Below, piece by piece: positions 1-64,000 of a DNA stretch of 64,000 nucleotides. The position numbers and the translations under genes are program-made. Source of the DNA: Sinosporangium siamense. Lineage in GTDB: Bacteria > Actinomycetota > Actinomycetes > Streptosporangiales > Streptosporangiaceae. The stretch spans positions 1-64,000 of the forward strand of contig NZ_BOOW01000038.1 in the NCBI RefSeq assembly GCF_016863435.1, given 5' to 3'. The notes beneath the pieces were generated by a model that was not told where the DNA came from, did not search any database, and worked only from the letters and a program-made list of their open reading frames with translations. Numbering within the stretch: the stretch's first letter is position 1; each line of letters starts with the position of its first letter.

Positions 1-241
1 TCCTCCGGCGCGTCACCTCACCGGATGCTCACGCCTGAGACCTTGCCGATGTCCTGTCAGCGGGCGGCGCCGAACTCGGCGAAGTCGATGCGGGCCTGGG
101 TGAGACTCACCCGCGTCTCAGCAGGCACAACATGCGCGAGCCGTACCGGCCCCCTAAACATGCCCAAACCAGGTGGACTCCCCCTCATGTTCGCGATCTC
201 ATTTGATCCACGATCTTTCGCGACACGACATGGGGGCATGT
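1..241. other. left-edge non-coding stretch
   Basis: No convincing gene is visible on either strand. Short open frames lack a good ribosome binding site and resemble no family. A GGGGGC tract just upstream of 242 probably serves as the ribosome binding site of the next gene. The window edge could hide the end of a neighbouring gene. Confidence 0.4.
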
Positions 242-1384
242 ATGACACGCCGGCAGACAATGACCAGGCTTGCCATCGCGACAGCGGTCGGTTTCAGCCT
301 CGTGGGCGCCCCGCCCGCCTCGGCCGCGTCGAGGGATTTCCAGTTCACCCGCTTCCTCGGTGAACAGCAGCTGGCCCACCAACTGCAATACGCCGGCACG
401 ACGGTCGGCGGCCTCTCCGGCTTCGACCGGGACCCGCTCACCGGCACCTGGTATCTCATCTCCGACGACCGAGCCCGCTTCAACCCCGCCCGGTTCTACA
501 CCGGGAAACTCGACATCAACCGGCGCACCGGCGCGTTCACCGGAGTCCACATCACCGGCGTCAAAACCCTCCAGCGCCCCGACGGCACCCCCTACCCCGG
601 AATCGGCCTGCCGGAATCCGCCGACCCCGAGGCGATCCGCTTCGACAAATGGACCCGCCGGCTCCTCTGGGCGGACGAGGGCGACCGCCCCAATTCCACC
701 GAGCTCACCATCCCGGTGTCCCAGCCGGGTGTGCGCTGGATCGACCGCGACGGTAAATTCCTCCGCGAACTCCCCCTGCCCGCCAACCTCAACAACACCG
801 ACGCCGAACGCGGCCCCCGCCGCAACGGCGCTTTTGAGGGGCTGACCTTCTCCCCCACCACCATCGCCGCCGTCGCCGAAGGCCCGCGTTTCGAAGACGG
901 CGCACGGCCGACCCTCGAACGCGGCGCCCCCGTCCGCATCAACGTCTGGGGCCGCGACGGGGAAATCCGCGCGCAATACGCCTACCCCGTCGACGCCCTT
1001 CCCGCCACCCCGATTCCCCCGACCGGCTCCGGCGGCGGTGGTGTCTCCGAGATCCTGGCCATCGACGACAACCGCTACCTCACCTTGGAGCGTTTCTCGA
1101 TCGCAGGCGTCGGCTACAAGGTCAAGCTCTATGAGATCGACCTGCGGGGCGCGACCAACGTCCTTGAGCGGGACAGCCTGGCGAGTGGCGACGCGTACCA
1201 GCCGGTGTCCAAGCGCCTCGTCTACGACTTCGACGACCTGGAGTCGCCGATTCAGAACCTCGAAAGCCTGGCTTTCGGCCCCCGCCTCCTCACCGGCGAA
1301 TGCACGCTTGTCATCGGCTCCGACGACAACTTCGACACCCGGGAGACCACCCAGTTCCTCGCCTTCGCCGCCCGAGGCTGTTAA
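242..1384 (+). CDS. secreted esterase-like/phytase-like protein
   Basis: About 380 residues. The frame is open from 173, but the ATG at 242 gives a classic Sec signal peptide: basic MTRRQ, hydrophobic core, and a PASAA cleavage region around residue 28. The mature part resembles the 'esterase-like activity of phytase' family (PF13449): an early GLSGFDRDP motif, repeated beta-propeller-like segments, PEAIRFD, FEGLTFSP and NLESLAFGP motifs and a final Cys. It is probably exported and acts on a phosphate ester or similar substrate, but the substrate cannot be read from sequence. It is followed by the sigma factor gene after 120 bp and is probably a separate unit. Confidence 0.75.
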   Translation: MTRRQTMTRLAIATAVGFSLVGAPPASAASRDFQFTRFLGEQQLAHQLQYAGTTVGGLSGFDRDPLTGTWYLISDDRARFNPARFYTGKLDINRRTGAFTGVHITGVKTLQRPDGTPYPGIGLPESADPEAIRFDKWTRRLLWADEGDRPNSTELTIPVSQPGVRWIDRDGKFLRELPLPANLNNTDAERGPRRNGAFEGLTFSPTTIAAVAEGPRFEDGARPTLERGAPVRINVWGRDGEIRAQYAYPVDALPATPIPPTGSGGGGVSEILAIDDNRYLTLERFSIAGVGYKVKLYEIDLRGATNVLERDSLASGDAYQPVSKRLVYDFDDLESPIQNLESLAFGPRLLTGECTLVIGSDDNFDTRETTQFLAFAARGC

Positions 1385-1504
1385 GGCGTCCCCCAGGGTC
1401 TACGCCTCCTGCCTCGCAAGCCCACCGGACGGCCGGGGAAACACACCTCGGTCGTCCGGCCCCGGCGACGTGAAAACGACTCCCCCGATCGGGCAAGAAC
1501 GAGC

Positions 1505-2059
1505 GTGACAGTCCACGACACGCTGAATGAGGCGAGGCGGCACTCAAGGGTCCCTCCAGACCTCTTCGACGCGTATTTCGCTGAGATCCACCGCTACATC
1601 GCACGGCGCTTATCCGACGACGTCGCCGACGATCTGGCGGCCGAAGTCTTCGTGGCGGCACTGCAGAGCTCCTACGACCCGGCGATCGGCGCACCTCGCC
1701 CCTGGTTGTACGGCATAGCCACCAATGTTGTCGCCCGGCACCGCCGTACCGAAATCAGGCGTTGGAAGGCGATCAGCCGGACGGCCGAACGCGACAGCGG
1801 CGGCCACGAGGACGAAGTGCTCGACCGGGTCACGGCGGCACGTTTCACCGGCCCGCTTGCGGGGGCGCTGGCCGGGTTGAAGCGGCGCGACCGGGACGTG
1901 GTGCTGCTGATCGCGCTGGGCGGACTCAGCCACGCCGAAGTGAGCGAGGCTCTCGGCGTGCCCATCGGCACCGTCGGCTCCCGGCTGAACCGGGCGCGCA
2001 AACAATTGCGCCGCGCACTCGGCGACGTCAACCCGCTGAAGGAGGACTCCCATGGATGA
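1505..2059 (+). CDS. ECF-type RNA polymerase sigma factor
   Basis: 184 residues starting at GTG. Sigma region 2 occupies roughly residues 20-85 (LFDAYFAEIHRYIARRL, then the WLYGIATNVVARHRR promoter-melting segment) and region 4 roughly 118-172, with the helix-turn-helix HAEVSEALGVPIGTVGSRL. This is the minimal two-domain architecture of an extracytoplasmic-function sigma factor. Its 3' end overlaps the next gene by 8 bp, and the AAGGAGG serving that gene lies inside its last codons, so the two are translationally coupled. Activity is probably controlled by the downstream membrane protein; the regulon is unknown. Confidence 0.9.
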   Translation: MTVHDTLNEARRHSRVPPDLFDAYFAEIHRYIARRLSDDVADDLAAEVFVAALQSSYDPAIGAPRPWLYGIATNVVARHRRTEIRRWKAISRTAERDSGGHEDEVLDRVTAARFTGPLAGALAGLKRRDRDVVLLIALGGLSHAEVSEALGVPIGTVGSRLNRARKQLRRALGDVNPLKEDSHG

Positions 2060-3176
2060 GCTGGACCTGCTCGCTCGCGCCCTGCCCGACGCGAACCCCC
2101 CGTCGCCCGACGTCGTCGCCCGGGCCCGCGCCCGCCTGGCTGCCTCGCCGGCCCGCCCGGCGCGGCGGCGCACGCGAACCTGGACCCTGACCGCGGCCGC
2201 GGCCACCGTGGGAACGGTGGGAATCGTGGGGGTCGTCTTCGGCCTGGTGGCGAACCTGACAGCGGCGGCCCCGAGCGCCGTCGCGCCAAAACGAAACCAG
2301 GCGCTGTTGGACCTGGCCGACAGAATCGAGGGACTACCCGCGGAGACCGGCTCCTTCTGGCGGCAGACGTCGATCAGGGGGCAATACGTGAAGAGAAGCG
2401 GCATTACCTATGTGGGGCAACTCCACAGTGAAACATGGCAGCCGCGTGACTTCGGCGAGCCGGCGACTCAACTGTTCTGGCCCAACCCCATCGCGCGCCC
2501 GGCCACAACCGCCGACGAACGCGCCTGGCGCGCCGCCGGAAGCCCACGCCGAGTCAAATTCCCGTGCGACGAAGGTGAACGCTGCGACGTGCCGGTCACC
2601 GACAAGGTGGGCCAGTGCGAGCACAGAACGCTGGACAACTCACGAGTCGATGGCACAGTCGGCGACCTGACCATGGCCGACTTGGCGGCGTTGCCCACCG
2701 GTCAGAAAGAGTTGAAGGAGAAGCTCCGTACCTACCACAGGGTTTGGGAGAAGCGCGGCTTCAAGCAACCCTTCAATGAATATCTCGCCACCACCTCGAA
2801 CCTTCTCGAACTGCCTCTCCGCCCCGACCAGCGCGCCGCTGTCATTCGCCTCCTGGCCGGACTGCCGGCCACCAAGGTGATAGGCACGGTGACGGACCCG
2901 CTGAACAGGCCGGCCCTGTCCGTGGAATTCGGCACTCCCAACAACACGTTGGTCTACAACCGGAAAACGGGCTTGGAACTGCCGGTCTATCACCGAATGC
3001 ACATCGACCCCACCACGGGCACAACGCTCGCCGACGTCTCCCACGCGGCCCGCGCGGGTGTCGGGATGGCCAAGGACAGCGTCGTCACCTTCCGTGCCAC
3101 AACCTCCGAGTCGGGCTGGACCACAGAGCAGCCCACCATCCCCAAGGGCTGCAAGAAAAGCAAAAACAGGAGCTAG
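2052..3176 (+). CDS. CU044_5270-type membrane protein, likely anti-sigma partner
   Basis: 374 residues. A short cytoplasmic N-terminus (MDELDLLARALPDANPPSP) is followed by an Arg-rich stretch and one transmembrane helix near residues 45-70 (Thr/Ala/Val/Gly-rich), then a long extracytoplasmic domain of about 300 residues with several Trp and two Cys. This layout and the N-terminus match the CU044_5270 family encoded beside ECF sigma factors in Streptosporangiales. An anti-sigma or sensory role is inferred from the 8-bp overlap with the sigma gene; no zinc-binding anti-sigma motif is visible. Confidence 0.75.
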   Translation: MDELDLLARALPDANPPSPDVVARARARLAASPARPARRRTRTWTLTAAAATVGTVGIVGVVFGLVANLTAAAPSAVAPKRNQALLDLADRIEGLPAETGSFWRQTSIRGQYVKRSGITYVGQLHSETWQPRDFGEPATQLFWPNPIARPATTADERAWRAAGSPRRVKFPCDEGERCDVPVTDKVGQCEHRTLDNSRVDGTVGDLTMADLAALPTGQKELKEKLRTYHRVWEKRGFKQPFNEYLATTSNLLELPLRPDQRAAVIRLLAGLPATKVIGTVTDPLNRPALSVEFGTPNNTLVYNRKTGLELPVYHRMHIDPTTGTTLADVSHAARAGVGMAKDSVVTFRATTSESGWTTEQPTIPKGCKKSKNRS

Positions 3177-3283
3177 GACCTGCCCTGCGCGTGCCGTACC
3201 GCAGATGTCCAGCCCGGTACGGCACAGCCCGCTTCACGCGTGGGGCAAGCGTTACGCCGTGCCGCATGCGCCTGCGTGCGCTC

Positions 3284-3955
3284 TTATCCCGATTCGCCAG
3301 GCACAATCAGCCCGGTCTCGTAAGCGACGATCACCGCCTGGACCCGATCACGTAACCCAAGCTTGGTCAGGACATTGCTGACATGCGTCTTGACCGTGTG
3401 CTCACTGACCACCATGGCTTCAGCGATCTCCGCGTTGGACAACCCCCGCGCGATCAACTTGATCGTCTCCCGCTCCCGCCCCGTCAGCACCGCGAGCCGT
3501 TGCGAAGCCGGCACAGTCGGGCGGGCGACCGCCGCTTTGGCGGTGAACTCGGCGATCAGCCGCCGGGTGACCGAAGGCGCGAGCAGCGACTCCCCCGCCG
3601 CGATCACCCGCACCGCGTGAACGAGATCGTCACGCCGCACATCCTTGAGCAGAAACCCACTGGCCCCAGCCCGCAGCGCATCGTAAACGTAATCATCCAC
3701 GTCGAACGTGGTCAGCATGAGCACCCGGCACTCACTCTCCGCCGACACCGCACGAGCTGCCTCAATGCCATCCATCACCGGCATCCGGATGTCGAGCAGC
3801 AGAACATCCGGCCGATGCTCACGAACGGCGGCGACGGCCTGAGCCCCGTCGCCTGCCTCGGCGACGACCTCTATGTCCGGCTGAGCGTCGAGGATCATGC
3901 TGAACCCGGCGCGCACCAGCTCCTGATCGTCGGCCACCACCACTCTGACGGTCAC
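3284..3955 (-). CDS. NarL/FixJ-type response regulator
   Basis: 223 residues. The receiver domain (1-120) has the acidic pair DD9-10, phospho-acceptor Asp55 in DVLLLDIRMP and the conserved LLKD lysine near 105. The C-terminal LuxR helix-turn-helix (about 155-215) reads LTGRERETIKLIARGLSNAEIA and SEHTVKTHVSNVLTKLGLRDR. It overlaps the upstream kinase by 4 bp, so the two form a translationally coupled two-component pair. Target genes are unknown. Confidence 0.93.
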   Translation of the reverse strand: MTVRVVVADDQELVRAGFSMILDAQPDIEVVAEAGDGAQAVAAVREHRPDVLLLDIRMPVMDGIEAARAVSAESECRVLMLTTFDVDDYVYDALRAGASGFLLKDVRRDDLVHAVRVIAAGESLLAPSVTRRLIAEFTAKAAVARPTVPASQRLAVLTGRERETIKLIARGLSNAEIAEAMVVSEHTVKTHVSNVLTKLGLRDRVQAVIVAYETGLIVPGESG

Positions 3956-5130
3956 GCCGCGACCGCTTCGCTGACCGGCAGCCGGACAAGCACCCGGAAA
4001 CCTGGCCCGTCCGGACGGGGACCCGCGGTCGCCGAACCGCCCAGAGCGGCGGCGCGTTCGCGGATGCCGATCAGGCCGTTCCCACCCGAGGGGAGGAACA
4101 CGCCGGAACCACGCCCGTCGTCGGTGATGCTGATCATGAGTGTGTCGGCCTCCCAGATGAGCCGGATCTCGGCACGGGTGGCGCCCGAGTGCTTGATGAT
4201 ATTCGTCAGGGCCTCCTGAGCGACCCGATAGGCCGCGACCTCGATATCAGGCAGCAACGGCCGAGACTCCCCCGAACTCTCGAAGACCACCTCAATCCCC
4301 GTGCCGGCCACCTGTTCCGACAACCCGGCCAGATCGCCGATGGTCGGCCGCGGTGTCCGCACCCCGGCGTCCTCTTTAAGCGCCCCCAGCGTACGGCGAA
4401 GCTGCACCATGGCGTCGCGCCCCACGGCGGCGATCGCGTCGAACGCGGCCTCGGCGCGATCCGGATCAATGCGCACCACCACCGGCCCGGCCTCGGCCTG
4501 CACCACCATGAGGCTGACCGCGTGCGCGAGGATGTCGTGCATGTCGCGAGCGATCCGGGCACGCTCCCGCTCCGCGGCCCGCTCGGCCTCAACCCGGCGT
4601 TCGTCTTCCAACCGGGCCGCCCGCTCCTCCAATGCGGCGGTGACGGCGCGGGAGCCGGCGGAGGCACGCCCGATGGCATGCGCGGCGACGAACAACACGA
4701 CACCCCGCATCGCCGTATCCGAGGAGCCGACCAGGAGCACGCCCCCGACAACGCTGACGGCCAGCATGACCATACGGAGCAGCGGCGCCGAGTAGGCCGC
4801 GACCGTGTAGGTCGCAATGAGTCCGGCATACCAGATGGGCTGGGCCGGAACCTCCTCCACAACGTCGTACAACGCGATCACACCGAGGCTCACGATCAGC
4901 ACGATCACGGGCGCCCGCCGCCGCCACACCAGCGGCACGGCAGAGGCGACCACCACCGCATACCCCCACCAGTGCCACGACGCGGCGTGCGGGCTCTCCC
5001 TGGACAGGAACGGCCATAACTGCACCACCATGACGAGCAGCGCCAACGCCGCATCCAGCCGGAGCGGCGGAAGCGCCCGCACCCGCCTCCAGAGCGACAC
5101 AAGAGCCGACATATCGGACATGATGCTCAT
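3952..5130 (-). CDS. sensor histidine kinase (HisKA_3 type)
   Basis: 392 residues with several transmembrane helices between about 25 and 160, a charged linker coiled coil (ERAARLEDERRVEAERAAER) and a HisKA_3 dimerisation domain with phospho-acceptor His198 in RIARDMHDILAHAVS. The HATPase domain follows with N box EALTNIIKH, DDGRGSG and GLIGIRERAAALGG. It phosphorylates the response regulator whose start codon overlaps its stop. Alternative in-frame ATGs lie at codons 4 and 7. No extracellular sensor domain is present, so the signal is probably sensed in the membrane. Confidence 0.92.
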   Translation of the reverse strand: MSIMSDMSALVSLWRRVRALPPLRLDAALALLVMVVQLWPFLSRESPHAASWHWWGYAVVVASAVPLVWRRRAPVIVLIVSLGVIALYDVVEEVPAQPIWYAGLIATYTVAAYSAPLLRMVMLAVSVVGGVLLVGSSDTAMRGVVLFVAAHAIGRASAGSRAVTAALEERAARLEDERRVEAERAAERERARIARDMHDILAHAVSLMVVQAEAGPVVVRIDPDRAEAAFDAIAAVGRDAMVQLRRTLGALKEDAGVRTPRPTIGDLAGLSEQVAGTGIEVVFESSGESRPLLPDIEVAAYRVAQEALTNIIKHSGATRAEIRLIWEADTLMISITDDGRGSGVFLPSGGNGLIGIRERAAALGGSATAGPRPDGPGFRVLVRLPVSEAVAA

Positions 5131-5364
5131 ACTTCCGCCGGAGTGGAATTTCGTGGGGACACCGCCAATCCTGTCGGTCCCGCACCCACTCCCGGATCGC
5201 CGACGTGGCCCATCTTCTCCCTCCCTCTCAAGAGGGAGTCCCGCGCCTCACCATCGGCGGCTACGAAACGGACAATAGGCCCGCCTCTCCCAGATCGCGC
5301 CAGTTACCATCCCAATTAAGCTTCACCCTTCCCCCCACCCCCCGAGGACAAGGACAGGCGCTCC

Positions 5365-6318
5365 ATGAGACGACGGGCCGTGCCGGCGATCGCCGTGTTG
5401 ATCGTGTCCCCCATGGTTGCCGCGAGCACGGTTGCCACGAGCGCGGTCGCCACAAGCACTGTTGCCACAAGCACTGTTGCCACAAGCACTGTTGCCGCGA
5501 GCATGGTTGCCGCGAGCAACGCCGCCGCAAAGGCGGGTGCCCCCGACCCGGTGAAGGCCGTCAAACGGCACCTCCGAAACGACCGCGGAGTTCGAGTCTC
5601 GGAGACCAACCGCCACTTCTTCGGCAAGAAGGTATTCGGGCCGGAGACCCGCATCACCGGCAAAGTTCAACTCTCCCCCTCGGGCCCGGCCGCGACGAAT
5701 CTCACCTGGTGGGACGTTCCCGCTCCCCGCTCGGCCAAGAAATCGGACCGCTATCGTGTGATCCGCGTCGGCGAGGACTTCTACGACGCCGCGAAAACTC
5801 ACCCCGGACCGGTTCCAGACGGCAAGAATTGGATCAGATTCCCGGGCAACCACAAGGGGCTCATGGGCCGGGACATCGCCCTGGACGCCAGCCTGCAATC
5901 GATCAACGTATACGACCTGGCCGTAATGAAGGCCGTGCTGAAATGCTCGAAGCGCACACCCGCCTCCGGCGGTTTCCTTTACCAGGGCACCATGAGTTAC
6001 CCGAGGCTGAGCAAGGTCTCCAAGGGCGCCTTCGTCAATCCCGTCTCGGGCAAACCCATCGGCGCCAAGAGCAAGGGAACGGTCTCGTGGCGGCTTTGGG
6101 CCGACCGCACCGGCCTGCTCAAGCGACTGATCACGGTGGACACCGCGGGAGCGGGGAAAGCCCCGCTGGTGAAGCGGAGCGACACCCGCTACAAGAACTG
6201 GGGCGTCCCTCTGGTCGTCACCGCACCGCCCGCCGACGAGGTCATCGACGAAGCCGACCTCCTGGAATACATCCGCGAGCAAAACGCCGGCGCCCCGACA
6301 GACTCCGGGAACAGCTGA
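5365..6318 (+). CDS. secreted protein of unknown function with repetitive signal region
   Basis: 317 residues from an ATG. MRRRAVPAIAVLIVSPMVA is a Sec-type n/h region. Instead of a normal cleavage site it runs into seven tandem copies of a V-A-(A/T)-S-x pentapeptide (residues about 18-52) and then NAAAKAGAPDPVKAVKR. The mature domain contains VSETNRHFFGKKVFGPET, WIRFPGNHKGLMG, GTMSYP and YKNWG motifs; I recognise no family, though the pattern is loosely like actinobacterial secreted or lipoprotein LppX/LolA-like sensors. It is divergent from the kinase gene at 3952-5130 and has no obvious operon partner. Confidence 0.7.
   Translation: MRRRAVPAIAVLIVSPMVAASTVATSAVATSTVATSTVATSTVAASMVAASNAAAKAGAPDPVKAVKRHLRNDRGVRVSETNRHFFGKKVFGPETRITGKVQLSPSGPAATNLTWWDVPAPRSAKKSDRYRVIRVGEDFYDAAKTHPGPVPDGKNWIRFPGNHKGLMGRDIALDASLQSINVYDLAVMKAVLKCSKRTPASGGFLYQGTMSYPRLSKVSKGAFVNPVSGKPIGAKSKGTVSWRLWADRTGLLKRLITVDTAGAGKAPLVKRSDTRYKNWGVPLVVTAPPADEVIDEADLLEYIREQNAGAPTDSGNS
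5416..5520 (+). repeat. 15-bp tandem repeat, 7 copies, coding
   Basis: Seven contiguous 15-bp units of the form GTTGCCRCRAGCAYK. Copies 4 and 5 are identical and copy 3 differs by one base. Because the unit is a multiple of three, copy-number change keeps the reading frame and only alters the number of VA(A/T)S(T/A/M) pentapeptides at the end of the signal peptide. Confidence 0.9.
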
Positions 6319-6536
6319 CTTTTCGCGGGTCTCAGAGAATGCCGTAGTAGCGGAAGGACGTGCTGCCGGCGGCGTCCGTCCGAAGAACGTTCCGCCTCAA
6401 CTCCGAGGTTTATCCACCCGAAGTGAGTGCTCGGTCATAAGGAGAGAGCTCGGGAGGAGAATCGGCATGCGGCGAGCAAGTCGCCATATAGTCGGGTCAC
6501 CGGGAACAGAGCGCCAAATTAGCGTCATGAGGCCAC

Positions 6537-7703
6537 ATGGAGATCGAAGGATCGTTCTGGCGTGCTATCGCGGTCTACCGCATCGCATCCCTCGGCTACG
6601 CGGCGCTGCTCCTGACCGGTGCGGACGGTTATCTCCGTCCCCTCGCGGGCTGGCTGGTCATCGGCGTCATGGCGGCCTGGACCGGCATCACCACCGCCGC
6701 ATATTCCACCACCAGAACCCGTCCGCTCCTGCTGACGGACCTCCTCGTCACACTCGGCTGCATGCTGGCTTCGCCGTACGTCCAGGGAGCCGGCGCCCGT
6801 GAGGATGGCGTTATGCCGGTCACCGCGACGTGGATCGGGGCACCGGTGCTCGCCTGGGCCGTGTACGGCGGGCGGCGGGCAGGCGCGGTCGCGGCGGTCA
6901 TCATGGCACTCGGTGACCAGTGGCTACTTGGTCTGCCGGGATTCGACCTCTCCACGCCCGTCAACGGATCTGTGCTGCTCATTCTCGCCGGCACCGTTGT
7001 CGGCCACGTGGCCCGGCTGACCAAACAAGCGGAGGAACGGCTGCAACAAGCCGCCGAGATAGAGGCGGCCAGCCGGGAACGCGAGCGACTCGCCCGCGGC
7101 ATCCACGACTCCGTCCTGCAAGTGCTGGCGCTGGTGCAGCGCCGCGGGCTGGAGATCGGCGGAGAGTCAGCCGAACTCGGCCGGCTCGCCGGTGAACAGG
7201 AGGCGGTGCTACGGGAGCTGATCCGCGGCGGGCCACCACCCCTGCTCGCGCAGAACGGCACGAGCCCGGTTGACCTGGCGGCCGGCTTGCGCCGCTATGC
7301 GACGTCGTTGGTCACCGTGTCGACGCCCGCGACACCGTTGCCGCTCCCCTCCGACCAGGCCCGTGAGGTCGTCGCGGCCGTGGGAGCGGCGCTCGACAAC
7401 GTCCGGTCGCATTGTGGTGAGAACGCGAGGGCCTGGGTGTTCGCCGAGAACGATGGCACCTCGATGACCGTCACCGTGCGCGACGAAGGCCCCGGCATCC
7501 CGGCCGGCCGGCTGGCGGAGGCCGAGGCGGAGGGCAGGCTCGGCATCGCGCAGTCCATCCGCGGCCGCATCGCCGGCCTCGGCGGCACAGTCGAGATCAC
7601 GTCCGTGCCGGGCCAGGGGGCCGAGGTCGAACTGACCGTTCCCATCCCCAGAGGCTCATGCACTCTGGACGGGGACACAGGCCGGTTTACAGTTGCGCCA
7701 TGA
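6537..7703 (+). CDS. macS: MacS-like sensor histidine kinase
   Basis: 388 residues. The N-terminal half carries about five or six membrane segments and begins with FWRAIAVYRIASLGYAALLL, which matches the DUF5931 domain of MacS-family kinases. A coiled-coil linker leads to a HisKA_3-like ERLARGIHDSVLQVLALV with phospho-acceptor His190, and the HATPase has DEGPGIP and GLGGTVEI motifs. It overlaps the response regulator by ATGA. In Streptomyces the MacRS pair affects aerial development and antibiotic output; orthology here is inferred from the domain type and gene pairing. Confidence 0.85.
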   Translation: MEIEGSFWRAIAVYRIASLGYAALLLTGADGYLRPLAGWLVIGVMAAWTGITTAAYSTTRTRPLLLTDLLVTLGCMLASPYVQGAGAREDGVMPVTATWIGAPVLAWAVYGGRRAGAVAAVIMALGDQWLLGLPGFDLSTPVNGSVLLILAGTVVGHVARLTKQAEERLQQAAEIEAASRERERLARGIHDSVLQVLALVQRRGLEIGGESAELGRLAGEQEAVLRELIRGGPPPLLAQNGTSPVDLAAGLRRYATSLVTVSTPATPLPLPSDQAREVVAAVGAALDNVRSHCGENARAWVFAENDGTSMTVTVRDEGPGIPAGRLAEAEAEGRLGIAQSIRGRIAGLGGTVEITSVPGQGAEVELTVPIPRGSCTLDGDTGRFTVAP

Positions 7704-8350
7704 CCAGTGCGCTGCGGGTAATGGTGGTGGACGATCATCCGATGTGGCGGGACGCCGTCGCCCGCGACTTGGAGAACGCCGACTACGACGTGGTCGCGAC
7801 CGTCGGCGAAGGCCGTCAGGCGCTCCGCATCGCCGCCACGATCCGCCCCGACCTGGTGATTCTCGACCTGTGGCTTCCCGACATCCAGGGCGCGGAGGTC
7901 GCAAGAGGACTGGCCGCGTCCGACTCGCCTCCCCGGGTGCTGGTGTTGTCGGCGAGTGGCGAGCACGAGGACGTGCTGGAGGCGGTCAAAGCCGGCGCCT
8001 CCGGCTATCTCGTCAAGTCGGCGAGCCGGGAGGAGTTCCTCGACGCCGTGCGCCGCACCGCCGGAGGCGAGCCGGTTTTCACCCCCGGCCTGGCCGGGCT
8101 TGTGCTGGGCGAGTATCGCCGCCTCGCCACCCAGACGCCCCTCAACGACGGACCAAGCCTCACCGACCGGGAAACCGAGGTGCTGCGCCTGGTCGCCAAA
8201 GGCCTTTCTTACCGGCAAATCGCCGAACGGCTGGTGCTCAGCCATCGCACCGTGCAGAACCATGTGCAAAACACCCTGAACAAGCTTCAACTGCACAGCC
8301 GGGTCGAACTCGTCCGTTACGCCATCAAGCGCGGACTCGACGAGGCGTAG
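7700..8350 (+). CDS. macR: MacR-like response regulator
   Basis: 216 residues from the ATG that overlaps the kinase stop codon; an earlier in-frame start at 7658 would extend into the kinase and is rejected. The receiver contains DD11-12 and phospho-acceptor Asp56 in LVILDLWLP. The C-terminal LuxR domain reads LTDRETEVLRLVAKGLSYRQIA and SHRTVQNHVQNTLNKLQLHSR. It is translationally coupled to the MacS-like kinase. The symbol is assigned from the pairing with a DUF5931 kinase, not from an alignment. Confidence 0.88.
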   Translation: MTSALRVMVVDDHPMWRDAVARDLENADYDVVATVGEGRQALRIAATIRPDLVILDLWLPDIQGAEVARGLAASDSPPRVLVLSASGEHEDVLEAVKAGASGYLVKSASREEFLDAVRRTAGGEPVFTPGLAGLVLGEYRRLATQTPLNDGPSLTDRETEVLRLVAKGLSYRQIAERLVLSHRTVQNHVQNTLNKLQLHSRVELVRYAIKRGLDEA

Positions 8351-8355
8351 CTCAG

Positions 8356-8643
8356 TTACGCATCCACCTTGTAGGGGTCGTGCTCGGTGAGCAGTTTGTC
8401 AAGGCGTGCCTGGTCGACACGGCTTGCCATACTGGCGATCTCCTGCCGGTCACGCACACACTTGGCCAAGGTGAAGGTCGACGTCACCGTATAAAGCACG
8501 GAGACCGCGAAGAAGGCGCGGACCCAGGGGTCTATCGGCAGATAGATGACGCCGAGCGCCACGCTGCCGATAGCCACGACGAAGGATATGACGCACTGCA
8601 CGAAGTAGGCAGTGGTCATTGTGGGTTGGAGTGGCTTACTCAT
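8356..8643 (-). CDS. YiaA/YiaB-type two-helix inner-membrane protein
   Basis: 95 residues starting at the ATG at 8643; the longer open frame to 8784 has an unconvincing Arg/Pro-rich extension. Two transmembrane helices (about 10-32 and 38-60) with TTAYFVQCVISFVVAIGSV and WVRAFFAVSVLYTVTSTFTL match the YiaAB two-helix domain, followed by a KCVRDRQE cytoplasmic tail. Function of the family is unknown. It converges on the MacR-like gene, 5 bp from its stop. Confidence 0.8.
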   Translation of the reverse strand: MSKPLQPTMTTAYFVQCVISFVVAIGSVALGVIYLPIDPWVRAFFAVSVLYTVTSTFTLAKCVRDRQEIASMASRVDQARLDKLLTEHDPYKVDA

Positions 8644-8859
8644 GCTTTCAAGGGTCCGGCACCGGGCAGCCGTTCGCCTGAGTAAATCGCCCCACCCTGC
8701 CTGAGTAGATGAGCCCGAAGCACAAACCTCACGCGGCTGTGGTTCCGCCGTATCGTACGGTGGCCGGTGCCCTTGGACGGGCACCGGCCACGGATTCGGA
8801 CGCCGCAGTCATATGAACACCGCAGTCACAAGGACGCAGCACTCACATGAACGCCGCCC

Positions 8860-9354
8860 TCACGTGGGTGCGCCCGCACCGACGGGCACCCTCTCCAGCC
8901 AGGCCTCGTCCCAGGTGTGCTGGTCGATCTTCCCGTTGACCGGCAGGCCCTTGAACTTCTGCAGTTCCTTGCAGACCTGCTCGGTCTGCGGACCGAAGTC
9001 GCCGTCGACCTCGAGTTCCTCCCAGCCGCGGTTGTTCACCTGACGCTGCCACTTGCGAACGAACTGATTGTTCATATCGCCTTTCTGCAGGATGTGGTCC
9101 GGTGCCGGCGGAGGCTTCGTGCTAGGAGCCTCCCACGTCGCCTTCCAGGTCTCCGGACCCACGATGCCGTCCACTTCCAGGCCGTGTTCCATCTGGAAGT
9201 TGGCGCATAGGCGCTTGCTCTCGGGTCCGTAGATGCCGTCGACGTCGATGTTCCAGCCGCGCGATCTCAGCTGCTGCTGCCATTGCCTGACGGTCTCCGT
9301 CTCGGTCGGCGGTGGGTACCTCAGCGGTGGTGGTTTGAATGGCGGTGCCGTCAT
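8860..9354 (-). CDS. double peptidoglycan-binding-domain protein
   Basis: 164 residues from the ATG at 9354, preceded at ideal spacing by GGAGGT. It consists of two PG_binding_1 repeats: RQWQQQLRSRGWNIDVDGIYGPES...FQMEHGLEVDGIVGPETW and RKWQRQVNNRGWEELEVDGDFGPQT...LQKFKGLPVNGKIDQHTW, joined by a Pro-rich linker. There is no signal peptide and no catalytic domain, so secretion by another route or a cytoplasmic role is possible. It may bind cell wall or act as a phage/bacteriocin-like module. Confidence 0.82.
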   Translation of the reverse strand: MTAPPFKPPPLRYPPPTETETVRQWQQQLRSRGWNIDVDGIYGPESKRLCANFQMEHGLEVDGIVGPETWKATWEAPSTKPPPAPDHILQKGDMNNQFVRKWQRQVNNRGWEELEVDGDFGPQTEQVCKELQKFKGLPVNGKIDQHTWDEAWLERVPVGAGAPT

Positions 9355-10257
9355 GCTTACCTCCACAGATCGAGGTGGTGGCGCGGCCCGCGGCCGGGGC
9401 TACCTGGCGGCGCCCATGCACGGGCCGCTCGTGTCGCGCGAGCTCTCATGAAATGAGGCCGCAACTCCTAGCAGAACACAGGACGGCCCGGGGGTCGGCT
9501 CTCGCGAGGCTTTTTGACCTCACTCTTAATGCACTGTGACCGCAATCATTAATGGCGGCTGCAACCGGAGGACGGAGGCCGCTTTCCCTTGCGAATTGCT
9601 CGCACACTTGAGGATTTCCAGTGGGCGGCTCGCCGGCAGTCCGGCTCGGATTACGGCGATCTCCGGGAAGAGATTCCGTACAGTTGATATTTAAAGAACT
9701 GCGGATCTGCGCCGTCAGTGCGCCGGTGGCGGAGGATTATCCTACGTTTCCAACGGAAGTAGAAAGTCCAGCAAAAGAAGCCGCACCACACGACCCTTGA
9801 CCACGAAAGCACAAGATTGATATGGTCCGGCGCCTCACGGCGCCGAGCGCAAATATTCGTTGGTCATCCAGACGGACGCGGCCGGTGAACCTTCACAGGC
9901 AAGGATTTCGCCAAGAGTTCGGTTCACCGTCTGCCACAACTTTCCGGCGTTCCTCACGCCGCCCCGTTCCCCGCTGCCCCCACGCCACCCCCAGTGCCGC
10001 TCTCGCTTCACCCCGGAGTCCAGTCGCCCGGGCACCGCGGCTCCGGCAGCCGGATCCGTGTCCGTACTTGAGCGCGGGCGCCCCTTCTCGACGATCGGCA
10101 CACGCGGGCGGCCATCCGCCCGCCGAACCCCGTCCCCGCGTGCGAGCACCGCCGGCCCCGGTCGACGCCACCCCACCGTGGCGACTGTCCTGCCCCTCTT
10201 CAAGGGCGACCTGACCTGGGCGACGGCGGCACAGTGAACCATCCCGGCCCACCGCCG
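9355..10257. other. 903-bp gap, no supported gene
   Basis: The left half is AT-richer than its surroundings. A plausible rightward promoter is TTGACC at about 9797 with TATGGT 18 bp downstream, but the frames it could drive (9822-10214 and 9860-10237) are Arg/Pro/Ser-rich, look like frame shadows of GC-rich DNA and resemble no family. I see no tRNA, IS end or clear hairpin. Confidence 0.4.
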
Positions 10258-11730
10258 TCACTCCGGCTTCATCGACAGAGGCTCCTTGATCTCGGCAGGC
10301 TTGTTCGAGCGGGCCGGCAGGAGAAGAGCGGCGACGATCACAATCACCGACAGCGCCGCGCCGACGATGAAGGCCATCCGCATGCCGCCGAGAACAGCGA
10401 GATCCTCCGTGACCCCCGCCGCCTTCAGGGCGTCGGACCGGGCGCTCATCACAGTGATCACGAGTGCGGTGCCGATGGCGGCGGCGACCTGCTGCAGTGT
10501 GCTCAGGATCGAGCTGGCGTGCGAGTAGAGCGACGGCGGGACCGCACCGAGCCCGAGCGTGAACACCGGGGTGAAGCTCGCGGCCAGGCTCACCATCAGC
10601 AGCGCGTGCAGGCCGAGGAGCTGCCAGAACGGCATGGTCATGCTGATCTGGGTGAAGCCGATGAGCGACAGCGTGATCCCGATCGCACCCGGGATGACCA
10701 GCACCCGGCCGCCGAACCGGTCGAACACGCGGCCGACCGTCGGCCCCAGCAGGCCCATCGCGAGGCCGCCCGGCATCACGAGGAGTCCGGTCTGCAGGGC
10801 GCTGAGCCCGCGGACGCTCTGCAGGTAGAGCGGCACCAAGATCATCGAGCCCATCATCGCCAGGAAGGCCACCGACATCATGATCAACGCGACCGTGTAG
10901 TTGCGGTTGAGCAGAGTGCGCAGGTCCAGCAGCGGCACACCGCGCTTCTGCAACGACAACTGGCGGACGACGAAAACGGCGATGGAGGCCAGACCCGCCA
11001 CCACGATCGCGACGGCCACGCGGACGTCACCGCTCTCGAACCGGCTGAGCCCGTAGACCAGACCGCCGAAGCCCGCAGCCGCGGTCACCACACTGAACCA
11101 GTCGACGGTGCTGAACCGGGGCTCGCCGACGTTCTCAAGCTGCTTCAGGCCCCGCCATGTGATCAAGCCGGCGATGGGAAGCACGACAAGGAACAGCAAC
11201 CGCCAGGACCCGAACTGGAGGATCAGCCCCGAGACCGTCGGCCCCATGGCGGGCGCGACCGAGATGGCCAGGGAGACGTTGCCCATCACCCGGCCCCGAT
11301 CGGACTCGGGCACCACCTGCATCAGCGTGGTCATCAGCAGCGGCATCATCACCGCGGTTCCGGATGCCTGGATGATGCGGGCGCCGAGCAGCACCTCGAA
11401 GGTGGGCGCGACCGCGGCCAATGCCGTACCGGCCAGGAACAGACCCATCGCCGTGGCGTAGGCACGGCGCGTGGGCACCCGCTGCAGGAACCACCCGGTG
11501 ATCGGGATCACCGCCGCCATAGTCAGCATGAAGGCGGTCGAGAGCCACTGCGCGGTCTGCTCGGTGATGTGCAGCGCCTCCATCAGCTGCGGGATCGCGT
11601 TGATCATGATCGTCTCATTGAGGATGACCACGAAAGTGGCGAGCACCAGCAGCCGGATCACGGCCGGGGTTCGCCGCTTGGTATCAGGGCTTGCGGGCGC
11701 GACTGGCAAGTCGAGCTGTGGAGTAGGCAC
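10258..11730 (-). CDS. MFS drug exporter, DHA2 family
   Basis: 490 residues starting at GTG with GAGG upstream. Fourteen hydrophobic segments, the motif-C-like SLAISVAPAMGPTVSGLI, FLQRVPTRRAYATAMGLF and a long central loop are typical of the DHA2 (EmrB/QacA/LmrB-like) drug:H+ antiporters. It probably exports a toxic compound or antibiotic. The gene stands alone; a perfect inverted repeat about 50 bp upstream (11783-11801) suggests control by a TetR/MarR-type repressor that is not encoded alongside it. Confidence 0.9.
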   Translation of the reverse strand: MPTPQLDLPVAPASPDTKRRTPAVIRLLVLATFVVILNETIMINAIPQLMEALHITEQTAQWLSTAFMLTMAAVIPITGWFLQRVPTRRAYATAMGLFLAGTALAAVAPTFEVLLGARIIQASGTAVMMPLLMTTLMQVVPESDRGRVMGNVSLAISVAPAMGPTVSGLILQFGSWRLLFLVVLPIAGLITWRGLKQLENVGEPRFSTVDWFSVVTAAAGFGGLVYGLSRFESGDVRVAVAIVVAGLASIAVFVVRQLSLQKRGVPLLDLRTLLNRNYTVALIMMSVAFLAMMGSMILVPLYLQSVRGLSALQTGLLVMPGGLAMGLLGPTVGRVFDRFGGRVLVIPGAIGITLSLIGFTQISMTMPFWQLLGLHALLMVSLAASFTPVFTLGLGAVPPSLYSHASSILSTLQQVAAAIGTALVITVMSARSDALKAAGVTEDLAVLGGMRMAFIVGAALSVIVIVAALLLPARSNKPAEIKEPLSMKPE

Positions 11731-11782
11731 GGCACCTCGATCGGGGTTGCAGGATGTGGTGGGGGCATGGATGAAGCCCAGC

Positions 11783-11801
11783 GGTCAGGTAAAGACTGAC
11801 C
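11783..11801. promoter_or_regulatory. palindromic operator candidate upstream of MFS gene
   Basis: GGTCAG-N7-CTGACC, a perfect 6-bp inverted repeat, lies 53 bp upstream of the exporter start and so overlaps its likely promoter. The rest of the gap up to 12090 shows no gene. Confidence 0.55.
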
Positions 11802-12090
11802 TGCACCACCGACAAAACTCATAGCCCCCGCCCAACATTCCGGGTAGAGGTAGGAAATGTCACGTGATTTTCCCGGACTGGCAACGATCTGAAGATCGCA
11901 CCGTGAACCCCGGCTCCCACGCTGACCTGGGCGAATATCTCGCGGCTTTCGGTCGCCGAGGCTCCTGCCGTACCTCTTGAGAAGAAGAATGTTCGGCAGG
12001 AGCAGGCAGGGGCGGCAGGGCGACGTACGGCAGGCGCGGCCGGTCGCGAAGGGGACCTCCACCACCGAGCGACGACACTGCCGGAGATCC

Positions 12091-12966
12091 CTAACCTTGT
12101 CCGGCGTTCCTGGGGATGTCGATGAACCGGCCGTAGTGCCCCTGAAAGGCAACCGTGATCGTGGCGCACGGACCGTGCCGATACTTGGCGATGATCAGAT
12201 CGGCCTCGCCCGCTCGATCCGACTCCTGCCCGTAGCCGTCCTCCCGGTGAAGCAGGACCAGCAGATCCGCGCCGTAGGCGATCGCGTCTGAATCACGCAG
12301 GTCGTCCACGTGCGGCCTCTTGTCGACGACCTGCTTCGGAGCCCGCTTCAGGTGCGACGTCACCAAGACGGCCACCTTGAGGTCACGGGCGAGAGTCTTC
12401 AACTCTTGTACGGCAGTGCCGTCTTTGCGTCCATGCAGATCGCGACGCCGCTCCGGGCGGATGTCGTGGATGCCGTCGATCGCGATGAGCCGCACACCTC
12501 GCGTCGCGACCAGCTCCGCGGCCTCGTCCGCAAACTGGGCCATCGTGAGAGACGAAGGGGTGCTCAAGTGGAGCGGCGCCGCCTCGATCTGCCCCCGAGC
12601 CTTAGCGATCCGCGTCCAGTCGTCCTCGACCAAGGCACCCGAAAGCATGCTATGGCGGGCCACCCGGGCCTGGGTGCTGAGCAGCCGGACGGTGAAGTCG
12701 TGCGCCTCCTCTTCGAACGTCCAGACGGCGACAGGCCGGCCTTTGGCGAGCGCATTATGGCGACAGATGTCGGCCATGAGGGTGCTCCGCCCCATCCCCG
12801 GCCGTGAGGCGATGACGGTGAGGCTCCCTGGCCGCAGACCACCGGCGGTGAGCGCGTCGAAGTCCTCGAAGCCGGTGGGCATCGCGGTCGAATCATCGGG
12901 CGCTGCCGCTCTGGCCTTGATGAGGTCGAGCGTTTCGGAGAGGTATTCGCTGCCGAGGTGCATCAT
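12091..12966 (-). CDS. DnaB-helicase-C/RecA-fold ATPase with variant Walker A
   Basis: 291 residues from ATG at 12966 (the frame is open to 13071, but that extension is Pro/Arg-rich). The fold matches the DnaB C-terminal RecA domain: PTGFEDFDALTAGGLRPGSLTVIASRPGMG, VAVWTFEEEA (H1a), LIAIDGIHDI in the Walker B position, VAVLVTSHLKR and DLRDSDAIAYGADLLVLLHRED. The DnaB N-terminal domain is absent and the Walker A Lys is Arg60 (RPGMGRST), so ATP hydrolysis may be altered. It is not the replicative helicase; stand-alone copies of this type occur in actinomycete genomes with unknown roles. Confidence 0.8.
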   Translation of the reverse strand: MMHLGSEYLSETLDLIKARAAAPDDSTAMPTGFEDFDALTAGGLRPGSLTVIASRPGMGRSTLMADICRHNALAKGRPVAVWTFEEEAHDFTVRLLSTQARVARHSMLSGALVEDDWTRIAKARGQIEAAPLHLSTPSSLTMAQFADEAAELVATRGVRLIAIDGIHDIRPERRRDLHGRKDGTAVQELKTLARDLKVAVLVTSHLKRAPKQVVDKRPHVDDLRDSDAIAYGADLLVLLHREDGYGQESDRAGEADLIIAKYRHGPCATITVAFQGHYGRFIDIPRNAGQG

Positions 12967-13256
12967 GGCGTTCAGATCTCCGTTCTGGCAGAAGCGCGGG
13001 ACGACGGCACGGGGCACGGGCCGTGGGGGGCGGGGAAGTCTGCGGTGCGGGGAAGTCTGCGCACACAGCATGGCCCAGCCGCACTCCCGTTTCCGGGCAT
13101 TCGCCCATATGGCTGGGCTCCATCACTGTCCGTGCAGCAGGGAGGGGCGCGGCACGTTTGGTCTGTACGATGGGCCCGGCACCCCGAAGCCAGCCGGCAG
13201 ATCAGACCCCACGCCGATCTCGCATTGCATCTTCTGCATGCCGCTGGACGCCGTTC

Positions 13257-15437
13257 TCAGTATGGCTCTACGACAGCCTTGCGAAGAGATTTTTCCGCCG
13301 CCATCGGCGATAGCCCGGTGTATTGGCCGGCGAAGGCAAGGACGTCGATATTCAGGCCGCGCTCTTTACTGGCGGAGGAGGCCGCGTGAGCGGTATCGGG
13401 TTCTCGCCGCATCAAGATCGGCCGGTCACCGCCGGTGGCGTGCTGTAGTGCCGCACACATTTTGGTGGCATGAGCCTCGCCGGTCTGCAAATCAATCGAC
13501 GCACCGGCCAGGAGGAATGCGGGATAGCAGACTCCAGGCTCGACGTTGTGGTAGGGAGAGTATGCCAGCAGCCATTGAAGTTGTTCGGCCTGGGAAGCCG
13601 TCCCGAATTCATCGCTCCAAGTGCAGCCAAGCCCGAAATTCTCGTAGCGCACCATGTCACACAGCGGCCCTTCGGCAATGACCGCGGCATACAGCTCCGG
13701 TCGTTGCGTGGCGGCGGCGGTGACCAGCAGCCCACCGGCCGACTGGCCATAGATCGCCAACTGGTCGCGAGTGGTCAGACCGGTGTCGATGAGCCATGCC
13801 GCGGCGTCGTTGAAGTCACTGATCGCGCGATGCTTGTGCGGTCCCCGGCCGGCGTCGTGCCAACGTCGGCCTTCTTCACCACCGCCGCGCACACAGGCCA
13901 CCGCATAAGTGCCACCGGCACTGACCCATGCGGCCGCGGCCGGGAAAAACCACGGCCGCATCGGCATGCCGAAGCTGCCGTAGCCGTAGAGAAGGGTGGG
14001 ACGGGGACCCTCGCGTTCCTCGGACGGGGTGAACAGGAGCATCGTGACCTCGGTCCCGTCACCGGCACGATAGCGAACACTGCGGCTGCGGATCTCCGGA
14101 GCGTGCCCGGCTGTCGTGGCGCCGCTCTCCTGCTCTATCTCCCCGGTCACGGCGTCGTAGCGATAAATGGTGGGCGGTGTGGTCGCGTCACAGTAGCTGA
14201 ACCAGGCGCGGTGTCCACGTGCGATGTCCGTACGCAGAGACGACACCACACCTGCCCCGGGAAGAGGCAGACCGCTGATCAGCCGGCCGGTGGCCAGGTC
14301 GTGCGATGTCAGGGTGGAGATCCCGTGACGGGCACGCGCCACCAGCAAGAGGGGCCGCGGAAGTGCCGGGCCGTCCAGAACCACACACTCATCCAGAGGA
14401 GCCTGCGAATCCTCGGCTACCAGCACCCGCCATGCAGCCGGGCCGACATCACCCCTGCGCGCCACACAGACGCGGCCACAGGGAGCCTGGTAGTCGGTGA
14501 CCAGGAGCAGATCGTTACCCGCGAGAAAACGTGGAAGGACACGGGCGCGTGTGGTGCCCCCATCCACAATCTTGACGAAGCACGGAACCTCCAGATCGAC
14601 GATCTCGCCCAGGTAGACATCGTTGTGCGAGGCAGGCCCAGCCATCGCAGTGACCGCCAAAAAACATCCGTCACCGCTGACCGTGAGCCCGTAGTAGTGG
14701 TCCGGCGCATCGTCACCACCGAAGACCACCACATCGTCCTGCCAGGGCGACCCGACGCGATGCAACCTCACCCGCCGCTGCAAACGCATATCCCCAGGGA
14801 CCAGTTCCTCGTCGGGAACCCGGCTGACGTAATAAAACGCATCCCCTCCCGGCAACCAGGCAAGCGAGGTGTTACGAGCACGCGGCAAGGGCCCGTCCAC
14901 CACCTCACCGGTGCGCACGTCCAACACCAGGATGTCACTCCCGGGCTGCTCGGCGACCTCCATTTGCACAGCCACCCGCCCGCCCTCACGCGACGGCCAC
15001 CAGGCATACAACCCGGTGTGACCGGACGGATCGACCTCTACCGGATCGACCAACACCCGCCTGTTCCCCACGCCGTCGACAACAAGCAAACGCCGCTGCT
15101 CGTCCCCACGGGCCTGCTCGGCCAGGAACATGACCGAACCACGCACCATCGGAGGCTCCGACACCCCAGAAGATGACACCTGATCCACCAAGGAAGCCCA
15201 CAATTGGCCGTCGCGCCATCCAGCCCGACAGGAGCGGAAGAGCCGATCCTGAGCAGCCGCCCACGCCCGCACACGCGTATCAGTGCCGTCTTCCAGCCAT
15301 CGATAGGGGTCGGAAACCGAGCATCCGAACAGACTTTCCACCACATCACCACGCCAAGCGGCAGGGTAAAACCGTCGCGCCACAACGCCCCCCGATGCCG
15401 AGCACCACGTTTCAAGCAGGTCGAGGCACTGCGGCAC
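13257..15437 (-). CDS. prolyl oligopeptidase family serine peptidase (S9A)
   Basis: 726 residues starting at GTG; an in-frame TAG lies directly upstream. The N-terminal FYPAAWRGDVVESLFG...DPYRWLED motif, a seven-bladed propeller region (about 70-400) and an alpha/beta-hydrolase C-terminus match S9A peptidases. The triad is assignable as Ser566 (GQSAGG), Asp649 (GASIDLQTG) and His684 (PDTAH). Differences from housekeeping enzymes are GQSAGG instead of GGSNGG and Gln in place of the Arg two residues after the catalytic Asp. There is no signal peptide, so it is cytoplasmic. It lies 31 bp downstream of a tiny ORF that may be its partner. Confidence 0.88.
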   Translation of the reverse strand: MPQCLDLLETWCSASGGVVARRFYPAAWRGDVVESLFGCSVSDPYRWLEDGTDTRVRAWAAAQDRLFRSCRAGWRDGQLWASLVDQVSSSGVSEPPMVRGSVMFLAEQARGDEQRRLLVVDGVGNRRVLVDPVEVDPSGHTGLYAWWPSREGGRVAVQMEVAEQPGSDILVLDVRTGEVVDGPLPRARNTSLAWLPGGDAFYYVSRVPDEELVPGDMRLQRRVRLHRVGSPWQDDVVVFGGDDAPDHYYGLTVSGDGCFLAVTAMAGPASHNDVYLGEIVDLEVPCFVKIVDGGTTRARVLPRFLAGNDLLLVTDYQAPCGRVCVARRGDVGPAAWRVLVAEDSQAPLDECVVLDGPALPRPLLLVARARHGISTLTSHDLATGRLISGLPLPGAGVVSSLRTDIARGHRAWFSYCDATTPPTIYRYDAVTGEIEQESGATTAGHAPEIRSRSVRYRAGDGTEVTMLLFTPSEEREGPRPTLLYGYGSFGMPMRPWFFPAAAAWVSAGGTYAVACVRGGGEEGRRWHDAGRGPHKHRAISDFNDAAAWLIDTGLTTRDQLAIYGQSAGGLLVTAAATQRPELYAAVIAEGPLCDMVRYENFGLGCTWSDEFGTASQAEQLQWLLAYSPYHNVEPGVCYPAFLLAGASIDLQTGEAHATKMCAALQHATGGDRPILMRREPDTAHAASSASKERGLNIDVLAFAGQYTGLSPMAAEKSLRKAVVEPY

Positions 15438-15468
15438 CTAGGCACCGCAGCACCTCGAGCTCACTCAG

Positions 15469-15702
15469 CTACGACTCGCCGCGAAGAATATCCGCCTGCC
15501 AGCCGCGCACGCCTCCAACGCGGGCAGCCGGAGTGGTTTCGCGATACGGCAGGTATCCATTCATGATTACCCTCCCGGATCCATCGCTTCGCCCGAAATG
15601 AGCGCTGTACGCCGACCAGTCTCCCCATACCGGGGATCGATAAACAAGGGCACCGTTATCGACAGCGAGAGCACACCCTCGGCATGTGCCTGTTAACCAC
15701 AT
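15469..15702 (-). CDS. small ORF upstream of prolyl oligopeptidase
   Basis: Up to 77 residues from ATG at 15702 (GAGG six bases upstream). An internal ATG at 15564 is preceded by a stronger GGGAGGG at ideal spacing and would give a 31-residue peptide, MNGYLPYRETTPAARVGG followed by VRGWQADILRGES. I recognise no family. Size, ribosome binding sites and position 31 bp ahead of the peptidase suggest co-expression. A peptide substrate or RiPP-like precursor is one guess, but no maturase of a known RiPP class is nearby; it could also be a leader peptide or non-functional. Confidence 0.4.
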   Translation of the reverse strand: MWLTGTCRGCALAVDNGALVYRSPVWGDWSAYSAHFGRSDGSGRVIMNGYLPYRETTPAARVGGVRGWQADILRGES

Positions 15703-15992
15703 GAGCTACCTCAGCAAACCCTTCACATGGAGAAAATTCACATCTCAGAGCCCGAGTAGCAGCCAACCTGAATGTCAACAAAGAGAGCGCCAATTACCCT
15801 TACATACCGCAGCGCTCGCGCCGGCCAAGCACCTCGACAAAGCAAACGCGACGTCCCATTAGCTCCCACCTGTCAGAAGTCACCCTCAAGCCCCAATGGC
15901 CCCCACCATGACAAGCGCACCAGAGGGACGCCCTGGATCAAGGCCCTCATGGCGACCGTGAGCGATCTTGTCGGTGACGGCGTCTACGCTCC

Positions 15993-17276
15993 TTGCTCGT
16001 GAGCAGCAGCGAGGTGAGCAGCGTACGCGTGCAACTGGAAGTGGCGGACCGCGGGATCGTTTACCTTGCAGACCGGGAACTCGAGGGATATGCCGCCGAA
16101 ACACCGGCTCAGAGCATCGGGATCATCGCGGTCGAGCAGGGCTACGCCACCCTCCGCATCACCCACCAGTGGGGACCGGCCAACTTCACCGTGGCGATCA
16201 GCGATCGAGCCCCGGAGGCAGATCTCACAGGATATGAAGACATCGTGGAAATCGGCTATCAATCCATGTCCGGGCACTTGGAGATGACCGGGTTCTGCTA
16301 CGACGAACACATAGCGTTCCCCCTTCCCCCACTCCCAGCCGGCCCCGGAGAATACCGCATCCGCTATCACGTCAAGGGCATGGACACCGAAGGCACAGAG
16401 GACGCCACCGACGACCACTACCTCCAGATTTGGCCTTCCCCTCCCAGGGATCCCGTGGTGGTCCAGACCACGACTCAAACTCTTCATTACTTTCTCGCCC
16501 CAGAGAAGCACGAAGGGAACAGTGGAACCACACGTCGCAATGACCACGGACGTCCAGCCATGCGCAGCGCTCTTCAACGTGAATGGCGCCTTCGACGAAA
16601 CCCTGGGACCGATTGGTCAGACGTACGCGAACGGCTTGTGCGGCTGACCGCCGACCCCGGTGCCGATGCGGTGTTCGGCTCGGCCTGCCACCGCTGGACG
16701 CTTCAGCCGCCACTGGGAGCCGGCGACCTGGCCCAGATAGAGGCACAGCTACGGACAGAACTCCCTGGCGAATACCAATCCTTTCTGCAGCAGGCGGGGG
16801 CCGGCGGGGCAGGCCCTGCCTACGGGCTCTTTCCCGTGCGCCGCGTGAACGGACGGTGGCAGTGGGAGGGCGACGGCGCCAACCTCACGGACCTGGGCAC
16901 GCTGAACCAGCCGTTTCCCCATGTCGAGGCGTTCAACCCCGCCGACGCTCTTCCCGCGCCACCTGACGAAGAAGACTTCGATTCCAGCGAGGCCTTCACC
17001 GCGGCCGAGGACGCCTACTGGGAGCAGTACAACACGATCGTTTACGATCATCGCCATTCGATCGGGCTGCTGTATCTGTGCCATCTCGGCTGCGCTCTGC
17101 GAGAGGCTCTGGTGATCAGCGGCCCGGCACGGGGCCAAATGTGGGGGGACGACACCGCCGGCGGCGCCGGGTTCCAACCACTCGTCGACGACGCCGGAAA
17201 CCCGCTCGGCTTCGCCCGTTGGTATCGCCGATGGCTGGACGCGGCCGAAGACCAGGCCTCACACGAAGCCCACTGA
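15993..17276 (+). CDS. two-domain protein: unknown N-terminal domain plus SMI1/KNR4-like domain
   Basis: 427 residues from a TTG; GTGs at 15999 and 16014 are alternative starts. Residues 10-150 form a beta-rich domain (VYLADRELEGYA, ISDRAPEADLTG, DHYLQIWPSPP) seen as a stand-alone hypothetical protein in actinomycetes. A low-complexity linker follows, and from Met190 (16560) comes a SUKH (SMI1/KNR4) domain: LGAGDLAQIEAQLRTELPGEYQSFLQQAGAGG, YGLFPV, GLLYLCHLGCALREALVI. SUKH proteins are often immunity proteins of polymorphic toxins. No toxin is adjacent, and this may be two genes fused by loss of a stop. Confidence 0.65.
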   Translation: MLVSSSEVSSVRVQLEVADRGIVYLADRELEGYAAETPAQSIGIIAVEQGYATLRITHQWGPANFTVAISDRAPEADLTGYEDIVEIGYQSMSGHLEMTGFCYDEHIAFPLPPLPAGPGEYRIRYHVKGMDTEGTEDATDDHYLQIWPSPPRDPVVVQTTTQTLHYFLAPEKHEGNSGTTRRNDHGRPAMRSALQREWRLRRNPGTDWSDVRERLVRLTADPGADAVFGSACHRWTLQPPLGAGDLAQIEAQLRTELPGEYQSFLQQAGAGGAGPAYGLFPVRRVNGRWQWEGDGANLTDLGTLNQPFPHVEAFNPADALPAPPDEEDFDSSEAFTAAEDAYWEQYNTIVYDHRHSIGLLYLCHLGCALREALVISGPARGQMWGDDTAGGAGFQPLVDDAGNPLGFARWYRRWLDAAEDQASHEAH

Positions 17277-17484
17277 GCCGCTGCTCCACTCACCGGGAGC
17301 CCAACCCGCTGGTTTTAGGCCGCCCAATAGGGCGTCATTAACACGCAGATCCGTTTCTTATAGCCAAGCGGATACATCGAACTATCCGCCACAATGATTT
17401 CTCTACGCATTATTTGTGATTTAAAAGAGGAGGTTTCCGCAATGCTGCCCAGTTCACCTTCATCCCGAACGTTATGGAGGGCGA

Positions 17485-18270
17485 GTGACGCACCCCAAGA
17501 GTTGCGAGCGCGCCAAGCTGCATCAGTGCCGATGTTCCGACTGCGGTGGGGCGCAACACGGGTGGCCCCACGGCCTGACCCTGGCCCGGGACCCGTCCCC
17601 CGCAGCTCGCATGGAGGTGAGAGAACGCAGCGACCTCGCGTGGAGCAAGACTCGGCCGCCCAGGGGGCGACGGAACCCGTCCAAGCCCAGACAGGCAGCC
17701 GCCATCGACAGCGCTACGGTCGATCTCATCGACTGGCTATTCGAAAACCCAAGTGCGATCGAACAGATCCAGAAAGTCGGCGATATTCTCACTGGCCCCG
17801 TCGTCCAAGAACTGGACAAAAGGTTCGGCGGACGCAACCCACCGGCAAACCGACGAAAACTTACCGACCACTTCTGGTGTGACCTCCTCGTCGCCCTGGC
17901 CGAGGTCATCGAGAAGTTCGCCAAGGCCCTGGATCAAGTGCCCGAACATGTGACAGCGGCCATCCTCAAGTTCCGGAAAGCCGAAAATCGCAGCCCTCTT
18001 CTCGAAGCGCTCGTGGCTCTTGCCGTACAGACAGCCTGGGAGCCCATCAGGGACGTGATTCACATCAGTGGGATCAAGGAACTGCAACGGTCGTGCCGAA
18101 TTCTCGCCGTCCTGATCTGCCCGGCTCCCGAGAACCACACGGCGGTGCAGAACGGTGCTCTCCTCCCACTGGCGAAGGAGGGGATGCTGGAGATCAGCAA
18201 GACGCGGCTTGAGCAGGTCTTCCCCACCGAGTGGGTCCACCGCCTCCGGGACGACCTCGCCATCGCCTGA
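17485..18270 (+). CDS. hypothetical protein with N-terminal Cys-rich zinc-ribbon-like motif
   Basis: 261 residues from GTG with GGAGGG upstream. The first 30 residues carry SCERAKLHQCRCSDCGGAQH, a Cys/His cluster likely to bind zinc. An Arg/Pro linker (about 35-70) leads to a mostly helical domain with no family I recognise (IDSATVDLIDWLFENPSAIE, HFWCDLLVALAEVIEKFAKAL). An overlapping frame starting at 17442 has a strong GAGGAGG ahead of it and could be a leader, but its translation looks like shadow. Function unknown. Confidence 0.6.
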   Translation: MTHPKSCERAKLHQCRCSDCGGAQHGWPHGLTLARDPSPAARMEVRERSDLAWSKTRPPRGRRNPSKPRQAAAIDSATVDLIDWLFENPSAIEQIQKVGDILTGPVVQELDKRFGGRNPPANRRKLTDHFWCDLLVALAEVIEKFAKALDQVPEHVTAAILKFRKAENRSPLLEALVALAVQTAWEPIRDVIHISGIKELQRSCRILAVLICPAPENHTAVQNGALLPLAKEGMLEISKTRLEQVFPTEWVHRLRDDLAIA

Positions 18271-18401
18271 GCAGGCCCGCCGAGGGCTGGGGCAGCCACT
18301 GCTCGGGGAAGAAGGCCCGGAATGCCCTGCCGTCCCTTGAAGGGCATCTGCAAGGCGGATGAGCAAGTCCACCGGCGCCGCCTGGATCAAAGAGCCGGGC
18401 C

Positions 18402-18551
18402 GGCGGGATCTGCGACGAGGCCGTGTCGGCGCTCGACGTCTCCACTCAGGCGCAGATCCGCGGCCTGCTCGCCGAACTCCGCGAGAGCACCGGCTTAGGG
18501 TGCGTGTTCATCTCGCACGACCTCACCGTGGTGCGGCTGATCGCCGAAAAC
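18402..18551 (+). pseudogene. ABC-transporter ATPase fragment (Opp/Dpp type)
   Basis: Translation in the frame of 18405 gives [19 protein letters not shown] then [10 protein letters not shown]...[16 protein letters not shown], the Walker B/D-loop to H-loop segment of a peptide-transporter ATPase. Both the N-terminal half with Walker A and the C-terminus are missing, so this is a relic. Just downstream (about 18575-18751) another short frame, broken by a TGA at 18608, looks like the end of a membrane protein, consistent with a decayed transporter locus. Confidence 0.7.
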
Positions 18552-18725
18552 AGGCCGAACACACCGAACCCCGTGTCAATGCCGTCGTCCTGATCGGGAT
18601 CTTCTCCTGACTCGCTCCCCTGTCCGTCTTTCCCGCCGCCATCCGCCCGGAGCTTGCCGACAGCCGGGCGATGCGCATACTCGACAACATGACATTCGTC
18701 GGGCTGTGCGCCGGCTATGTGATCC

Positions 18726-19871
18726 TCAGCGTGACGGTCCTGCTTCGGTGAACGCGGCGGCGATCCGCCCGGCGAGCCGTTCGAGGAGCGGTCCGGCCTC
18801 GGCCATGCACCGCCGTACGTCGGGCTCGATGTCGGTCAGTGCGTAGGCCGCCTCGATGCCGGCCGCGCGCAGCTCCTCGTCGCTCACCGAGCGGCGGCCG
18901 CAAACCGCCACTGCCGGCACATCGTGCCTGGCAGCGACCGCCGCGACGCCCACGGGGGCCTTGCCGCGGAGTGTCTGCCCGTCGATCGAACCCTCACCGG
19001 TGATCACCAGCCGGGCACCCGCCACATGCCGCTCGAAGTCCACCAGATCCAGCAGATATCCGATGCCCGGCCGGATCTCCGCCTCCAGGAAGGCCAGCGC
19101 GCCGAACCCGGTCCCGCCGGCGGCTCCCGCGCCGGGCCGCATCGCATATGCGACACCGCCCGGCTCGGCGACTGCCGCCAGCCGGGCCAGGCCGGCTTCC
19201 AGCACGGCCACGTCCCCGGGGGTCGCGCCCTTTTGCGGGCCGTATACGGCGGCGGCGCCGTACGGCCCGAGCAGTGGATTGTCCACATCGCTCGCCACGA
19301 CGACCTCGAAGCCGCGCAACCTGCGGGAGACGTCGATCGTGTGCAGATCGCGCAGCGCGATCCCGCCCGGCGGCAGGTCGTTCCCGGCCGCGTCCAGCAG
19401 CCGCACGCCGAGCGCTTGGGCCATGCCGGCCCCTCCGTCGGTGCAGGCGCTGCCGCCGAGGCCGAGCACGATCCGGGTCGCGCCGTGCCGTACGGCATGA
19501 GCCATGAGTTCGCCGGTGCCACGGCTTGTGGCGGTCAGCGGCGCCGGGGCGCCGCCCTCCGGCAACCGCCGCAGGCCCGACGCCTCGGCCAGCTCGATCA
19601 CCGCGACCCGGCCGCCCGGCTCGTCGCGTATGGCATAAGCCGCCGTGACCAGCTCGCCGACCGGCCCGGTGACCTCCATCTCAACCCGGGTGAAACCGCT
19701 CGCGACCACCGCGTCGACGGTGCCGTCGCCGCCGTCGGCGACCGGGAGCCGGACAACGGGCACCTGCCCGGAACCGGCGGAACGCAGCCCGATTGCCACA
19801 TGGGCGGCCACCTCGGGAGAGGTCAGCGACCCGCGGAACTTGTCGGGCGCGACGACGACATGCCCTTTCAT
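18726..19871 (-). CDS. glxK: glycerate kinase (GarK/GlxK family)
   Basis: 381 residues starting MKGHVVVAPDKFRGSLTSPEVA, the signature start of type-1 glycerate kinases (PF02595). Further motifs are LPVADGGDGTVDA, GLGGSACTDGGAGMAQALG, SDVDNPLLGPYGAA, YGPQKGA and GEGSIDGQT. It phosphorylates glycerate with ATP, delivering carbon to lower glycolysis. It is the last gene of the leftward catabolic run starting at the ABC ATPase near 30 kb, separated from the FAH-family gene by 132 bp that contains an inverted repeat, so it may also have its own promoter. Its presence suggests the pathway yields glycerate or a tartronate-type C3 acid. Confidence 0.92.
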   Translation of the reverse strand: MKGHVVVAPDKFRGSLTSPEVAAHVAIGLRSAGSGQVPVVRLPVADGGDGTVDAVVASGFTRVEMEVTGPVGELVTAAYAIRDEPGGRVAVIELAEASGLRRLPEGGAPAPLTATSRGTGELMAHAVRHGATRIVLGLGGSACTDGGAGMAQALGVRLLDAAGNDLPPGGIALRDLHTIDVSRRLRGFEVVVASDVDNPLLGPYGAAAVYGPQKGATPGDVAVLEAGLARLAAVAEPGGVAYAMRPGAGAAGGTGFGALAFLEAEIRPGIGYLLDLVDFERHVAGARLVITGEGSIDGQTLRGKAPVGVAAVAARHDVPAVAVCGRRSVSDEELRAAGIEAAYALTDIEPDVRRCMAEAGPLLERLAGRIAAAFTEAGPSR

Positions 19872-19898
19872 GCGAATCGCCTTCCGGTTGTTGCCTCT

Positions 19899-19969
19899 GC
19901 CCCAACGGCCATGCTCCGCAACGGAACCCCGCTCGATCGCAAGATGATCTATCGGAGTCCCGTTGGGGC
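19899..19969. promoter_or_regulatory. inverted repeat upstream of glycerate kinase
   Basis: GCCCCAACGG (19899-19908) and CCGTTGGGGC (19960-19969) form a perfect 10-bp inverted repeat with 51 bp between the arms, and GCAACGGAAC inside resembles a further half site. The position, 28-98 bp upstream of the glycerate kinase start and after the stop of the preceding gene, suits a regulator-binding or looping site rather than a terminator (no T run). Confidence 0.35.
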
Positions 19970-20003
19970 CATGCCGTACAGCCGATCGGTCAAACGCACA
20001 TGA

Positions 20004-20855
20004 TCACTTGACGAGCACCTGGTTGGCGACGCTGCCGACGCCCTCCACGGTCACCGTCACCACGTCGCCGTCCCGGACCAGCAGCGGGGGTTTGCGTGCG
20101 AAGCCCACACCCGGCGGAGTGCCCGTCAGGATGAGGTCCCCCGGTTCGAGCGTCATGTAACGAGAGGCGTAGGAGATGATCTCCGCCACGGAGAAGATCA
20201 TCTCTCCCGTCGAGCAGTCCTGAACGACCTGGTCGTTGAGCCGGGTGACGATGCGCAGCGCCTGAGGGTCTTCGACGTCCTCGGCGAGCACCACGACCGG
20301 CCCGACCGGGCAGAAACCGTTGGCGGACTTGCCGCGGAGCCATTGACCGTCGGAGAACTGAGCGTCCCGTGCCGACAGATCGTTCGCCGCGACGTAACCG
20401 AGGACGTGGTCAAGCGCCTCGTCCAGGTCGACGTTGTCCGCCCGGCTCCCGATCACGACGGCCAACTCCCCCTCGTAGTCGAGCTCGCCGGCGAGGTCGC
20501 TCCGTACCTCGACGACAGCGCCGTCGGCTCGCAACGTGTTGGGGAACTTCGCGAACAGGAGAGGCTTGGCGGGCGCCTGCACTCCCGACTCGTCTGCGTG
20601 GTCGAGGTAGTTGAGGCCGACACACAGGATTTTCGAGGGGTTCGCGACAGGAGCGAGGAGTTCGAGGTCTTCGACCGGAACCTTCGCCTTGTCGCGATCC
20701 TCACGCCATGCACCTGTGTGCAGCGCTTCCCGCAGGACGTCGGCGGCGGGGTGATCCGACTCGGTCGCCAGCACCGTCGCCTGTCCCTGCGAGATTCGCA
20801 CGAGCACGACCTCGCCGCGGAGGCGGGCGCGCGCCAGACCCGCAGTTGCCGTCAT
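20004..20855 (-). CDS. fumarylacetoacetate hydrolase family protein
   Basis: 283 residues. The C-terminal two-thirds is a canonical FAH domain: KILCVGLNYLDHADESG, metal-binding ELDYEGELAVVIG, YVAANDLSARDAQ, LRGKSANGFCPVGPVVV, ISYASRYMTLEPGDLILTGT, GVG. Family members are Mg2+-dependent hydrolases, decarboxylases or dehydratases of 2,4-dioxo or 2-keto-3-deoxy acids. Its start overlaps the BKACE stop by 4 bp, so the two steps are coupled. A beta-diketone or 2-keto-3-deoxy-acid intermediate of the operon's substrate is plausible; exact chemistry unknown. Confidence 0.88.
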   Translation of the reverse strand: MTATAGLARARLRGEVVLVRISQGQATVLATESDHPAADVLREALHTGAWREDRDKAKVPVEDLELLAPVANPSKILCVGLNYLDHADESGVQAPAKPLLFAKFPNTLRADGAVVEVRSDLAGELDYEGELAVVIGSRADNVDLDEALDHVLGYVAANDLSARDAQFSDGQWLRGKSANGFCPVGPVVVLAEDVEDPQALRIVTRLNDQVVQDCSTGEMIFSVAEIISYASRYMTLEPGDLILTGTPPGVGFARKPPLLVRDGDVVTVTVEGVGSVANQVLVK

Positions 20856-21730
20856 CGGCTCACCCCGACGATGCGCCGGGCCTCCTCGACGTTCGCGATC
20901 GGACGGCCGATCTGCTGGGCCATCTTGACCACGATCTCCACCAGCTCGGCGTTGCTGCGCGAGGCCTCACCACCGGGCAGGTAGGGGTTGTCCTCCCAGC
21001 CGACGCGGACGTGGCCGCCCAGGGCGATGGCCAGCGGCAGCAGCTGCCACTGCGCGACCGCGTCCATCACGCTGATGTTCCAGTTCGTGTTCGGGGGGAG
21101 GTGCTTGACCATGTACATGAGCGCGTCCGGGGTCGGAGGAGTCCATGCGCCGCCCTGCCAGCCGAAGAACAGGGTCGCCCACGCCTTCTCCTGCAGCAGG
21201 CCCTGCCGCCGGACGTACTCAAGGTTCCAGAACGCTCCGGTGTAGAAGCACTCGATCTCCGGCTTCACACCGTGCGCCTCCGCCGCGGTGACGAACTCGA
21301 CGAGCTCGTCCCGGGGGTGCAGGGAGTACATCTCGTTGGCGGGGTAGGCCGGGTCGGGCTGGAAGTACTCGTCGTGCACGTTGAAGGCGTAGGACATCAT
21401 GTCGGGCTTGAGCGACATGAGCTCGACCTTCTCAGGGAGGCGGGCGCTGGCGATGCCGAACTGCATGATCGGATCGGTGCCAACGGTCCGGATCTTCTCG
21501 GTCAGGTCCCTCCAGCCGTCAAAGTCGATCTTGGACAGCTTCTTGCCGTCCGCCTGGATGGCGTCCTCCAGGTAGTGAACACCGTGGTGGTGGCACAGCG
21601 TCGCACCCGCGTTCACCGAGTCGATGTACTCCTGGCCGACCTTGTCGGTGTCCTCAATGGCCGGCATTCCCTTGTAGCCGGGATAGGACATCGTGCTGTC
21701 GACCGTGACGGTGATAACGAGCGGATCCAT
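20852..21730 (-). CDS. beta-keto acid cleavage enzyme (BKACE, DUF849)
   Basis: 292 residues. BKACE hallmarks are a TIM-barrel layout, the zinc-binding HxH in LCHHHGVHY (usual form HIHARD), IECFYTGAFWNLEYV and the highly conserved GGHVRVGWEDNPYLPGG with the Glu zinc ligand. Family members condense a beta-keto acid with acetyl-CoA to give a CoA thioester and acetoacetate. The GVH after HxH differs from the usual ARD, suggesting an unusual substrate. It sits in the middle of the catabolic run, 75 bp after the oxidoreductase gene and overlapping the FAH-family gene. Confidence 0.88.
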   Translation of the reverse strand: MDPLVITVTVDSTMSYPGYKGMPAIEDTDKVGQEYIDSVNAGATLCHHHGVHYLEDAIQADGKKLSKIDFDGWRDLTEKIRTVGTDPIMQFGIASARLPEKVELMSLKPDMMSYAFNVHDEYFQPDPAYPANEMYSLHPRDELVEFVTAAEAHGVKPEIECFYTGAFWNLEYVRRQGLLQEKAWATLFFGWQGGAWTPPTPDALMYMVKHLPPNTNWNISVMDAVAQWQLLPLAIALGGHVRVGWEDNPYLPGGEASRSNAELVEIVVKMAQQIGRPIANVEEARRIVGVSR

Positions 21731-21805
21731 GGGGTCTCCTCATTGGTTGTGTTATTCGGGGGGTTGGTATGGGCGGCCACGCCCGGCCGGAATGTGCCGG
21801 ACTGC

Positions 21806-22828
21806 TCAGACCGTGACGGGCGAGCCCGAGGCGATCGACTCGTAGGCGAGCTCGATGATTCGCACCGCGTAAGCGCCGTCCTCGGGCGCCACGGCGGTCG
21901 GCTCGTCGTTCGCGATCGAACGGGCGAAGCTCTCGATCCCGGCCGAGATCGAGTTGTACTTCCAGGTGTTCGGCTCGTAAGCCGTGCCGGGCAATGGCGA
22001 TCCCGCGTGGTCGCGCTTGCCGCGGAAAATCATGGCGGGAGGGTTCTGGTGCTGGTCGACGACGATGAGCCCCTTGGTGCCGTGCACCTCAAGGCGCTCG
22101 TTCCACGGCCCGCCGGAGGTGAAGGTGGACTCGACGGAGAAGAGCGCACCCGATTGCATCCGGCCGCACACGACCGACCAGTCCTCGACCTGGCTGGCGC
22201 CGACGAGGCGCTCGGAGAGGGCCCGGAGCGACGCGACCTCGCCGAACATCCACTTCAGCAGGTAGAAGGAGTGAGCGCCGGCGTCGATGATGGTGCCGCC
22301 GCCCGAGCCGTCCTGGCGACCCTTCCAAAGTTTTGTGTTGCCGAGGCGCTCGAACTCATTGCCGCTGATCAGGGTGCGGACCAGCGTCACGTCTCCCAGT
22401 TCGCCGCTGTTGACGGCGTCGAGAGTCGCCTGATAGGCGGGGATGAAGCGCGTGTTCTCGTTGACGGTGAACTTGAGTCCCTTGCGAGCCGCCAGGTCGA
22501 CGAGTTCGCGCGCGTGCGCGGCGTCGACGGTCATGGGCTTCTCGATCAGGACGTGCTTACCCGCCTCCAGGAACTCCCGTGCGATCTTGTAGTGCACGTT
22601 GTGCGGAAGCACGAGGTCGACGGCCTGGATCCGGTCGTCCTCGAGTAGCCGGCGGTAGTCGGTGCTCGCCTCCGCGCCGAGTGACTGCGCCGTCCGCTCG
22701 GCGACGTCCTGGTCGAGGTCGCAGACAACCGCGGCTTCCAGGCCGTCCGCCCGCTGGTAGGCGAGGTGGTGGGCGAGTTGGTAGATCTCGCCAAGGCCGA
22801 CAACGCCGAAGCGTACCGATTCGGTCAC
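21806..22828 (-). CDS. Gfo/Idh/MocA family oxidoreductase
   Basis: 340 residues. An N-terminal Rossmann fold (FGVVGLGEIYQLAHHLAY, AAVVCDLD), the EKP motif (HVLIEKPMTVDAAHARELV) and the catalytic GGGTIIDAGAHSFYLLKWM region match sugar/inositol NAD(P)-dependent dehydrogenases. It probably oxidises a secondary hydroxyl of a sugar, cyclitol or glycoside to a ketone. It starts 3 bp after the TIM-barrel isomerase stop; that pairing is common in inositol and 3-keto-sugar catabolism. Confidence 0.9.
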   Translation of the reverse strand: MTESVRFGVVGLGEIYQLAHHLAYQRADGLEAAVVCDLDQDVAERTAQSLGAEASTDYRRLLEDDRIQAVDLVLPHNVHYKIAREFLEAGKHVLIEKPMTVDAAHARELVDLAARKGLKFTVNENTRFIPAYQATLDAVNSGELGDVTLVRTLISGNEFERLGNTKLWKGRQDGSGGGTIIDAGAHSFYLLKWMFGEVASLRALSERLVGASQVEDWSVVCGRMQSGALFSVESTFTSGGPWNERLEVHGTKGLIVVDQHQNPPAMIFRGKRDHAGSPLPGTAYEPNTWKYNSISAGIESFARSIANDEPTAVAPEDGAYAVRIIELAYESIASGSPVTV

Positions 22829-22831
22829 CGG

Positions 22832-23704
22832 TCAACGCCCCCCTTCGAGGCGTTCGCGGATGATGCTGCGGTTGTGGGTGAGCGAGTCCATCACCCGTGA
22901 CTCGTGCCGGAAGACGGCCACCGAGACGACGCCGTCGAACTCGACCTCCCGAAGGGCGTCGAACACCTCTTCCCAGTCGATGTCGCCCTGGCCGATGTCG
23001 AGGTGCTGGTGGTTGCGCACCCCAGGACTTCCGGGATTGAGGAAGGTACGGCCGGGCAGCAGGGTGTCCGCCAGATGGATGTGGTCCATGGTGTCGCCCG
23101 CGTAGGTGATGATGTCGCGGTTGACGCCCTTAAGGTGACCGCGTTCGTCTTCTACGCCGGTGAGGTAGAAGGTGTGCGGCACACAGTGCAGATAGGTGAC
23201 GTAGTCGCTCTGCAGCCCGCGGATGAAGTTGACGGCCTCGATGCCGGACTCCACCCAGTCGCCCGGATGCGGTTCGAGCGCGATCGTGATGCCCTCAGCC
23301 TCCGCCAGCGGCAGCACCTCCTCCACTGAGCGGCGCATCGCGGCCTCGCCCGCCTGCGGGGCGGACGGGTGTCCGGTGAACTCGGAGTTGATCCGGTCGC
23401 AGCCCAGGTCGACGGCGAGCTGGATGGTCTGCTTCCAGTAGCCGACCGCGGCCTGCCGGATGTCCTCCTCCGAGCTTCCCCATGCCTGTTCGATGAAGAT
23501 GGACGCGATCTCGACGCCGTGGGTCTTCGACGCCTCCGCGATCTCGGCGATCTTCGCCTTGGACGCCCGTCTGCCCCCGTAACTCGGCATCACGTCGGGC
23601 CGCGGCGAAAGCTCCAGGTAATCGAAGCCCGCCGTCCGCACGGTCGAGAACACCGTGTCAATCGGTTGTGGACGCAGCATCCACGTATCGGTTGCGATCT
23701 TCAT
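22832..23704 (-). CDS. sugar phosphate isomerase/epimerase (xylose isomerase-like TIM barrel)
   Basis: 290 residues from ATG at 23704, chosen because GAGGAG lies just upstream; a GTG four codons earlier is the alternative. It matches the AP_endonuc_2 family: MKIATDTWML, FDYLELSPRPDV, IALEPHPGDWVESG (Glu metal ligand), YLHCVPHTFYL, DHIHLADTLLPG, GQGDIDWEEVFDALREVEFDG. Family members isomerise, epimerise or dehydrate sugars and keto-inositols. It is located between the alcohol dehydrogenase and the Gfo/Idh/MocA oxidoreductase and probably acts on their product. Confidence 0.87.
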   Translation of the reverse strand: MKIATDTWMLRPQPIDTVFSTVRTAGFDYLELSPRPDVMPSYGGRRASKAKIAEIAEASKTHGVEIASIFIEQAWGSSEEDIRQAAVGYWKQTIQLAVDLGCDRINSEFTGHPSAPQAGEAAMRRSVEEVLPLAEAEGITIALEPHPGDWVESGIEAVNFIRGLQSDYVTYLHCVPHTFYLTGVEDERGHLKGVNRDIITYAGDTMDHIHLADTLLPGRTFLNPGSPGVRNHQHLDIGQGDIDWEEVFDALREVEFDGVVSVAVFRHESRVMDSLTHNRSIIRERLEGGR

Positions 23705-23761
23705 ATCGCTCCTCACTGATCCTTATGCCTGTTCTGGCTGTTGCCGGCCTCGCCGGTCGCC

Positions 23762-24829
23762 CTACTGCCGGCGCATCGCCTCATGCGTGATGAGGACCCG
23801 GCCGCGTGCCTGGCCGCTTCGCAGGCGGGCCAGTGCTTCGTTGGCGTGCTCGAGTGGATATTCCTCGTCCAGCGGCGGGGTGATGACGCCCTCGGCGAGC
23901 AGGCGCAACGCGTCGTGCTGATCGCTCCGATCACCGTTGCGCGAACCGACGATCTCCAGCTCGCGCTGGGCGATGGTCGTCGAGCTGATACCGGGAAAGT
24001 CGGGTTCCTCCCCGACGACGACGATCCGGCCCCGGCGGCGCACATACTGGGCGGCGTCGGCCATGCTCGCCGTCGACCCCACCAGGTCGATCACCAGATC
24101 CACGCCGTCACTCCAACCGCCAGGTTCACTCCGTACGGCTTGGGAGTCCGCCCAGCTACGAAGAACCTGCACGCGGTCCGCCGCCGACGCCAACGCGGTG
24201 TGGCCGGCCCCGTTGCTGATCGCGAGTGCGAGGTTTTCCTCCCTCACGTCGACGACCGCAGTCGCCACGCCCGCGCCGACCAGGAGCTGGACCAGGATCT
24301 GCCCGATACCGCCCGCGCCGATCACGACCGCGGTCCTCGCCGGTGTGACCGTTCCGCGGCGGTAGGCGTGCACAGCCGTGATGACCGCGCAGCTCGAAAG
24401 CCCGGCGATCCTGGGGTCGAGCCCTGCGGGGACCTTCAGGAGATTTCGGGCAGGTGCCCTGAAATACTCGGCGAAGCCGCCCGGCAGTGTCACGCCGAGG
24501 ATTCCCTGTAGGTGCAGTGCCTGTGCGTCGGCACCGGCCTGGGTGTAGCGACACTCCCGGTCCGCGATGAACAGATGCGGTACGACCACTTCGCCGACTT
24601 CGACCTCTGAAACCGCTTCGCCGCGTTCGACCACGATGCCCGCGGGTTCGTGACCCATGATGTGCGGCAGCCGGGGCACATAGGCCAGGCCGTCTTGGAT
24701 GTGCAGGTCAGTGCGGCATACACCGCTGGACAACGTCTGGATCAGCACCTCGTCGGGTCCGATCTGAGGGATCGGCACCTCCCGGATCTCCAGTGGCCGG
24801 TCGATGCCGGTCAGGAGCGCGGCGCGCAT
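23762..24829 (-). CDS. zinc-type medium-chain alcohol dehydrogenase
   Basis: 355 residues from ATG at 24829, 8 bp after the preceding stop; the longer frame to 24913 overlaps that gene and is rejected. Catalytic zinc motifs CRTDLH and GHEPAGIV and the cofactor-binding VVIGAGGIGQILVQLL are intact. The loop that usually holds four structural-zinc Cys (CxxCxxCxxxxxxxC) reads DRECRYTQAGADAQALH with only one Cys, so a structural zinc is unlikely. It probably oxidises an alcohol or polyol in the operon's pathway. Confidence 0.88.
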   Translation of the reverse strand: MRAALLTGIDRPLEIREVPIPQIGPDEVLIQTLSSGVCRTDLHIQDGLAYVPRLPHIMGHEPAGIVVERGEAVSEVEVGEVVVPHLFIADRECRYTQAGADAQALHLQGILGVTLPGGFAEYFRAPARNLLKVPAGLDPRIAGLSSCAVITAVHAYRRGTVTPARTAVVIGAGGIGQILVQLLVGAGVATAVVDVREENLALAISNGAGHTALASAADRVQVLRSWADSQAVRSEPGGWSDGVDLVIDLVGSTASMADAAQYVRRRGRIVVVGEEPDFPGISSTTIAQRELEIVGSRNGDRSDQHDALRLLAEGVITPPLDEEYPLEHANEALARLRSGQARGRVLITHEAMRRQ

Positions 24830-24837
24830 GGTGCCAC

Positions 24838-25854
24838 TCACCGCCACTGCTCCGCCCACCCCTGGAAGAAGTGGGTCGCCGCCACTGCGGTCGACTCGTA
24901 ATACCCGTAGCACCCCTCGGTGGTCACGAGCGTCGGCAGGCCCAACCCGGCAATACGGCGACCAAGCACGCCGAAGTCCTCCGAATCCAGGCGAAGCAGG
25001 CCGAACCCCTGCTCCCGCTGGGCGTCGTAGCCCAAAGCGAGAACGAGATACCTAGCTTCGAAGCGGGCGATCGTCTCCAAAGCGGTCTCAAGAGCGGGTG
25101 CGTAGCCGTCGAACCCTGTGCCGGTGGGCAGCGGGAGGTTGAGATTGGTGCCGGGCGCGCCGGGCCCTCCGGTCTCCTCCGCGAACCCCGCGACGTGAGG
25201 CCAGCCCTCGGCGTGGATCGAGATCGTCAGAACCGACGGATCGTCGTAGAACACACCCTGGGTGCCGTTGCCGTGGTCCTGGTCGATGTCAAGCACGACG
25301 ACCCGGCCGCTGCGGGAGAGTTCGCGTGCCGCGATGGCGGCGTTTGCGAACACGCAGAGACCACCGCCCACCGAAGGGAGGGCGTGGTGACCCGGAGGAC
25401 GGGTCGGCACGAGCATCAACGCGTGCTCCGCGGTTTGCGCGGTCTCCGCGAGCCGGCGTGCACCCTGCTGAGAGGCAGCCGCGCTGATCAGCGCCCCCTC
25501 GCACAGCGCGGGGGTGGCACGGGTGATCTCGTCGAAGAAGTACTGCGTGTGCCTGCCCTCGAAGGTGCGCGGCTCGGAGACCTTCAGCTCGGGGAGCGCG
25601 ACGACGTTCAGGGGGAACTTCGTGGCACCCTCCGGCCGCCGGGAGCCCTCCTTGACGAAGTCGACGTAGTCGCGGCTGTGCACGCTCAGCGCCGCCGCCC
25701 CGCCGTCCTCCTCCGGCACGAGCCGCGCCGCGGCCGGGAACGCCTCACGGAAAGCCGCCAGCGTGGCCGTGACCGAGGTCGGATAGACGAGGTCAGGGAA
25801 CTCCTGATGCTCGACATAGGGTGAGGTCATCTCCGCGATGACTGTGGTGCTCAT
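24838..25854 (-). CDS. histone-deacetylase/acetylpolyamine-amidohydrolase-like protein
   Basis: 338 residues from ATG at 25854, overlapping the permease stop (ATGA); the open frame to 26493 is shadow of the permease gene. The arginase/deacetylase fold is clear: TRPPGHHA (catalytic His156-157), VVVLDIDQDHGNGTQGVF and LVLALGYDAQ (Asp278 zinc ligand). The DxH zinc pair is altered: the usual His ligand is Asp193 (codon GAC at 25276-25278), giving DQDHG instead of DxHHG. Family members remove acetyl or acyl groups from amines. Beside a polyamine-type importer it may deacylate the imported substrate, if the variant site is active. Confidence 0.85.
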   Translation of the reverse strand: MSTTVIAEMTSPYVEHQEFPDLVYPTSVTATLAAFREAFPAAARLVPEEDGGAAALSVHSRDYVDFVKEGSRRPEGATKFPLNVVALPELKVSEPRTFEGRHTQYFFDEITRATPALCEGALISAAASQQGARRLAETAQTAEHALMLVPTRPPGHHALPSVGGGLCVFANAAIAARELSRSGRVVVLDIDQDHGNGTQGVFYDDPSVLTISIHAEGWPHVAGFAEETGGPGAPGTNLNLPLPTGTGFDGYAPALETALETIARFEARYLVLALGYDAQREQGFGLLRLDSEDFGVLGRRIAGLGLPTLVTTEGCYGYYESTAVAATHFFQGWAEQWR

Positions 25855-27650
25855 GAGGCTCCCCTTCGGCTCAGCGCCACCCGTACGGCACGCACGAGCC
25901 AAGCCATGACGAACCGGAGGAGCACCGCGGCCGCTCCTGCTCCAAGCAGGACGACGGCGACCACGGCTGTCCTCGGGCTCACTTCGAGTTTGATGTCTTG
26001 GAACATCCGCAGCGGCAGCGTCACCGCCGTCGGACCCGACATGAAGGTGGCGACGACGACGTCGTCGAACGCGGCGAGGAAGGCGAACACGAACCCGCTG
26101 ATCAGTGCCGGGCGCAGCGCGGGCAGCAGCACGTGCCGGAGCACCGAGAGCGATCCCGCGCCGAGACTGCGCGCGGCGTTCTCCAGCCGCTGGTCGAGGT
26201 TGCGCAGTGCCGCCGCCGTGATGGAGACCGCGAAGGGCAGTCCCAGCACCACGTAAGGCATGATCAGCCCCAGGTTCGTGCCGACGACGTCGTGCGGCGC
26301 CACGAGGATGAAGAATCCGAGGCTGTAGATCATCGGAGGGACGATCAACGGCATCGCGACCAGGATCGCGATCGGCAACCGCGGGCGCTTCGGGCCGCGC
26401 ACAAGACCGAAGGCCCCGAATCCGCCGATGACGACACTGATCACAGCGGAGGCGGAGGCGATGCCCAGGCTGAGGAACGTCGAGCCGATCCACGCCTCAT
26501 CGGTGAAGTAGTCGGCGAACCACCGGGTCGAATACTCCTCCGGCGGGAACGTCAGATACGTCGCGTCGCTGAAAGACCAGATGGCCACCACGACAAGTGG
26601 CGTGGCGAGCAGCGCCGCGCCCACGATCCAGCCGCACACCAAGATGGGCAGGCGCAACCGCCCGACGGCGTCGAGACCGCTGTCGAGAATCCGGGCACGC
26701 AGGGCACGCAGATTCTCACGCCGTTCGGTGGTGTCCGCACGACGACCACGCCGTGGGGTAGCCGACCCGGTGCTTTCGACAGACAGCGAAGGCGCGAGAT
26801 AGCGGAAGAGAACGACGAACAACATCAGGACGATCAGCAGGAGCAGTACGGCTTGCGCCGCCGCCCCGGCGGGATCCACGAGGTTCGAGAACTGCACGAG
26901 GATGGACTGTGCGATGAGCGCGTCACCCGGGCCGCCGAGCAACGCGGGCGTCACGTAGAAGCCAAGACTGCTGATGAAGACCAGAGCAGCGGACGCCATG
27001 ACCGCCGACGACGTCGCGGGCCGGTATACGTGCCAGTGCGCCACAGCGGGCGAGGCCCCAAGGCTTTGCGCGGCGCGCACAGAAGCGCGGTCGATGCCGC
27101 TCATCACACTGTAAATCGGCAACAGCGCCAGCGGCAGCAGGATCTGCACGGTCCCGATCAGCACACCGGTCTGGTTGAACACCAGGTCGGGGGGAGAGTC
27201 GATACCCACCAGCGCGAGCGTGCGGGCGACGAGCCCGCCCGGCGCGAGGATCGCGATCCACGCGTAGGAGCGGATCAGGATGCTCGTGAAGTACGGCACG
27301 AGCACCACGACCATCAGCACGCCACGTAGCCGTTTGGGCATTCGGGTGAGTGCGTAGGCCATGAGATACCCGAGCACGACACAAATCCCGGTCGAGATCG
27401 CGGCGATGACCAGGGTGCGGCGGATCGCACGCCAGAAGACCGGTGAGGTCACCTGCTCGCGGTAGTTCTCCAGGGTGAATCCCTGCTCGCTGCGGAAGCT
27501 GTCGATCAGCAGCGAGAACAGCGGGACGACGAACAGCAGAATCAGGACTGCCAGGAGCGGCACGAGCGTGAGCCACCGGCGGTCTGGCCGGCGCCGCGGG
27601 CGGGCGGCCAGACCACCGGTAAACCGCTCCGTGGAGCTGTCGACCGACAT
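25851..27650 (-). CDS. fused ABC permease, polyamine/Fe3+-type (PotB-PotC-like)
   Basis: 599 residues containing two permease domains in one chain, each with about six membrane helices: residues about 25-290 and 335-590. Each has an EAA loop: RAAQSLGASPAVAHWHVYRP and NAARSLGAGSLSVLRHVLLP. Transporters of the spermidine/putrescine group normally use two proteins; a fused form resembles FbpB-type iron permeases. It lies between the binding-protein gene (45 bp) and the deacetylase-like gene (4-bp overlap) and forms the membrane channel of the importer. Confidence 0.9.
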   Translation of the reverse strand: MSVDSSTERFTGGLAARPRRRPDRRWLTLVPLLAVLILLFVVPLFSLLIDSFRSEQGFTLENYREQVTSPVFWRAIRRTLVIAAISTGICVVLGYLMAYALTRMPKRLRGVLMVVVLVPYFTSILIRSYAWIAILAPGGLVARTLALVGIDSPPDLVFNQTGVLIGTVQILLPLALLPIYSVMSGIDRASVRAAQSLGASPAVAHWHVYRPATSSAVMASAALVFISSLGFYVTPALLGGPGDALIAQSILVQFSNLVDPAGAAAQAVLLLLIVLMLFVVLFRYLAPSLSVESTGSATPRRGRRADTTERRENLRALRARILDSGLDAVGRLRLPILVCGWIVGAALLATPLVVVAIWSFSDATYLTFPPEEYSTRWFADYFTDEAWIGSTFLSLGIASASAVISVVIGGFGAFGLVRGPKRPRLPIAILVAMPLIVPPMIYSLGFFILVAPHDVVGTNLGLIMPYVVLGLPFAVSITAAALRNLDQRLENAARSLGAGSLSVLRHVLLPALRPALISGFVFAFLAAFDDVVVATFMSGPTAVTLPLRMFQDIKLEVSPRTAVVAVVLLGAGAAAVLLRFVMAWLVRAVRVALSRRGAS

Positions 27651-27695
27651 GGATCTCCTAGATCGAGGTCGTCTTGATCGCAGACACGTCGCGGC

Positions 27696-28811
27696 CTACT
27701 TCGAGGCCCACGCTTGCCAGCGCTCGATGGCGACTTCCTCATTGCTCTTGTCGGACCCCGGGGCTTTAGCCGTCCACCATTCGTAGTTCTGGGTCACGGC
27801 GGACGCGACGTTGTCCGGCGATGTCGGCAGCTTGGCCGCGCGGTCGGCGGAGAGCAGGTCGAATGCCGCGGAGTTAGCCGGCGAGTAGGTGATCGCGTTC
27901 GCGAAGTCCGCCTGAGGCTGGGCCTCCATCATGAAGGCCAGGAGCTTCTGCGCGTTCGCCGCGTTCTTGGCGCCCTTGAGGATCGTCCAGTTGTCGTACT
28001 GAAGGATCGACTGGTTCCACGTGCTGGCCACCGGCACGCCCTTGTCCTGGGCGCCGGCGACGCGGCCGTTCCACGCGCTGGTGCCCGTCACCTGGCCGCC
28101 GGTGAGCAGCTGAATGGGCTCGGCGCCGGTCTCCCAGAACTTCACCAGATTCGGCTTGAGCCGGTCCAGACTCGCGAACACCTTGTCGTAGTCGATCGGG
28201 TAGAGGTCTTTCGGCGCCACCCCGGCGGCCATGGCCGCGATTTCAAACGTCGCACCGCCCGCTCCCCATGAGCCGGGTGCGAGGGTCCGCTTCCCGGGGA
28301 ACTTGTCGACGTTCCAGAAGTCCGCCCACGAGGTCAGCCCTTTGTCGCCGAGTTTCGCGGTGCTCCAGGCCGGGACGATGGAGATGTAGTAAGCCGGTAC
28401 CGCGTCGTCGGCGGCCTTTACCGGGGCGATCTTGTCGCGGGCGCCGTTCTGCCACTGCGCGTAGTCGATCGGCTCGATCGCCGCACCGTCGCGGAACCGC
28501 TGAAGCACCGCGCCGTTGACGTTCAGCATGTCGTAGGCCGGGGCACCGGCCTTGACACCCGCGAGCACGACGGCGGCATCGAACTCACCGGAGCTGAGCA
28601 CGACGTCGATTCCGGTCTTCTTTTCGAACGGGTCGAAGAAGGCCTTCTTCATCGCCTTGCCCAGGTCACCGCCGGGATCGGGGACGATGACCTGACCGGC
28701 GGAAGTGGTCGCTCCCGAGGTGTCACTGTCGCCGCTCCCGCAGGCGGCGGTCGCGAGCAGCGTGCTGACCGCCGCCACCGCCCCCAACACGGTCTTCCGA
28801 GAAAACTTCAT
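27696..28811 (-). CDS. ABC substrate-binding lipoprotein (PotD/AfuA-like)
   Basis: 371 residues. An N-terminal lipoprotein signal with lipobox LATAAC puts the acylated Cys at residue 24, followed by GSGDSDTSG. The mature domain resembles group-1 extracellular solute-binding proteins of the polyamine family: GKAMKKAFFDPFEKKTGI, APAYDMLNVNGAVLQRF, FPGKRTLAPGSWG, MMEAQPQADFANAITYSPAN. It captures the substrate outside the membrane for the fused permease. The ligand is not deducible; polyamines, acylated amines or small organic anions are all possible. Confidence 0.9.
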   Translation of the reverse strand: MKFSRKTVLGAVAAVSTLLATAACGSGDSDTSGATTSAGQVIVPDPGGDLGKAMKKAFFDPFEKKTGIDVVLSSGEFDAAVVLAGVKAGAPAYDMLNVNGAVLQRFRDGAAIEPIDYAQWQNGARDKIAPVKAADDAVPAYYISIVPAWSTAKLGDKGLTSWADFWNVDKFPGKRTLAPGSWGAGGATFEIAAMAAGVAPKDLYPIDYDKVFASLDRLKPNLVKFWETGAEPIQLLTGGQVTGTSAWNGRVAGAQDKGVPVASTWNQSILQYDNWTILKGAKNAANAQKLLAFMMEAQPQADFANAITYSPANSAAFDLLSADRAAKLPTSPDNVASAVTQNYEWWTAKAPGSDKSNEEVAIERWQAWASK

Positions 28812-28900
28812 GAGCCGAACCTTTCTATCGTGCAGATCTCACACGGATTGGAGCCCTGGCCCGCGGCCGCGCTCGCCTAGGCTGAGGTATCGCCGCGATG

Positions 28901-30058
28901 TCACGACGAGGGGGATGAATTCCGATCCGCAACGTGGTAGCCCCGTGCCGCATGGGCATCCCAATGCACGGCGACCTGGTCACCGACAGCCCATCGGGTC
29001 TCTCGGAGGTTCTTGAGCGAGAGGCGCGCGTTCACGTTCCCGATTGCCGTCTCGACGACATGCAAAGCCGTCGCGCCCTCGTAAAGCACTTCACACACCT
29101 TGCCGACCACGTCAGGCCCGTCGGTGCCTTCCACAGGCAGCAGTGAAACCTGCTCTGGGCGCACCCCGACTTCGACACCGCAGTCGGCCTTGAGCGACTC
29201 CGCGTTGTCCACGTCCCGGCGGTGACCCGTCCGGTCACCGTCGAGAACAACGCGGACCCGGCCGTCCGCGTCGAGTACGGTGCGCCCCTGAAAGAAGTTG
29301 GTCTCCCCGACGAAGTCGGCCACGAAGGCACTCGCCGGCCTCTCGTACAAGTCGTCGGGCGTTCCGAGTTGCTCGACGGCGCCGTCGTTCATCACCGCGA
29401 CCCGGTCGGCCATCGTGAGCGCCTCGCCCTGGTCGTGGGTCACGTAGATGACGGTCGCGCCGAGATTCCGCTGAAGCCGTTTGATCTCGACTCGCATGTG
29501 CTCGCGCAGCCGCTTGTCGAGCGCGCCAAGCGGCTCGTCCATGAGAAGCAGCGGCGGCCGGAACACAATTGCGCGAGCGAGCGCGACCCGCTGCTGCTGG
29601 CCACCGGACAGCTGGTCGGGGAATCGGGTCGCGAAGTCCTCTAGCTTAACCAGCTCAAGGGCGTGCTGAATGTGGCTCCGCTGTTCCCGCGGCGACATCC
29701 GCCGCATACGCAGGGGGAACGCCACGTTCTGGGCGACGGTCATGTGCTTGAACAGCGCATAGTGCTGAAACACCACGCCGATCCCACGCTTGTGCGGCGC
29801 CAGCCGCGCGACGTCCCGGCCGTCGATCCGGATCGCACCACTCGTGGGCTTCTCAAAGCCGGTGAGCATGTTGAGCAGCGTTGTCTTTCCCGCGCCGGAG
29901 GGACCCAGGATCGCCAAGAACTCCCCGCGACGGATGCTCAGCGAGACTTCACGCACCGCCTGGACCGTTCCATACTTCTTCGACAGGCCGTCCAACTCAA
30001 CCTCACCGCCCGTCGCGACCTGGTCGACGACCTGGACGCCCTCCAACACCTCGGACAT
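28901..30058 (-). CDS. ABC importer ATPase (PotA-like)
   Basis: 385 residues from ATG at 30058 (SD-like GAGGA upstream). Walker [10 protein letters not shown], signature LSGGQQQR, Walker [13 protein letters not shown] loop VTHDQGEAL and a C-terminal TOBE domain ([15 protein letters not shown]) are all present. It is the first gene of the leftward catabolic operon and powers the fused permease. A GTTGC-N7-GCAAC palindrome 19 bp upstream of the start suggests direct control by the divergent IclR protein. Confidence 0.93.
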
Positions 30059-30076
30059 CCTCAACTCCTCGGTAGA

Positions 30077-30093
30077 GTTGCAATCAATGCAAC
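30077..30093. promoter_or_regulatory. operator candidate 1 (IclR site)
   Basis: GTTGC-N7-GCAAC, perfect inverted repeat with an AT-rich centre, 19 bp upstream of the ABC ATPase start. A second copy with identical arms and spacing lies 154 bp away, before the divergent IclR gene. Confidence 0.65.
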
Positions 30094-30230
30094 GCGTATG
30101 GCTGCTGAACATAGGCAGCCCCGGAAGGCGTGTCAAGGGGGTGACCAGCACTGAAGCACCTCATCCCTGGCCACAGCGGTCGCTCAGCGCCGGGATTCCA
30201 TGCTTCTCCACCTCAAGCAAGGCGTGCTAT

Positions 30231-30247
30231 GTTGCCAACAGCGCAAC
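30231..30247. promoter_or_regulatory. operator candidate 2 (IclR site)
   Basis: Second GTTGC-N7-GCAAC palindrome, 91 bp upstream of the IclR start. Having two equal sites in one divergent promoter region supports binding by the IclR dimer and autoregulation. Confidence 0.65.
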
Positions 30248-30337
30248 ACACCTCAGTGCGGGGCCACGCTCCACAGCACACTGAGAAATTCCGAGAACAG
30301 GTCAGTCCAGGATCTTGGTGAGGAGAGAATCATCTCT

Positions 30338-31102
30338 ATGCCAGACAAGCGATCACGGGACAACAGCGACCTCGGGAGCATGTCGCACATCAGGCGCGGC
30401 CTCATGGTTCTTGAACAACTGGCCACCAAGTCTGCGACGGCGGCCGAGGTGGGGCGGTTGGTCAACGTGAACCGCAGCAGCGCTTTGCGAATCCTCGGTG
30501 ACCTCGTGGACGCCGGCTACGTCGCCCGCGACGACGCCACCAAGGAGTTCACCATCCGCCCGGAGCGGTTTTACGGGCTGATCGTCAACCACCCCGCCCA
30601 CGAACAGCTGATGGAGAAGGTCGGTCCCCTCCTCAAGCTGCTCACCGGCCAAACCGGCGAAGCCTCCCTTTTCGCTGCCCCCGCCCAAGGCAACATGGTC
30701 TACGTCCAATACCAGCCCTCATCGGAGGTGCTCACCCTTCAAGAGCGAGTCGGCACGGTGCGCCCCATGCACTGCTCCGCAGTGGGCCGCGCCTACCTGT
30801 CGACCCTCGACGGCATCACCCTGGACGAGGTCCTCGGCACCCTGAACTACTCCGGCGGCACAGAACGCGCCGCCAAGGGCCCCCTGGACCTGCGTCAACG
30901 CGTCGACGAAGCCCGCAGCGCGGGATTCGCCCTCGACATCGACGAAACTCTTGTCGGGGCTTCGTGCGTGGCGGCTCCCTTGAACCACAACGGGAGGTGC
31001 ATCGGCTCGATCGCCTTGTCGGGACCGACCTCTCGCCTGCCCCAGAACCGCCTTGTGGAAGTCGGGACCATGCTGGTCCACGAACTCACGCACACGTTCT
31101 GA
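30338..31102 (+). CDS. IclR family transcriptional regulator
   Basis: 254 residues from ATG at 30338 with GAGGAGA upstream; an open extension to 30200 would run through the operator and is rejected. The N-terminal winged helix (about 15-75) has HIRRGLMVLEQLATKSATAAEVG and VNRSSALRILGDLVDAGYV. The C-terminal effector domain reads VQYQPSSEVLTLQERVG, MHCSAVGRAYLS and GFALDIDETLVGASCVAAPL. It is divergent from the catabolic operon and is the obvious regulator of it, probably responding to the substrate or an intermediate. Confidence 0.93.
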   Translation: MPDKRSRDNSDLGSMSHIRRGLMVLEQLATKSATAAEVGRLVNVNRSSALRILGDLVDAGYVARDDATKEFTIRPERFYGLIVNHPAHEQLMEKVGPLLKLLTGQTGEASLFAAPAQGNMVYVQYQPSSEVLTLQERVGTVRPMHCSAVGRAYLSTLDGITLDEVLGTLNYSGGTERAAKGPLDLRQRVDEARSAGFALDIDETLVGASCVAAPLNHNGRCIGSIALSGPTSRLPQNRLVEVGTMLVHELTHTF

Positions 31103-31182
31103 CCGTTTGCAGGTGCACCTTCAGCACCCGATGAGGAGTCGATCCCGAAAGGCTCGCCGCGGAAAGGCCGGCCTGGCAGCCG

Positions 31183-31869
31183 CTAGCCGATGTGAACTAC
31201 CCGTGCCCATTCGGGCGGTGTGTCCGGCACATAATCGGGATCGTCCTCGTCCCACCGCGTCCCCCGCGGGAACAGTCCCACCACTGTGCGGCATGGTGGT
31301 GGCGCATCCGGCCAGGGAGTCTGGCCGTCGGTCAGGATCACGATGACGTCTGGCCGAGGACTCGCTCGCAGTGCCTTGGCGAAGCCCGTACGCAGATCCG
31401 TCCCGCCACCGCCCACCAGCGGAATTCCCTCGGCACGGCACATGGAGTCCACGACCGTGGCCGCCGCGTCGCAGGACAACACGCTGACCAGGTCGCGCCG
31501 CCCGCCCAGAACGCGGACCATCGCGGCGACCTCAAGAAGCGCACTACCCAACTCGGTGTCGCTGACCGACCCGGATGTGTCGATGACCACGGAGACTCGC
31601 GGCGGCCTGCGCCGCAGGCTCGGCAGGATGACGCCGGGCAGGCCGGCGGACCGCCGCGACGGCCGACCATAGGTGTAGTCCTCCCCGGCCCCCGGACCTG
31701 AAGCCGCCGAGCGAACCGCCGCGCCGAGCAGCTCCCGCCACGGCTGTGGCGGGTGAAACGCCTCCTCCGCCCACCGCCGCCCCCCCTTCGGGGCGTTCCC
31801 AGGCCGGGTTGCACAGTGGCGGTTTACAGCCCCTCGCGGATTGCCCGCAACGCGGGTGGTGTGATGCAT
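31183..31869 (-). pseudogene. truncated VWA/DUF2201-type protein
   Basis: Residues from about 42 on match the C-terminal VWA-like domain of DUF2201 proteins: PWRELLGAAVRSA, YTYGRPSRRSAGLPGVILPS, SVVIDTSGSVSDTELG (MIDAS-like DxSGS), GGGGTDLRTGF, VIVILTDGQTPWP, PPEWARVVHIG. The N-terminal metallopeptidase-like domain (normally about 200 residues) is missing and the first 40 codons look non-coding. It may be a 5'-truncated gene or, less likely, a stand-alone VWA protein. No partner MoxR ATPase is present. Confidence 0.65.
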
Positions 31870-32188
31870 CTCCCGAAGAGGAGGCAGCGCTCATGCCGGA
31901 GATCCATCCACGTGATGAGTCCGACCGACCTCACCGCTCGGCTGGGAAAACCGCAGCCGAGCGTCTCGCGTGAACAGCCGTACAGCTCGGCAGCAACGGC
32001 GTCGAGGTCCTCTCAGGTGGGGACAGACAGATCGACGCCTTTGCCGAAGTACTGGCGCAGCAGTCCGTTGCTGCTTCTATGTCAAGACGATATTGCTGCA
32101 CGCCCTGCCGTACAGCACTCCTTCAATGCACCTCAGCGTTACTGTCCCAGCTCTCACCGGACAGAACTCGGACTGGCCCTCTCGCTTC
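31870..32188. other. gap with possible decayed HTH gene
   Basis: On the plus strand, DLTARLGKPQPSVSRE (around 31915-31965) resembles an XRE helix-turn-helix core, and a second frame downstream reads DRQIDAFAEVLAQQSVAA, as if one gene was broken by a frameshift. Nothing intact is visible. Confidence 0.25.
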
Positions 32189-32869
32189 TCAGCCGGCAAT
32201 CGACGGATACCGGGCCGCCGCAAGGTCGTCGGCGAGGTCCTCCACGGAAAGGTCGGCGTTCAGGGCAGTGACCACCGTCTGCGTCAGCGGACGGAGGGCG
32301 TAGATGTGCCGGGCCGCATTGAGGTCCACGGATACGTCGTAGTAGTCCTCCGCAAACCGCTGGAACGCCTCCGGAGTCGGGTCGACGAGCTGTGCGAACA
32401 AGTACACCGCCCCATCGGGATCGCTCACGCCGTCCGGGTAGTCAATCTCACAGTCAATCTCACCCGCCCGCCACCGCTGATCATCGGTCGCACGCCACAG
32501 GCAAGCGGTCACAACCGGCATACCGTCCTCGTCGCAGAACGCGGGCTCTCGCACACAGTGGCGGAAGGCTACTGGGATGGCGTCGAGCACTCCCGGCCAC
32601 GGCCCATCGTTGCCGTATGGGCTCATCACAGCCTCGTGAGCGAAGCCGCGAATGTAGGCCCCTGCCGCGGAAAAGACAATGGAGTATTCGTCTCCCGAGC
32701 CGTTGCGCATCGAGGCCAACTCTTCCCCAGGGCCCCAGCCCGCGTCGCAGGAGTGGTAGCGGCTGGACCACGCCGGGCTCAGGATGGCCTCCAGCATCGC
32801 CATGGACCGGCATAGATCACGGAGCGTCGGGACATCCGGAAGGAGACGAGCCACATCGTGAGCGGTCAT
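32189..32869 (-). CDS. conserved hypothetical protein
   Basis: 226 residues from the ATG at 32869; ten upstream codons are open but lack a start context. Soluble and acidic, with recognisable blocks TAHDVARLLPDVPTLRDLCRS, LEAILSPAWSSRYHSCDAGW, RNGSGDEYSIVFSAAGAYIRGFAHE and DPTPEAFQRFAEDYYDV. It resembles an actinobacterial hypothetical family without assigned function that I have seen near SUKH-type proteins, and a SUKH gene is 2.4 kb away. No signal peptide. Confidence 0.65.
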   Translation of the reverse strand: MTAHDVARLLPDVPTLRDLCRSMAMLEAILSPAWSSRYHSCDAGWGPGEELASMRNGSGDEYSIVFSAAGAYIRGFAHEAVMSPYGNDGPWPGVLDAIPVAFRHCVREPAFCDEDGMPVVTACLWRATDDQRWRAGEIDCEIDYPDGVSDPDGAVYLFAQLVDPTPEAFQRFAEDYYDVSVDLNAARHIYALRPLTQTVVTALNADLSVEDLADDLAAARYPSIAG

Positions 32870-33247
32870 GGGCCTCATCCAATCGGATGCCGGCGACATC
32901 TCACGGAAGGGCTCTCACCATCCGTCCGGTGACGGACAACCGATGACTCCCTGGAGGCAAGGTCGACAAGCTTTCCCTGTGCCATCGCTGTCGTAGTCCC
33001 GTTACTTGAGACACGAAAGGCGCTCGGCCGGCTCAACCGAGCTTGGACGGGGACAGCTGATCGTGTAGCTGCACTTTGTCGCCGTACAAGATCGAAAAAT
33101 GCCCTCTGGAATGATCCCAGAGCGCCTTTGACCTGTGGCACGGCCGAGCAGACTGATCCGCAGGAAGGGGCACAGTCCTTGTCGGCGGCTCCTGGGCCTG
33201 CTCAGGCAGTGGATGTCGGCCGATGGGATGCTGCTTGACGGTCGTGG

Positions 33248-34546
33248 TCAGGTGAGCAGTCGCACGGGGTTGACGAGGTCGGCGTACATCAACAGTCCGG
33301 CCATGATGATCATCAAGAAGGCCGCCACGTAGGTCAGGGGAAGCGCCTTGGCGATGTCCACGTGGCCGGGAGTGGGGCGGCGTGTGACGCGGGCGAAGCC
33401 GCGCTTGAGTCCCTCCCACAGGGCGCCCGCGACGTGGCCGCCGTCCAGGGGAAGCAGCGGGATCAGGTTGAACACGCCGACCGCCAGGTTGAACCCGGCG
33501 AGCAAAGTGATCAGATACACGATTCTGGCCTCGAGGGGCATAGGTGCGGAGGCGATCTCGCCGCCGATGCGGCCCGCGCCGATGATGCCGATGGGGCCGT
33601 TCTTGTCGCGCTCCTCACCGGAGAAGGCAGCCTCCCACACACCGACCATCTTCTCGGGCAGGCGCACGATCGACTGCGCGGTGCGGGCGGTGAGGTCCCA
33701 CATGTGGGTGGCGACGGCGCCGACGCTCTGCTGCTGGATTGACTTCACGGGGGTGAAGCCGAGGACACCGGCCACCTCAAACTTGTCGGACTCGTCCAAC
33801 GACCACACCACTTGGGCAATCACATTGACGTTGACGTCCATGGCGCGGCCGTCGCGCTGGATGCCGACCACGGCCGGGCCGGCTCCATGCGCGCGGATGG
33901 CACGTGTGGCGCCCTCCCCCGAGTCGATCTTCCGGCCGTCGAAGGTGACGATGCGGTCGCCGGGACGAAGACCCGCGGCGCCAGCAGGGGAGAGAGGATC
34001 GGCGGCGGTGCATTCGCGAGCTTGGACATTCGCGGGGATGACGCAGCGATTGACCTTGTCGATCACAGGCTGGCTCACCTGGACCCCGAAACCCATCAAC
34101 ACGATGGCGAAAAGCCCAAAAGCCAGCACAAAGTTCATCGCCGGTCCGCCGGACATGATGACGACTTTCTGCCACCAGGCTTTGCGGTAGAAGACCCGAT
34201 CCTCATCGCCCGGTCTGACATCTTCCAGGGAGACTTCCCGGGCCGTGTCGTTCAGGCTCTGCCATGGCCCCGTGGAGACCTTGCGCAGTTGGCCGGGATC
34301 GTCGTTTGACCTGGGCGGAAGCATGCCGATCATGCGGACGTAGCCCCCGAACGGGATCCACTTGATCCCGTATTCGGTCTCCCCTTTTCGGCATGACCAC
34401 ATGGTGGGGCCGAAGCCCACCATGAAATGCGGGACTTTGACGCCGAACAGCTTGGCGGGGACCAGGTGGCCCAACTCGTGTAGAGCGATGGAGAGCATCA
34501 ATCCGATGAGGAAGATGACTATCCCTGCCACAAAGAGCCAGCTCAT
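33248..34546 (-). CDS. site-2 intramembrane metalloprotease (RseP/Rip1-like, M50)
   Basis: 432 residues. A zinc-binding HELGH motif lies in the first membrane helix (residues about 23-27), followed by a membrane helix with GGPAMNFVLAFGLFAIV, a PDZ domain with SPAGAAGLRPGDRIVTFDG and a C-terminal FNLIPLLPLDGGHV that supplies the third zinc ligand. Such enzymes cleave membrane anti-sigma factors. The gene is not in the usual dxr-ispG context, so it may be a second paralogue. The anti-sigma-like protein at 2052-3176 is a conceivable but unproven substrate. Confidence 0.92.
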   Translation of the reverse strand: MSWLFVAGIVIFLIGLMLSIALHELGHLVPAKLFGVKVPHFMVGFGPTMWSCRKGETEYGIKWIPFGGYVRMIGMLPPRSNDDPGQLRKVSTGPWQSLNDTAREVSLEDVRPGDEDRVFYRKAWWQKVVIMSGGPAMNFVLAFGLFAIVLMGFGVQVSQPVIDKVNRCVIPANVQARECTAADPLSPAGAAGLRPGDRIVTFDGRKIDSGEGATRAIRAHGAGPAVVGIQRDGRAMDVNVNVIAQVVWSLDESDKFEVAGVLGFTPVKSIQQQSVGAVATHMWDLTARTAQSIVRLPEKMVGVWEAAFSGEERDKNGPIGIIGAGRIGGEIASAPMPLEARIVYLITLLAGFNLAVGVFNLIPLLPLDGGHVAGALWEGLKRGFARVTRRPTPGHVDIAKALPLTYVAAFLMIIMAGLLMYADLVNPVRLLT

Positions 34547-35231
34547 ATATGCATACCCCCGCCATAGCGAGACGTGTCCGGGACAGTTGAGTAGCCATCA
34601 ATCGCGGGAAACAGACGATTCCAACAGGAGGCGCAGAGCCTAGTGCCATTTTCCACGGGAGGAAAGTAGACATCCAGCTCTATCAACAGCACCCGCCTCC
34701 GTTCCCCTCTCTTAAGCATGGCGGCGATCAGTAAGGCTAGCCTGGACGCCACCGCTCGCCCCCGCAACCGGCTCCGCCGGCTCCACGCATGCCGACAGAC
34801 CTAACAGCATGGAGAGGTTCACGCTCAACCCAAAGGAGCCTTTGGGCCTATGGCATGTCCCCCGTCCACCCGGCTGAACGCCGGTCAGCTGCCCCCTCCT
34901 TCAGCCCAGGGATCCACGTGCAAGGCCGCGGCGGAGATGACTGCGGGACCTCAGTAGACGGGATCCCAGTAGAACGGCCGACATTCGGGCATGCGCCTGC
35001 TCCATACCCGAATCAATTGCATGAGCGAAATGTCCAGGCCGACCCTCATCACTCGGTAGGCCGGGGCTAAGGAACAGGGGTTCATCTCCAAAGATGAGAC
35101 GGGGCCGACGAGCTGTGCTTGCCTAAGCAGCATTCATGCAACCAGTCGCCAGCAACGCCGCCGATCGCACGGCCCTCCGGCGTGGTCTTGAACGCCACTG
35201 TCATTGGGCCTGCGCTGGCATTCTGTCGTAC
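34547..35231. other. 685-bp gap, no supported gene
   Basis: Open frames here are short and compositionally odd. A minus-strand frame ending ECRPFYWDPVY (34951-35133) is the only one that reads like protein, but it lacks a clear ribosome binding site. I see no hairpin terminator or tRNA. Confidence 0.35.
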
Positions 35232-36008
35232 ATGTCACACGATGATCTGATTGAGCGCATTCGCAGACGAGCCTGGGATCCCGCCCGCCGACACGACCTG
35301 GTCTACGTCCCACTGGACTGGCTCAAACGTGAGTACGGCGAGAGCATCGAAAGCCGCATCCACCACACGCTGCAGCCGCTCCGTGAAAACGGCAGCGTGA
35401 CCCAACTCAGTTTCGACGACCCCATACCTGATCACCTCATAGAGGCCGCCTTGGAATCAGGTGCCACCGAAGCCGTCAAGTACTTCAGCAACGTCGCACA
35501 TGAGCCACCGTACCCGCCGATCTCTCATGCCGACCTGCTCGCCTGCGAAGAACGCATTGGTCACGAACTGCCAGAACTCCTCCGCAGGGTCTACACCGAG
35601 GTGAGCAATGGCGGCTTCGGCCCCGGCTACGACCTTCTCCACTTTCCCGTCAAGGACGACCCGGTGCCCCATAGGCACGGCTACCCCGATGCAGTCGAAA
35701 TCTTCGAACAAGATCCTGTGGTCAGCGAGGCACTGGGGTTCCCACTCGTGGGTGCAGGCTGCACTGTGTACTGGTACATGTCGCTCACTCAACCAGGCAA
35801 TCCCGTCTATCTCTGGGATGGCGCCGGATGGGACTTCCCCGAGGAACAGTCGCCTGAGGTCGGGATCGCGATCACCGTCCCGTCCTTGGCCGATTGGTTC
35901 GACGACTGGGTCAACGGACACGACTGGTACACCCAGCTGAGAGACGACACCACTGCGAAGCCATCGACCTCCCTGGAGGGCGACGCACTGGACGAGCCCC
36001 CGTTCTAA
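35232..36008 (+). CDS. SMI1/KNR4 (SUKH) family protein
   Basis: 258 residues from ATG at 35232; upstream codons to 35136 are open but Arg/Cys-rich and unlikely. N-terminal 90 residues form a helical unknown segment (HDDLIERIRRRAWDPARRHDL). Residues about 95-235 are a SUKH domain: PISHADLLACEERIGHELPELLRRVYTEVSNGGFGPGYDLL, DLWFDDWVNG-like C-terminus. SUKH proteins are frequent toxin-immunity proteins; here no toxin gene is adjacent. It lies just left of the integrative element boundary. Confidence 0.75.
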   Translation: MSHDDLIERIRRRAWDPARRHDLVYVPLDWLKREYGESIESRIHHTLQPLRENGSVTQLSFDDPIPDHLIEAALESGATEAVKYFSNVAHEPPYPPISHADLLACEERIGHELPELLRRVYTEVSNGGFGPGYDLLHFPVKDDPVPHRHGYPDAVEIFEQDPVVSEALGFPLVGAGCTVYWYMSLTQPGNPVYLWDGAGWDFPEEQSPEVGIAITVPSLADWFDDWVNGHDWYTQLRDDTTAKPSTSLEGDALDEPPF

Positions 36009-36188
36009 AGGGCATCGCAGAACATAGCCAGGCGGGCATCCTGCATAGATGGATGTCGTGTCACGAGCTGAGCCAGTGTGAGTGGAGCCGTTCACAGGGC
36101 TGCCCATGAGCCGGTCCGAGCGGCTGCTGCACGCGATGCGGGAGCGTAGCGGCGACAGACCGAGCCGGCTCTATGAGGCCCTTCGGTC

Positions 36189-36378
36189 ATGGTCGTCCAG
36201 ATTTACCTTCAGCACATCCACGCGACGACGCTCCTACTCGCCGGCGTCCCCGTTCACGTGGTCGCGGCCCACCTCGGACACGCCGACCCCGCGATCATTC
36301 TCCAGGTCTACCGCCCATGTGATCCGGGCGACCAAAGCCTCGGCGGCGGACATCTTCACAAAGACCGTCGGCGACTAG
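36189..36378 (+). pseudogene. integrase 3' remnant of an earlier element
   Basis: HIHATTLLLAGVPVHVVAAHLGHADPAI matches the C-terminal catalytic segment of the intact integrase at 55574-56794 almost residue for residue. The box Arg (HDLRH) is Gln here (LQH), a one-base insertion near 36312 moves the frame, and the tail RATKASAADIFTKTVGD continues in the other frame to a stop at 36378. The N-terminal 85% is missing. It is directly followed by an att copy, as in the intact element. Confidence 0.9.
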
Positions 36379-36415
36379 GCCGCGAGCCCTGCTAGCAAGA
36401 TCTCGATTCAGCCAA

Positions 36416-36516
36416 GAAACACTAAGGCCCGTGACCGGCGTTTCGCCTGTTCACGGGCCTTCTTATGTGGCGCGGCCGAGAGGACTCGAACCCCTAACCT
36501 TCTGATCCGTAGTCAG
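36416..36516. repeat. attL (left 101-bp direct repeat)
   Basis: Identical base for base to 56843-56943. The right 49 bp (36468-36516) equal the 3' half of tRNA-Arg from the CCA end through the anticodon loop; identity ends exactly there, as expected for a crossover in the anticodon stem-loop. The left 52 bp include a shared hairpin. Beyond 36516 the sequence no longer forms a tRNA. Confidence 0.95.
36424..36461. terminator. hairpin within attL
   Basis: AAGGCCCGTGA and TCACGGGCCTT form a perfect 11-bp stem around a 16-base loop that itself contains a small GGCG/CGCC stem. It sits downstream of the integrase remnant, as its twin does after the intact int gene, and probably terminates transcription from both sides. 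Confidence 0.75.
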
Positions 36517-36619
36517 GATCTGATCGTCCGGGAGCGTCCAGCACAGCCTTCAGGGCCTGGTCGAGTGAGGTCCAGACCCTCCCTAAGTCCACACTCGTTT
36601 GGTGCTGTCCAGAGGCGTT

Positions 36620-36644
36620 GTTAGCACCAGCGTTAGCAAGATCT
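36620..36644 (+). promoter_or_regulatory. integrase arm-type sites, left
   Basis: GTTAGCACC (36620) and GTTAGCAAGATCT (36632) are two copies spaced 12 bp. The same pair with 12-bp spacing lies on the other side of the core at 56806-56830, so in the excised circle they would flank attP as P and P' arms. Confidence 0.6.
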
Positions 36645-37164
36645 TTGGATCGCATGCTCGCCGAGAGCACCGGAACCGGGGCTGAATCCATCGCTACCGC
36701 GTACCGAGAGTGACGGCACCAGCGAACGGTAGGAGCGCAAGTTGCCGCTTAGGGCCTTCAGGCGGGGCCCACTCCACAGGTGAAATGACTATCGGGACGG
36801 CTTCGACGCTAACCGTAAACGTCTTGAACGTCTCTCAAACGCGGTGGCCCCGCCACTCCTCAACGGCAACGATCGCTACCAGTTCAACCGACGTCTAGTG
36901 CTGCGGAAACTAAGGACTGCCGGCAGTCGACGACTCGCCCTGAACCTGGCTTCCTACCACGGGACCACCCAGCTGACTTGACGTCGGTATTCACGGTCAC
37001 GAGACAAGGAGTGCAGCAATGGAACGGCTTGACCGGCAACGACAGTGCGTTCGCTACATCCAGGTCCTTCACAGGCTGCCTTGCGCGGGAACGAGTCTTC
37101 GAGCGCACTTCCAGGCGCTTTCCAGCAAGGGCGCCTCTTACCAGCTCGCCAAGCCGGCGGCGTC
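36645..37164. other. gap inside element, no supported gene
   Basis: About 520 bp between the arm sites and the first cargo gene. Short frames on both strands lack ribosome binding sites and family resemblance. The sequence is slightly less GC-rich than the flanks and may contain the promoter for the gene at 37165. Confidence 0.35.
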
Positions 37165-37665
37165 ATGAGAGCGGTCGGGGTCGGGTGGGGTGAGCATCCC
37201 TGGCCGACGAGGATCCGACGTCGAGACTCGTGCTTTCGCCGTATAGACGTACCGGGTTCACCGGTTGATGTGGGGGTGGTGCGGCGCTGGGTGCAGGGAC
37301 TGCTGATTCTGCACGGGGTCGGGAGCGAAGTCATCGAGGTGGCGGTGCTTCTGGTGAGCGAGCTGGTGGCGAACGCGGTGGTCCACTCCTGCTCCCGCCA
37401 CGGTGAGGTCACGGTGCTGCTGAAGGCGGACCGAGAGCGCGGCCGAATCCGTCTGGACGTGATCGACGACGGCCCCGCGGTCTCAGTGAGAGCCGTGCAT
37501 AAGAACCAAGAACACGAGGGAGGCCGGGGACTGTTGCTGGTGGAGGAGCTGGCCGACCGGTGGGGCTGCTACCCCGACGAGGACGGAACCGGCGTGTGGT
37601 TCGAGCTTGAGTCCTCCTGGTCAACTGGATGCCGGATGACGGTAGTGGGCGATGCACGCGGATAA
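37165..37665 (+). CDS. HATPase-fold ATP-binding protein (anti-sigma-kinase-like)
   Basis: 166 residues from ATG at 37165; the frame is open further upstream without a good start. It is a single HATPase_c_3 domain: N box VAVLLVSELVANAVVHS, G1 box LDVIDDGPA, G2 box GGRGLLLVEELADRWG, FELE. Proteins of this RsbW/SpoIIAB-like type are very common in actinomycetes and act as anti-sigma kinases or regulators. The next gene starts before its stop (14-bp overlap), so the two are co-translated. Confidence 0.85.
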   Translation: MRAVGVGWGEHPWPTRIRRRDSCFRRIDVPGSPVDVGVVRRWVQGLLILHGVGSEVIEVAVLLVSELVANAVVHSCSRHGEVTVLLKADRERGRIRLDVIDDGPAVSVRAVHKNQEHEGGRGLLLVEELADRWGCYPDEDGTGVWFELESSWSTGCRMTVVGDARG

Positions 37666-38233
37666 AGTCACGGCATCGCCAGCAACGAACACACCGGTGT
37701 TCAAGGACGCTCGGGGCCGACCGTTCGTCCCGCCAACCGGCATGGACGACCCCCGGCTACTGCTGGCGGCATACCGGCTCCGTCCTGATGGCATGATTTG
37801 GCGGCGGCTGTTCCCTTGCCGGCCTGAACAAGCCCGACACGTCAGGGCATTCGTGCGCACCATGATGCAGGACCTCCCCCTTATCGACGACGCGGTGGCC
37901 GTCGTATCGGAGCTGGTCAATGTGGCGGTGACACGCAATGAAGGCAGGCCGTACTTCACCTCCTTCATAGTGGAGGTTCAGCGGTACGGCCGACACGGGG
38001 AGCACTCGCGGGTGACCGTCTATGACTGCGGCCCTACCGGGATCCCCACCTTCAGAGAACGGCACAACACCGCTCAAGACGAGCCCGTTCCGGACACCAC
38101 AGACGGACTTGCCCTACTGATCCTCCACGGCCTGGCCGATGCGGTGGGGTACTGGGACGGCCCGCACGGCACACCGACTTACCCGATGCGGGCTGAGTTC
38201 CCTGACCACCGTCTCTTGGATGGCGGCCCCTGA
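37652..38233 (+). CDS. divergent HATPase-like partner protein
   Basis: 193 residues. It keeps the layout of the upstream gene in weakened form: VAVVSELVNVAVTRNEG in place of the N box, TVYDCGPTGIP for G1 and GLALLILHGLADAVGYW for G2. The catalytic/Mg-binding Asn pattern is degenerate, so ATP binding is doubtful. Overlap with the preceding gene suggests a heteromeric pair in which this subunit is regulatory. Function unknown. Confidence 0.6.
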   Translation: MHADKVTASPATNTPVFKDARGRPFVPPTGMDDPRLLLAAYRLRPDGMIWRRLFPCRPEQARHVRAFVRTMMQDLPLIDDAVAVVSELVNVAVTRNEGRPYFTSFIVEVQRYGRHGEHSRVTVYDCGPTGIPTFRERHNTAQDEPVPDTTDGLALLILHGLADAVGYWDGPHGTPTYPMRAEFPDHRLLDGGP

Positions 38234-38416
38234 GACCGCTCCTCTTCACCTTGAGCTCCCTGTGAGGCATGGCGGACGTACGCCCTCCGCCTGACGCCCC
38301 CAGGCCGGTGTTCCACGGCCCTTGTAGGAGCCGCCGCTCCTAACAACCGGAGGGAGAGCCCAGCGACGAGTTTCCCAGGTGCACCTGCCCACAGCCCCGA
38401 CCATAGGAGCGACCTT

Positions 38417-38860
38417 ATGCCGCCCTATCTGCGGATAGTCAACCTGATCAGGACCGACATCAGCGAGGGCAGGCTTGCCCCCGGCGATCTCCTGCCCTCC
38501 GAATCCGAGCTAATGAGACGGCACAGTGTCTGTCGTGGCACGGTACGACGGGCAATAGCCGTCCTCTGCCGAGACGGCGCCATCCACACCATCCACCCCG
38601 AGGGCTCCTATGTGGGCTCGCGTTCGGTGCCCAGGCGGCGTCTCCCCCGCAAGTATGACCTGGTCGCTGCCGACCTGAGACAGCAGATCGACAGTGGCCG
38701 GCTGCCCCCGGGCGATCGGCTACCTACCGAGGCAGAGTTGGCCAAGCACTACAGAGTTTCGCAAAGCACAGTGCAAGCTGCGGTGGCACTACTGCGAGCC
38801 GATCATCTCGTGTTCACCGTTCTGGGAAGAGGCGTTTTCGTGGTCGATTGTCGACACTAG
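38417..38860 (+). CDS. tandem GntR-type winged-helix protein
   Basis: 147 residues, preceded by AGGAG. Two GntR DNA-binding domains lie head to tail: residues 1-70 (LRIVNLIRTDISEGRLAPGD, LPSESELMRRHSVCRGTVRRAI) and 76-147 (YDLVAADLRQQIDSGRLPPGD, LPTEAELAKHYRVSQSTVQAAV). There is no effector-binding domain. A protein with the same double architecture lies at 47914. The IS5 element is inserted exactly at the CTAG containing its TAG stop, which the target duplication preserves. Confidence 0.82.
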   Translation: MPPYLRIVNLIRTDISEGRLAPGDLLPSESELMRRHSVCRGTVRRAIAVLCRDGAIHTIHPEGSYVGSRSVPRRRLPRKYDLVAADLRQQIDSGRLPPGDRLPTEAELAKHYRVSQSTVQAAVALLRADHLVFTVLGRGVFVVDCRH

Positions 38861-39799
38861 AGGGTGTCTGAGAAGTCGTCATCGTGACGCTCCGAGACGA
38901 TGAAGGAGCAGCATGCAGGTCGCGGCGTAGATGACACTCTCAGAGGCCCTGATCAGGAACTCGTAGTCGCGCGACAGGCGCCGGTACCTCCCCAGCCAGG
39001 CGAACGTCCGCTCCACCACCCAGCGGCGCGGGACCACCGCGATCCGGGCCACCTCGCGTGGCGGCGCGCCCTTTTTGGCCCATGTACGCCGTGCCCCGCC
39101 GTCCGCACGGACGGTGATCTGCACGGTCAGGCCGAGCTCCTCGCGTGCCCAGCCTGTGAAGCGCTCACCGCGGTAGCCCTGGTCCGCCCAGAGGTGACGC
39201 AGTCGGGGCAGGCGGTCTGCGGTGCGCAGCAGCAACACCGCGGCCCCCTCCCGGTCGTCGACGCTCGCCGGGCTGACACAGGTGCCCAGCACCAGCCCCA
39301 GGGTGTCCACCAGCAGGTGCCGTTTGACCCCGAACACCTTCTTGGCGCCGTCGTACCCGTGCAGACCGCCCCGCTCGGTGCCCTTCACGCTCTGGCTGTC
39401 GATCACGCCCGCGCTCGGGGCGGGATCCCGGCCCCGGCGGATGCGCTCCCGTTCGCGCAGGGCCGCCGCGACGGCCTCCCAGCGGTTCTCCTCCCGCCAG
39501 AGCCGCCAGTAGTGGTAAACGGTCTGCCAGGGCGGAAAGTCGTGCGGCAGCAGCCGCCATGCGCAGCCGGCACGCAGCCAGTAGGCGATCGCGTCCACGA
39601 TCTCCCGACGGTGGTGCACCACCGGGCGGCCCCCGGGCTTCGGCGCGGGGATCAGGGGTTCCAGCAGTGCCCACTCCCGATCGGTGAGGTCGGTCGGGTA
39701 GGGGCGGCGGTGACCGGGCATGGGGGACCTCCCGTACCCAGCACCTCATAAAGGGGACATCACGACCAGTTACTGGTCGGCCAGCTTTTCAGACACCCT
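38861..39799. mobile_element. IS5-family insertion sequence (939 bp)
   Basis: Terminal inverted repeats AGGGTGTCTGAGAAG (38861-38875) and, in complement, AGGGTGTCTGAAAAG (39785-39799) match 14/15. It is flanked by a CTAG target duplication at 38857-38860 and 39800-39803. One transposase gene fills the element. Ends, duplication and an uninterrupted transposase indicate a recent, probably functional insertion. Confidence 0.92.
38879..39721 (-). CDS. IS5-family transposase
   Basis: 280 residues. LTDREWALLEPLIPAPKPGG is the DUF4096 start typical of IS5 group transposases, followed by WLRAGCAWRLLPHDFPPW. The DDE residues are visible in VIDSQSVKGTERGG (D), HLWADQGYRGERF (D) and WVVERTFAWLGRYRRLSRDYE (E). 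Uninterrupted and located wholly within the inverted repeats. Confidence 0.93.
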   Translation of the reverse strand: MPGHRRPYPTDLTDREWALLEPLIPAPKPGGRPVVHHRREIVDAIAYWLRAGCAWRLLPHDFPPWQTVYHYWRLWREENRWEAVAAALRERERIRRGRDPAPSAGVIDSQSVKGTERGGLHGYDGAKKVFGVKRHLLVDTLGLVLGTCVSPASVDDREGAAVLLLRTADRLPRLRHLWADQGYRGERFTGWAREELGLTVQITVRADGGARRTWAKKGAPPREVARIAVVPRRWVVERTFAWLGRYRRLSRDYEFLIRASESVIYAATCMLLLHRLGASR

Positions 39800-39802
39800 C
39801 TA

Positions 39803-40973
39803 GAGAGATTCAAAGGTGAGGGTTAGGTACCGTCACCTGAGCGTCAGATGGCAGGCCGTCGCCGGGATGCGATGCCTAAGGCATGAGATATCCCGATGGC
39901 GGTGGACTGACCGCCGAGCAGCGCAAGCGCCGCGAGATCCTCCGGATGCGGGCGGCCGACCGGTTCGCCGAGGGCGCCACCGACATCCAGATCGCCCGCG
40001 AGCTGCGTGTCACCCCGATGTCGGTCGGCCGGTGGCGCAGGGCGCTGGAGAGCGGCGGACGCGGGGCCCTGCTCTCCAGGGGAGCCGGCGGCGCCGGGTG
40101 CAAGCTCAGCCCGGCCCAGCTCACCGACCTGCAGAAGGTGCTGGAGGAGGGCCCGGCCGCCTTCGGCTGGGACGACCTGCGCTGGACCCTGGCCCGGATC
40201 GCCGAGATGATCGACCGCCTGTACCGGGGTGGATTACACCCAGGCCGGGGTGAGCTACCTGCTGCGGCGCATCGGATGGAGTCGGCAGGTTCCGACCAGG
40301 CGCGCTGCCGAGCGCGACGAGGAGGCGGTGTCGACCTGGAGGCGGGAGGGGTGGGAGCAGGTAAAAAAAGAGCAGCGGGCGAGCAGGGCGCCTGGATCGT
40401 CTTCGAGGACGAGGCCGGACGTTCCCTGAGGTCGCCGCTGGGGCGCACCTGGGGGCGCAGAGGCCGCACGCCTGTCGTGTCGCTGCCCGCCGGAGGAGGC
40501 GGGCGGGTCTCGATCGCGGGCCTGGTCGCCGTCAGGCCGGGGCACCGGCCGAAGCTGCTGTTTCGCACCCGCGGCCGCCCGGCGCGCAGGGGCGGGCGCA
40601 AGGGGTTCGCCGAGGCGGACTACGCCTCGCTGCTCGACGGCGCGCACCGCACGCTGGGCGGGCCGATCGTGCTGGTGTGGGACAACCTGAACACGCACAC
40701 CTCGGCCGCGATGCGGCGGCTGATCGAGGTCCGGCCGTGGCTGACGGTGTTCCGCCTTCCGGCCTACGCGCCGGAGCTGAACCCGGTCGAGGCGGTGTGG
40801 GCGCACATGAAGAGGAGCATGGCCAACCTGCCGCTGCGGACCGTGGAGGAGCTGGTGTCGGCGGTGCGCGGCCGACTCAGGCGCATGCAGTACCGGCCCG
40901 ATCTTATCGCCGGGTTCGTCGCCAAGACGGGGCTGGGCTTCCAGCCGCCATAACTTCCGCCTTTAAATCTCTC
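39803..40973. mobile_element. IS630-family insertion sequence (1171 bp)
   Basis: Ends GAGAGATTCAAAGG (39803) and, in complement, GAGAGATTTAAAGG (ending 40973) form imperfect inverted repeats, flanked by TA duplications at 39801-39802 and 40974-40975 as expected for IS630. It abuts the IS5 copy: both entered the same original CTAG, and the first base of this element completes the right CTAG of the IS5 insertion. Confidence 0.88.
39883..40953 (+). pseudogene. IS630-family transposase, frameshifted
   Basis: The N-terminal HTH part ([14 protein letters not shown]...[15 protein letters not shown]) is in the frame of 39883 up to about 40220. The true continuation, [22 protein letters not shown], is one frame over after a GGGG run at about 40226-40229, which suggests a one-base insertion. 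A second switch back at A7 (about 40363-40369) is the normal programmed -1 site of this IS group. The catalytic part is then intact: [10 protein letters not shown] (D), [11 protein letters not shown] (D), [15 protein letters not shown] (E). The first shift probably inactivates it. Confidence 0.82.
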
Positions 40974-41235
40974 TAGGTGGAGGACAAGCCATAAAAATGG
41001 GCGATAGTGATTAGTTTGTGGGCCAAGGTCGTAGACCAGCCGACTACCTGTGGGGCCGTCATCCTTGACCAGCCACCTCATTCCGGTGGCAACACGACCT
41101 GGAGCAGATGGGACGTGACCTGCCCTACCATCATTGGCACCGGAAGCGGCGCGGCAGGAAGCCCGAGCCAGCCACCACTGTTCTACTTCCCGACAAGAAA
41201 GATAGTTCGGCGATGTCCAGCGTATCATCTATGGG

Positions 41236-43140
41236 GTGACTCTCGTCTTAGCGCTTGCCTCAGAGCATCAGCTGCACATGACCTGCGATTTTAAATTAAC
41301 CGACGCAAGGACCGGTAAGCCATTAACTTACAACGCTCACAAATTAATATCCGTTCGAAGTTCCACACTACAGGCCATCGTTGGATTCACCGGGATTGCA
41401 ACGTTCGGACGAGAGCCTGTGGGGGTGTGGATTGCCAGGAAAGTAGCAGAGCTTCCCGATAAAGCCGATCTCGACGCACTTATAGCAGCATTGCGCCAAG
41501 CATCGAGTCAGCTGGAAAAGTTGCCGAGGAGCATATGGAAGTTTAGGCATTTGACATTTGTTGTGGGAGCGATCCAGGGCTCTCAGGCAGTAGTGGCACT
41601 TCTGTCAAACTTCCAAGACTTAAGCGGCCTATTCCTCGACGACAGCTCAGCACCGGAGAGCGACCTCCGGCTGAGTGTAATGCGACCAAGCAAGCCGAGT
41701 CTGATCGTCGCAGGCGAGGTAAGATCTATCCGTAAGGATGAACGCAAGTCGATTGAACGGAGCCTGCGCGCCAATATCGATCAAGAAGTTATTAGAGAAA
41801 GACTTGCCGCTTTGAACAGGAAGGCCGCCCAGCGCACCAATACAGTAAGCCAGGGCTGCCACTCTGGGAGTATTATCGCAACAGGAAGCGGTGCGTCACA
41901 GGCATTTTTAGTTGAACAGACCGGCGACTTTATCCCTCCTGATATACAGGAGATGTTCAATCGAGTTGGCCTCAAGCTCAACAGAGGGAAGCTGCCAGAT
42001 GGATCGCCCGCACCGATAGTAGTGAGGGGCGCTACTTCCTATAGCTATTCTCCCTCTCCCAGCTATTTTCGCGAACAATTCAAGCTTCGACCAAACGACT
42101 CGGAGCTCTGGAACAATTTTGGCGCCTATGAGGATCATCAAGGTCGCACCGAGTCCGCCCGTACGGCATTTCAGAAAGCCTTAGAACTCAAACCAGACAA
42201 CTTCATCGCGGCGCGGAACCTCGGCTCCCTGGTGTGGAGGGTAGACGGCAACCGCGAAGAAGCCCGGCGCCTGTTCGACATTGCCCTAACCGATCCGGAG
42301 GACAGTTGGCGCCGTACCACCTTGGCTTACTTCGCTGAAGCCGTCTTGCACTTTGAGGGCGATGTTCAAGCTGCCCATGAAACGTACAAATCGGCAGTCG
42401 AAGGAGAGTTCGTAGCGTGGATCGCGGCTAAGTATGCATGGTTCCTCCTCCAGTACAAGCCGGCGTTGATCGAGGAAGCACGGAATCTAATAGATGAATC
42501 ACTGAAGCAGGACCCTCATCTCGCTTGGGCCCTCCTAGGGAAGGCCCAGTGCCTATGGCATCTTGATCGAGACCCAGACGCTGCTTTCCGCATGCTATTG
42601 GACTACCTACCTAGATTCGAGAAAGACATAACTTTTCTCGCTTCCACACTCCACATGAGCCTCGTGTCGCAACACCTTGCTGCTGCTGAAGAGCTGCTGG
42701 CACAGTTGACCCGCTCGAAAGATGCCGCCGAAGACATCAAGATATCGTTTAAAGGTATACTCGATTTATGTCAGGGGAAAAGCCTTGACGTGGCAGCTGC
42801 AAGCTTCATTGCATCAGAAGCCGAAACTGATTTAATCAACCTAGCCGCCGTTAGGTGGTCGCAAGGTAGGGACGCGGAAGGGCGCGAAGCTCTCGATAAT
42901 ATCAGAGGAGAACACCTTACTGCTGGCGCTTATGCCGAACTCGTAATTACCAAGGATCTAGTCGAGGGTACATCTTTCGACGCTATTACATCTACCCTGC
43001 AAGAGCTCATCTCTTCGAGACGTATTGCCGTATTCGATCCCACTCTGTTTAGAGGTCTCGCAAATCACGCCGATGTTGATCCGGAGATCAAACTAAAACT
43101 AAGCACGCTACTTAGAGTGATCAATGAAGCCCAAGTGTAA
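41236..43140 (+). CDS. proteasome/HslV-like Ntn-hydrolase domain fused to TPRs
   Basis: 634 residues from GTG. After Met removal Thr1 would be exposed: TLVLALASEHQLHMTCDFKL aligns with proteasome-beta/HslV N-termini, with Asp at position 17 and a Lys at 35 (NAHKL) near the expected Lys33, then LQAIVGFTGIATFG. Strands such as LTFVVGAIQGSQAVVALLSNF and a GCHSGSIIATGSGASQAFLVE segment complete an Ntn-like domain (about 1-240). Residues about 285-470 carry roughly four TPRs (LWNNFGAYEDHQGRTESA). GC is far lower than neighbours, with several TTA codons (the first is codon 5), indicating foreign origin. Catalysis and role are inferred; no known family name applies. Confidence 0.6.
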   Translation: MTLVLALASEHQLHMTCDFKLTDARTGKPLTYNAHKLISVRSSTLQAIVGFTGIATFGREPVGVWIARKVAELPDKADLDALIAALRQASSQLEKLPRSIWKFRHLTFVVGAIQGSQAVVALLSNFQDLSGLFLDDSSAPESDLRLSVMRPSKPSLIVAGEVRSIRKDERKSIERSLRANIDQEVIRERLAALNRKAAQRTNTVSQGCHSGSIIATGSGASQAFLVEQTGDFIPPDIQEMFNRVGLKLNRGKLPDGSPAPIVVRGATSYSYSPSPSYFREQFKLRPNDSELWNNFGAYEDHQGRTESARTAFQKALELKPDNFIAARNLGSLVWRVDGNREEARRLFDIALTDPEDSWRRTTLAYFAEAVLHFEGDVQAAHETYKSAVEGEFVAWIAAKYAWFLLQYKPALIEEARNLIDESLKQDPHLAWALLGKAQCLWHLDRDPDAAFRMLLDYLPRFEKDITFLASTLHMSLVSQHLAAAEELLAQLTRSKDAAEDIKISFKGILDLCQGKSLDVAAASFIASEAETDLINLAAVRWSQGRDAEGREALDNIRGEHLTAGAYAELVITKDLVEGTSFDAITSTLQELISSRRIAVFDPTLFRGLANHADVDPEIKLKLSTLLRVINEAQV

Positions 43141-43977
43141 CTATCTATGCCGTTGACCACCTGGGACACGAGAGACGCAAGTCAACCCACCGCCAGAGCA
43201 GCGTGCGAGATGGCTATTTCGGACAGAGGTATGATCCGACACTTTGGCCAAATTGGATCTTCTTGATGTAGCAGACGAAGAAGTGCTGCTGCTTCGCCTT
43301 CAGTCGGACCTTTCGACTTCTGAGACATTTGCCGTGTCTCGAGTCAACGGTAGGCATGAGTCTGAAGATGTGACCTGAATAAATCACGCAAACAGGGTTT
43401 GCAGGAAATAGAGAAATAGTCTTGTTGGTAAACACAGCACAGGGCGACTATGTGGCGGATATTGCGCATTGACAGCCCGAGCTGTAGCCAGTCTAAGATC
43501 CATGCTGCCTAAGATCGCCTAACAAGGTGATTGGATTGTGAAGCGGAGAGTACGACCTATGCAGACGGCACCCGCCACTGCGCCCCCTCCCCACTATCAT
43601 TCAGCACGTGGTGGAGCCTCATCCCGAGACGACGACTCGGGATACGCCAGAGACGGTCTCGCCTCCTCACCACAGGTTTTGCATGATGCCGCTCCACAGC
43701 GTTCGAGGACAGGGCATGAGGGACGAATGCCTTGTCGACGGTCGCCCTTCACCCGTGACTGCCGAATCCCGTGGCGACCGTAACGCCCACTGGCAGACAC
43801 GTACAGGATGCAGTTGCATCTACGGCGCCTGCCCTATCAGGAGTCTCTACGGCCCTTGTGTGCAGGCAGATCTTTCGACCTGCACAATGCGAGAACAGGT
43901 TGTGTGGCGCGGTTTCATGGGTTTGCGATTAGGTAACGGAGCGCGTGCGCGCTGCTCGGGATGCCTACACAGAAGGT
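43141..43977. other. 837-bp low-GC gap between cargo genes
   Basis: No gene can be supported. A GTG-started frame from 43608 runs into the next gene in another frame but has a disordered, Cys-rich translation; a minus-strand frame at 43214-43435 is AT-rich and basic. The stretch likely contains the promoter of the STAND gene. Confidence 0.35.
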
Positions 43978-46698
43978 ATGGGCTTGTGGTGGTGGATACG
44001 TGGAGCGCTCGGTGCGATGACCTGTGCTGGTGCAGCGGCTGGGATCGCGGCACTCACCGATGGCAAGGGGTGGCTGCCGATAGCTGGTGCCTTCCTAGGC
44101 GCAGTTGGAGCCTTGTTGGCGCCATTGCTGCTAGAGCGGTGGCGGACGCAGCGTGCGGCGCACTCGGCTCTCGAGCGCCTCGCGGAACTTGGTCCCAACA
44201 GTGCGCCGGCGCTGCTGCTGAACGCGTCAGAGGCAGTGGTGCCGTTCACTGGGCGGGACAGGGAGCTTGCCGAGCTGCTGGCCTGGTGCTCCGATCCAGA
44301 TGCGGGGCGGTTGCGGCTGCTGGTGGGGCCGGGCGGGGTCGGCAAGTCGCGGCTCGCTGCGGAGCTGGCGCGGCAGCTGGACCGTTCGTGGAGGTTTCTG
44401 CCGGTTGCGGATGAGGCTGAGGCCGAGGTGCTGTCCCGACTGCGGGAGGTGAGTGGAGGGCGGCTGCTGCTGGTGGTGGACTACGCCGAGACCAGGACCG
44501 GGCTGGCCTCTCTGCTGAACGAGGCAGCGGCCGATGAGGGCCGACAGGTGCGGGTGCTCCTGGTCGCGCGCAGTGCCGGGGAGTGGTGGCGGCAGCTGGG
44601 CGGGCAATCGGCGCGGGTGCGACAGATGGTGGCGGCGGCCGGTCAGGGCATCGTGCTGACCGAGCAGGTGGGTGACGGCATTTCGGATATCGAGTTGGTA
44701 CTGGGGGCGGTCCCGTACTTCGCGCAGCGGCTGGGGGTGGAGATACCGACCGGGGTGAAGGTGGAGCCGGGTGTGGGGCCGCATCGGGTTTTGGATCTGC
44801 ATGCAGCGGCGCTGGTGGCAGTGCTGCGTTCGATACAGCACGGCAGTGATGGTGCAGGCGCGATCAGCGTGGGGATGGGGGATGTGCTGGAGGAGCTGCT
44901 GGGGCATGAGCGGCGGTTCTGGTTGCGGAGCGCTCAGGCGCGGGGGTTCACTGGCGGTGTCGATGGGTTGAGTGCACTGGTGGTGGAGCAGACAGTTGCG
45001 GTGGGGACTCTGCTGGGAGCACACAGCCGGGCTGAGGCGGTGAAGCTGGTGGGGCGGGTTCCGGATGGCACGGTGTCGGGGGCGGTGGCCGACTGGTTGC
45101 GGGAGTTATATCCCCCCCAAGCGGGTGACGGGCGCGAGTGGTTCGGGCAGTTGCGGCCGGATCGGTTGGCGGAGCTGCACGTGACGCGGCAGTTGAGCGA
45201 TTCGCCAGCGCTGTTGATGGGCTGTCTTGAGGGGTTGGACGGGTACCGGGAGCGACGCGCCTTAATGATGCTGGCGCGGGCCGCGCAAGAGCTGGATGAA
45301 GCCAGGGAGATCTTGCATCGCCTGCTTCCAGAGTTGGCCAATGAGGTGGGTGGCCTCATTGCATCTCGGGAGACTCTGAGGGCGTTACACGATGCACTGC
45401 CGTCCCGTTCGCTGATCTTGGGTGGGGCTCGCGTGCTGCTGGCTAAACGGTTGCTGGATAGCGTTCCGGACAAGGAAGATGTCGCGGAGAAGGCGCACTG
45501 GCTGGATGCACTTGTTGTACACCTTTCGCATGTAGGCCACTTGTTTGATGCTCTGGCCGCAGCCAGGGAAGCCGTCACTATTTATCGAGAGCTGGCCAGA
45601 CTCGATCCCGACCGCCACTACGCAGACCTCGCCCACTCCCTAGCAAACCTCGGTGCCTGCCTGTCAGAGCTCAATCATCCAGCCGAAGCTCTGGCTGTAG
45701 CCAGGGAAGCCGTCACCATCAGCCGAGAGCTGGCCAGACTCGATCCCGACCGCCACCGCGCAGACCTCGCCGACACTCTACACATGCTCGGCAACTGCTT
45801 GTCAGAGCTCAATCATCCAGCTGAAGCTCTGGCCGCAGCCCAGGAAGCAGCCACTATTTATCGAGAGCTGGCCAGAGTCGACGCTGACCGCCATCGCGCA
45901 GACCTAGCCCGCTCCCTTGCAAACCTCAGCATCTATCTCTCGGCTATTGGCAATAACGCGAAAGCTCAATCCCCAGCCAAGGAAGCAGCCACTATTTATC
46001 GAGAGCTGGCCAGACTCAATCCTGACCGCCATCGCGCAGACCTAGCCCGCTCCCTTGCAAACCTCAGCATCTATCTCTCGGCTATTGGCAATGACACGGA
46101 AGCTCTGGCCGCGGCCAGGGAAGCCGTCACCATCAGCCGAGAGCTGGCTAGGCTTCACCCCGATCGTCACCGCGCGCTCCTTGCCGACACCCTAAACATC
46201 CTCGGCAACCGCTTGTCAGAGCTCAATTATCCAGCCGAAGCTCTGGCCGCAGCGAGGGAAGCCGTCACCATCAGCCGAGAGTTGGCCAGACCCAACCCCG
46301 ACCGCCACGGCGCAAACCTCGCCCACTTCCTATACAACCTCGGTTTCCACTTATCGAAGGTGGGTCGTTTAGCTGAAGCCATAACTGCTGAACAGAGAGC
46401 TGTCACCATCCGCCGAAAGCTGGCTAGGCTCGATCCCGACCGCCACCGCGCAGACCTCGCCCACACCCTAAACAACCTCGGCTGCCATCTGTTGCAGGTG
46501 GACCGCCTAGTCGAAGCCCTGCCTGCTTCCAAGAAAGCTGTCACCATCTATCGAGAGCTGGTTAGACAAGACCCCGACCGCTACCGATACGACCTTGCTT
46601 ATTCCCTTTACAATCTCAGCTATATCTGCGTAGAAGACGATTCAGCTGAAGCTGACAAACTGACCGAAGAAGCGAATCATCTTCTAGATGAGGGTTGA
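43978..46698 (+). CDS. membrane-anchored STAND-type ATPase with TPR array
   Basis: 906 residues from ATG at 43978. Two hydrophobic helices (about 5-25 and 33-52) anchor the N-terminus. A GRDRELAELL motif precedes Walker A GPGGVGKS (117-124) and Walker B GRLLLVVDYAE (Asp168), followed by VLLVARSAGEWWR (sensor-like Arg), as in STAND/NACHT-like signal-transduction ATPases. Residues about 521-888 are eight 46-residue TPR units. Such proteins sense a ligand through the repeats and oligomerise; several are antiphage sensors. No effector domain is recognisable, so membrane action or a partner such as the Ntn-TPR protein is possible. Confidence 0.75.
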   Translation: MGLWWWIRGALGAMTCAGAAAGIAALTDGKGWLPIAGAFLGAVGALLAPLLLERWRTQRAAHSALERLAELGPNSAPALLLNASEAVVPFTGRDRELAELLAWCSDPDAGRLRLLVGPGGVGKSRLAAELARQLDRSWRFLPVADEAEAEVLSRLREVSGGRLLLVVDYAETRTGLASLLNEAAADEGRQVRVLLVARSAGEWWRQLGGQSARVRQMVAAAGQGIVLTEQVGDGISDIELVLGAVPYFAQRLGVEIPTGVKVEPGVGPHRVLDLHAAALVAVLRSIQHGSDGAGAISVGMGDVLEELLGHERRFWLRSAQARGFTGGVDGLSALVVEQTVAVGTLLGAHSRAEAVKLVGRVPDGTVSGAVADWLRELYPPQAGDGREWFGQLRPDRLAELHVTRQLSDSPALLMGCLEGLDGYRERRALMMLARAAQELDEAREILHRLLPELANEVGGLIASRETLRALHDALPSRSLILGGARVLLAKRLLDSVPDKEDVAEKAHWLDALVVHLSHVGHLFDALAAAREAVTIYRELARLDPDRHYADLAHSLANLGACLSELNHPAEALAVAREAVTISRELARLDPDRHRADLADTLHMLGNCLSELNHPAEALAAAQEAATIYRELARVDADRHRADLARSLANLSIYLSAIGNNAKAQSPAKEAATIYRELARLNPDRHRADLARSLANLSIYLSAIGNDTEALAAAREAVTISRELARLHPDRHRALLADTLNILGNRLSELNYPAEALAAAREAVTISRELARPNPDRHGANLAHFLYNLGFHLSKVGRLAEAITAEQRAVTIRRKLARLDPDRHRADLAHTLNNLGCHLLQVDRLVEALPASKKAVTIYRELVRQDPDRYRYDLAYSLYNLSYICVEDDSAEADKLTEEANHLLDEG
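45538..46641 (+). repeat. 138-bp coding tandem repeat, 8 units
   Basis: Eight units of 46 codons each, consensus xPAEALAAAREAVTIxRELA then RLDPDRHRADLAxxLxxLGxxLSELN. Units 3 and 4 share a stretch of about 70 identical bases exactly 138 bp apart (45886 and 46024), which points to recent duplication or gene conversion within the array. Confidence 0.9.
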
Positions 46699-46896
46699 AG
46701 TGCTTTGGCCGCATGAAATCGATGTGACAGTCATACTCGCGTTCACCTATCGGGCGCGTGGGCGGTGCGGGGCGCGACCGGCCGGAGAGCCGCAGCGCGG
46801 CCCGTGACCGCCCGACGCGCGGCGGGCCGCGCAGCGGTCCGCCTTTAAAGACGTAGAGAAAAGTTTCTGTCGATCTCAGAGAGCCCTTGGTCCCGA

Positions 46897-47625
46897 TCAC
46901 GAAGGTGATGGCTCAGCCCTGGACCAGATGCGTTCGTAGCTCTTCAGGTAGGTGATCGCCGCACCATCAGCCGTGGTGGCGTTGAGGTGCATGACGGGTG
47001 CTTTAGAAGCAGGGACCCCGTATACATGCGGGTTAACGAGCAGGTTGCTGTCTGCGCGGTAGATCGAGGCGTAGAGGACGGTTTGGTGTAGGCGAAGCTC
47101 GACGCCCTTCACCTCAGCGAGGGAGCGGTACAGGGTGAGTGCGTTGTGCACCCGGGCGGTCATGACATCGGAGCCGATGCCTTCCTCTTCGCCCCGGGCA
47201 GCGACGGTGGGGCTGTCAGGGGCGCCCAAGAGAAGCCGGACGTGCACGCCGGCTCGGGCCTGATCGGCGAGAAGGTGGAGAAGCCCGGTGTCTTCGGCGA
47301 GGAACAGGCCGCTGTAGACCAGGATGGCGATGTCCTCTTTCGCCGCTGCGAAGAAGCGTCGCCATACGGTACGGGGGACGGCCCATCTGTGAGGGTAGAC
47401 CGCCTGGATCTCAGGAGGCATAGCCCGCTGGCGTGGAGCAAGTTCGGGCCACAGGGCACGCTCGTCGGTTTTGAGGAGGTCGGCGACGGCTCGGCGGTGG
47501 CGGGGGTGCGGTGTGCGGCCGTGAATCCAGCGCTCAACGGTTTTGGGGTCGACGGCGATGTGCGCGGCTACGTCGGTGGCTCGGAGGTGTGCTCTGATCA
47601 TCGCACTGCGCAGGTTCTCGTTCAT
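46897..47625 (-). CDS. XRE-type regulator with PLD-like C-terminal domain (copy 1)
   Basis: 242 residues from ATG at 47625. The N-terminal HTH reads LRATDVAAHIAVDPKTVERWIHG. The C-terminal domain has WRRFFAAAKEDIAILVYSGLFLAEDTG, VHVRLLLGAPDS and LRLHQTVLYASIYRADSNLLVN, a phospholipase-D-like fold in which the HxK motif is HQT, so hydrolysis is unlikely and ligand binding likely. A paralogue lies at 49456-50196. A GACGTC-N4-GACGTC motif 45 bp upstream is the probable operator. Confidence 0.75.
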   Translation of the reverse strand: MNENLRSAMIRAHLRATDVAAHIAVDPKTVERWIHGRTPHPRHRRAVADLLKTDERALWPELAPRQRAMPPEIQAVYPHRWAVPRTVWRRFFAAAKEDIAILVYSGLFLAEDTGLLHLLADQARAGVHVRLLLGAPDSPTVAARGEEEGIGSDVMTARVHNALTLYRSLAEVKGVELRLHQTVLYASIYRADSNLLVNPHVYGVPASKAPVMHLNATTADGAAITYLKSYERIWSRAEPSPS

Positions 47626-47669
47626 GAGCGTCTCCAGGGCCGGGCTGGTTGCCTGCGACGCTAACACAA

Positions 47670-47685
47670 GACGTCCCTAGACGTC
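47670..47685. promoter_or_regulatory. GACGTC-N4-GACGTC motif 1
   Basis: Two palindromic hexamers exactly one helical turn (10 bp) apart, 45 bp upstream of the first XRE/PLD gene. The same spaced pair precedes the HD gene. Confidence 0.6.
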
Positions 47686-47913
47686 CCACACTCGGGGTGT
47701 AGAGGTTCCCTGCGCCCGAGCAGGGTTGACGTACAGCCGGGCATAAGGGAAGGACGCAAATCTTGGGGGCGCCTACACGACTGCCGTGGTCATACGGCGA
47801 GGAGCTGGCGGTTGCGTCGCGGAGTGAACCGATGGAGCGAAAGCGACGATCTCCTTCGGCAATGACCGTTACCCCCTACGCGTACATGCGCCCTTGGCAA
47901 GCAGGCTCTGAAC

Positions 47914-48363
47914 GTGGGTGAGTACATCACCGGCGGACGGGTCTTCCCACAGATCGCCGACCGTCTACGGACGAGGATAGTCGCCGGCGACTATGCGGCG
48001 GGTTCGGTGATGCCGTCAGAAGCAGCGCTGTGCAAAGAATTCCATGTTGCTCGCAACACGCTACGGCGGGCATTGGCCGTGCTTGAGGACGAGAGGCTCA
48101 TCATCACCGTCCCGGCCAAGGGGCGCGTAGTGGTCGAGAGGGATCGGCTGCCCCATGAGCCCTATCGATACCGGCTCATCTTGGGAGAGCTGCGCAAGAT
48201 GATCGAAGACGGCATCTCCCCGCCTGGAAGCAGGCTACCGAGTGAATCAGCACTTCAGCGCCGTTATGAGACCTCTCGAAACACTGTGCGTCGGGCGTAT
48301 GCCGAACTTGAGCAGGCGGGACTGATCACCACGAGACATGGCAAAGGGCGCTATGTCCGCTGA
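47914..48363 (+). CDS. tandem GntR-type winged-helix protein (second copy)
   Basis: 149 residues from GTG, weak ribosome binding site. Two GntR HTH domains follow each other: residues 8-75 (FPQIADRLRTRIVAGDYAAG, MPSEAALCKEFHVARNTLRRAL) and 82-149 (YRLILGELRKMIEDGISPPG, LPSESALQRRYETSRNTVRRAY). It has the same layout as the protein at 38417-38860 and likewise lacks an effector domain. It precedes the HD gene by 69 bp and is likely part of the regulatory block of the element. Confidence 0.82.
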   Translation: MGEYITGGRVFPQIADRLRTRIVAGDYAAGSVMPSEAALCKEFHVARNTLRRALAVLEDERLIITVPAKGRVVVERDRLPHEPYRYRLILGELRKMIEDGISPPGSRLPSESALQRRYETSRNTVRRAYAELEQAGLITTRHGKGRYVR

Positions 48364-48376
48364 CCACGGTGATCCA

Positions 48377-48392
48377 GACGTCTCAAGACGTC
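48377..48392. promoter_or_regulatory. GACGTC-N4-GACGTC motif 2
   Basis: Two palindromic hexamers 10 bp apart, 41 bp upstream of the HD-domain gene, matching the pair at 47670-47685. Confidence 0.6.
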
Positions 48393-48432
48393 TTCGTCAC
48401 GCCCTGGAGCGCGCAAGGCGCAAACAGCGATC

Positions 48433-49008
48433 GTGGACGGTATGGGACACATCGATTGGGCTTATGACCTGGCCAGAAATCTCCTGAAGGAGTCGCTGCC
48501 GCGTCGCTGGGCGCACACCAAGGGGGTCGCGCGGCGGGCCGAATCGCTGACGGCCATTCTCGGTGACCAGGCCGATACCTTGATTGCCGCCGCATACCTG
48601 CACGACATCGGGTACGCCCCAGACCTCGTCGACACAGGCATGCATCAGCTCGACGGCGCGCGATACCTACGCGACGTCGCCCACGCCGATGACACGATAT
48701 GTCGGCTGGTGGCACACCACTCCTGCTCGGTCAACGAAGCGACCCAACGGGACCTGTACGACCTCCTCACCGGGGAGTTCGACGAGGAAAGTCCCGAGCT
48801 GGCCCAAGCGCTGACCTATTGCGACATGACCACGGGCCCCGACGGCCGCCACCTTGACGTGACCGACCGCCTCGGCGAGATCCATGCCCGGTACGGGCCC
48901 GATCACCTGGTCAGCCGCTCGATCACCGCGGCCACCCCGTGCATCCTGGCCTCGGTCCGTGCGGTCGAAGCGGCGCTATCCGATGTACGGCAGAGCCGTA
49001 CCGCCTAG
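48433..49008 (+). CDS. HD-domain phosphohydrolase
   Basis: 191 residues from GTG; an ATG three codons on (48442) is the alternative. HD signature residues are RRWAHTKGVARRAESL (first His), LIAAAYLHDIGYAPDL (HD pair) and LVAHHSCS, with a C-terminal YCDMTTGPDG Asp. Members hydrolyse phosphoester bonds of nucleotides or second messengers. The 3' end overlaps the convergent NUDIX gene by 33 bp. Together with NUDIX and the XRE/PLD regulators it forms a nucleotide-themed module carried by the element. Confidence 0.85.
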   Translation: MDGMGHIDWAYDLARNLLKESLPRRWAHTKGVARRAESLTAILGDQADTLIAAAYLHDIGYAPDLVDTGMHQLDGARYLRDVAHADDTICRLVAHHSCSVNEATQRDLYDLLTGEFDEESPELAQALTYCDMTTGPDGRHLDVTDRLGEIHARYGPDHLVSRSITAATPCILASVRAVEAALSDVRQSRTA

Positions 49009-49452
49009 GAAGTGCTCGATGCGCATCCGCATCGACCGGTCCATCGGCAGTGACGCGACCTGGCCGCGGGGCACCCACCGCACCTCGCGTGACTCCGTGC
49101 TCGAACGGGGCTCTCCCTCCAGGTAGCGGCCGGTCAGCATGATGGAGAACTCCTGCCGCGCCTCGCCGTCGGAGGTGTAGAGGATCACGTGGCGGGGGTC
49201 GGTGTAGATGCCGACCAGCCCGGTGACCTCACACGTGATCCCGGTCTCCTCCAGCGTCTCGCGCACCGCAGCCTCCGGCAGCGATTCGCCGAGATCGATC
49301 GCGCCGCCGGGGACTGCCCAGTTGTCGTTGTCGCTGCGGTGGATCATCAAGAGCTCACCGCCGGCGTTGGTGACCACCACGTTCACCGATGGGACGAGGC
49401 TGTTGGCTGCGGGGGCGTCCGGGTCGTCGTAGAAGTCGATGCGCTGGGCCAT
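48976..49452 (-). CDS. NUDIX hydrolase
   Basis: 158 residues. The NUDIX box GX5EX7REUXEEXGU is complete (GAIDLGESLPEAAVRETLEETG plus Ile). Upstream VNVVVTNAGGELLMIHRSDNDNWAVPGG is typical of the fold. It hydrolyses a nucleoside diphosphate linked to another moiety; specificity is not readable. It starts 3 bp after the stop of the second XRE/PLD gene, so the two form a leftward operon. NUDIX genes are frequent in pSAM2-like elements. Confidence 0.93.
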   Translation of the reverse strand: MAQRIDFYDDPDAPAANSLVPSVNVVVTNAGGELLMIHRSDNDNWAVPGGAIDLGESLPEAAVRETLEETGITCEVTGLVGIYTDPRHVILYTSDGEARQEFSIMLTGRYLEGEPRSSTESREVRWVPRGQVASLPMDRSMRMRIEHFLGGTALPYIG

Positions 49453-49455
49453 GGC

Positions 49456-50196
49456 TCATGACCCTACTGGCGTTGCTCCCGCCCACACCTTCTCGAAGCT
49501 GTCCAGGTAGGTGCTCACCATGGTGCCCCCGGCGACCCGCCGGAGATGCAGCACCGGTGCGTTGCCGGCGCGGGTTCCGTACACATGCGTGTTGACCAGC
49601 AGTTGATCGTCGGCTCGGTAGATCGAGTTGTACAGCACTGTCCGATGCAACCGGATCTCGACGTTCTCCAGCCCCAGCAGGGGGCGGTAGAAGACCAGAG
49701 CGCTCCTGATCTGCGCGGCCATGCTGTCCCCGACGCCCTCGTCCGCGCCTCGCCGCTCCACCTCAGCGCAATCCGGATGTCCGAGGAGAATCCGCACCCG
49801 CACCCCCGCTGCGGCCTTCTCCTCAAGCAGGCGGACCAGACCCGCGTCGTCGGCGAGGAACAAACCGCTGTAGACCAGGACACCGATGTCCTGCGACGCG
49901 TCGGCGAAGAGCCGCTCCCACACCTCTCGTACGACGATCCAGCGGTGAGGGTAGATGGTGACGATCTCGCTCTCCGAGGCCGACACGACCTGCTCACGGC
50001 TGAGAGCCCTCGGCCACAGGTACGACTCGTCCACGCCGAGTAGTGAGGCAACGGCGAACCGGTGTTTGCGGTACGGCTCGCGGTCTTTGGTGATCCACCG
50101 TTCGACGGTCTTGGGGTCCACACCGATCGCCTCCGCCAGGGCGGCGACGCTCATGCCCCTGGCCAACAGTGCCGCGCGCAGCCTCTCGTTCGCCAT
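49456..50196 (-). CDS. XRE-type regulator with PLD-like C-terminal domain (copy 2)
   Basis: 246 residues. The N-terminal HTH (VAALAEAIGVDPKTVERWI) and the C-terminal PLD-like domain (IGVLVYSGLFLADDAGLVRLL, VRVRILLGHPDC, IRLHRTVLYNSIYRADDQLLVN) are colinear with the paralogue at 46897-47625, about half the residues being the same. The HxK Lys is Thr here too. It is upstream of the NUDIX gene and has single GACGTC hexamers 21 and 51 bp before its start. Confidence 0.78.
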   Translation of the reverse strand: MANERLRAALLARGMSVAALAEAIGVDPKTVERWITKDREPYRKHRFAVASLLGVDESYLWPRALSREQVVSASESEIVTIYPHRWIVVREVWERLFADASQDIGVLVYSGLFLADDAGLVRLLEEKAAAGVRVRILLGHPDCAEVERRGADEGVGDSMAAQIRSALVFYRPLLGLENVEIRLHRTVLYNSIYRADDQLLVNTHVYGTRAGNAPVLHLRRVAGGTMVSTYLDSFEKVWAGATPVGS

Positions 50197-50216
50197 CTCA
50201 CCTGCTCGTGGCCTAG

Positions 50217-50252
50217 GACGTCGGGGAACCCAGCCATCCTAGGGTGGACGTC
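50217..50252. promoter_or_regulatory. GACGTC pair, 30-bp spacing
   Basis: GACGTC at 50217-50222 and 50247-50252 are three helical turns apart, between the divergent XRE/PLD copy 2 and the small gene at 50364. This matches the motif that precedes copy 1 and the HD gene. Confidence 0.5.
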
Positions 50253-50363
50253 TTGAACATGTCCCGTCCTGTAGTGATCTCGTCCTGCCCTCTCGGCGCA
50301 CTCTCGATATCGCACGGCACGCCCACAGCGACTCGAAAGCCCGAAAGGACAGGTGATGCAACC

Positions 50364-50555
50364 ATGACCAACAAATCCCCTCTCTGCGGGTGCGGTGCCC
50401 AACCCACCCGAGGGCAGACCCGCTGCCGTAGATGCCTGGCCCGCGACCGGTGGACTAAGAAGGCGAGGGCGAGGAGGATGCGCAACCGGCGCGGCGAGAC
50501 CCGCCGGCCCCCGCGTGACGCCCGGGGCACCGATCAGACCGGGGCTGACCGGTGA
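50364..50555 (+). CDS. small basic Cys-motif protein
   Basis: 63 residues from ATG at 50364 with a GAAAGGACAGG region upstream. LCGCGAQPTRGQTRCRRCLA gives two CxC/CxxC pairs that could bind one zinc; the rest is Arg-rich. It overlaps the next ORF by one base (TGATG). No family recognised; such small zinc-ribbon ORFs are frequent in actinomycete elements. Confidence 0.6.
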   Translation: MTNKSPLCGCGAQPTRGQTRCRRCLARDRWTKKARARRMRNRRGETRRPPRDARGTDQTGADR

Positions 50556-50818
50556 TGACAGTGCTTCCGCTGATCATCGCCGCTCTGCTCGGCTTCGCGC
50601 TGCTTGTCGGCTATGTAGCCGTCCTCATCGGCATCCGCCGTGAGGACAAGGCGATGAGCCTCAGTCACGCCCCCACGAATGTGGCGGCTTCCCTGGCACG
50701 GCGGGTGACAGGCTGCCACGTCAGAAACGACGCGCCTACTTCTGCTGCTGCGACAGCGCCGCTTCGACCCTCGCGAGTCGTTCCGACAGTTCCCGTACGG
50801 CGGCGCGAAGCTCACTGA
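50555..50818 (+). CDS. small single-pass membrane protein
   Basis: 87 residues from ATG at 50555 (a GTG one codon earlier is possible). VLPLIIAALLGFALLVGYVA is one transmembrane helix, followed by a short charged turn and a disordered Ser/Ala/Pro tail. The 3' part overlaps the convergent GntR gene by 83 bp. It may be a Spd-like spread protein of the element, but this is a guess. Confidence 0.5.
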   Translation: MTVLPLIIAALLGFALLVGYVAVLIGIRREDKAMSLSHAPTNVAASLARRVTGCHVRNDAPTSAAATAPLRPSRVVPTVPVRRREAH

Positions 50819-51065
50819 CCTCGTCTCCCGCAGGGATATCGCTCTCTCGGACGAAGACGCCCTTGCCCTGCTGGCCGATGACGAGCCCCTCGTTCCGCAA
50901 GATGCCCACCGCCATCTTCACCACGCTCAACGAGGCGTCGTAGCGCTCGGCGAGCTGTGCCGTAGACGGGAGGGCGATCCCGGGCGCGAGTGACCCGCTG
51001 CGGATCTGCTCACGCAGGTCATCAGCGATCTGGAGATAGCCGGGCCGCCCGGTGTTCTTCACCAT
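50736..51065 (-). CDS. GntR repressor, KorSA-like
   Basis: 109 residues. A single GntR winged helix (YLQIADDLREQIRSGSLAPG, LPSTAQLAERYDASLSVVKMAV) is followed by a short coiled coil (VSELRAAVRELSERLARVEAAL). It is divergent from the transfer/replication operon starting at 51172, the usual place of the KorSA-type repressor in AICEs. The intergenic region holds a promoter with an overlapping palindrome (51133-51149), which it probably binds. Confidence 0.82.
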   Translation of the reverse strand: MVKNTGRPGYLQIADDLREQIRSGSLAPGIALPSTAQLAERYDASLSVVKMAVGILRNEGLVIGQQGKGVFVRESDIPAGDEVSELRAAVRELSERLARVEAALSQQQK

Positions 51066-51113
51066 CGCTGCTTATCTCACCACGGAAACACAACCAAGCC
51101 AACCCGGAGAACA

Positions 51114-51149
51114 TTGACAACTGAGCCAACCAGGTTAACTATGTTGACC
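51114..51149 (+). promoter_or_regulatory. promoter and operator of the transfer/replication operon
   Basis: TTGACA (51114-51119) with AACTAT 17 bp downstream (51137-51142) is a good sigma-70-type promoter. GGTTAAC-TAT-GTTGACC (51133-51149), an inverted repeat with one mismatch, covers the -10. GAGGAGG at 51158 is the ribosome binding site of the gene at 51172. Confidence 0.6.
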
Positions 51150-51171
51150 AGGACGACGAGGAGGACCACAC

Positions 51172-51516
51172 ATGCGTAACGTTCCGATCCCCGTAGACAC
51201 CGCTCGACTGCACTTCACCTGCGTCCGGGCCCCTCGGCCGCGACTGCTCAACAAGGAGACCGGAGAGATCAAGACCGACAAGGCGAGCGGCCAGACCCTA
51301 TATGAGGTCACCCTCTCCGTCGAAGACCAGTCCGACCGGATCGAACTCGTCAAGATCGGCACCGTCGGCGAGCCGCTCATCTCGCCCGGCGATGAGGTGA
51401 AGCCCGTCGGTCTGGTGGGCTACGTCTGGGAGATCTCCGGACGCTGGGGCATCTCCTACCGAGCAGCCTCGCTTGTTTCCACCTCCGCCGACGCGCGGGG
51501 AGACGAGTTTGCCTGA
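51172..51516 (+). CDS. conserved AICE protein of unknown function
   Basis: 114 residues, strong ribosome binding site. Beta-rich, soluble: PIPVDTARLHFTCVRAPRPR, LLNKETGEIKTDKASGQTLY, GDEVKPVGLVGYVWEI. A protein of this type routinely precedes the FtsK-like gene in SLP1/pSAM2-like elements; its function is not established. The translocase gene starts inside its 3' end, indicating coupling. Confidence 0.72.
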   Translation: MRNVPIPVDTARLHFTCVRAPRPRLLNKETGEIKTDKASGQTLYEVTLSVEDQSDRIELVKIGTVGEPLISPGDEVKPVGLVGYVWEISGRWGISYRAASLVSTSADARGDEFA

Positions 51517-52813
51517 GGCCCTGCCTGTCGCGCTGATGGTCCTGGTGGCCGGCACAGCCGGACTGCTGGGCTGGCGGCACTGGCACTACCGGTCCTTCTG
51601 GCCGATAGTCGGCTTCCCCCTCGTGGCGATCCACATTCGCGCCACCTGGCGCCGAGTGGCCCTCGGCTGCGGGCTCACCAAGAAGCGACAACGCTGGTGG
51701 TTCACCACCGTCCCCAGCCTGATCGCCTCCACCGGCATCGTTCGAGTACGGCGGCGCTTCCAACGCGTCGCCGTAGACACCAAGCCGTCCATGGGCATCC
51801 CGATGCCGACCCGGTTCGGCTGGCGCGTCACCCTGCACACCCTTGAGGGACAGATCCCCGAAGACTACGCGCAAGCGGCCGAACGCCTTGCCCACTCCTG
51901 GGGCATCCACGCTGTACGCGCCACCTCGCCTCGCCCCGGGCGGGTCGTTCTGACCGCGACCGTGCGCGACCCGCTGGTCGAAGTCAATGACTCGCCGCTC
52001 TCCGTTGAGCTGCTCAAGGTCGCCGTGGGTCGGTTGGAGACCGGTCGGCCATGGGAGATCGACTTCCGCACCGTCCCACACTGGTTGAACGCGGGCGCCA
52101 CCCAATCCGGCAAATCCAACCTGGCGAATGTCCTGCTCATCGGATTGGCGCCGCAACCGGTCGCCCTGGTTGGCTTCGACCTCAAAGGCGGGGTCGAGTT
52201 CACCCCCTACGCACCTCGCCTATCAGCGCTGGCGACATCTCGGGCCGAATCGGTGAGCCTGCTCGATGACCTCGTAGCGCTGATGGCCTCCCGGATGGAC
52301 CTGTGCAGGACGAGCGGCGTTCGCAACGTCTGGCAACTCGGCTCTGCCGTACGACCTGTCCCGATCGTGGTCTTGATCGATGAGCTGGCAGAGCTGTACC
52401 TGATGGCCGACAAGTCCGAGAAGGATCAGATCGCCAAGACCTCTACGGCGATGCTGCGCGTGGCCCAACTCGGGCGGGCGTTCGGGATCTACCTGTTCCT
52501 GTCAGGTCAGCGGATCGGCTCCGACCTCGGCGTCAGTGTCACCGCCTTACGCGCCCAGTGTTCCGGGCGAATCTGCCACCGGGTCAACGATCCTGAGACC
52601 GCGGCCATGACCCTCGGGGACCTCGATCCCTCCGCGCTGATCTCCGCTCGGGCCATTCCCGCAGAAACACCAGGGGTCGCAGTGGTTGCAGGCCAAGACG
52701 GCCGGTGGTCCCGCGCAAGGTCCTTCTTCGTTTCCCAGCAGGCAGCTGAACACGCTGCTCTCACGCACGCCGCTCTCGCCCCTTCCTGGGCGGAGATCAC
52801 AGCAGGCGCCTAG
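51509..52813 (+). CDS. FtsK/SpoIIIE-type DNA translocase (TraB/TraSA-like)
   Basis: 434 residues from TTG at 51509, overlapping the previous stop by 8 bp. Short N-terminal membrane segment (LMVLVAGTAGLLGW), then a RecA-like motor with Walker A AGATQSGKSN, Walker B IVVLIDELAELY and a LFLSGQRIGSDLGVS arginine-finger region. Such proteins move double-stranded DNA between mycelial cells during AICE transfer. Length is slightly under the usual 450-700. Confidence 0.9.
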   Translation: MPEALPVALMVLVAGTAGLLGWRHWHYRSFWPIVGFPLVAIHIRATWRRVALGCGLTKKRQRWWFTTVPSLIASTGIVRVRRRFQRVAVDTKPSMGIPMPTRFGWRVTLHTLEGQIPEDYAQAAERLAHSWGIHAVRATSPRPGRVVLTATVRDPLVEVNDSPLSVELLKVAVGRLETGRPWEIDFRTVPHWLNAGATQSGKSNLANVLLIGLAPQPVALVGFDLKGGVEFTPYAPRLSALATSRAESVSLLDDLVALMASRMDLCRTSGVRNVWQLGSAVRPVPIVVLIDELAELYLMADKSEKDQIAKTSTAMLRVAQLGRAFGIYLFLSGQRIGSDLGVSVTALRAQCSGRICHRVNDPETAAMTLGDLDPSALISARAIPAETPGVAVVAGQDGRWSRARSFFVSQQAAEHAALTHAALAPSWAEITAGA

Positions 52814-52873
52814 GAGACACCGAACAGGACCGACCTGAAGTGCTCAACGCCCAACCTATGAAAGGGGGAGACG

Positions 52874-53533
52874 ATGCGACGCTTCGCCGGCCGACTGCTC
52901 GACTCGGCACCGATTCTCGTGCTGGCGGTCATCGCGGGTGCCGGATCGTTCACCCACATACGCGACACCGCATACGAGAACGGCCAGGCCGGATGGATGT
53001 CCTGGGCCATCGCGGTCTGCATCGACCTCACCTGTGTCATGGCCGCCCGCGAGCGGCACAGGGACAAGAAGATCAATCGCGAACGCCGGGGGTGGATCTC
53101 CTGGCCCACCCTTGTACTGGCCGGCGGCGTCATCCTGTCCTTGGCCGCGAACCTCCACCAAGCCTCTCCATCCGTCTGGGGATGGATAACCGCTGCCACA
53201 CCTGCGGGTGCGTTCCTCATCGCGGTCTCGATGCTGGAACGCCGTGCGCTCGGCCTCGATCCTGCGCTCCGCCGCGAATCCGGGCCGTCGTCGTCCCTCG
53301 ACGTCCCCGAGCTGTCCTCGGCCACTGCTCACGTCGGCGAGGGCGAACCCGTCGACGCCGCTCCCCCGGCTCCGGCACTCCTCGACTACGCCCAACGCCT
53401 GGCCGACGAGCACCACGCCAAGCACGGCAGACCGATCACCAGCGATGCCCTTCGCGCCCGGCTCGGCGTCTCCAGCCAACTCGCCTCCGACTTACACCGC
53501 CACATCCACTCAACGGCGCAAGCCATCCGATGA
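52874..53533 (+). CDS. DUF2637 membrane protein (Spd-like)
   Basis: 219 residues. About four membrane segments in the first 125 residues (ILVLAVIAGAGSFTHI, MSWAIAVCIDLTCVM, LVLAGGVILSLAANL, WGWITAATPAGAFLIAVSM) match DUF2637. The C-terminal cytoplasmic part has an HTH-like HGRPITSDALRARLGVSSQL. DUF2637 proteins lie between translocase and replication genes in actinomycete plasmids and AICEs and are linked to intramycelial spread by position. Confidence 0.82.
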   Translation: MRRFAGRLLDSAPILVLAVIAGAGSFTHIRDTAYENGQAGWMSWAIAVCIDLTCVMAARERHRDKKINRERRGWISWPTLVLAGGVILSLAANLHQASPSVWGWITAATPAGAFLIAVSMLERRALGLDPALRRESGPSSSLDVPELSSATAHVGEGEPVDAAPPAPALLDYAQRLADEHHAKHGRPITSDALRARLGVSSQLASDLHRHIHSTAQAIR

Positions 53534-53546
53534 AAGGAACTCGCCC

Positions 53547-53945
53547 ATGACCGACCACCGAAAGGCCCTGACCAACGGACTTCGCGACCTGGCCGACTTC
53601 CTCGACAGCAACCCCGGCATCCCCGTCCCCCTGCACGGCGTCCCTATCCACTACTTCCCGCCGACCGCCGACGACGCGGAAATGACCGCTGCAATCGATC
53701 AGATCGCCTCTCTGCTCGGCTCACCGGTTTCTCAGGACTACCACTACAAGACGGGCATCCCCTTCGGCCCCGTCGTCTACGAGGCGATCGCCGTATTCGC
53801 CGCCAAGCGCGCTCAATACGAGGCGGATTCCACCTACTTCGGTTGCGTCACTCCAGATAACGCCGACGCGGCTGCCCAGAGCCACCCGAAGAGTGATCGC
53901 GACGGCGCCACCGGCCGGGACCGCAACAGGATTCGCTCCCGCTAA
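53547..53945 (+). CDS. small conserved AICE protein
   Basis: 132 residues from ATG at 53547 with GAAAGGA upstream; the longer open frame to 53208 is shadow of the DUF2637 gene. NGLRDLADFLDSNPGIPVPLHG and MTAAIDQIASLLGSPV are typical of a small protein found next to Rep in streptomycete elements. Function unknown. C-terminal tail is Arg/Asp-rich and disordered. Confidence 0.65.
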   Translation: MTDHRKALTNGLRDLADFLDSNPGIPVPLHGVPIHYFPPTADDAEMTAAIDQIASLLGSPVSQDYHYKTGIPFGPVVYEAIAVFAAKRAQYEADSTYFGCVTPDNADAAAQSHPKSDRDGATGRDRNRIRSR

Positions 53946-54039
53946 AACCAGGCGCCCCCGGCCTGGCCGCACATCCGCCAAGACGACCGCCAGGTCGGGG
54001 GCCATCCCTCCACCCGAACGAGTGAAAGGAGGTTCCATC

Positions 54040-55395
54040 ATGCCCACAAGCGCCACCAACGCGCACGCAATCCACGGCATGATCGCTCGGCTGAACCACC
54101 CGCAATACGACCGATGGGCCGCCCAGGTACGCAAATGCGGCGGTTGCCGCCAACCTGTCCGCCTACGCGGCAAGGTCGAACACTACGACCGTGCCACCGG
54201 CCGACTCCTCCACCGCTACAGCACACACCTTGAGCCCGACGGCTTCCTTCGTGTCCCCTGCAAAACCCGCCGCGCCTCCCGCTGCCCCGCCTGCGCCGAG
54301 ATCTACCGTGCGGACACCTACCACCTCATCCGTGCCGGCCTGACCGGCGGGAAGGGCGTGCCCGAATCGGTCGCCACCCACCCGTGCCTGTTCGTGACAC
54401 TCACCGCGCCATCCTTCGGCCCCGTTCACACCCACCGCGACGGCAAACCGTGTCGTCCCCGCCGTGATGCGCCCACCTGCCCGCATAGTCGCCTGCTGTC
54501 GTGCATGGCGCGGCACAGCGCTGACGATCCCCGTCTCGGCGAACCGGTCTGCTCCGGGTGCTACGACTACCCGGGCTCCGTTCTGTTCAACTCCGTCGCC
54601 CCGCTGCTGTGGAAGCGGTTCACCGACGCTCTCCGTGGACGCGTGGCCAAACTCATCGGCTCAACGCTGCGCGACTTGCGCCGACTGGTGACGGTCGCCT
54701 TCGCCAAGGTCGCCGAGTTCCAACGGCGGGGTGTCGTCCACCTGCACGCCGTTATCCGCCTCGACGGACCTGACGGCCCCACCTCGACGCCTCGGGCCCG
54801 TGTGGAAACCGAGCTGCTCACACAAGCCGTACGGCAGGCCGCGGGCGCCGTCACCGCCACCATCCCGGCCACGACCGGCCAACCTGCTCGCGTCCTGCGC
54901 TGGGGTGACCAACTAGACGTCCGGCCCATCACCCTCGCTGGAGAACTCACCCGGCAAGCCGTGGCCGGCTACATCGCGAAGTACGCCACCAAGGCGGCCG
55001 AGAGCACCGGCACCCTCGACCGGCGCATTCACCCGCTTGAAGATCTCACCGCGCTAGCCGTCCGTGACCACGTCAGGCGCCTCATCGCCGAATGCTTCCG
55101 GCTGTCGGAGGACGAGAGCCTTGCGCATCTCCGGCTGGCCGAATGGGCTCACATGCTCGGCTACCGCGGCCACTTCTCGACCAGGTCCCGCCACTACTCG
55201 ACCACCCTCGGCGAGATCCGCGTCGAACGCATCGACCACCTCAAGGCCGACGCCGTTGCCGCCAGCCGACTCCCCCACTTCGACGAGGACACCGCGCTCA
55301 AGATCGCATCCTGGACCTACGCGGGTAGCGGACTCTCACCGGGCGAGCAACTGCTGACCGCTTCTCTCACCGGTCACTTCGGGGGGCGCGTGTGA
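54040..55395 (+). CDS. repSA: HUH-type replication initiator (RepSA-like)
   Basis: 451 residues from ATG at 54040 with AAAGGAGG at ideal spacing; the open frame to 53893 is rejected. Two Cys pairs at the N-terminus (CGGCRQPV and RCPACAEIYRAD) suggest zinc binding. The HUH motif is VVHLHAVIRLDG, and the catalytic Tyr is likely in GYIAKYATKAAE. It matches rolling-circle Rep proteins of pSAM2-type AICEs, which replicate the excised circle. The symbol is used for the family, not a proven orthologue. Its stop overlaps xis by 4 bp. Confidence 0.88.
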   Translation: MPTSATNAHAIHGMIARLNHPQYDRWAAQVRKCGGCRQPVRLRGKVEHYDRATGRLLHRYSTHLEPDGFLRVPCKTRRASRCPACAEIYRADTYHLIRAGLTGGKGVPESVATHPCLFVTLTAPSFGPVHTHRDGKPCRPRRDAPTCPHSRLLSCMARHSADDPRLGEPVCSGCYDYPGSVLFNSVAPLLWKRFTDALRGRVAKLIGSTLRDLRRLVTVAFAKVAEFQRRGVVHLHAVIRLDGPDGPTSTPRARVETELLTQAVRQAAGAVTATIPATTGQPARVLRWGDQLDVRPITLAGELTRQAVAGYIAKYATKAAESTGTLDRRIHPLEDLTALAVRDHVRRLIAECFRLSEDESLAHLRLAEWAHMLGYRGHFSTRSRHYSTTLGEIRVERIDHLKADAVAASRLPHFDEDTALKIASWTYAGSGLSPGEQLLTASLTGHFGGRV

Positions 55396-55577
55396 CGCAA
55401 CTCCTCCTGACCGTGCCCCAAGCCGCCCAATCCCTCGGTATCTCCCGCAGCAAGTTCTACGAACTGATCACCTCCGGAACGGTCGCCTCCATCAAGATCG
55501 ACGGCTCGCGACGCGTCCCCGTCTCCTCCCTTCAGGAGTACATCCAAGAACTGCTCACGAAAGGAGCGGCAGCATGA
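55392..55577 (+). CDS. xis: excisionase
   Basis: 61 residues from GTG overlapping the rep stop (GTGA). A MerR-like winged HTH_17: LTVPQAAQSLGISRSKFYEL, VASIKIDGSRRVPVSSLQEYI. Size, fold and position between rep and int identify the recombination directionality factor that, with Int, excises the element. It overlaps int by 4 bp. Confidence 0.9.
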   Translation: MTQLLLTVPQAAQSLGISRSKFYELITSGTVASIKIDGSRRVPVSSLQEYIQELLTKGAAA

Positions 55578-56794
55578 CCAAGCCTCGGGCGATGACTCCT
55601 GACGAGCCGAACAGAAAGCGGAAAGTCGTTCCCAAGCTTCGTGACGGCGTCATGAAACGCGGAGCCACCTGGTCCTACGTCATCCGCGTCAAGGACCCGG
55701 AGACCGGGCTGAGCAGGCCGCGGTGGGTGGGTGGCTTCGCCACAGAGAATGAGGCCAAGGCCGCCCGGGACGAGGCGCGTGTCAGCGCCTATCGTGGTGA
55801 ATACGTCGACCGGAACACCATCACGGTCGGCCAATACCTTGACGAATGGCTCGAAGCACACGCCGTGGCGATCAAGCCGAAGACCCTCAAGGACTACCAG
55901 AACATCGTCACGCGCTACGTCAAGCCGCACATCGGCCTGCTTCGAATGCAGGCCATCCGCCCATCGACGGTCACAAAGCTGTACCGCGACCTGACCAAGC
56001 ACGGCGGGAAGGAAGGACGGGCACTGTCCTCCCGCACAGTCGACTACGTCCACGCCGTCCTCAGAAAGGCATTCCGTGACGCCGTGGAGGTTGACGAGAT
56101 CCTCGTGTCCAGCCCCATCGAAAAGGCCAAACGGCCACGTCGCGAAGTCGGCGAGCCAGGAACGGTGTGGACGACCACGCAGCTTAAGGCGTTTCTCAGA
56201 TCGGCCCGTGAGCACCGGCTGTGGACCTTCTTCCACTTGGCCGCCTACACCGGTGCGCGTCGCGGGGAGCTCCTCCATCTCCGGTGGGCCGATGTCGACC
56301 TCGACGGCAAGCAGATCACCATCACCGGCTCCACGGCCTTCATCGACGGCGAAAGGGTAGAGGGAACCACCAAGAGCGGCCGGAAGCGAATCGTCAGCCT
56401 AGATGCTGCCTCGGTCAAGGTTCTTCGTCTGCAAAAGAAGATGCAGGCCGCTGACAAACTAAAGGCCGGATCCGCATGGCGCGGCTCGACGGACCACGTG
56501 TTCACCACCGGCTGGGGCGAACCGATCCACCCGGACACGGTCAGCTCGCTATTCCCGATCCTGATCAAGCGGCACAACACCACGCATCCCGATGACGAGC
56601 TGCCTCGCGCCCGGCTTCACGACCTCCGGCACATTCACGCGACAACGCTCCTGCTCGCCGGCGTTCCCGTGCATGTGGTCGCGGCCCGTCTCGGCCACGC
56701 CGATCCTGCGATCACACTCCGTGTCTACGCCCACGTGGTCCGGGCGGCCGAAGCGTCGGCGGCCGACGTCTTCGCAAAGGCGATCGGCGACTGA
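55574..56794 (+). CDS. int: tyrosine recombinase/integrase
   Basis: 406 residues. N-terminal arm-binding region, SAM-like core-binding domain (ITVGQYLDEWLEAHAVAIKPKT) and a catalytic domain with Arg in AAYTGARRGELLHLRW, HDLRHIHATTLLLAG (HxxR), LGHADPAI (H) and nucleophile Tyr in LRVYAHV. Complete and colinear with AICE integrases. It recombines attP with the tRNA-Arg 3' end and lies 48 bp from attR. A broken 3' copy exists at 36189-36378. Confidence 0.95.
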   Translation: MTKPRAMTPDEPNRKRKVVPKLRDGVMKRGATWSYVIRVKDPETGLSRPRWVGGFATENEAKAARDEARVSAYRGEYVDRNTITVGQYLDEWLEAHAVAIKPKTLKDYQNIVTRYVKPHIGLLRMQAIRPSTVTKLYRDLTKHGGKEGRALSSRTVDYVHAVLRKAFRDAVEVDEILVSSPIEKAKRPRREVGEPGTVWTTTQLKAFLRSAREHRLWTFFHLAAYTGARRGELLHLRWADVDLDGKQITITGSTAFIDGERVEGTTKSGRKRIVSLDAASVKVLRLQKKMQAADKLKAGSAWRGSTDHVFTTGWGEPIHPDTVSSLFPILIKRHNTTHPDDELPRARLHDLRHIHATTLLLAGVPVHVVAARLGHADPAITLRVYAHVVRAAEASAADVFAKAIGD

Positions 56795-56805
56795 ACGATC
56801 ACCCT

Positions 56806-56830
56806 GTTAGCAAGGCTGTTAGCAAGATCT
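56806..56830 (+). promoter_or_regulatory. integrase arm-type sites, right
   Basis: GTTAGCAAG (56806) and GTTAGCAAGATCT (56818), 12 bp apart, between the int stop and attR. The same pair with equal spacing is at 36620-36644. A degenerate single copy, GCTAGCAAGATCT, remains at 36391 next to the integrase remnant. Confidence 0.65.
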
Positions 56831-56842
56831 CGACTCTGCCGT

Positions 56843-56943
56843 GAAACACTAAGGCCCGTGACCGGCGTTTCGCCTGTTCACGGGCCTTCTTATGTGGCGC
56901 GGCCGAGAGGACTCGAACCCCTAACCTTCTGATCCGTAGTCAG
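56843..56943. repeat. attR (right 101-bp direct repeat)
   Basis: Perfect copy of 36416-36516. Its right 49 bp are the 3' half of the intact tRNA-Arg. Directly repeated orientation with attL allows site-specific excision of the 20.4 kb between them. Confidence 0.95.
56851..56888. terminator. hairpin between int and tRNA-Arg
   Basis: Perfect 11-bp stem AAGGCCCGTGA/TCACGGGCCTT with a structured loop, located between the converging int gene and tRNA-Arg, so likely a bidirectional terminator. Confidence 0.78.
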
Positions 56944-56970
56944 ATGCTCTATCCATTGAGCTACGGCCGC
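56895..56970 (-). tRNA. tRNA-Arg (anticodon ACG)
   Basis: 76 nt cloverleaf: acceptor GCGGCCG/CGGCCGC, D arm GCTCAATGGATAGAGC, anticodon stem TCTGA/TCAGA around CTACGGA with ACG at 34-36, T arm AGGGGTTCGAGTCCTCT, G73 and encoded CCA. Its 3' half is the att core, and integration restores the sequence so the gene remains functional. Confidence 0.96.
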
Positions 56971-57180
56971 TTGCCTGTCCCGGTTGGCCTTGTGGTCTCT
57001 CGGGCTGAAAGAACTCTACCAGACCTCACATGGGTGCTAGAGCCAATAATTGCCCGGCCCAGACCACTCAGCTGTGTCCTCTGAGGTGAGGGTGGCGACG
57101 GCGGGTGGGGTGTGTACATCGTTTGGTGGATGGGGATCCCCGTCTAGGGCTGGAGGAGGAATGGCTGGTCAGGTGGTGAG

Positions 57181-58344
57181 ATGGGGGGTATGAAACGTGA
57201 CTCGCTGATGGCCGTGGGGGTCTTCTGTGTGGGTCTGTTGATGATCTTTGGTGGGGCGCATGCGTCGCGGGGGTACCCGGACTACATGTTGGTCGGGCCG
57301 CTGTTGCTGGTCTCGGTTGGGGTGGTGATACGGCGGCGGGCACCGGTTGGGGCGTTGGTGGTTGGGTTGGTGGGGATCGCGGGGGATTTGGTGTTGGGGC
57401 CGTCCACGGGGACGGTGCTGATCTTTACCGACAATCTCTACTCCGCGGCTCTGTACGGTCCCCGCCGGCTGGCCCGGTGGATGTTGTGGATTGCGGCGCC
57501 GGTCGTGGTGGTGTCGGGCGTGGTCGCGCTGGTGTTGAACCAGGGGTGGATCTCGATTTTGTTGTGGACTGTGCAGGCGGGGCTGGTGATTTTGACGCCT
57601 ATCACGACGGCGGTGATTGTGCGGCAGCACTGGGATCAGGTGCATCTGGAGCGGGAGCGGGCGGAGCAGATGGCCCGTCTGGCGGAGTTGGACAGGCGTG
57701 CGGCGGTGGTGGCGGAGCGTAGCCGGATGGCTCGCGAGCTGCACGACATGATTGCCAACCACTTCAGTGCGATCGCCATTCAGTCGACGGCTGTGCTGTC
57801 TCGGAACGATTTGGAGACGCCGGTGGTGCGGCGGGTGCTGGAGTCGATCAGGGAGAACAGCGTCGAGGGCATGAGTGAGATGCGCACCATGATCGGGCTG
57901 CTGCGTCAGGACAACGACGAGGTGGAGGCGGTCAGGCACCGGCTGGCCGATGCAAACCAGCTGGTCGAGAGGTCGCGGCAGGCGGGAGTGCGTGTGGAGT
58001 TGCGGATTTCGGGGGTGCCCAGGGATCTGCCGGCGGCGATGGATCTGGCGGGTTATCGCATTGTGCAGGAGGCGTTGACCAACGTGCTGAAGCATGGGGA
58101 GGCCAAGGGGCTGGTGTCGATCGATTATGAGGACGATCGGATTGTCGTGGTGATCGAGAATCCGGTGGCGGAGCGTACGGCTGTGCTTCCGGGGGCCCAG
58201 TCGGGGCTGATCGGGATGAAGGAGCGGGCCTCGCTGGTCGGCGGGACGCTTGAGGCAGGGCCTTTTGACGGCGGGTGGCGGGTCCGGGCTGAGTTTTCCC
58301 AGTCGGCCGCCCCGAAGATCCCCGCGCGGAAGATGGATTCATGA
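57181..58344 (+). CDS. sensor histidine kinase (HisKA_3 type)
   Basis: 387 residues; an ATG at 57190 is an alternative start. Five or so membrane helices (about 10-150), a short coiled coil (HLERERAEQMARLAELDRRA), phospho-acceptor His in RSRMARELHDMIANHFSAI, and an HATPase with EALTNVLKHGEA, VVIENPVAE and GLIGMKERASLVGG. The DxGxG loop is replaced by ENPVAE, a common variant. It overlaps its response regulator by ATGA. Confidence 0.92.
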   Translation: MGGMKRDSLMAVGVFCVGLLMIFGGAHASRGYPDYMLVGPLLLVSVGVVIRRRAPVGALVVGLVGIAGDLVLGPSTGTVLIFTDNLYSAALYGPRRLARWMLWIAAPVVVVSGVVALVLNQGWISILLWTVQAGLVILTPITTAVIVRQHWDQVHLERERAEQMARLAELDRRAAVVAERSRMARELHDMIANHFSAIAIQSTAVLSRNDLETPVVRRVLESIRENSVEGMSEMRTMIGLLRQDNDEVEAVRHRLADANQLVERSRQAGVRVELRISGVPRDLPAAMDLAGYRIVQEALTNVLKHGEAKGLVSIDYEDDRIVVVIENPVAERTAVLPGAQSGLIGMKERASLVGGTLEAGPFDGGWRVRAEFSQSAAPKIPARKMDS

Positions 58345-58973
58345 TTCGAGTGCTGGTCGCGGATGATCACGCCGCGGTGCGGGCCGGGATCGTGTTGATC
58401 CTTGACGGGACCGACGATATTGAAGTCGTGGGTGAGGCGGCGGACGGTGAGCAGGCCGTGGCGATGGCCATGGAGCTGGGGCCCGATGTGGTGTTGATGG
58501 ATGTCCGCATGCCGCGCATGGACGGGATCGCCGCGACCAGGGCGCTTGGCGGGGTCACCGATGTGCTCATTCTGACGACGTTCGATATCGACCAATACGT
58601 TTTCGGGGCGCTGCGGGCGGGCGCGGCCGGCTTTCTGTTGAAGAACACCGACGCCGATGCGCTGGTGGAGGCGGTGCGTTTGGTGGCTCGGGGGGAGGGG
58701 CTGATTTCGCCGTCGGTGACTCGGAAGTTGATCGCTTCGTTCGCCTCGTCGCCGGCGGAGCCGCGCGAGCGGTATGACCTTTCGCGTCTCACTCCCCGGG
58801 AGCGGGAGGTGTTGATGTGCATTGGGCGGGGGCTTTCCAACGCTGAGATCGCCGAGGAGCTCTTTATGGCCGAGGCGACCACTAAGACGCATGTCAGCCG
58901 GCTGCTGCACAAGCTTGGGCTGCGCAGCCGGGTGCAGGCGGCGATCATCGCGCAGGAGATGCAAGAGACGTAG
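58341..58973 (+). CDS. NarL/FixJ-type response regulator
   Basis: 210 residues. Receiver with DD8-9, Asp54 (VVLMDVRMP) and the FLLKN lysine; C-terminal LuxR HTH with LTPREREVLMCIGRGLSNAEIAEEL and EATTKTHVSRLLHKLGLRSR. Translationally coupled to the kinase upstream. Target genes unknown. Confidence 0.93.
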   Translation: MIRVLVADDHAAVRAGIVLILDGTDDIEVVGEAADGEQAVAMAMELGPDVVLMDVRMPRMDGIAATRALGGVTDVLILTTFDIDQYVFGALRAGAAGFLLKNTDADALVEAVRLVARGEGLISPSVTRKLIASFASSPAEPRERYDLSRLTPREREVLMCIGRGLSNAEIAEELFMAEATTKTHVSRLLHKLGLRSRVQAAIIAQEMQET

Positions 58974-59053
58974 GGAATGCGGGAGGCGCAGGGAATGCCG
59001 GAGACGAGGGCGGATCTGCGTAGAGGATCGGCCGGGGAGCGGTAGGGAGGTTC

Positions 59054-61735
59054 TCAGGTCTCCTGCGCGGTGAGCACCACTCCGGACGTGCCGTCCACCG
59101 TTATGAGCTGGCCGGTGGTGATGTGCTCGGTCGCGCCGGTGGCGCCCACCACGGCGGGAATGCCGTACTCGCGGGCTACGACCGCACCGTGTGAGTTGGC
59201 CCCGCCCATTTCCATCACCAAGCCGCCTGCGGTGAGGAACAACGGAGTCCACCCCGGATCGGTCGAAGGGCACACAAGGATCTCGCCGGGCTCCAGATAG
59301 GCCCCGGTCGGGTCGAGGATGACTCTCGCGACACCGGTGACGGTGCCTGCTGAAGCCGATGTGCCCGTCAATGCTCCGGCAACGGCGACCATGTGTGCGT
59401 CTGCGACGGCTTCGGGTTCGGTGCCATCTGAGAGCAAGATGCGTGGGGTGTGGCGGCGGCCAAGCTCCCGTTCGTACGACTCGCGGCGGGTTGTCACGAG
59501 GGACCGTAGGTCGGGAGCAGTGTCAGGTTCGGCCACGGCTGCGCGGATGTCGGGCAGGGTGAGGAAGAAGACGTCGTCCGCTTTGCTGATGAGGCCGCGT
59601 TTGGCGAAATCCACGCCAATCAGGCGGATCTGTTCCCTCGCGACCCCCAAGACGGTCACCATGAGGAACTTCGGCAACTCTCGCAAACCCACCAGTGCCC
59701 GTGCCCGGCCCAGGGCGAAGCGCACCAACCCTCCTCGTAGGCCCCCGGCGCGGCGGCTGAGGTCTTTGATCGTGCGCCGCGCTTCGGTCGCACCTCGGGC
59801 GAACTGCACATCGGGGGCCGCATCCGGATCGGTCAACCGCAGGTAGTTCGCGAGGACACCGATGATGTGGTCGGGTTCCTCCGACCAGCGCGGCAAACCC
59901 AGATCGATCTCCGCTACCGCACGATGTCCGTACTTCCGCAGGAAGCTGGCAAGTCCGTCAGCCACGGCAGGTGGCAACGAACCCTCCCGATATCTCTCGG
60001 CAAGCGTGGAGACCGAGGTTTCGAGCATGAGCTTCATCGCTTGAGGGTGTTTCCGGATGTCTTCGGCGAGCTGCCATAGCGCCAGATCCATCTCGGTGGT
60101 GACATTGTGCGGCACTCCGCGGAGGACCGTCTGTATCTCTCCGGGTTTGGCGATGTTCTTCAGGAGCCAGTTCGCCAGGCCAAGCATCGCGAAGCCTACG
60201 ATGGCGCTGGGCGCGATCTTCGGCACTGTCAGCACTCCCGCGCCCAGGGCGTGTTCAGCGTGCTTCAATCGCTGCGCCGGGGTGGCCTCGTCAGGAGGCG
60301 CCAGCCGTACCCTCAGGGCCGCTTCGACGCGGGCGGCGTTGCGGTGTGCTGTGGCGGGATTGAGGAGGGCTTGTACGGCGAGAGCCGGCAAGCCGATGGT
60401 CAGGGCGATGCGCGTGATCCTGCGGAGAAACGGCAGTGGTGACCGTAGGGTGAGGCTGAGCCTGGGATCTGGGAATAGTCCGCGCAGGATGCGAGCTGTC
60501 CTCGCCTCCATCACGTCGAGGAGTCTGGGGAGAATCTCTCGGCCGACGTGGCTGCGCATGATGCCTGTGATGTCGACAAACAGCCGATCCCCTGCCTCGG
60601 TGAAGATCGGGGCGCCTTTCATGGGGTCGGGCACGGGGATGCCGATCAGCCTGGCCGGAGTGCTCGATATCAGGCGAAAGGCCGAGATGCCCATGGGAGT
60701 GAGAGGGCGTTGCAGGCCCTGCGCGACGCTGGCGCAGAAGTAGACACGAAGGTCGTTGTCCGGGGCATTCGGGGGAAGGGGGAAGAGTGTGGTGATGGGC
60801 CTGGTCTGGGTGAGCCAGAGGGTGCCGTCGGCGTCGATCGCCCATTCGATGTCTTGGGGGGCGCCGTAGCGCTTCTCGACGTTGGCGCCCAGGCGGGCGA
60901 GTGCGGCGAGTTGCGCATCGGTTATGCAAGGTTTGGCTTCGGCGGATCCCGGTGAACCAGCCGATGTCCGCTCAGTGCCGCCGCCGGCTAGGGAGCGGAT
61001 CGTCACGAGTTTGTCGCCGAGGCTCCGCTCTTTGACCCGGCCCGAGGGCTTGTCAACCACGAAGTGGTCAGGGTTCACCTCGCCGGATACCACGGCTTCG
61101 CCCAGGCCGGAGGCGGCGTCGATGACGGCTTGGGTTCGGGTGCCTGTGACCGGGTTCGCGGTGAACATGACGCCGGCGATCTCAGCGTGGACCATGTCCT
61201 GGATGACGACGGCGAGCCTCACCGCCGAGTGGTCGATGCCGTTCGCGGTGCGGTAGGTCACCGCGCGATCGGTCCAGAGTGACGCCCAGCATCGCCGCAC
61301 GGCCTCAAGAACGGCGTCCGGGCCGACCACATTGAGGAAAGTGTCCTGCTGACCGGCGAAGCTGGCGTGGGGAAGGTCCTCCGCTGTCGCCGATGAGCGG
61401 ACAGCGACGGGGCCGTGAACGTTTGCGCGGACGGCGGTGGCGATGTCCTCTGGGACGGGGACCGCCTCCACCAGGCCCCGCGCCTTCTGGGCGAGTTGGT
61501 TGAGCGTGGGAAGGTCGGTTGCGGAAACGCGCGCCAGTGCCTCGATCACCTCGTCCAGGCCTGCGAGCTCGGCGATGCGGCGGTATGCCTCGGTTGTGAT
61601 GCAGAGTCCGGGTGGGACGGGGAAGCCGGCTCGGGTGAGTATGCCGAGATTCGCGGCTTTGCCGCCGACGAGAGCCAACATCCCAGCCCCCGCGTCGGGG
61701 ATGTCGTGGAACTTCAGGACAAGCGCATCAGACAT
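59054..61735 (-). CDS. PEP-synthase/rifampin-phosphotransferase-like enzyme
   Basis: 893 residues from ATG at 61735. N-terminal ATP-grasp part: LVGGKAANLGILTRAGFPVPPGLCITT, VAVRSSATAEDLPHASFAGQQDTFLNV, DIEWAIDADGTLWLTQTRPI. A long central region follows (about 330-800). The C-terminal swivelling His domain has GGANSHGAVVAREYGIPAVVG, whose His is the phospho-acceptor. There is no PEP-binding TIM barrel as in true PEP synthase, so the layout fits rifampin phosphotransferases and relatives (usually about 865 residues). It probably phosphorylates a small molecule, possibly a rifamycin; substrate unproven. Confidence 0.8.
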   Translation of the reverse strand: MSDALVLKFHDIPDAGAGMLALVGGKAANLGILTRAGFPVPPGLCITTEAYRRIAELAGLDEVIEALARVSATDLPTLNQLAQKARGLVEAVPVPEDIATAVRANVHGPVAVRSSATAEDLPHASFAGQQDTFLNVVGPDAVLEAVRRCWASLWTDRAVTYRTANGIDHSAVRLAVVIQDMVHAEIAGVMFTANPVTGTRTQAVIDAASGLGEAVVSGEVNPDHFVVDKPSGRVKERSLGDKLVTIRSLAGGGTERTSAGSPGSAEAKPCITDAQLAALARLGANVEKRYGAPQDIEWAIDADGTLWLTQTRPITTLFPLPPNAPDNDLRVYFCASVAQGLQRPLTPMGISAFRLISSTPARLIGIPVPDPMKGAPIFTEAGDRLFVDITGIMRSHVGREILPRLLDVMEARTARILRGLFPDPRLSLTLRSPLPFLRRITRIALTIGLPALAVQALLNPATAHRNAARVEAALRVRLAPPDEATPAQRLKHAEHALGAGVLTVPKIAPSAIVGFAMLGLANWLLKNIAKPGEIQTVLRGVPHNVTTEMDLALWQLAEDIRKHPQAMKLMLETSVSTLAERYREGSLPPAVADGLASFLRKYGHRAVAEIDLGLPRWSEEPDHIIGVLANYLRLTDPDAAPDVQFARGATEARRTIKDLSRRAGGLRGGLVRFALGRARALVGLRELPKFLMVTVLGVAREQIRLIGVDFAKRGLISKADDVFFLTLPDIRAAVAEPDTAPDLRSLVTTRRESYERELGRRHTPRILLSDGTEPEAVADAHMVAVAGALTGTSASAGTVTGVARVILDPTGAYLEPGEILVCPSTDPGWTPLFLTAGGLVMEMGGANSHGAVVAREYGIPAVVGATGATEHITTGQLITVDGTSGVVLTAQET

Positions 61736-61953
61736 GACCGCGTCCTTCCAGATACATGCCGCGGACAGCGAACTCAACAACTGATGAAATCATCGAATCG
61801 GCCGCTCGGCAAGCACATTGGGCCAGCACATTCAGCAGTTCACCGGGCGAAGCCTTTCGGGAGCTCACCGAGTCGTCGGGGCCGGCGGAAGTCACGCCCG
61901 GGCCAGGGCCGCCGCCAGATGCGCTCCAGGAAGAGACAGCGGGCTGGAGAACC

Positions 61954-61989
61954 AAAACGCCCGCCCGGTTCTTTCGAACCGGGCGGGCG
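61954..61989 (-). terminator. strong intrinsic terminator after initiator tRNA
   Basis: A perfect 14-bp stem CGCCCGCCCGGTTC/GAACCGGGCGGGCG with a 4-base loop followed on the minus strand by TTTT, 7 bp after the tRNA 3' end. Textbook rho-independent terminator. Confidence 0.92.
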
Positions 61990-61995
61990 CCCATT

Positions 61996-62072
61996 TGGTA
62001 GCGGGGACAGGATTTGAACCTGCGACCTGCGGATTATGAGCCCGCCGAGCTACCGAACTGCTCCACCCCGCG
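61996..62072 (-). tRNA. initiator tRNA-fMet (CAT)
   Basis: 77 nt with encoded CCA. Anticodon loop CTCATAA. The 1-72 pair is a C-U mismatch, the hallmark of initiators, and D arm AGCAGTTCGGTAGCT is initiator-like. The anticodon stem is GCGGG/TCCGC, so the third of the usual three G-C pairs is a G-U wobble. Confidence 0.9.
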
Positions 62073-62507
62073 TCGTTGTGTCTCAACCATACCCGATTCC
62101 GCGGGGCTGCGACGCCGAATCGAATGCCTCGGCGGCTTGCCATGCGTCAAACCGCTTCCTTGGCTGTGCCGTACACCCCTCCTGAACTGCGGTTATGCGA
62201 TGCTCCACGGTGCGGAGAGGATCTTTGAAGAAAGTACGGCAAAGCCGGGCATCGGGCGATGAATCCCGGTGGCGTGATCGACATGCTCCTGCTTCAGCTT
62301 GAACGGGAAGCCGCGCACCGGTTGGCGCGGTCGGGAACCTGCGAGGTCAGGCCAGAGTTTCCCCCGGATCGGGGCGGAGTGTGGCTTTGGGTGAGTCCCC
62401 GCACTCCCACACCGGCGAAGACGTCCCTGTGGAGTGCCGCACGCCATGCGTTCGACCCGCTCAAGAGGCTTAAGCGAGCTTTCGCGAGAGCGCCGATCTC
62501 CCGCTTC
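62073..62507. other. 435-bp gap, no supported gene
   Basis: Between the initiator tRNA and the peptidase stop. Only short shadow-like frames on both strands; I see no hairpin or IS ends. It presumably includes the tRNA promoter. Confidence 0.4.
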
Positions 62508-63263
62508 TCAGCCGCCGGCCTTGCTGAAGTGCTGGTAGTCCCTGATGGGCGTCCAGTAGCCGCCCCATTCCCAGCCCTCGGCCTTGAACGCCTTGACCAC
62601 GCGGTCGCCCGGGTTGATCACGCCAGGCTTGTCCAAAGGCCGTTTCGCAAACTTGCGGGCGTTTGTGTGGGCCACAGAACCGTCCGAGGACACGTAGGGA
62701 TTCTCGCGGGGGTTGATGTCGATGGCTCTGCCGTACGCGTGCTGGGACCACTTGCTGGAACCTGTCGCCGGGCGGCAGTTGAAGGCGGAGGTGTTGTCGA
62801 CTTCGATCGAGTCGAAGTCGCTGCCCTTGTAGACGTCAACGAGTTGCATGCGGGCGATGGGGAACCGCCAGTCGTAGAGCTTTTTGAACACGGTGGTGAT
62901 GTCGCCGGTGACCGCCTTGTTCACGACGAGTTCGCCGGTGTGGGGCTTGTCGTCGAATCCCCAGTAGGTCAGCGTGACCTTTCTGAGGTCGCCCAGGGAA
63001 ACCGGGCATCCAGGTCGCCACGAGTATTTGACCTCGTTCCTCGTCACCTCTGTGACTTTGGCGGCGAAGGCAGCGGTGGGCGTGGGGCTCGGGGAGGTCG
63101 CGGTGGGGATGGGATCGGCAGGGGCCGGCGTGCCGGACAGCGTGGGCGAGGACGCCTGCGTGCCGCCGCACGCCGCGGCGGTCGCGGCCAGGCACACGAG
63201 GACGAGCGCGCCCGTGACCCGCGGCAGCCTCGCGGTCTTCGTTGACAAGCGTGAGTATCGCAT
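62508..63263 (-). CDS. M15-family peptidase lipoprotein
   Basis: 251 residues from ATG at 63263; 16 upstream open codons are rejected. A lipoprotein signal ends in the lipobox ATAAAC, with the acylated Cys near residue 33, then a Ser/Thr/Pro-rich linker. The C-terminal M15 domain has the zinc motif SQHAYGRAIDINPRENPY (His and Asp) and GWEWGGYW...DYQHF (His). It is probably a D-Ala-D-Ala or L,D carboxy/endopeptidase at the cell wall. No vanRS-like context is nearby, so it is unlikely to be a resistance gene. Confidence 0.88.
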   Translation of the reverse strand: MRYSRLSTKTARLPRVTGALVLVCLAATAAACGGTQASSPTLSGTPAPADPIPTATSPSPTPTAAFAAKVTEVTRNEVKYSWRPGCPVSLGDLRKVTLTYWGFDDKPHTGELVVNKAVTGDITTVFKKLYDWRFPIARMQLVDVYKGSDFDSIEVDNTSAFNCRPATGSSKWSQHAYGRAIDINPRENPYVSSDGSVAHTNARKFAKRPLDKPGVINPGDRVVKAFKAEGWEWGGYWTPIRDYQHFSKAGG

Positions 63264-63437
63264 GCGGCAGTTTATGCGATGCGTAACTGTGACATCTCGC
63301 AGGGTGATCAAGTCGGCGTGAATCTCCTGTGGGCACGGGTGTTTCCGCGCGTCGCGTGATTTCGGCTCGGGATCCGGATTGGTGGCGGCACGGCTGTGCC
63401 GTACGGCTGGCTTTCGGGTGGGCGCCGTCTCGGGCTT

Positions 63438-63998
63438 TCACGGTGTGACGCGGTGGAGCAGGGCGTCGCGGATCCAGTGGTGTGCCACGGTGGGTTCGAG
63501 GGGAATGGGCTCCCCGTTGATGATCGCGATCAGCTGCCAGTGGCGTTCGGATCGGGGGTCGTGATCGGCGTAACCCTTTGCCAGTGTGCGCCGGAAATCC
63601 TCGCCGTCCTTCTCCAGATGCATCTCGGCCATGAGTGCCATGGCGTGGTCGAGAACCGGCTCGGCCTCCGGTGAAGTGGGGAGGACACCGCTCACCTTGG
63701 CCTCGATCACCGCCTCGACGATCATATTGTTGATACGCCAGATGGCCTCCGCCTGGTATGGGGCGGCGCCGGACGCGTCGACGCGATCCCAATAGCCGCT
63801 GTGGTCTTGGCGCAGCGAGTCGCGGTAATCGTCGTCGGCCAGCAGTGTGGCGAGTTCGAGCCACGCGTCGAGTTGGGCCGAGGTGGGGTCTTCCGGGAGT
63901 TGCGGCAGCATGGCCTCCCGCATTCCGGCGAGCCAGGTCGCCAATGCCTCGCTGCCGCTGCCCACGTCACTGAGAAATCCGTCGAGGAGCACTTCCAT
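63438..63998 (-). CDS. hypothetical helical protein, possibly partial
   Basis: 186 residues from an ATG two bases inside the window edge. Mostly helical: LATWLAGMREAMLPQLPEDPTS, LDAWLELATLLADDDYRDSL, VLDHAMALMAEMHLEKDGEDFRRTL. It resembles the C-terminal effector half of MerR-type regulators, so the real gene may start beyond the window with an HTH domain. Function otherwise unknown. Confidence 0.55.
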   Translation of the reverse strand: MEVLLDGFLSDVGSGSEALATWLAGMREAMLPQLPEDPTSAQLDAWLELATLLADDDYRDSLRQDHSGYWDRVDASGAAPYQAEAIWRINNMIVEAVIEAKVSGVLPTSPEAEPVLDHAMALMAEMHLEKDGEDFRRTLAKGYADHDPRSERHWQLIAIINGEPIPLEPTVAHHWIRDALLHRVTP

Positions 63999-64000
63999 TT

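What the first reader, a model, noticed from the sequence alone, without database searches (positions are those of the whole stretch)
41236..43140. Proteasome/HslV-like Ntn-hydrolase domain fused to TPRs on an integrative element
Seen: GTG-Thr start, then a strand/turn pattern matching proteasome-beta N-termini, with Asp at position 17 of the mature chain and Lys in NAHKL at 35; later strands and a GCHSGSIIATG segment fit the Ntn fold, followed by TPRs. Known: Ntn proteases use a free N-terminal Thr with Asp17 and Lys33. Inference: a self-processing protease or amidase directed by TPRs, of a type I cannot name. GC and TTA codons mark it as foreign cargo, so a defence or competition role is plausible.
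Basis: partly seen in the sequence, partly recalled or inferred. Interest (0 to 1): 0.8.

Follow-up and report, generated by a model that had tools for sequence, protein, structure and literature searches.

The report
Proteasome-like threonine hydrolase with TPR tail
A mobile DNA element in an actinomycete carries a gene whose front part looks like a single proteasome-type cutting subunit and whose back part is a protein-binding repeat, a pairing not seen in the papers searched, with distant relatives in phages where its role can be tested.

Summary
Window 41236-43140 (+) encodes a 634-residue protein starting GTG-Thr. An AlphaFold2 model of residues 1-270 (pLDDT 79, pTM 0.79) matches 20S proteasome or Anbu subunits in all 50 Foldseek/PDB rows shown; 437 chains have E<=0.001. 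Twelve sequences including the window protein (11 in one alignment, 10 in another; relatives 14-28% identical to it) keep nine invariant columns. Four are the proteasome-type Thr1, Asp17, Lys33 and Gly47 (here Thr2, Asp18, Lys36, Gly53). No Pfam, NCBIfam, PADLOC or PHROGs model recognised this domain in the window protein.

The gene is cargo of a 20.4-kb pSAM2-like integrative element with 101-bp att repeats at tRNA-Arg. The N-domain is followed by TPRs (window, one MAG), HAF-like repeats (two loci) or nothing. A sister clade includes Gordonia phage genes between tail and integrase genes. One, CarolAnn gp36, is among genes reported as expressed in lysogens, and CarolAnn has a defence activity not yet assigned to a gene (PMC6426606).

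Best reading: a propeptide-free N-terminal-threonine hydrolase, directed by a swappable C-terminal module and used in conflict between mobile elements or phages. Fold about 0.95; catalytic about 0.8; conflict role about 0.5 (inference). New variant of a known kind.

The parts
41236..43140 (+). 634-aa protein: proteasome-like Ntn domain followed by TPRs
   Evidence: ORF; TPRs; fold
41236..41241 (+). GTG start and Thr2 codon; Thr2 is the presumed nucleophile
   Evidence: M1 T2 L3 invariant in the aligned rows
41236..41910 (+). Ntn core, residues 1 to about 225; residues 227-274 form a low-confidence linker
   Evidence: means of ten residues 68-94 up to residue 220; 227-274 under 50
41287..41289 (+). 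Asp18 (Asp17 without Met), invariant
41341..41343 (+). Lys36 (position 35 without Met), equivalent of Lys33, invariant
41392..41394 (+). Gly53, aligned with oxyanion-hole Gly47, invariant
42058..43128 (+). helical TPR region, residues 275-631 by the full-length model (Pfam TPR matches lie within about 277-450; parts of 461-528 are low confidence)
36416..36516 (.). left att repeat of the integrative element
   Evidence: 101 bp identical to 56843-56943
56843..56943 (.). right att repeat, overlapping the 3' part of tRNA-Arg
55574..56794 (+). tyrosine integrase of the element
   Evidence: PF00589 E 5.8e-23
53893..55395 (+). RepSA, pSAM2-type replication initiator
   Evidence: PF20199 E 8e-157
51536..52813 (+). 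FtsK/SpoIIIE-family protein, presumed transfer protein
   Evidence: PF01580 E 5.6e-25
43945..46698 (+). neighbouring P-loop (AAA_16/nSTAND-like) NTPase with TPRs; no evidence that it acts with the Ntn gene

Best explanation
The gene encodes a proteasome-like N-terminal-nucleophile hydrolase made without a propeptide. Host methionine aminopeptidase removes the initiator Met and frees Thr2 as nucleophile, with Lys36 and Asp18 completing the catalytic triad and Gly53 in the oxyanion hole. The C-terminal TPR superhelix recognises a protein (from an invading phage or element, or a host protein that it alters) and brings it to, or switches on, the active site, which cleaves that protein or an associated factor. 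The gene is carried by a pSAM2-like integrative element as a single-gene exclusion or defence module. Shown here: predicted fold, conserved catalytic residues, fusion, differing C-termini, mobile location. Inferred: catalysis, protein substrate, TPR as sensor, role in conflict.
For: Fold: AF2 model pLDDT 79, pTM 0.79; all 50 Foldseek/PDB rows shown are 20S subunits or Anbu, 437 chains at E<=0.001. Active site: T2, D18, K36, G53 invariant in 11 of 11 and 10 of 10 rows, 12 distinct sequences; in-register profile match to PrcB, 0 of 300 shuffles as good. Modularity: TPR in the window and L002, HAF-like in L003 (TIGR02913 E 2.9e-4, 20.7 bits against a cut-off of 22.65) and L010 (no TIGR02913 hit, but a tail homologous to L003's, E 2e-22), 287-residue proteins without a tail in L009, L035, L036. 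A tree pairs the two HAF proteins, from different classes, at 89/93, below its 95 threshold. Mobility: AICE with att repeats; integrase 86 bp from L009; amidase, D12 methylase and transposase genes near L010; phage genes between tail and integrase genes. Patchy: 4 of 396 phylum, 5 of 200 family, 4 of 394 class genomes, each count including the own genome and weak, broken or sister-clade hits. Phage link: a CarolAnn lysogen expresses genes 34 to 36 at somewhat lower levels, and lowers plating of phages that genes 43-45 on a plasmid do not affect (PMC6426606).
Against: No activity or phenotype is known for any member from the papers seen. No Pfam, NCBIfam, PADLOC or PHROGs model matches the N-domain of the window protein. 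The window clade alone gives no profile match to PrcB, the combined profile only E 0.0093 and probability 4%, and the best shuffle (24.03) comes close to it (24.84). Foldseek TM-scores are modest (query-normalised 0.42-0.54, target-normalised 0.50-0.67) with rmsd 4.7-10.8. Of seven window-clade loci, L033 and L037 show no mobile genes in the flanks held (by eye), and L035 and L036 lie on short contigs and were not judged. The phage genes belong to the sister clade, and other CarolAnn genes could explain its residual defence. TPRs also serve housekeeping scaffolds.
Confidence: 0.5

Rival explanations
1. An Ntn enzyme that is not a protease: a specific ligase or transpeptidase like connectase, or an amidase on a small molecule, with the TPR presenting a partner protein.
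For: Connectase is a monomeric proteasome-like ligase (PMC8665760). The sister-clade protein L040 has a weak match to the connectase MJ0548 N-domain (E 0.16). Ntn chemistry fits amidases equally well (established knowledge).
Against: The L040 match is below cut-off and covers 24 residues; the same protein weakly matches a PHROG named 'peptidase HslV family' (E 0.057). Helices after the first sheet strands, H1-H2, said to be absent in connectase, are predicted here.
Confidence: 0.2
2. An element-maintenance or transfer factor of the AICE (for example turnover of Rep, Tra or a repressor), not a defence gene.
For: It lies inside an AICE.
Against: Relatives lie in other settings: two MAG contigs, a locus flanked by phage-type genes, phage genomes. 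GC3 is 0.54 against 0.79-0.80 for the element's Rep, FtsK-like and integrase genes.
Confidence: 0.15
3. A catalytically dead proteasome-like scaffold that only binds.
For: Proteasome alpha subunits are inactive members of the superfamily (PMC8665760). No activity data for this family.
Against: T2, D18, K36 and G53 are invariant at 14-28% identity, which is hard to explain without catalysis.
Confidence: 0.12
4. Chance resemblance, unrelated fold.
For: No sequence-model hit for the N-domain.
Against: Predicted fold and Foldseek hits, conserved residues, shuffle test.
Confidence: 0.03

Closest known systems
Anbu and 20S proteasome beta subunits
   Same: Predicted fold, Thr1/Asp17/Lys33/Gly47 equivalents
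   Different: No Pfam Proteasome match, no propeptide, long C-terminal TPR region; assembly unknown. The genome has two adjacent PF00227 genes on another contig, presumably its PrcB/PrcA
The 22 new proteasome-like families of Fuchs, Alva and Lupas 2021 (PMC8665760), especially DAH (Distant Actinobacterial proteasome Homolog)
   Same: No propeptide; actinobacterial and phage distribution and C-terminal additions in DAH
   Different: The paper's main text contains neither 'TPR' nor 'tetratricopeptide'. I had no DAH sequence, so whether either clade here is DAH was not tested
Gordonia phage Nymphadora gp30 and CarolAnn gp36
   Same: M-T-L start and the same conserved residues; Nymphadora gp30 is the best BFVD match (E 4.3e-12)
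   Different: Sister clade, no TPR, annotated only as hypothetical
pSAM2-type actinomycete integrative and conjugative elements
   Same: RepSA, FtsK-family protein, integrase, att repeats at a tRNA; also NUDIX and GntR genes (that these are typical of AICEs is recalled)
   Different: The Ntn-TPR gene is cargo, not part of the backbone

Membership tests
Proteasome-like superfamily (sense of PMC8665760: related fold plus active site) | N-terminal Thr/Ser nucleophile | tested here: met
   T2 after Met1 in 11 of 11 and 10 of 10 rows; a free Thr in the cell is not testable here
Proteasome-like superfamily (sense of PMC8665760: related fold plus active site) | Asp17 and Lys33 | tested here: met
   D18 and K36 invariant, in register with PrcB D17 and K33 in a weak profile match
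Proteasome-like superfamily (sense of PMC8665760: related fold plus active site) | Gly47 oxyanion hole | tested here: met
   G53 invariant and aligned with G47
Proteasome-like superfamily (sense of PMC8665760: related fold plus active site) | proteasome-like Ntn fold | tested here: met
   (prediction, not experiment)
Pfam Proteasome family PF00227 | score over the curated cut-off | tested here: not met
   not among the 15 families listed at E<=10; for the own genome the PF00227 search lists two genes, both on C27
DAH (PMC8665760) | sequence clustering with DAH representatives | not testable with these tools
   representative sequence not held
Self-compartmentalising protease (20S, HslV, BPH) | ring assembly | not testable with these tools
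   no assembly prediction or experiment
Known anti-phage systems (PADLOC-DB 2.0.0) | match to a system protein model | tested here: not met
   0 families at E<=1 for the Ntn-TPR protein
Actinomycete integrative and conjugative element | Rep, FtsK-like Tra, integrase, tRNA att repeats (features recalled) | tested here: met

The most novel reading that the evidence does not exclude
Proteasome-type Thr hydrolases have been recruited as stand-alone, propeptide-free effectors of bacterial and prophage immunity, with the C-terminal module (TPR, HAF-like repeats or none) setting what is recognised; CarolAnn gp36 would then account for that phage's unassigned second defence activity.
Probability: 0.25. 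Interest if true: 0.85.

Novelty: new variant of a known kind. Interest (0 to 1): 0.62.

Why it matters
The 2021 survey of new proteasome homologues reported no genomic contexts suggestive of a specific function (PMC8665760). This set offers one: mobile elements, a cargo-like position in phage genomes, differing C-terminal repeats, and a relative in a phage whose lysogen has a measured but unassigned defence activity. That makes an open question directly testable by gene removal or expression in a laboratory phage-host pair. If true, it would bring N-terminal-threonine hydrolysis into phage defence, of which the paper searches listed here showed no report.

Tried and rejected
Sequence-model searches (Pfam, NCBIfam, PADLOC, PDB sequences, PHROGs) gave only TPR hits or chance-level matches for the window protein. 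Window-clade queries found nothing in plasmids, phages or viral contigs. Sister-clade alignment A7 found nothing in viral contigs and A6 found 3 loci, L042-L044: two have the contig lengths of phages Ruthy and CarolAnn, and L044 was not inspected. I considered that the adjacent NTPase-TPR gene (43945-46698) forms a pair with the Ntn gene. This is not supported: an 804-bp gap separates them, and the one other TPR-type locus, L033, shows no such gene in the flanks held (by eye; only about 1.5 kb on the right). Autocatalytic processing was rejected for lack of a propeptide. Membership in PF00227 was rejected.

Rows dropped: L004 and L008 (weak partial matches without the N-terminus, E 5.8e-4 and 5.5e-4), L011 (copy broken by an in-frame TAG; described only), L053 (fragment). 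L052 was read by eye (M-T-L, D18, NK, TG present) but not added to alignments. L050 and L051 were not examined further or compared with L035 and L036. Alignment A8 for the fold used 6 of the 7 window-clade sequences; L010 was left out because it came from the genome search. The PrcB alignment used the 9 of 20 fetched PF00227 loci that a start-motif pattern found.

Limits: the genome-contig scan confirmed 5 loci of 21 candidate stretches. A5 alone against PrcB gave no meaningful match and A6 E 0.024. Foldseek shows 50 rows per library; the other rows below E 0.001 in the PDB search were not seen.

Full report
What is there. The ORF at 41236-43140 (+) begins GTG-ACT and encodes 634 residues. Pfam sees only TPRs, from about residue 277-290 onwards, and chance-level matches. 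NCBIfam, PADLOC, PHROGs and the PDB sequence search see only TPRs or chance-level matches. The GTG is the first start codon in its frame: the open frame is 644 codons and the ORF 634. No propeptide is therefore encoded. No clear Shine-Dalgarno sequence precedes it; some relatives have one before the same M-T-L start (by eye). In L002, L003, L009, L010 and L012 the longest ORF starts further upstream, so the M-T-L start is inferred there from conservation.

Relatives. A search with residues 1-270 found one copy in the own genome, and L002 and L003 among 296 phylum genomes, plus a weak partial hit dropped later. Profile A1 found L009, L010, a broken copy L011 and the more distant L012 among 200 family genomes. 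A scan of genome contigs gave L033-L037. L033, L034 and L037 correspond to L002, L009 and L003 (same proteins; L034 is Herbidospora cretacea, so the window's genome belongs to that family). L035 is Kitasatospora sp. MAA4 and L036 Streptomyces tateyamensis. Profile A5 found L040 and L041 in the class sample (4 of 394 genomes match, counting the own genome, the broken copy and the weak L041). In another family 4 of 297 genomes matched, all in one genus: L050, L051, L052 and a fragment. The one other genome of the window's genus has no match. The family is rare and patchy.

Active site. Seven window-clade N-domains share 14 invariant columns. With four sister-clade proteins the alignment of 11 keeps nine: M1 T2 L3 D18 K36 T52 G53 S124 N125. 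Ten rows including Nymphadora gp30 keep the same nine. T2, D18, K36 and G53 align with Thr1, Asp17, Lys33 and Gly47 of actinobacterial PrcB in an hhalign comparison that starts at Thr1 (E 0.0093 for one pair, probability 4%). That match is weak by itself: 0 of 300 column-shuffled versions reach its score of 24.84, the best reaches 24.03, and the reversed profile 13.85. If the nine invariant columns lay at random among 270, the four would all be among them with P about 6e-7, a rough figure. The window clade alone does not reach PrcB. The sister clade matches the window clade at 98.2% probability and E 3e-14.

Fold. AlphaFold2 with six sequences gave pLDDT 79 and pTM 0.79, with means of ten residues between 68 and 94 up to residue 220, and a strand and helix order that fits proteasome subunits: N-terminal strands, paired helices, central strands, paired helices, two last strands. 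Foldseek against the PDB gave 437 chains at E<=0.001; the 50 rows shown are all 20S subunits or Anbu, best E 2.2e-7, TM-scores normalised by target 0.50-0.67, by query 0.42-0.54, rmsd 4.7-10.8. In BFVD the best match is Gordonia phage Nymphadora gp30, E 4.3e-12, TM 0.67 by query. The full-length model (pLDDT 69, pTM 0.44) adds helices from about 275 with low confidence for the linker (227-274) and for parts of 461-528, so the placing of the two parts is not predicted.

Architecture and origin. The same N-domain carries three kinds of tail: TPR (window and L002; tail BLASTP E 4e-8), HAF-like repeats (L003 and L010; tail E 2e-22; TIGR02913 in L003 just under the cut-off, none in L010), or none (L009, L035, L036, each 287 aa). 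A tree of 12 N-domains separates the window clade from the phage-containing clade at 100/99 and pairs the two HAF proteins, from different classes, at 89/93; window with L002 is not resolved firmly, and the window row is on a long branch.

Location. The window gene lies inside an element bounded by exact 101-bp repeats at 36416-36516 and 56843-56943 next to tRNA-Arg, with integrase, RepSA, FtsK-family, DUF2637, NUDIX and GntR genes: a pSAM2-like AICE of about 20.4 kb. Gene GC is 52% against 66%, with nine TTA codons. L009 lies 86 bp from a tyrosine integrase. L010 lies between transposase genes and amidase and D12-methylase genes of phage type. L033 and L037 show no mobile gene in the flanks held, by eye; L035 and L036 are on short contigs and were not judged.

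Phage link. Six Gordonia phages (9 records) carry the Nymphadora gene and three (6 records) the CarolAnn gene. In Nymphadora gene 30 follows the minor tail genes 28 and 29, with the integrase at gene 39; in CarolAnn gene 36 lies between the minor tail gene 31 and the integrase gene 40, with hypothetical genes between. Montgomery et al. 2019 (PMC6426606; I saw passages and part 2 of 7) report that a CarolAnn lysogen expresses genes 34 to 36 at somewhat lower levels than its other lysogenic genes, that CarolAnn encodes at least two defence systems, and that a plasmid with genes 43-45 does not affect Woes, Monty, Huffy, Vendetta, UmaThurman, Utz, Blueberry and Wizard, which plate with reduced efficiency on the lysogen. 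'Gene 36' and 'gp36' do not occur in its text. Gene 36 is one of several candidates: the authors themselves name gene 39.

What is known. Fuchs, Alva and Lupas 2021 (PMC8665760; [quoted passage not shown] TPR and tetratricopeptide are absent from its main text. Six paper searches showed no TPR-fused member in their listings, which for some were a small part of the hits: 15 of 29, 15 of 18, 12 of 497, 4 of 4, 12 of 518, 1 of 1. Two conflict-system surveys contain neither 'NTN' nor 'HslV' (term searches only).

Verdict. The most likely mechanism is a propeptide-free N-terminal-threonine hydrolase directed by its C-terminal repeat. Catalysis, substrate and defence role are inferred.

Noticed in passing
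36082-36415: Just left of the left att repeat lies a short ORF resembling an integrase C-terminus (by eye), and the bases before the repeat resemble those before the right repeat: probably the remnant of an earlier element in the same site.
   Followed up: partly
43945-46698: 917-aa P-loop NTPase (AAA_16, nSTAND-like) with many TPRs beside the Ntn gene; a candidate conflict gene of its own.
   Followed up: partly
46897-47667 and 49456-50196: Two proteins of the element share a similar N-terminal HTH (by eye); the first has a weak PLD-like match (PF13091 E 0.015).
   Followed up: no
37045-38233: Two adjacent HATPase_c_2 genes (anti-sigma-like by recall) at the left end of the element.
   Followed up: no
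L047:5714-6556: A TIR-domain gene (PF13676 E 1.4e-8) lies divergently upstream of the sister-clade Ntn gene L040.
   Followed up: partly
L011 / L046: A copy of the N-domain broken by an in-frame TAG in another genome of the same family, on a 4.7-kb contig that also holds part of a DDE_3 transposase.
   Followed up: no
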